DNA of 11,811 bases from Trueperella sp. GTDB taxonomy: Bacteria; Actinomycetota; Actinomycetes; Actinomycetales; Actinomycetaceae. A program made the position numbers and the translations under genes. Shown piece by piece: positions 1 to 11,811 of the stretch. The stretch's first letter is position 1; the number at the start of each line of letters is the position of its first letter. Where the stretch lies: NCBI GenBank assembly GCA_012727825.1, contig JAAYGH010000060.1, positions 1 through 11,811 of the forward strand, read 5' to 3'. A model generated the notes under the pieces. It was not told the origin of the DNA. It saw nothing but the letters and a program-made list of their open reading frames with translations, and ran no database searches.

Positions 1-333
1 CGCACTCTCGAGTGCGACGGTAGCCTTGGCATTCGTGATCGCTGCTCGGATCTTTTTCTCATTGCGAATGATCTCGGGGTTGTCGAGGAGGCGCGCCACG
101 TCGTCGTCGGTGTACGAGGCAATCTTTGCCGGGTCGAAGCCGTCGAAGGCCTCGCGAAAGGCTGGACGTTTCTTGAGGACTATTTCCCAGGAGAGTCCCG
201 ATTGGAAGCCTTCGAGCACGATGCGCTCGTAAATACCGGGGGTGTCAGAAACGATGGCGCCCCACTCGTTGTCGTAATAATCGCGTAACAGGTCGGATGA
301 GTTGGCCCAGTCAGGCCTCGTGATATCGCACAT
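1..333 (-). CDS. tag: DNA-3-methyladenine glycosylase I (Tag), C-terminally cut by window edge
   Basis: Excises 3-methyladenine from alkylated DNA as the first step of base excision repair in the cytoplasm. The reading frame is open from ATG 333 to base 1 (111 residues, about 60% of the usual ~190), so the 3' part lies outside the window. Visible family blocks are YYDNEWG (res 19-25), VLEGFQSGLSW (39-49, containing the catalytic Glu at 41) and VLKKRPAFREAF (51-62), followed by DPAKI and the helix with NPEIIRNEKKI. The ATG is the only possible in-frame start because a TAA lies four codons upstream. No Shine-Dalgarno is present; a TAAGAT box six bases before the ATG suggests a leaderless transcript. 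Oddity: E. coli Tag binds zinc through Cys4, His17, His175 and Cys179; the position of His17 is Tyr20 here, and the only nearby Cys is Cys2. The family call is firm; whether zinc is bound is open. Confidence 0.9.
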   Translation of the reverse strand, partial: MCDITRPDWANSSDLLRDYYDNEWGAIVSDTPGIYERIVLEGFQSGLSWEIVLKKRPAFREAFDGFDPAKIASYTDDDVARLLDNPEIIRNEKKIRAAITNAKATVALESA

Positions 334-339
334 GTCGTC

Positions 340-345
340 ATCTTA
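340..345 (-). promoter_or_regulatory. Putative -10 box of tag, leaderless spacing
   Basis: TAAGAT on the minus strand ends exactly six bases before the tag ATG, which would place the transcription start at or next to the A of ATG. It matches four of six positions of TATAAT and fits the actinobacterial TANNNT pattern. No convincing -35 hexamer was seen. Confidence 0.4.
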
Positions 346-350
346 GGAAA

Positions 351-365
351 CTTCAATAATTGAAG
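351..365. promoter_or_regulatory. Palindrome CTTCAAT-A-ATTGAAG, candidate operator for tag
   Basis: Perfect 7-bp inverted repeat around one central base. If tag is transcribed from its ATG, the palindrome lies between about -18 and -32, i.e. between the -10 and -35 regions, a typical repressor position. The binding protein is not identifiable from the window. Confidence 0.35.
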
Positions 366-381
366 CCGTGCATGAAGCACC

Positions 382-411
382 GGGTGGGGAAAGCATGTGC
401 GTTCCCCACCC
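382..411. repeat. GC-rich inverted repeat downstream of pepN
   Basis: GGGTGGGGAA and TTCCCCACCC form a perfect 10-bp stem around a 10-nt loop, 38 bases past the pepN stop and before the tag promoter. Neither strand shows a T-tract after the stem, so it is at best a non-canonical terminator for pepN; it could also be an mRNA 3'-end stabiliser. Confidence 0.45.
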
Positions 412-448
412 CGTGGATAATCTTCCTCGGTCGCCTGCGAGGGTACGT

Positions 449-2995
449 TTACGCCTGCGCGTCTCGCTCCTGAGCTTTCGCAGCGCGCTCAGCACGCGAA
501 TGAGCCTCCGTGACCATGCGGCGCAGAGCGGGCGCGGCATCCGCGTTATCATCGAGCCACTGCTTCGTGCGTGCAATGAGGTCCACGCCGATATCCAACC
601 CAACGAGTGGCAAAGGATAGGCGTAAATGGCGAAGTTTTGCGAAAACTCTAGTGTGCGGTTTTCCCACTGGTTAACGAGTTCGCCGAAGTATCGCTCCAC
701 GTACGGCACGAGGAACGGTGCCTGACTCTCGGTAAATCCGAGCGCAAGGAAACGCTGGACGGTGTTCGAGACCTTTCCTCCAGTGATGTCGTCCCATGCG
801 CGCTCCTTGGCACCAGCATCAGATAGTGCCGCCCGGGCGCGCGCCGCGCCGGCGGCACCCGACGCCGTGTTATCACGCTCGGTGAGCTCGGTCTGGAGCG
901 CGGCTTCGTTGACACGGCCAGCGGCTGCTAGGCGTCGCAGCACGATCCAGCGGAAGTTTGGATCCACGGAGAGCCCCTCAGGAACCTCCGTGCCATCGAG
1001 CCATCCAGCAATGCGATCAAGCTGTTCTTCCCGTGCCTGGCTCACAGCTGCCATCGCGATTTGGAGTTGGCGATCGGAACCGGATTTGGTCTCCTCGAGA
1101 ATCTCAAACAGAGCCACGGCGACTCGATCTTTGAGCGCATCGCGCGAAACCGGGGCCGAGTAGAGGTTGGTTGCAGTGTCGAGCTGAGCGAGCAGGTAAC
1201 GTAGCACAGTGCCATGATCCTCTGTCTGCAATGCCGACAGCGCAAGGGAGACGTAGTCCGTTGCCGATAGTTCGGCGTCGCGGCACATATCCCACAGGTT
1301 TGCGAGCACGAGAGCTCGTGGCAAGCGATCAGTAAACGCGTTGATATTCTCCCGAGCCGCTGCCGCCGACTCCGGATCGAGCCGCACCTTCGCGTATGCG
1401 AGATCACCGTCATTGAGGAGAATAAGATCGGGTCGAACGACCCCCTCGAGCTCCGCAATCGGCGTCTCTTCGCCGTCGATATCGACTTCCTCATAGAAGA
1501 CGCGGTCAAATGAGCCGTTCACCATCGAATAACCGCCGATGCCAAGCCGGTGAGGGCGCAGGGACGCATGCTGATCACACGATTGCTGCACCACAAAGTC
1601 GCGAATCATTCCGTCGTCGTCGACCTGAAATTGCGGACGAAGGGTGTTGATCCCCGCCTCCTCGAGCCAGAGCTTGGACCACGCCGTGAGGTCACGCCCA
1701 GAGGCTCGTTCAAGCTCGACGAGCAGGTCGTTGAGGGTCGCATTAGCCCAAGCCTTCTTCTTGAGATATGCGGAGACCCCACTCATGAACTCCGAGTAGC
1801 CCACGTAGGCGACGAGCTGTTGGAACACGGCCGCGCCCTTGCCATAGGTGATGCCGTCGAAGTTGACCATGACGGCCTCGAGATCGTCGATGTCGGCCGC
1901 GATTGGGTGGGTGGACGGGAGTTGATCCTGCATCTGTGCCCACACTTTTTCAGAGGCATTGAACGTGACCCACGCGTCGGTCCATCGGGTGGCCTTGGCG
2001 GTTGCCACGTGACTCATGAACTCGGCAAACGATTCGTTGAGCCACAGATCGTCCCACCACGTCATCGTGACGAGGTCGCCAAACCACATGTGCGCGAGTT
2101 CGTGGAGGACGGTGATGGCACGGCGCTCGACGAGGGCCTCGGTGGGGCGGGAACGAAAAACGTAGTCGTCGAGAATAGTCACGCAGCCCGGATGTTCCAT
2201 TGCGCCAGCATTAAATTCCGGCACAAAGATCTGGTCGTACTTCCGGAACGGGTAGGGCACGTCGAATTCCGTTTCGAAGACCTCCATGCCAGCGATGGTG
2301 ATATCGATGATCTCCTGACCGTCGAGATGCTCCTCGAGCGACGCACGGGCGTATACGCCCATGGGGATCTCGCGGCCGTCGGCGGACGTGTACGTCCCAG
2401 TCACCCCGCGGTACGGGCCAGCGACAACGCAGGTCAGGTACGACGAGATGCGCTCAGTTGGGGTGAACTCCCAGCGTGCGACGCCCTCGCGAAGGGGTGA
2501 GGGAGCGGGCGTGGGGGAGACTGAGAAGACGTTCCAATTATCCGGGGCGTCGACGACGAACGTGAACTGGGCTTTGAGGTCAGGTTGCTCGAACACGGCA
2601 TATACGCGGCGCGCATCGGGCACCTCGAATTGCGAGTAGAGGTAAACCTCGCCGTCCGCCGGATCAATCGTGCGATGCAGCCCCTCACCGGTACGCGAAA
2701 AAGGGCAGGTGGCATCGACGTAGAGTTCGTTGTTCTCCTGAAGATTCGGGAGGGATATCCGGGAGTCGGCGAAGGCGTCCCTCGGCAGCTCCTCGCCGTT
2801 GAGAACGATTTTCTCGACGGAATCGGCGATCAGATCGATGAACGTGCTCGAGCCTGGCTGGGCAGTAAACGCGACGGTGGTTTGTGACCGGAACGTCTGC
2901 GTGCCGGTCACATCAAGTTCCACTCGATAGTTTTGTGTTGCGATGAGGTGTGCGCGCTCGGCAGCTTCGGCGCGCGTCAGGTTTTGCCCTGGCAT
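449..2995 (-). CDS. pepN: Aminopeptidase N, M1 family zinc metallopeptidase
   Basis: Removes N-terminal residues from peptides, probably in the cytoplasm since there is no signal peptide. The 848 residues match the Streptomyces lividans-type PepN length. An N-terminal beta domain (about 20-200) precedes the catalytic domain with the exopeptidase motif at 264-268, zinc motif HELAH (298-302), third ligand Glu321 in WLNESFAEF, and the catalytic Tyr384 in GITYGKGA. A helical ERAP1-C-like domain fills roughly 500-830. The start chosen is ATG 2995, preceded by AAGGA-CACC; the frame remains open 28 codons upstream, but that extension is Arg-rich, lacks a ribosome site and resembles no family N-terminus. 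Oddity: the exopeptidase motif reads GAMEH, not the canonical GXMEN. It is divergent from an Rv2466c-like gene, as in M. tuberculosis. Confidence 0.95.
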   Translation of the reverse strand: MPGQNLTRAEAAERAHLIATQNYRVELDVTGTQTFRSQTTVAFTAQPGSSTFIDLIADSVEKIVLNGEELPRDAFADSRISLPNLQENNELYVDATCPFSRTGEGLHRTIDPADGEVYLYSQFEVPDARRVYAVFEQPDLKAQFTFVVDAPDNWNVFSVSPTPAPSPLREGVARWEFTPTERISSYLTCVVAGPYRGVTGTYTSADGREIPMGVYARASLEEHLDGQEIIDITIAGMEVFETEFDVPYPFRKYDQIFVPEFNAGAMEHPGCVTILDDYVFRSRPTEALVERRAITVLHELAHMWFGDLVTMTWWDDLWLNESFAEFMSHVATAKATRWTDAWVTFNASEKVWAQMQDQLPSTHPIAADIDDLEAVMVNFDGITYGKGAAVFQQLVAYVGYSEFMSGVSAYLKKKAWANATLNDLLVELERASGRDLTAWSKLWLEEAGINTLRPQFQVDDDGMIRDFVVQQSCDQHASLRPHRLGIGGYSMVNGSFDRVFYEEVDIDGEETPIAELEGVVRPDLILLNDGDLAYAKVRLDPESAAAARENINAFTDRLPRALVLANLWDMCRDAELSATDYVSLALSALQTEDHGTVLRYLLAQLDTATNLYSAPVSRDALKDRVAVALFEILEETKSGSDRQLQIAMAAVSQAREEQLDRIAGWLDGTEVPEGLSVDPNFRWIVLRRLAAAGRVNEAALQTELTERDNTASGAAGAARARAALSDAGAKERAWDDITGGKVSNTVQRFLALGFTESQAPFLVPYVERYFGELVNQWENRTLEFSQNFAIYAYPLPLVGLDIGVDLIARTKQWLDDNADAAPALRRMVTEAHSRAERAAKAQERDAQA

Positions 2996-3210
2996 GGTGT
3001 CCTTCCGGTACGTGAATTCGCGTGTTGCCACGTGTACCCGCCAAAGTTTACGCCGGCGCCAGAGCAATCGCTCCTGCACACGTTGAGATTGTGCGAGATC
3101 ACTGTTCTGCTCAATCGATCACTGCCACCTTCGAGCAACGAGGCAGGTCCGAACCTATCCGGTGCGGGATCTTCGCGACTGGCGTAGTGGCCCCCGTAGC
3201 CACGTGGATG

Positions 3211-3216
3211 TTTAAT
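3211..3216 (+). promoter_or_regulatory. Possible -10 box of the Rv2466c-like gene
   Basis: TTTAAT lies 16 bases before the ATG at 3233 and would give a leader of only about nine bases; the GGGAG beside the ATG is too close to act as a normal Shine-Dalgarno. No clear -35 was found. The rest of the 237-base divergent region between pepN and this gene shows only short inverted repeats and no convincing pepN promoter. Confidence 0.3.
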
Positions 3217-3232
3217 CGGCGAGAATGGGAGT

Positions 3233-3832
3233 ATGAAAGAAAAAGTGAATTTTTGGTTTGATGTCTCATGTCCGTGGACATGGATTACGTCTCGTTGGCT
3301 CGTCGATGTGTCGGAGCAGCGAGATCTGGACGTGACATGGCGCCCGTTCTCCTTGTTCGAGCTCAATAAAGACCGTGACCTTCCAGAGGATTACCGCAAA
3401 CATATTGAGGACAGCCGCAACTTTGGCCGCATCAGCATGGCCGTATCCAAAACCTCACCCGACAGGGTTGGCGAGTTCTACACAGAGCTCGGAACCCGTA
3501 TCCACAATGACGAGCAGCCACAAACCGACGAGACGATTCTCGCTGCCCTGAGCGCCGTCGGTTTGGACGCTGAGCTTCTCGAGCGTGCCAAGGCTGGGGA
3601 GTTCGACGACGCCGTTCGTGCCTCCACGCAGGCCGGCTTGGACCTCGTCGGCGACGACGTCGGCGTTCCGATCATCGAGGTCGCGGGTGTCGCGTTCTTC
3701 GGGCCTGTCATGTCGCCCGCGCCGCAGGGCGCGGACGCCGTAAAAGCGTGGGACGGCACAGTTGCACTTGCGCAGACCAAGGGCTTTTTCGAGCTTAAAC
3801 GGTCCCGCGACGTCGGTCCGATTTTCAACTAG
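3233..3832 (+). CDS. DsbA-fold thiol oxidoreductase, Rv2466c (mycothiol-dependent nitroreductase) family
   Basis: This 199-residue protein closely resembles M. tuberculosis Rv2466c (about 207 aa), a cytoplasmic mycothiol-dependent reductase of the DsbA/FrnE superfamily linked to oxidative stress and nitro-prodrug activation. Shared blocks are NFWFD (6-10), the active-site stretch SCPWTWITSRW (12-22), GTRIHN (87-92), VGDDVGVPIIEVAGVAFFGPV (cis-proline at Pro146) and FFELKR near the C-terminus. Oddity: the active site is CPWT (Cys13, Thr16; codon ACA) instead of CPWC, so the resolving cysteine is gone and only a monothiol mechanism through Cys13 is possible. The neighbours pepN and, further on, rpiB are also neighbours of Rv2466c. 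The start is supported by similarity to the family N-terminus. The family is clear; the substrate and use of mycothiol are inferred. Confidence 0.88.
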   Translation: MKEKVNFWFDVSCPWTWITSRWLVDVSEQRDLDVTWRPFSLFELNKDRDLPEDYRKHIEDSRNFGRISMAVSKTSPDRVGEFYTELGTRIHNDEQPQTDETILAALSAVGLDAELLERAKAGEFDDAVRASTQAGLDLVGDDVGVPIIEVAGVAFFGPVMSPAPQGADAVKAWDGTVALAQTKGFFELKRSRDVGPIFN

Positions 3833-3893
3833 CAAAACTCGTGGCGATCAGTATGCCTTTCCAGGCAGAAGGTTAGATTCGCGTACACGCCCT

Positions 3894-3935
3894 AGTGGGC
3901 CTACCCCAAGCACAGAGTGCTGAGGTAGGCCCACT
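3894..3935. terminator. Convergent (bidirectional) terminator
   Basis: AGTGGGCCTACC (3894-3905) pairs perfectly with GGTAGGCCCACT (3924-3935), and a nested AGCAC-AGA-GTGCT hairpin sits inside. The T-tract is short (GTTTA on plus). It lies between two converging genes and ends two bases from the stop of the DUF808 gene, so it probably serves both. Confidence 0.75.
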
Positions 3936-3937
3936 GT

Positions 3938-4957
3938 TTACGGGTGAGGGTGCGGGGGTGTGGTGGCGTCCGAGCGCTTGCGGATGTGCACGGTGCCGTC
4001 GTCGTCGGTCTCAAACTTGGTGTCCTCGTCTTGGCCGCGGTTGACTGGCAGAAGCGCGATAATGCCAACCACAATGGCACCCCAGATCAGACCGAAGGCC
4101 ATGGCATACATGGTGTCGAGCAGCCACACAAAGAAGCCACCGCCGGTACCGGCGATCGCGGTGGTGATGGTATGGCCGAGATCGTAGGGTGCGGACCAGA
4201 GGATTTCTTCGAGTCCAACAAGCACAATGTGACCGCCCACCCAGAGCATGGCGACAGTACCGATTGCGGTGATAGCGCTCATGACCTTCGGCATGGCGGC
4301 AAAGAGGCCGCGGCCAAATTTTTGAACCACCGTGTTCTCGCGCTTTGCGAGCCAGACACCGGCGTCGTCCATCTTGACGAGGAGTGCGACCGTGCCATAG
4401 ACCAGCGCCGTGATCCCAATTGCGACGACGATGAGGATAATCGCGCGCATCCAAAACACCTCGTCGGTGACCTCGTTAAGCGAGATGACCATGATCTCGG
4501 CGGAGAGGATGAAGTCAGTGGTGGTGGCTTCCTTAACGATCTTGTCTTCGGCTTCCTTACCCTTGACAGCGGCAGGGGCGTCCGACTTTGTGTCCTTTCC
4601 GCGGCGTACCTTTTCAATGATCTTGTGGGCGCCCTCGTAGGCCAGATACGTGCCGCCGAGCATGAGCAACGGTGTAAGCAACCAGGGAATAAATTCAGAC
4701 AGCACAAGTGCCACCGGCACGATAAAGAGGAGCTTGTTCCGTAGCGATCCGAAGAAAATACGCTTGATGATCGGAAGCTCGCGGGAGGGCTTGAGGCCAT
4801 CGACGTACTGGGGAGTCACGGCCGTGTCGTCAATGACGACACCGACCGCTTTCGACCCTGCCTTAGCGGCACCGGCAGCAATATCGTCAAGCGAAGCAGC
4901 AGTGACGCGCGCAAGCGCCGCAATGTCGTCAAGAAGAGCAATGAGACCAGTAGCCAC
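3938..4957 (-). CDS. DUF808 / YedI-type integral membrane protein
   Basis: The 339-residue product matches the DUF808 family (E. coli YedI), whose function is unknown. The N-terminus carries the family hallmark ATGLIALLDDIAALARVTA, followed by LDDIAA and a DDTAVTPQYV block. Four or so hydrophobic stretches can be seen: LLFIVPVALVLSEFIPWLL, AIILIVVAIGITALVYGTVA, the region around IGTVAMLWVGGHIVLVGL, and AFGLIWGAIVVGIIALL. A charged Lys/Asp-rich loop lies between the first two, and the tail is hydrophilic and His/Pro-rich. The start is taken as GTG 4957, because GGAGGGAG stands five bases upstream; the open frame also has a TTG at 4972, but that would overlap the ribosome site. A strong hairpin separates it from pepO upstream, so it probably has its own promoter, which I could not identify. 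Confidence 0.85.
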   Translation of the reverse strand: MATGLIALLDDIAALARVTAASLDDIAAGAAKAGSKAVGVVIDDTAVTPQYVDGLKPSRELPIIKRIFFGSLRNKLLFIVPVALVLSEFIPWLLTPLLMLGGTYLAYEGAHKIIEKVRRGKDTKSDAPAAVKGKEAEDKIVKEATTTDFILSAEIMVISLNEVTDEVFWMRAIILIVVAIGITALVYGTVALLVKMDDAGVWLAKRENTVVQKFGRGLFAAMPKVMSAITAIGTVAMLWVGGHIVLVGLEEILWSAPYDLGHTITTAIAGTGGGFFVWLLDTMYAMAFGLIWGAIVVGIIALLPVNRGQDEDTKFETDDDGTVHIRKRSDATTPPHPHP

Positions 4958-5021
4958 TGGGACTCCCTCCAATATTCAAATTCCGAGAACGTCAGAGTAC
5001 ACGACGATCATGAATAAAATG

Positions 5022-5053
5022 CTAACGGGGTCGGAAAAATCCGACCCCGTTAG
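5022..5053 (-). terminator. Rho-independent terminator of pepO
   Basis: A perfect 14-bp stem (CTAACGGGGTCGGA / TCCGACCCCGTTAG) closes a four-base loop 12 bases past the pepO stop codon. On the minus strand it is followed by the T-rich CATTTTATTC. Confidence 0.85.
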
Positions 5054-5065
5054 AACATCAGCTTT

Positions 5066-7078
5066 TTACCAGATGCGAACGCGTTCCTCCGGCGCGAGCC
5101 ACAGCTCATCGCCCTCTGTCACGTCGAACGCCTCCGTGAAGGCATCCACGTTCTTCAACACGCCGTTGCAGCGGAACTCTGCGGGGGAGTGCGGATCGAT
5201 TGCAAGGTACTGGATGACGAGCTCGTCGCGGCGCTTTGTCTTCCAGATTCGAGCCCAATTGAGGAACACGCGCTGAGTGCCCGTGTACCCCTCGATCTCG
5301 GGAGCACCGTGTGCGTCGGCGTGACCTTCGCGCTTCATCGCGATGTCGTAAGCCTTGAGAGCAATCGACAGGCCACCAAGATCGCCAATGTTCTCCCCGA
5401 GGGTGAACTCGCCGTTCACGTGGTGCTCGGATTCGCCGAGCTGAGCCGGGGTGTACTGCTCGTACTGACCAACAAGCGATTTTGTGCGCTTTTCGAATTC
5501 GGTACGGTCCTCGTCGGTCCACCAGTTATTGAGCCGACCATCGCCGTCGTACTTTGAACCCTGATCGTCGAAAGCGTGCCCGATCTCGTGCCCGATCACG
5601 GCACCGATTCCGCCGTAGTTGTAGGCGGCATCGGCGTTGGCGTCGAAAAATGGTGGCTGCAAGATAGCTGCCGGGAACGCGATCTCGTTGGCCACTGGGT
5701 TGTAGTAAGCATTGACCGTTTGTGGGTTCATGTACCACTCTGTGCGGTCCACGTCGGTGCCGAGCTTATTAATTTGGCGATCATGTTCGAAGCGCTCGGC
5801 GGAACGGATGTTCGTTACGAGTGCCTCGGTCATGATGAGCTTCGAGTAGTCGCGCCACTTGTCCGGATAACCGATCTTCGTGACCGTCGTACCGAGCTTG
5901 CCGAGCGCCTTTTCCTTCGTCTCATCCGTCATCCAGTCGAGGTTGCGAATAGAGTCGTCATAAGCCGCGATGAGATCGTCGACGAGTTGCATCATCTTCG
6001 CCTTGTGATCCGGTGGGAAGTGACGCTCCACGTAGATCTTGCCCACGGACTCGCCGAGTACCGAATTCACAAGATTAACGCCACGCTTCCAACGATCGCG
6101 GATTTGCTCGGTGCCCGACAGCACCTTGCCGTAGAAATTAAAGTGCGCCTGCACGATGTCGTCGCTCAGGTATGGCGCGCGGGCAAGAATGATCTTCCAG
6201 CGCAGGTAGTTCTTGAGCTGCTCCAGATCTGCTGCTTGCCACTCGTTTCCAAATCCTTCGAGCGCATCTGGGGTCATCACCAGGAATGTGGGAGCGTTGC
6301 TTGGCCACAGATCCATGGCATCGAAGGCGGCGTCCCAATCAAAGCCGGGAGCCTTAGCCTTCAGTTCGTCCCACGTCATCTGGTTGTTCGTCTTGTCTGC
6401 GTTGCGTGAGTCCACGACGTTCATGTGGTGTGCGGCGAGCTTGGTTTCGAAATCCATGATCTGCTCGGCTGCTTCTTTGGCCACCCGGTCGTCCTCGCCG
6501 GTTGCTAAGGAATACAGGGTGGGAATGAACTCGCGGTACTTCTCGCGGTATTCGGCGTAGGCGTCATCGCGGTAGTACGCCTCGTCTGGCAGTCCAAGCC
6601 CTGACTGGTAGAGCCAGGTGATGTATTCGTTCGGGTTGTTGCGATCCGCATCCACGCTGAGGCCGAACGGCATTGGTACGCCCGTTGAGTACAGCTGCCC
6701 AACCACGATCTCTAGATTGTCTTTATCATGCGCCTCTTTAATGAGGTCGAAATCGTCGACTAGGGGAGCGTTGCCGAGGCCATTTACACGGTTGTCGTCC
6801 ATGAACGAGTGGTAAAGATGGGCAATCTTCTGCTCTTCGGTCCCGGCAAACTTCTCCGGATCCTCAGACACTTTCGCAGCGACCTCTTCGAGAATGTCGA
6901 GCACGTCGCGCTCGGATTGGAGGTGAAGATCCATGAAGCCACCGGTGGAAGACTGATCGGCGGGGATCTCGGCCTCGTCAAGCCACTGACCATTCACATG
7001 GCGGAACAGGTCGTCTTGGGGGCGGACGGCGTCGTCTATCCCATCGATAATGTCACGAGTTGTGTTGTCATTCGTCAT
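5066..7078 (-). CDS. pepO: M13 family zinc endopeptidase (neprilysin/PepO type)
   Basis: Cleaves oligopeptides as a zinc endopeptidase. The 670 residues are the usual length for bacterial M13 enzymes and similar to M. tuberculosis Zmp1. Signature elements are all in place: NAYYNP (456-461), zinc motif HEIGH (497-501) followed by AFDDQGSKYDGDG, third ligand Glu562 in ENIGDLGG with Asp566, the substrate-binding DPHSPAEFRCNG (His630, Arg636) and the terminal Trp typical of the family. There is no signal peptide or anchor, so the enzyme is probably cytoplasmic unless exported by an unusual route. No Shine-Dalgarno precedes ATG 7078; a TAGACT box six bases upstream suggests leaderless expression. 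It is divergent from rpiB. Confidence 0.95.
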   Translation of the reverse strand: MTNDNTTRDIIDGIDDAVRPQDDLFRHVNGQWLDEAEIPADQSSTGGFMDLHLQSERDVLDILEEVAAKVSEDPEKFAGTEEQKIAHLYHSFMDDNRVNGLGNAPLVDDFDLIKEAHDKDNLEIVVGQLYSTGVPMPFGLSVDADRNNPNEYITWLYQSGLGLPDEAYYRDDAYAEYREKYREFIPTLYSLATGEDDRVAKEAAEQIMDFETKLAAHHMNVVDSRNADKTNNQMTWDELKAKAPGFDWDAAFDAMDLWPSNAPTFLVMTPDALEGFGNEWQAADLEQLKNYLRWKIILARAPYLSDDIVQAHFNFYGKVLSGTEQIRDRWKRGVNLVNSVLGESVGKIYVERHFPPDHKAKMMQLVDDLIAAYDDSIRNLDWMTDETKEKALGKLGTTVTKIGYPDKWRDYSKLIMTEALVTNIRSAERFEHDRQINKLGTDVDRTEWYMNPQTVNAYYNPVANEIAFPAAILQPPFFDANADAAYNYGGIGAVIGHEIGHAFDDQGSKYDGDGRLNNWWTDEDRTEFEKRTKSLVGQYEQYTPAQLGESEHHVNGEFTLGENIGDLGGLSIALKAYDIAMKREGHADAHGAPEIEGYTGTQRVFLNWARIWKTKRRDELVIQYLAIDPHSPAEFRCNGVLKNVDAFTEAFDVTEGDELWLAPEERVRIW

Positions 7079-7084
7079 ATCGCC

Positions 7085-7090
7085 AGTCTA
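7085..7090 (-). promoter_or_regulatory. Putative -10 box of pepO, leaderless spacing
   Basis: TAGACT (TANNNT pattern) on the minus strand is followed by six bases and then the pepO ATG. There is no ribosome site in the gap and no clear -35. Confidence 0.4.
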
Positions 7091-7162
7091 GAGGTGAGTC
7101 AGACGAACCCATAACTTTCATGACGCTTGTCGCGAACACCTCCGCGACCCGGGCCGTTCTTC

Positions 7163-7168
7163 TATAAT
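7163..7168 (+). promoter_or_regulatory. Consensus -10 box (TATAAT) of rpiB, leaderless spacing
   Basis: A perfect TATAAT ends six bases before the rpiB ATG, so transcription should start at or beside the initiator A. No Shine-Dalgarno and no good -35 are visible. Confidence 0.7.
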
Positions 7169-7174
7169 CGCAGT

Positions 7175-7639
7175 ATGCGTATACATATTGCCGCGGATCA
7201 TGCGGGTTTTGAATTGAGAGAACATCTAATCGAGCACCTTCGCCAAGCTGGCCACGATGTGGTGGACCACGGCTACAAGGAGTATGACGCCCTCGATGCA
7301 TACCCGCCCGTCTGCTTTTCAGCAGGCCAGGCCGTCGTCGACGACGAAGGCTCGCTCGGCATCGTCATCGGTGGCTCTGGCAACGGAGAGCAGATGGCAG
7401 CCAATTTGGTGAAGGGCGTGCGCGCAGCGCTCGTGTGGAACGAATCCACAGCTGAACTGGCTCGCGAGCACAACAACGCTAACGTCATGGCTCTCGGCGC
7501 GCGACAGCATTCGATCGAGGAGGCTACGGCGTTCGTGGACATCTTCGTTTCGACGGGATATGACCTTGGCTCACGCCACCAGTCACGTATCGACATGATG
7601 AGCGCTTACGAGGATGGGCAGCGCGAGTTCTCAGCGTGA
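7175..7639 (+). CDS. rpiB: Ribose-5-phosphate isomerase B
   Basis: Interconverts ribose 5-phosphate and ribulose 5-phosphate in the non-oxidative pentose phosphate pathway. The 154 residues align along their length with M. tuberculosis RpiB (Rv2465c): AADHAGFELREHL (6-18, with Asp8 and His9), SLGIVIGGSGNGEQMAAN (catalytic Glu72, equivalent to Mtb Glu75, replacing the E. coli Cys), LAREHNNANV (His99) and the C-terminal RHQSRIDMMSAYE. ATG 7175 is chosen because it fits the family N-terminus and sits six bases after a perfect TATAAT; the open frame extends 16 codons further upstream, but the promoter would then lie inside the gene. Confidence 0.95.
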   Translation: MRIHIAADHAGFELREHLIEHLRQAGHDVVDHGYKEYDALDAYPPVCFSAGQAVVDDEGSLGIVIGGSGNGEQMAANLVKGVRAALVWNESTAELAREHNNANVMALGARQHSIEEATAFVDIFVSTGYDLGSRHQSRIDMMSAYEDGQREFSA

Positions 7640-7680
7640 GGCGCCCTGCGAGGTCATCGCAGATGAGCCATCGCGGCACA

Positions 7681-7716
7681 AAAAGGGAGAGCTACCACGT
7701 GGTAGCTCTCCCTTTT
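7681..7716. terminator. Convergent bidirectional terminator, perfect 36-nt palindrome
   Basis: AAAAGGGAGAGCTACCAC is followed directly by its reverse complement, ending in TTTT, so both strands present a GC-rich stem with an A-tract before and a T-tract after. It lies between rpiB (plus) and cysE (minus) and should stop both. Confidence 0.9.
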
Positions 7717-7752
7717 GCTGTGTGACTCGGATCGATCTACATGGAGTGAGAT

Positions 7753-8328
7753 CTATATGTAAATCGCGGGGTCAATAAGCGGTTCCGTCTTAGTTTTCTT
7801 TTCGTTGTTTTTGGCGGGGATGCCCACTGCCACATTGTTGGAAGGAACGTCCTTGACGACGACGGCGTTGGCCCCGATCCCGACGTCGTCACCAATCGTG
7901 ATCGGACCAAGAACCTTCGCTCCCGACCCGATGGTCACACGGTCACCGACTGTGGGATGGCGCTTGCCCGGATCCATGGACGTGCCGCCGAGTGTGGTGC
8001 CGTGGAAAATGACCACATCTTCGCCCACCTCAGCGGTTTCGCCAATGACGACACCCATGCCGTGATCAATGAAGAGCCTGCGGCCCAGTTGCGCACCGGG
8101 ATGGATTTCCACGCCGGTCAGTCCGCGCACAGCCTGAGACAGCAAACGGGCGGGAAGCTTGAGCCGCTCATCTTTGTTCCACATGGCGTGTGCAACCCTG
8201 TACGCCCACACTGCGTGAACGCCTGGGTAGCTCAGGAGAACTTCGAGCTGGCTCCGGGCAGCGGGGTCGTTGTCGAGCGCCGCCTGCAAATCCTCCCGCA
8301 TTTTCTGAACGAGACCGTGCTGATTCAT
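7753..8328 (-). CDS. cysE: Serine O-acetyltransferase
   Basis: Transfers acetyl from acetyl-CoA to L-serine, giving O-acetylserine, the substrate of CysK. The 191-residue protein is the short form (E. coli 273 aa), with a reduced helical N-terminal domain (1-70) and a left-handed beta-helix of hexapeptide repeats (about 72-170). Catalytic His89 lies in [14 protein letters not shown], paired with Glu74 at the position of E. coli Asp143. The C-terminus ends in DPAIYI; a terminal Ile is the residue by which CysE tails insert into the CysK active site, so a cysteine synthase complex is plausible. The start has an AAGGA five bases upstream that overlaps the TAA stop of cysK (gap of eight bases), so the two genes are one operon, probably translationally coupled. 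Confidence 0.96.
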
Positions 8329-8336
8329 TGGTGTCC

Positions 8337-9266
8337 TTAGTCGAGAAGGCCGTCGAACAGCGGCGTCGATAGGTATCGCTCGCCAAAGTCCGGAATGATG
8401 ACCACGATGTTCTTGCCTGCGAACTCCTCGCGGGCGGCAACCTCCGCGGCTGCTTTGAGGGCTGCGCCGGATGAGATTCCGACGAGAAGGCCCTCTTCGT
8501 GAGCGGAGCGCCGCGCAAAGTCGAGCGCGTCGGGGCTCGCAACTGTGACGACCTCGTCGTACAGATCGGTGTCCAGTACCTTGGGCACAAAGTTCGCGCC
8601 GATGCCTTGGATGCCGTGCGGACCTGCCTTGCCACCGGACAGAAGCGGCGATTCCGCGGGCTCGACGGCCACGATGTGAAGATCCGGGTTACGTTCCTTC
8701 AGGTAGGCACCGGCGCCCGTCAGCGTACCGCCGGTACCGATGCCGGACACAAATACGTCAATGTTGCCATCCGTGGCCTCCCAGATTTCGGGGCCCGTAG
8801 TGGCTCGGTGAATTGCGGGGTTAGCTTCGTTGGCGAACTGCGAGGCGAGGATTGATCCGGGATTTTCTGTAGCGATTTCTTCAGCGCGGTCGAGAGCGCC
8901 CTTCATTCCCTTCGCGGGCTCGGTCAGTTCGAGGGTTGCGCCGAAACCACGAAGGAGAGCACGACGCTCCTTGGACATGGAGGAGGGCATCGTGAGGATG
9001 ACCTTGTAACCGCGAGCGGCGCCGACCCACGCCAGTACGATGCCGGTATTGCCCGACGTCGCCTCGACGATCGTGCCACCCGGCTTCAGCTCGCCGGACT
9101 TTTCTGCGGCGTCGATGATTGCCACACCGATACGGTCTTTCACCGAATTGGCGGGGTTGTAAAACTCGAGCTTGGCAATGACGTGCGCGTTGTCTCCGGC
9201 CAGGCGATTGATGCGTACAAGGGGAGTGTTGCCGACGATGTCAGTTGCGTTGCTGTAAATAGTCAT
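8337..9266 (-). CDS. cysK: Cysteine synthase A (O-acetylserine sulfhydrylase)
   Basis: PLP enzyme that makes L-cysteine from O-acetylserine and sulfide. The 309 residues cover the whole family: [11 protein letters not shown] with the PLP Lys43, substrate loop TSGNTGI (70-76), [11 protein letters not shown] (143-153), phosphate-binding GTGGT (177-181), [12 protein letters not shown] (the CysE-tail docking region), SSGAA (265-269) and the C-terminal [18 protein letters not shown], nearly as in M. tuberculosis CysK1. The start is ATG 9266, with AAGGA five bases upstream; the open frame continues 14 codons further, but those run through the leader without a ribosome site. First gene of the cysK-cysE operon, behind a leader of about 240 bases carrying a cysteine-rich small ORF. 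Confidence 0.97.
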
Positions 9267-9272
9267 AATGAT

Positions 9273-9385
9273 CCTTAGAAAGTTTGGGGAGGGTAAAGCC
9301 ACATACAAAAATTGGGGAGCTCTTCAGGCGAGCTGGCCGAGGTGGCACACATGCACGAGGGCACAAAACTAAGGTCTGCCACCTT
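9273..9385 (-). promoter_or_regulatory. cysK leader with competing base-paired elements (candidate attenuator)
   Basis: Three alternative pairings are visible in the transcript. First, CCTTAG at the end of the small ORF (9369-9374) is exactly complementary to CTAAGG (9273-9278), which contains the cysK Shine-Dalgarno. Second, AGGTGGCA (9377-9384) pairs with TGCCACCT (9340-9347). Third, AAGGT-GGCAG-ACCTT (9371-9385) is a small local hairpin. The third excludes the other two, and the first and second would form a pseudoknot together. A weak AGCTC/GAGCT stem, six bases before TTTTT, lies further downstream. The pairings are read by eye and no energies were computed. Confidence 0.5.
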
Positions 9386-9428
9386 GCAGACACATACGGC
9401 AACACATCATGGCGGTCGTCAGGTTCAT
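9369..9428 (-). CDS. Cysteine-rich leader peptide of the cysK-cysE operon
   Basis: A 19-codon ORF encodes MNLTTAMMCCRMCLQGGRP and ends in TAG. Three Cys (residues 9, 10, 13) and four Met make 7 of 19 residues sulfur amino acids, far above chance. AAAGGA lies ten bases before the ATG, and the ORF sits in the leader of the two last cysteine-synthesis genes, about 100 bases before cysK. Leader peptides rich in the regulated amino acid are classical attenuation sensors, and polycysteine small ORFs with this role are known from mycobacteria. The likely job is therefore ribosome stalling at the Cys codons when charged tRNA-Cys is scarce. It is too short for homology support, so the call rests on composition and position. 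Confidence 0.7.
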   Translation of the reverse strand: MNLTTAMMCCRMCLQGGRP

Positions 9429-9484
9429 GTTGATGACGTCCTTTCCGCGAGGTGGCGATGCATGGGGTACTGAACTATTGGGTG

Positions 9485-9502
9485 TTGAAATATTTGAAAT
9501 AT
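9485..9502. repeat. Tandem direct repeat TTGAAATAT x2 in the cysK leader/promoter
   Basis: Two adjacent identical 9-base units, in a short AT-rich patch of an otherwise GC-rich sequence, start just at or after the predicted transcription start of cysK. Flanking CTATTG (9475-9480) and CAATAG (9506-9511) form an outer inverted repeat. It could be an operator. Confidence 0.4.
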
Positions 9503-9513
9503 CAACAATAGCC

Positions 9514-9541
9514 AGTGTACAAGTTTGCAATCACAGGTCAA
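9514..9541 (-). promoter_or_regulatory. Promoter of the leader peptide-cysK-cysE operon
   Basis: On the minus strand TTGACC (-35, 9536-9541) and TACACT (-10, 9514-9519) are separated by 16 bases, predicting a start near 9505-9508 and a leader of about 240 bases before cysK. It lies immediately after the preceding gene. ACCTGT occurs twice with a 9-base period across the -35 box (ACCTGTTTGACCTGT), a possible binding site for an activator. Confidence 0.55.
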
Positions 9542-9547
9542 ACAGGT

Positions 9548-10201
9548 TCACCATCTGGGAAACGTTCCGTGCCTCACCTCATGGATGACCGTGCCGATGT
9601 CCTGCGGGCGTGCTTGACCAGCGCTGAGTTCAGCGAGGTCCGCGGCGAAGTCCCTCGGATCGGCGACGGCGACGTCGATATCCACTGCAGTTGCGCCGTA
9701 GTCAACGCCGATCACCTCGTAGCCGCGCCCGCGCAGTTCGGCCTCGACTTTGCCGGCGAGCGCGTGCCCCACAGATACCCGCTGCTTGCGATAGACGACC
9801 TGGCGGACGAGTTTGGCGTCGGAGAGCACTGCCCGCACAGAGTCCGAATACGCGCGCACGAGCCCTCCCGTTCCAAGGAGCGTGCCACCGAAATACCGTA
9901 CGACGACCACCGAGATGTCAGTCAGATCGTGCCCCGTGAGTACATCGAGCATCGGGCGTCCGGCAGTACCGGAGGGTTCGCCGTCGTCGGAGGAATTCAC
10001 GGTTGGCTGGGCGCCAGGTTGGGACACGACGAAGGCAGAACAGTGGTGGCGAGCGTCGGGAAACTCAGTGCGGGCATCGGCGAGGACTGCGCGCGCTGCG
10101 TCGACACTCGAGACGCGACGGGCGATCGCGATGAACCGCGACCGCTTAATGTCGAGTTCGGCGCGCAGCTCGCGGCGGGTGGATAGGCGCAGTTCAGTCA
10201 T
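9548..10201 (-). CDS. yigZ: YigZ / IMPACT (UPF0029) family protein
   Basis: 217-residue member of the YigZ/IMPACT family, whose bacterial role is not settled (the eukaryotic relative IMPACT modulates Gcn2 signalling). The N-terminal UPF0029 domain (about 15-125) has the family signatures [10 protein letters not shown] (50-59), [16 protein letters not shown] (70-85) and [22 protein letters not shown] (99-120). The second half (about 135-205) is a DUF1949-type ferredoxin-like domain. ATG 10201 is chosen because the typical N-terminus follows and an extended -10 (TGCAATAAT) stands six bases upstream; the AGGGG next to the ATG is too close to be a ribosome site. The frame is open 17 codons further upstream, but that would include the promoter. 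No terminator separates it from the cysK promoter, so readthrough into cysK is possible. Confidence 0.92.
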
Positions 10202-10207
10202 GCCCCT

Positions 10208-10216
10208 ATTATTGCA
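10208..10216 (-). promoter_or_regulatory. Extended -10 of the yigZ-family gene, leaderless spacing
   Basis: TGC-AATAAT on the minus strand matches TGn plus a near-consensus -10 hexamer and ends six bases before the ATG. Confidence 0.5.
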
Positions 10217-10307
10217 GGGTGGTGAGATTCCGGATCGTCCACCTCCGGACACGTGTTTCCCAGCACAGTCTCCCTGTTGAATGTGGATTTGTTGCCGGGT
10301 GGTGGGC

Positions 10308-10313
10308 TAAACT
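10308..10313 (+). promoter_or_regulatory. Possible -10 box of rpmF
   Basis: TAAACT upstream of the leader hairpins would give a start near 10320 and a leader of about 75 bases. No good -35 was seen at the proper distance. Confidence 0.35.
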
Positions 10314-10327
10314 CGAACACTGTCTGC

Positions 10328-10369
10328 TCGGAGCGTGTGCTCCGAATTTTCAGGTGACCAGCAGGTCAC
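10328..10369 (+). promoter_or_regulatory. Two consecutive hairpins in the rpmF leader
   Basis: TCGGAGC-GTGT-GCTCCGA (10328-10345) is followed directly by ATTTT, like a small intrinsic terminator. GTGACC-AGCA-GGTCAC (10354-10369) follows and ends 11 bases before the rpmF ribosome site. Their order suggests attenuation or protein-binding control, but this matches no leader family that I recognise. Confidence 0.45.
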
Positions 10370-10395
10370 ATGAGTCCCGAAAGGAGCGGTTGGAC

Positions 10396-10563
10396 ATGGC
10401 AGTTCCCAAGCGCAAAATGTCTCGTAGCAACACCCGCTCTCGCCGCTCCCAGTGGAAGGCTGAGCTCACGGAGCTTCAGCCAGTTCGCGTTGGTGGCGTT
10501 GAGAAGCGCATTCCGCGTCGCCTCGCTAAGGCAGCGCAGAGGGGTCTTGTTGACCTCGACTAA
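10396..10563 (+). CDS. rpmF: 50S ribosomal protein L32
   Basis: Structural protein of the large ribosomal subunit. The 55 residues begin with the invariant [20 protein letters not shown] and end in [10 protein letters not shown], close to M. tuberculosis L32. It is the cysteine-free (zinc-independent) form, with no CxxC pairs. The start is fixed by the family N-terminus and by AAGGAG nine bases upstream (10381-10386). The gene stands alone, divergent from the yigZ-family gene and followed by a strong terminator; the common rpmF partner yceD (DUF177) is not upstream here. Confidence 0.97.
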
Positions 10564-10582
10564 TCGTTGACCGCACAGGTCG

Positions 10583-10618
10583 AAATGAGGGCCTCCCCGA
10601 GTGGGAGGCCCTCATTTT
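10583..10618. terminator. Convergent terminator between rpmF and glxK
   Basis: AAATGAGGGCCTCCC and GGGAGGCCCTCATTT form a perfect 15-bp stem with a five-base loop and a TTTT end on plus; the complementary A-rich side gives a T-tract on minus. It lies 19 bases after the rpmF stop and just past the glxK stop. Confidence 0.88.
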
Positions 10619-10626
10619 ATGTGCGT

Positions 10627-11751
10627 CTAGAGGTTGAGTGCGATGAGCGCGCAGGTTCGGGCTGTGGCCGCGGCGAGGTTCTGCGGCCCGTGCGTCAGCG
10701 CATCGCCAAGATCGCACACGCCCGCGACGACGGGGATGACGGCGGTGAACCGGTCGAGGTCCTCGTAGCCATCGCCGAGCCGTCCGGCAAACGCGACGAC
10801 GGGTACCGCGCCGGATCGTCCGGCCACGCCCCACGGTGCCTTTCCAGTGGCGGTCTGGCCGTCAATCGATCCCTCGCCGGTGAATACAAGATCCGCGCCA
10901 TTGACGTGGGCGTCGAAGTCCCACGCGTCAAGGACGATGTCGATCCCAGACTTGAGCTCGCCACCGAGCGGGCCGAGGATCGCAGCGCCGAGCCCACCCG
11001 CGGCTCCTGCGCCCTCGACGTCGATGAATTTGCGGCCAAGGGAATCCTCGAGCATCCGGCCGACCTGGCCGAGATATCCATCGAGCTCCTCCACGACCTG
11101 CTCGCTGGCGCCCTTTTGCGGGCCAAAGATGGCGCTCGCGCCGTTGTCTCCGGTCAGCGGATTGTTGACGTCGCTCGCGCCGATCACGCGCACGTGCGAG
11201 AGCCGAGGATCCAGTTCAGTGACGTCCACCGAGGACACCTCTGCGAGTGATCCCCCGCCTGCGATGGCCACGCGCTCGCCGTCGTCGTCGATGAATCTCA
11301 CGCCGAGCTGCTCGAGCATGCCCGCCCCAAGATCGTTCGTGGATGAGCCGCCAAGACCAAGGATGATCGTGGATGCGCCGCGGTCCAGCGCCGCGGCGAT
11401 GAGTTCCCCGACTCCCGCAGTTGTGGTTGCGCGCGGATCGCGCTGGTCGCTCGGGACGAGGTCGAGTCCGCACGCCTGCGCTGACTCAACGATGGCCGTC
11501 TTCTCCTGCTCGATCCAGCCGAGCGTGGCGTCCACGGGCTCACCGAGCGGGCCCGTCACGGTCAGGGGAATGAGGGATCCGTCCAGGGCGTCAACGAGGA
11601 CGTCTCCGAATCCCTCGCCGCCGTCTGCGACGGGCAGCTCCACCACCTCGGCTCCCGGCCACACCGTGGAGATGCCGTGTCTCATCGCGGCGCACGCTTC
11701 GCGCGCTGACATGGACTCTTTAAACGAATCGGGGGCGAGAATGATCTTCAT
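10627..11751 (-). CDS. glxK: Glycerate 2-kinase, GlxK/GarK family
   Basis: Phosphorylates D-glycerate to 2-phosphoglycerate with ATP, linking glycerate, glyoxylate or sugar-acid breakdown to glycolysis. The 374 residues match glycerate kinase type 1. Hallmarks are the N-terminal MKIILAPDSFKESMSA, VADGGEGFGD (41-50), GLGGSSTNDLGAGML (132-146), GASDVNNPLTG with SAIFGPQKGA, GAAGGLGAAI, and FTGEGSIDGQTATGKAPWGVA. The start is ATG 11751 with GGAAGG six bases upstream; the open frame continues 15 codons further, but without family similarity or a ribosome site. No other glycerate or glyoxylate gene lies in the window. The 60 bases upstream hold no promoter I can call. Confidence 0.95.
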   Translation of the reverse strand: MKIILAPDSFKESMSAREACAAMRHGISTVWPGAEVVELPVADGGEGFGDVLVDALDGSLIPLTVTGPLGEPVDATLGWIEQEKTAIVESAQACGLDLVPSDQRDPRATTTAGVGELIAAALDRGASTIILGLGGSSTNDLGAGMLEQLGVRFIDDDGERVAIAGGGSLAEVSSVDVTELDPRLSHVRVIGASDVNNPLTGDNGASAIFGPQKGASEQVVEELDGYLGQVGRMLEDSLGRKFIDVEGAGAAGGLGAAILGPLGGELKSGIDIVLDAWDFDAHVNGADLVFTGEGSIDGQTATGKAPWGVAGRSGAVPVVAFAGRLGDGYEDLDRFTAVIPVVAGVCDLGDALTHGPQNLAAATARTCALIALNL

Positions 11752-11811
11752 GGGTGACCTTCCGGGGAGTTTTCGGGTTAAGGGAAAGTATGGCACCCCA
11801 AGTGTGAATAC

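Follow-up and report, generated by a model that had tools for sequence, protein, structure and literature searches.

The window, which is the whole stretch of 11,811 nucleotides from Trueperella sp. that was analysed, carries on its minus strand the genes cysK (8337-9266), encoding cysteine synthase A (TIGR01139, E 2e-133), and cysE (7753-8328), encoding a serine O-acetyltransferase (TIGR01172, E 1e-70). A YigZ-family gene lies upstream on the same strand and ends at 9548, and all features described below are likewise on the minus strand. Upstream of cysK is a short ORF, MNLTTAMMCCRMCLQGGRP (9428-9369, with ATG at 9428-9426 and TAG at 9371-9369), whose 19 codons include three for Cys and four for Met, and which was supported by comparison with relatives. 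It is preceded by the Shine-Dalgarno-like sequence GGAAAGGA (9439-9446), which aligned in the eight closest members of the genus. The sequence-only reading had proposed this ORF as a leader peptide with its own ribosome site and an adjacent Cys pair, placed between a plausible promoter and cysK-cysE, and these points were borne out by the sequence, the consensus scan and the two protein family matches. The pair is TGT TGC (9404-9402 and 9401-9399; codons -6 and -5, counting the usual stop position of relatives as 0), and another Cys codon, TGT, is located two codons ahead of the usual stop position (9392-9390). In the window the usual stop position itself is occupied by CAA (9386-9384), and the in-frame TAG (9371-9369) is found five codons past it, inside the bulge of a hairpin. 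The remaining spacer before cysK (9339-9267) includes the cysK Shine-Dalgarno sequence AAGGA (9276-9272).

The promoter-like site TTGACC-16-TACACT (9541-9514) was identified by a consensus scan only, which gave one such site in 9200-9650 versus a mean of 0.4 in shuffled sequences, and similar TTGACn boxes were seen in several congeners. A leader of about 78 bases would be consistent with this site if transcription started near the predicted position 9507. Near this predicted start is a palindrome, TTGATATTTCAA (9505-9494). The strict form TTGA-N4-TCAA occurred at 13 of 97 leader loci versus a mean of 0.04 in letter shuffles and a loose form at 23 of the 97, and the palindrome is possibly an operator that would provide a second layer of control.

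All nine genomes of the genus that were searched, the own genome included, contained cysK, and a Cys-rich leader ORF was present at the same place in each. Besides that of the window, the genus leaders read MNMMTAMMCCCMCL, MTSMTASMCCCMCL, MMMTAPMCCCECR (two genomes), MMMTAPMCCCDCL, MMMTAPTCCRTCR, MFVTAPACCHNCR and a divergent MLYHMSCTCRCFGSAGL. A comparison of relatives had been suggested as a check on the ORF, and in it the ORF retained its start, reading frame, Cys codons and stop as the sequence drifted, with cysK still downstream. Within the genus the usual stop position was followed by the inverted repeat AGGUGGCA...UGCCACCU, with paired changes in two genomes (G001 and G005). Other Cys leaders were sought in the own genome with the pattern TGYTGYNNNTGYNNNTRR, which gave six places, compared with 15 for the backward control; three of these (L243, L245 and L246) were not leader-like on inspection and another (L247, window 4863-4880) fell within another ORF.

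A covariance model built from eight genus leaders (R1) matched 19 of 213 family genomes, including four other genera, and the 11 new matches all had Cys-rich leaders. The upper-stem columns of R1 were misplaced (39.6% paired), and the models R2, built from the 19 R1-matched sequences, and R3, built from 85 sequences, were used instead. R2 matched 128 of the 213 genomes at E <= 0.05 and R3 matched 135 at E <= 0.01 in 25 of 36 genera, at least six of the weak R3 matches being spurious. R3 matches were compared with cysK positions in the eight weakest of the genomes listed (E 0.002-0.009), where the match was away from cysK in six (G065, G136, G151, G168, G171 and G206) and adjoined cysK in two (G124 and G129); a cysK gene was present in 206 of the 213 family genomes. 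One hundred loci, one per genome, were read, consisting of the top matches and hand-picked others among the 128 R2-matching genomes, and the element was directly upstream of cysK in 99 of them, at distances of 33-402 bases, the models containing no cysK sequence. The exception (L124) was not before cysK and was dropped from later counts, and R3 places the element of that genome beside cysK on another contig. Two loci with the stop one codon earlier, right after TGT (L145 and L146), are included in counts over 99 leaders and left out of counts over 97.

At the level of the order, 80 of 396 genomes matched R3 (E <= 0.01), 25 of the 80 being from the own family. Twelve readable matching genomes from outside the family were inspected, and six of these, in two other families, had Cys codons, a stop and a hairpin before cysK, one of them (L085) with no start codon seen; the remaining six matches were not near cysK. 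A search of 80 named cysK loci with R2 placed the element ahead of cysK in Trueperella, Peptidiphaga, Actinobaculum and two Flaviflexus; the only further matches at E <= 0.1, three in number, came from Brevibacterium and a Propionibacteriaceae MAG and lay inside or behind cysK. Twenty model-negative family genomes were also inspected. Five of these (g10, g17, g25, g31 and g34) had a leader whose penultimate residue was Cys, with a hairpin of another sequence behind the stop, which indicates that the layout outlives the sequence. A sixth (g21) had a doubtful leader and the other 14, Ancrocorticia included, had no convincing one. In two model-negative loci (L248 and L256) the Cys-bearing ORFs were judged unconvincing by eye. 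The leader element is absent from part of the family, which counts against its universality. A Bifidobacteriaceae MAG (L160) contained an ORF ending in RCCC and a stop about 259 bases upstream of cysK, with no model match.

Across 97 leaders, the last six positions held 285 Cys codons in frame versus 5 and 34 in the other two frames. Codon -2 was Cys in all 97, always as UGU and never as UGC. Cys was also found at -6 in 45, at -5 in 71 and at -4 in 69 of these leaders, mostly as UGC, with UGC and UGU interchanging at these positions. The UGU was followed by an Arg codon in 46 leaders and a Leu codon in 39, and the tetranucleotide UGUC (9392-9389 in the window) was kept in 87, more than the amino acids require, so that an RNA-level constraint seems to act there; the UGU at -2 may be kept as RNA sequence and not as a waiting site, because the next base is mostly C whatever the amino acid. 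Eighty-one of the 97 leaders had an ATG and a Shine-Dalgarno core of at least 4 nt, and the contrast that had been drawn with the leaderless mycobacterial cases holds on this sequence comparison. The leader had also been described as rich in both sulfur amino acids, of which Cys was conserved, whereas the Met residues of the window leader were not conserved outside the genus.

A stop codon was located immediately before the hairpin in 84 of 99 leaders, the 5' arm starting on its third base. This usual stop was missing from 15 leaders, and 13 of them, the window included, ended exactly five codons further on, in the hairpin bulge, the other two being L145 and L146. In-frame stops at the fifth codon, also in the bulge, were found in 31 of the 84 leaders that have the usual stop; all three stop triplets were used, and no other codon among the next 20 was a stop in more than two leaders. 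These counts are inflated by relatedness, with the place and frame still specific. Given the usual stop in 84 of 99 and the bulge end in 13 of 15, the window ORF represents a minority long form. The ORF as initially read is real, but its tail QGGRP, encoded by the 5' arm of the hairpin, is atypical.

The second half of the element, overlooked in the sequence-only reading, is a covarying hairpin, H1, that starts at the usual stop codon (9384-9340; model match 9417-9337). It comprises a lower stem of 11 bp (9384-9374 with 9350-9340), a 5'-side bulge (9373-9365) and an upper stem (9364-9361 with 9354-9351), the bulge sequence varying between genera. When 19 sequences were aligned with MAFFT, without fitting to a model, pairing was seen in 94.7% of cells and 44 double-change cells were counted versus 14.5 in shuffles (0 of 500 shuffles as high), and in a model-fitted alignment of 85 sequences the values were 92.6% and 133 versus 33.7 (0 of 500 shuffles). 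Slid controls paired in 25-54% and 26-50% of cells, respectively. RNAalifold predicted 10 of the 11 lower pairs from the 19-sequence alignment, and folding of H1 in 34 sampled leaders gave a mean z of -3.1 against shuffles. The 246 window bases folded as a single sequence were no better than shuffles (z -0.17), and the case for the cysK leader element thus rests on comparison. The Rfam 15 covariance models gave no match to 9260-9545 at E values up to 10. A weak candidate pseudoknot follows the hairpin (GGC/GCC and AGCUC/GAGCU, 9338-9318) at the genus level only, its cells pairing at 81% and 85% in eight genus sequences; the structure that includes it was weakly above shuffles, 142 of 500 being as high for pairs with double changes.

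Parts that could convert the hairpin into a silencing signal were sought over the 99 leaders. A U-tract behind the hairpin was present in 3 of the 99 only, and U-tract terminators were discarded as a general component. Over the same set no antiterminator partner of H1 was found: the 3' arm and the spacer showed no excess pairing (mean z +0.2), and neither did upstream sequence and the 5' arm. Complementarity between the hairpin and the cysK ribosome site was not in excess either (mean z +0.33). A suggestive alternative pairing was seen in 35 Actinomyces-like leaders, where the region of the Cys codons can pair with the bulge and only 1 of 200 partner permutations was as good. For the remaining 62 leaders, 71 of 200 permutations were as good, and a pairing between the Cys codons and either the 5' arm or the bulge is unsupported as a general feature outside the Actinomyces-like group.

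The spacer between the element and cysK ranged from 35 to 404 bases (median 98; 99 leaders) and was C-rich and G-poor in relatives. C exceeded G in 89 of the 99 spacers and exceeded it more than 1.5-fold in 62, or in 87 and 68 of 98 when measured before the Shine-Dalgarno sequence. The corresponding numbers were 55 and 6 of 99 for sequence upstream of the leader, and 9 and 0 of 18 for cysK upstream regions of other actinobacteria, a control drawn from other families. Some short spacers were C-poor (L043, L049 and L059). In composition alone, the C-rich spacers would be compatible with Rho loading.

The cysK-cysE leader is very probably a Cys attenuator, and it is likely, on comparative grounds, that the element acts as a cysteine-responsive, ribosome-mediated attenuator of cysK-cysE with H1 as its switch, whichever way H1 acts. 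Ribosome-mediated attenuation had been the initial proposal for this leader, and the comparison of relatives supports it, although the classical terminator and antiterminator parts were not found. Measured from the first base of the A site, a ribosome footprint extends for about 13 bases, so that a ribosome at codon -2 would cover about five bases of H1, compared with about 11 for a ribosome at the usual stop. Under a shortage of charged tRNA-Cys, a ribosome would wait on the UGU two codons ahead of the usual stop, mask about five of the 11 lower-stem bases on the 5' side and keep H1 open, and cysK-cysE would be expressed. When cysteine is plentiful, the ribosome would finish and leave, H1 would close and expression would be cut. 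Since the strongest conservation is at -2, the waiting ribosome would be the one that opens H1, which would make H1 the OFF structure, an assignment that we regard as evenly balanced. The calculated mean energy of H1 with 0, 5, 11 and 26 bases masked was -26.7, -15.3, -11.6 and -5.9 kcal/mol over 97 leaders, and -17.9, -6.2, -2.6 and -1.7 kcal/mol in the window, so that masking five bases takes on average about 11 of 27 kcal/mol from the hairpin. H1 would be out of reach of a ribosome waiting on the tandem Cys codons (-4 to -6), a geometry that speaks against H1 as the OFF structure and fits the opposite logic. With neither a U-tract nor sequestration of a ribosome site, the cut would probably be transcriptional, and most likely would be Rho-assisted termination within the C-rich, G-poor spacer. 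This proposal follows from the C-rich spacer together with the absent parts; Rho as the output is plausible though held below even confidence, and the C-poor short spacers count against it.

In the opposite logic H1 would be the ON structure, freed by a ribosome at the tandem Cys codons, and a ribosome at the stop would mask the 5' arm and lead to silencing. The ribosome footprint gives this arrangement a suitable geometry, as a ribosome at the usual stop would cover all 11 lower-arm bases and one at -4 or earlier none, and the Cys-codon/bulge pairing of the 35 Actinomyces-like leaders resembles a classical first hairpin. However, the third partner that it needs was not found between the 3' arm and the spacer, the alternative pairing was not seen in the other 62 leaders, and Cys conservation peaks at the codon closest to the hairpin. 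Because of the tandem codons and the alternative pairing in 35 leaders it is retained as the main rival, unlikely as we consider it. Rather less probable is that H1 is a site for RNase III or other cleavage, which a waiting ribosome would shield and so stabilise the mRNA; this would suit a long duplex lacking terminator features and would be independent of spacer length and composition. In translational attenuation, the cysK ribosome site would stay concealed by the RNA except while a ribosome paused within the leader. This mechanism would follow the analogy of the polycysteine leaders reported for Mycobacterium smegmatis, as stated in passages of citing papers, but the lack of excess pairing between the hairpin and the cysK ribosome site and the wide range of spacer lengths make it improbable here. 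The RNA might instead bind a ligand or protein, the peptide being incidental, as its structure with a bulge and the retention of UGUC could suggest. Synonymous variation of the Cys codons at -4 to -6 with the frame kept, bulge sequences that are unlike between genera and the lack of an Rfam match leave this explanation with very little likelihood. Short ORFs are common by chance, but a chance ORF is contradicted by the place, frame, Cys codons and stop conserved across the family and is discounted almost entirely.

Returning to the preferred reading, in which H1 closes behind a departing ribosome, the element has an SD-led ORF before a biosynthetic operon, clustered Cys codons and an adjacent covarying RNA, as do ribosome-mediated amino-acid attenuators, and it does not have the U-tract intrinsic terminator of the classical transcriptional class. 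Mycobacterial polycysteine leaders were reportedly tested by Canestrari et al. in 2020 and are said to be leaderless attenuators in which the downstream ribosome site is hidden. The cysK element is similar to these in having Cys codons in a leading short ORF before cysteine genes in Actinobacteria, but differs in being SD-led in most leaders, with a predicted leader in the window, and in its unremarkable pairing with the downstream ribosome site. On its sequence features, the best reading is of a Cys attenuator outside the tested features of both the classical transcriptional and the leaderless mycobacterial classes. Tentatively, and with somewhat less than even confidence in the parts taken jointly, the element may represent an uncatalogued class of attenuator, found in much of the Actinomycetaceae and extending into two or more further families of the order. 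In such a class nothing but the ribosome itself would compete with the hairpin, there being no antiterminator, U-tract or hidden ribosome site. While waiting, the ribosome would directly gate a single hairpin anchored at the stop codon, Rho or mRNA cleavage would provide the read-out, and the in-frame bulge stop would serve as a standby end of the leader peptide.

No prior report of this cysK element was found in searches of open-access papers. Mycobacterial polycysteine attenuation is stated in passages of two citing papers (PMC13236596, PMC9031893) and appears as a reference entry in a third (PMC9094748). Seliverstov et al. 2005 (PMC1262725) predicted Cys leaders ahead of the cys operons in Mycobacterium and P. 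acnes and of cbs in B. longum; in the accessible text of that survey these leaders were without terminators, Rho was suggested and no conserved hairpin was seen, and Actinomyces naeslundii was in the genome list with no Cys leader reported for it there. The cysK element resembles those leaders, as described in that text, in occurring in Actinobacteria as a short ORF with Cys codons near its stop, before cysteine genes and with no U-tract terminator, and differs in having a covarying hairpin that starts right at the stop codon and in preceding cysK-cysE. The uORFC-8-2 motif, described in the available portion of PMC8632094, lies before cysS of Rhodobacterales and likewise combines a Cys-codon uORF with a covarying RNA and a cysteine-related gene downstream; that motif is alphaproteobacterial, with Cys codons within the first stem and a terminal U-run, whereas the element described here precedes cysK and has no U-run. 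The ilvB-II motif of Corynebacterium (PMC10272879, as excerpted) is likewise a uORF attenuator of Actinobacteria that was discovered as an RNA motif, but concerns branched-chain amino acids and has a U-tract after its second stem, unlike the cysK element.

If the proposed reading is true, cysK-cysE of many Actinomycetaceae, with Trueperella, Peptidiphaga, Actinobaculum and Flaviflexus among those named, would gain a defined cysteine sensor. The element makes Cys attenuation without a U-tract terminator testable, a question left open for Actinobacteria in the 2005 survey as far as its accessible text goes (PMC1262725), and the leader alignment could seed an RNA family entry. In the available part of a Streptomyces lividans reannotation (PMC8079986) eight leader peptides are described, none of which is there called cysteine-dependent. 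The metNIQ leader among the S. lividans peptides, described there as methionine-dependent, ends in GARCMCRRMCAF with three Cys and may be a Cys leader.
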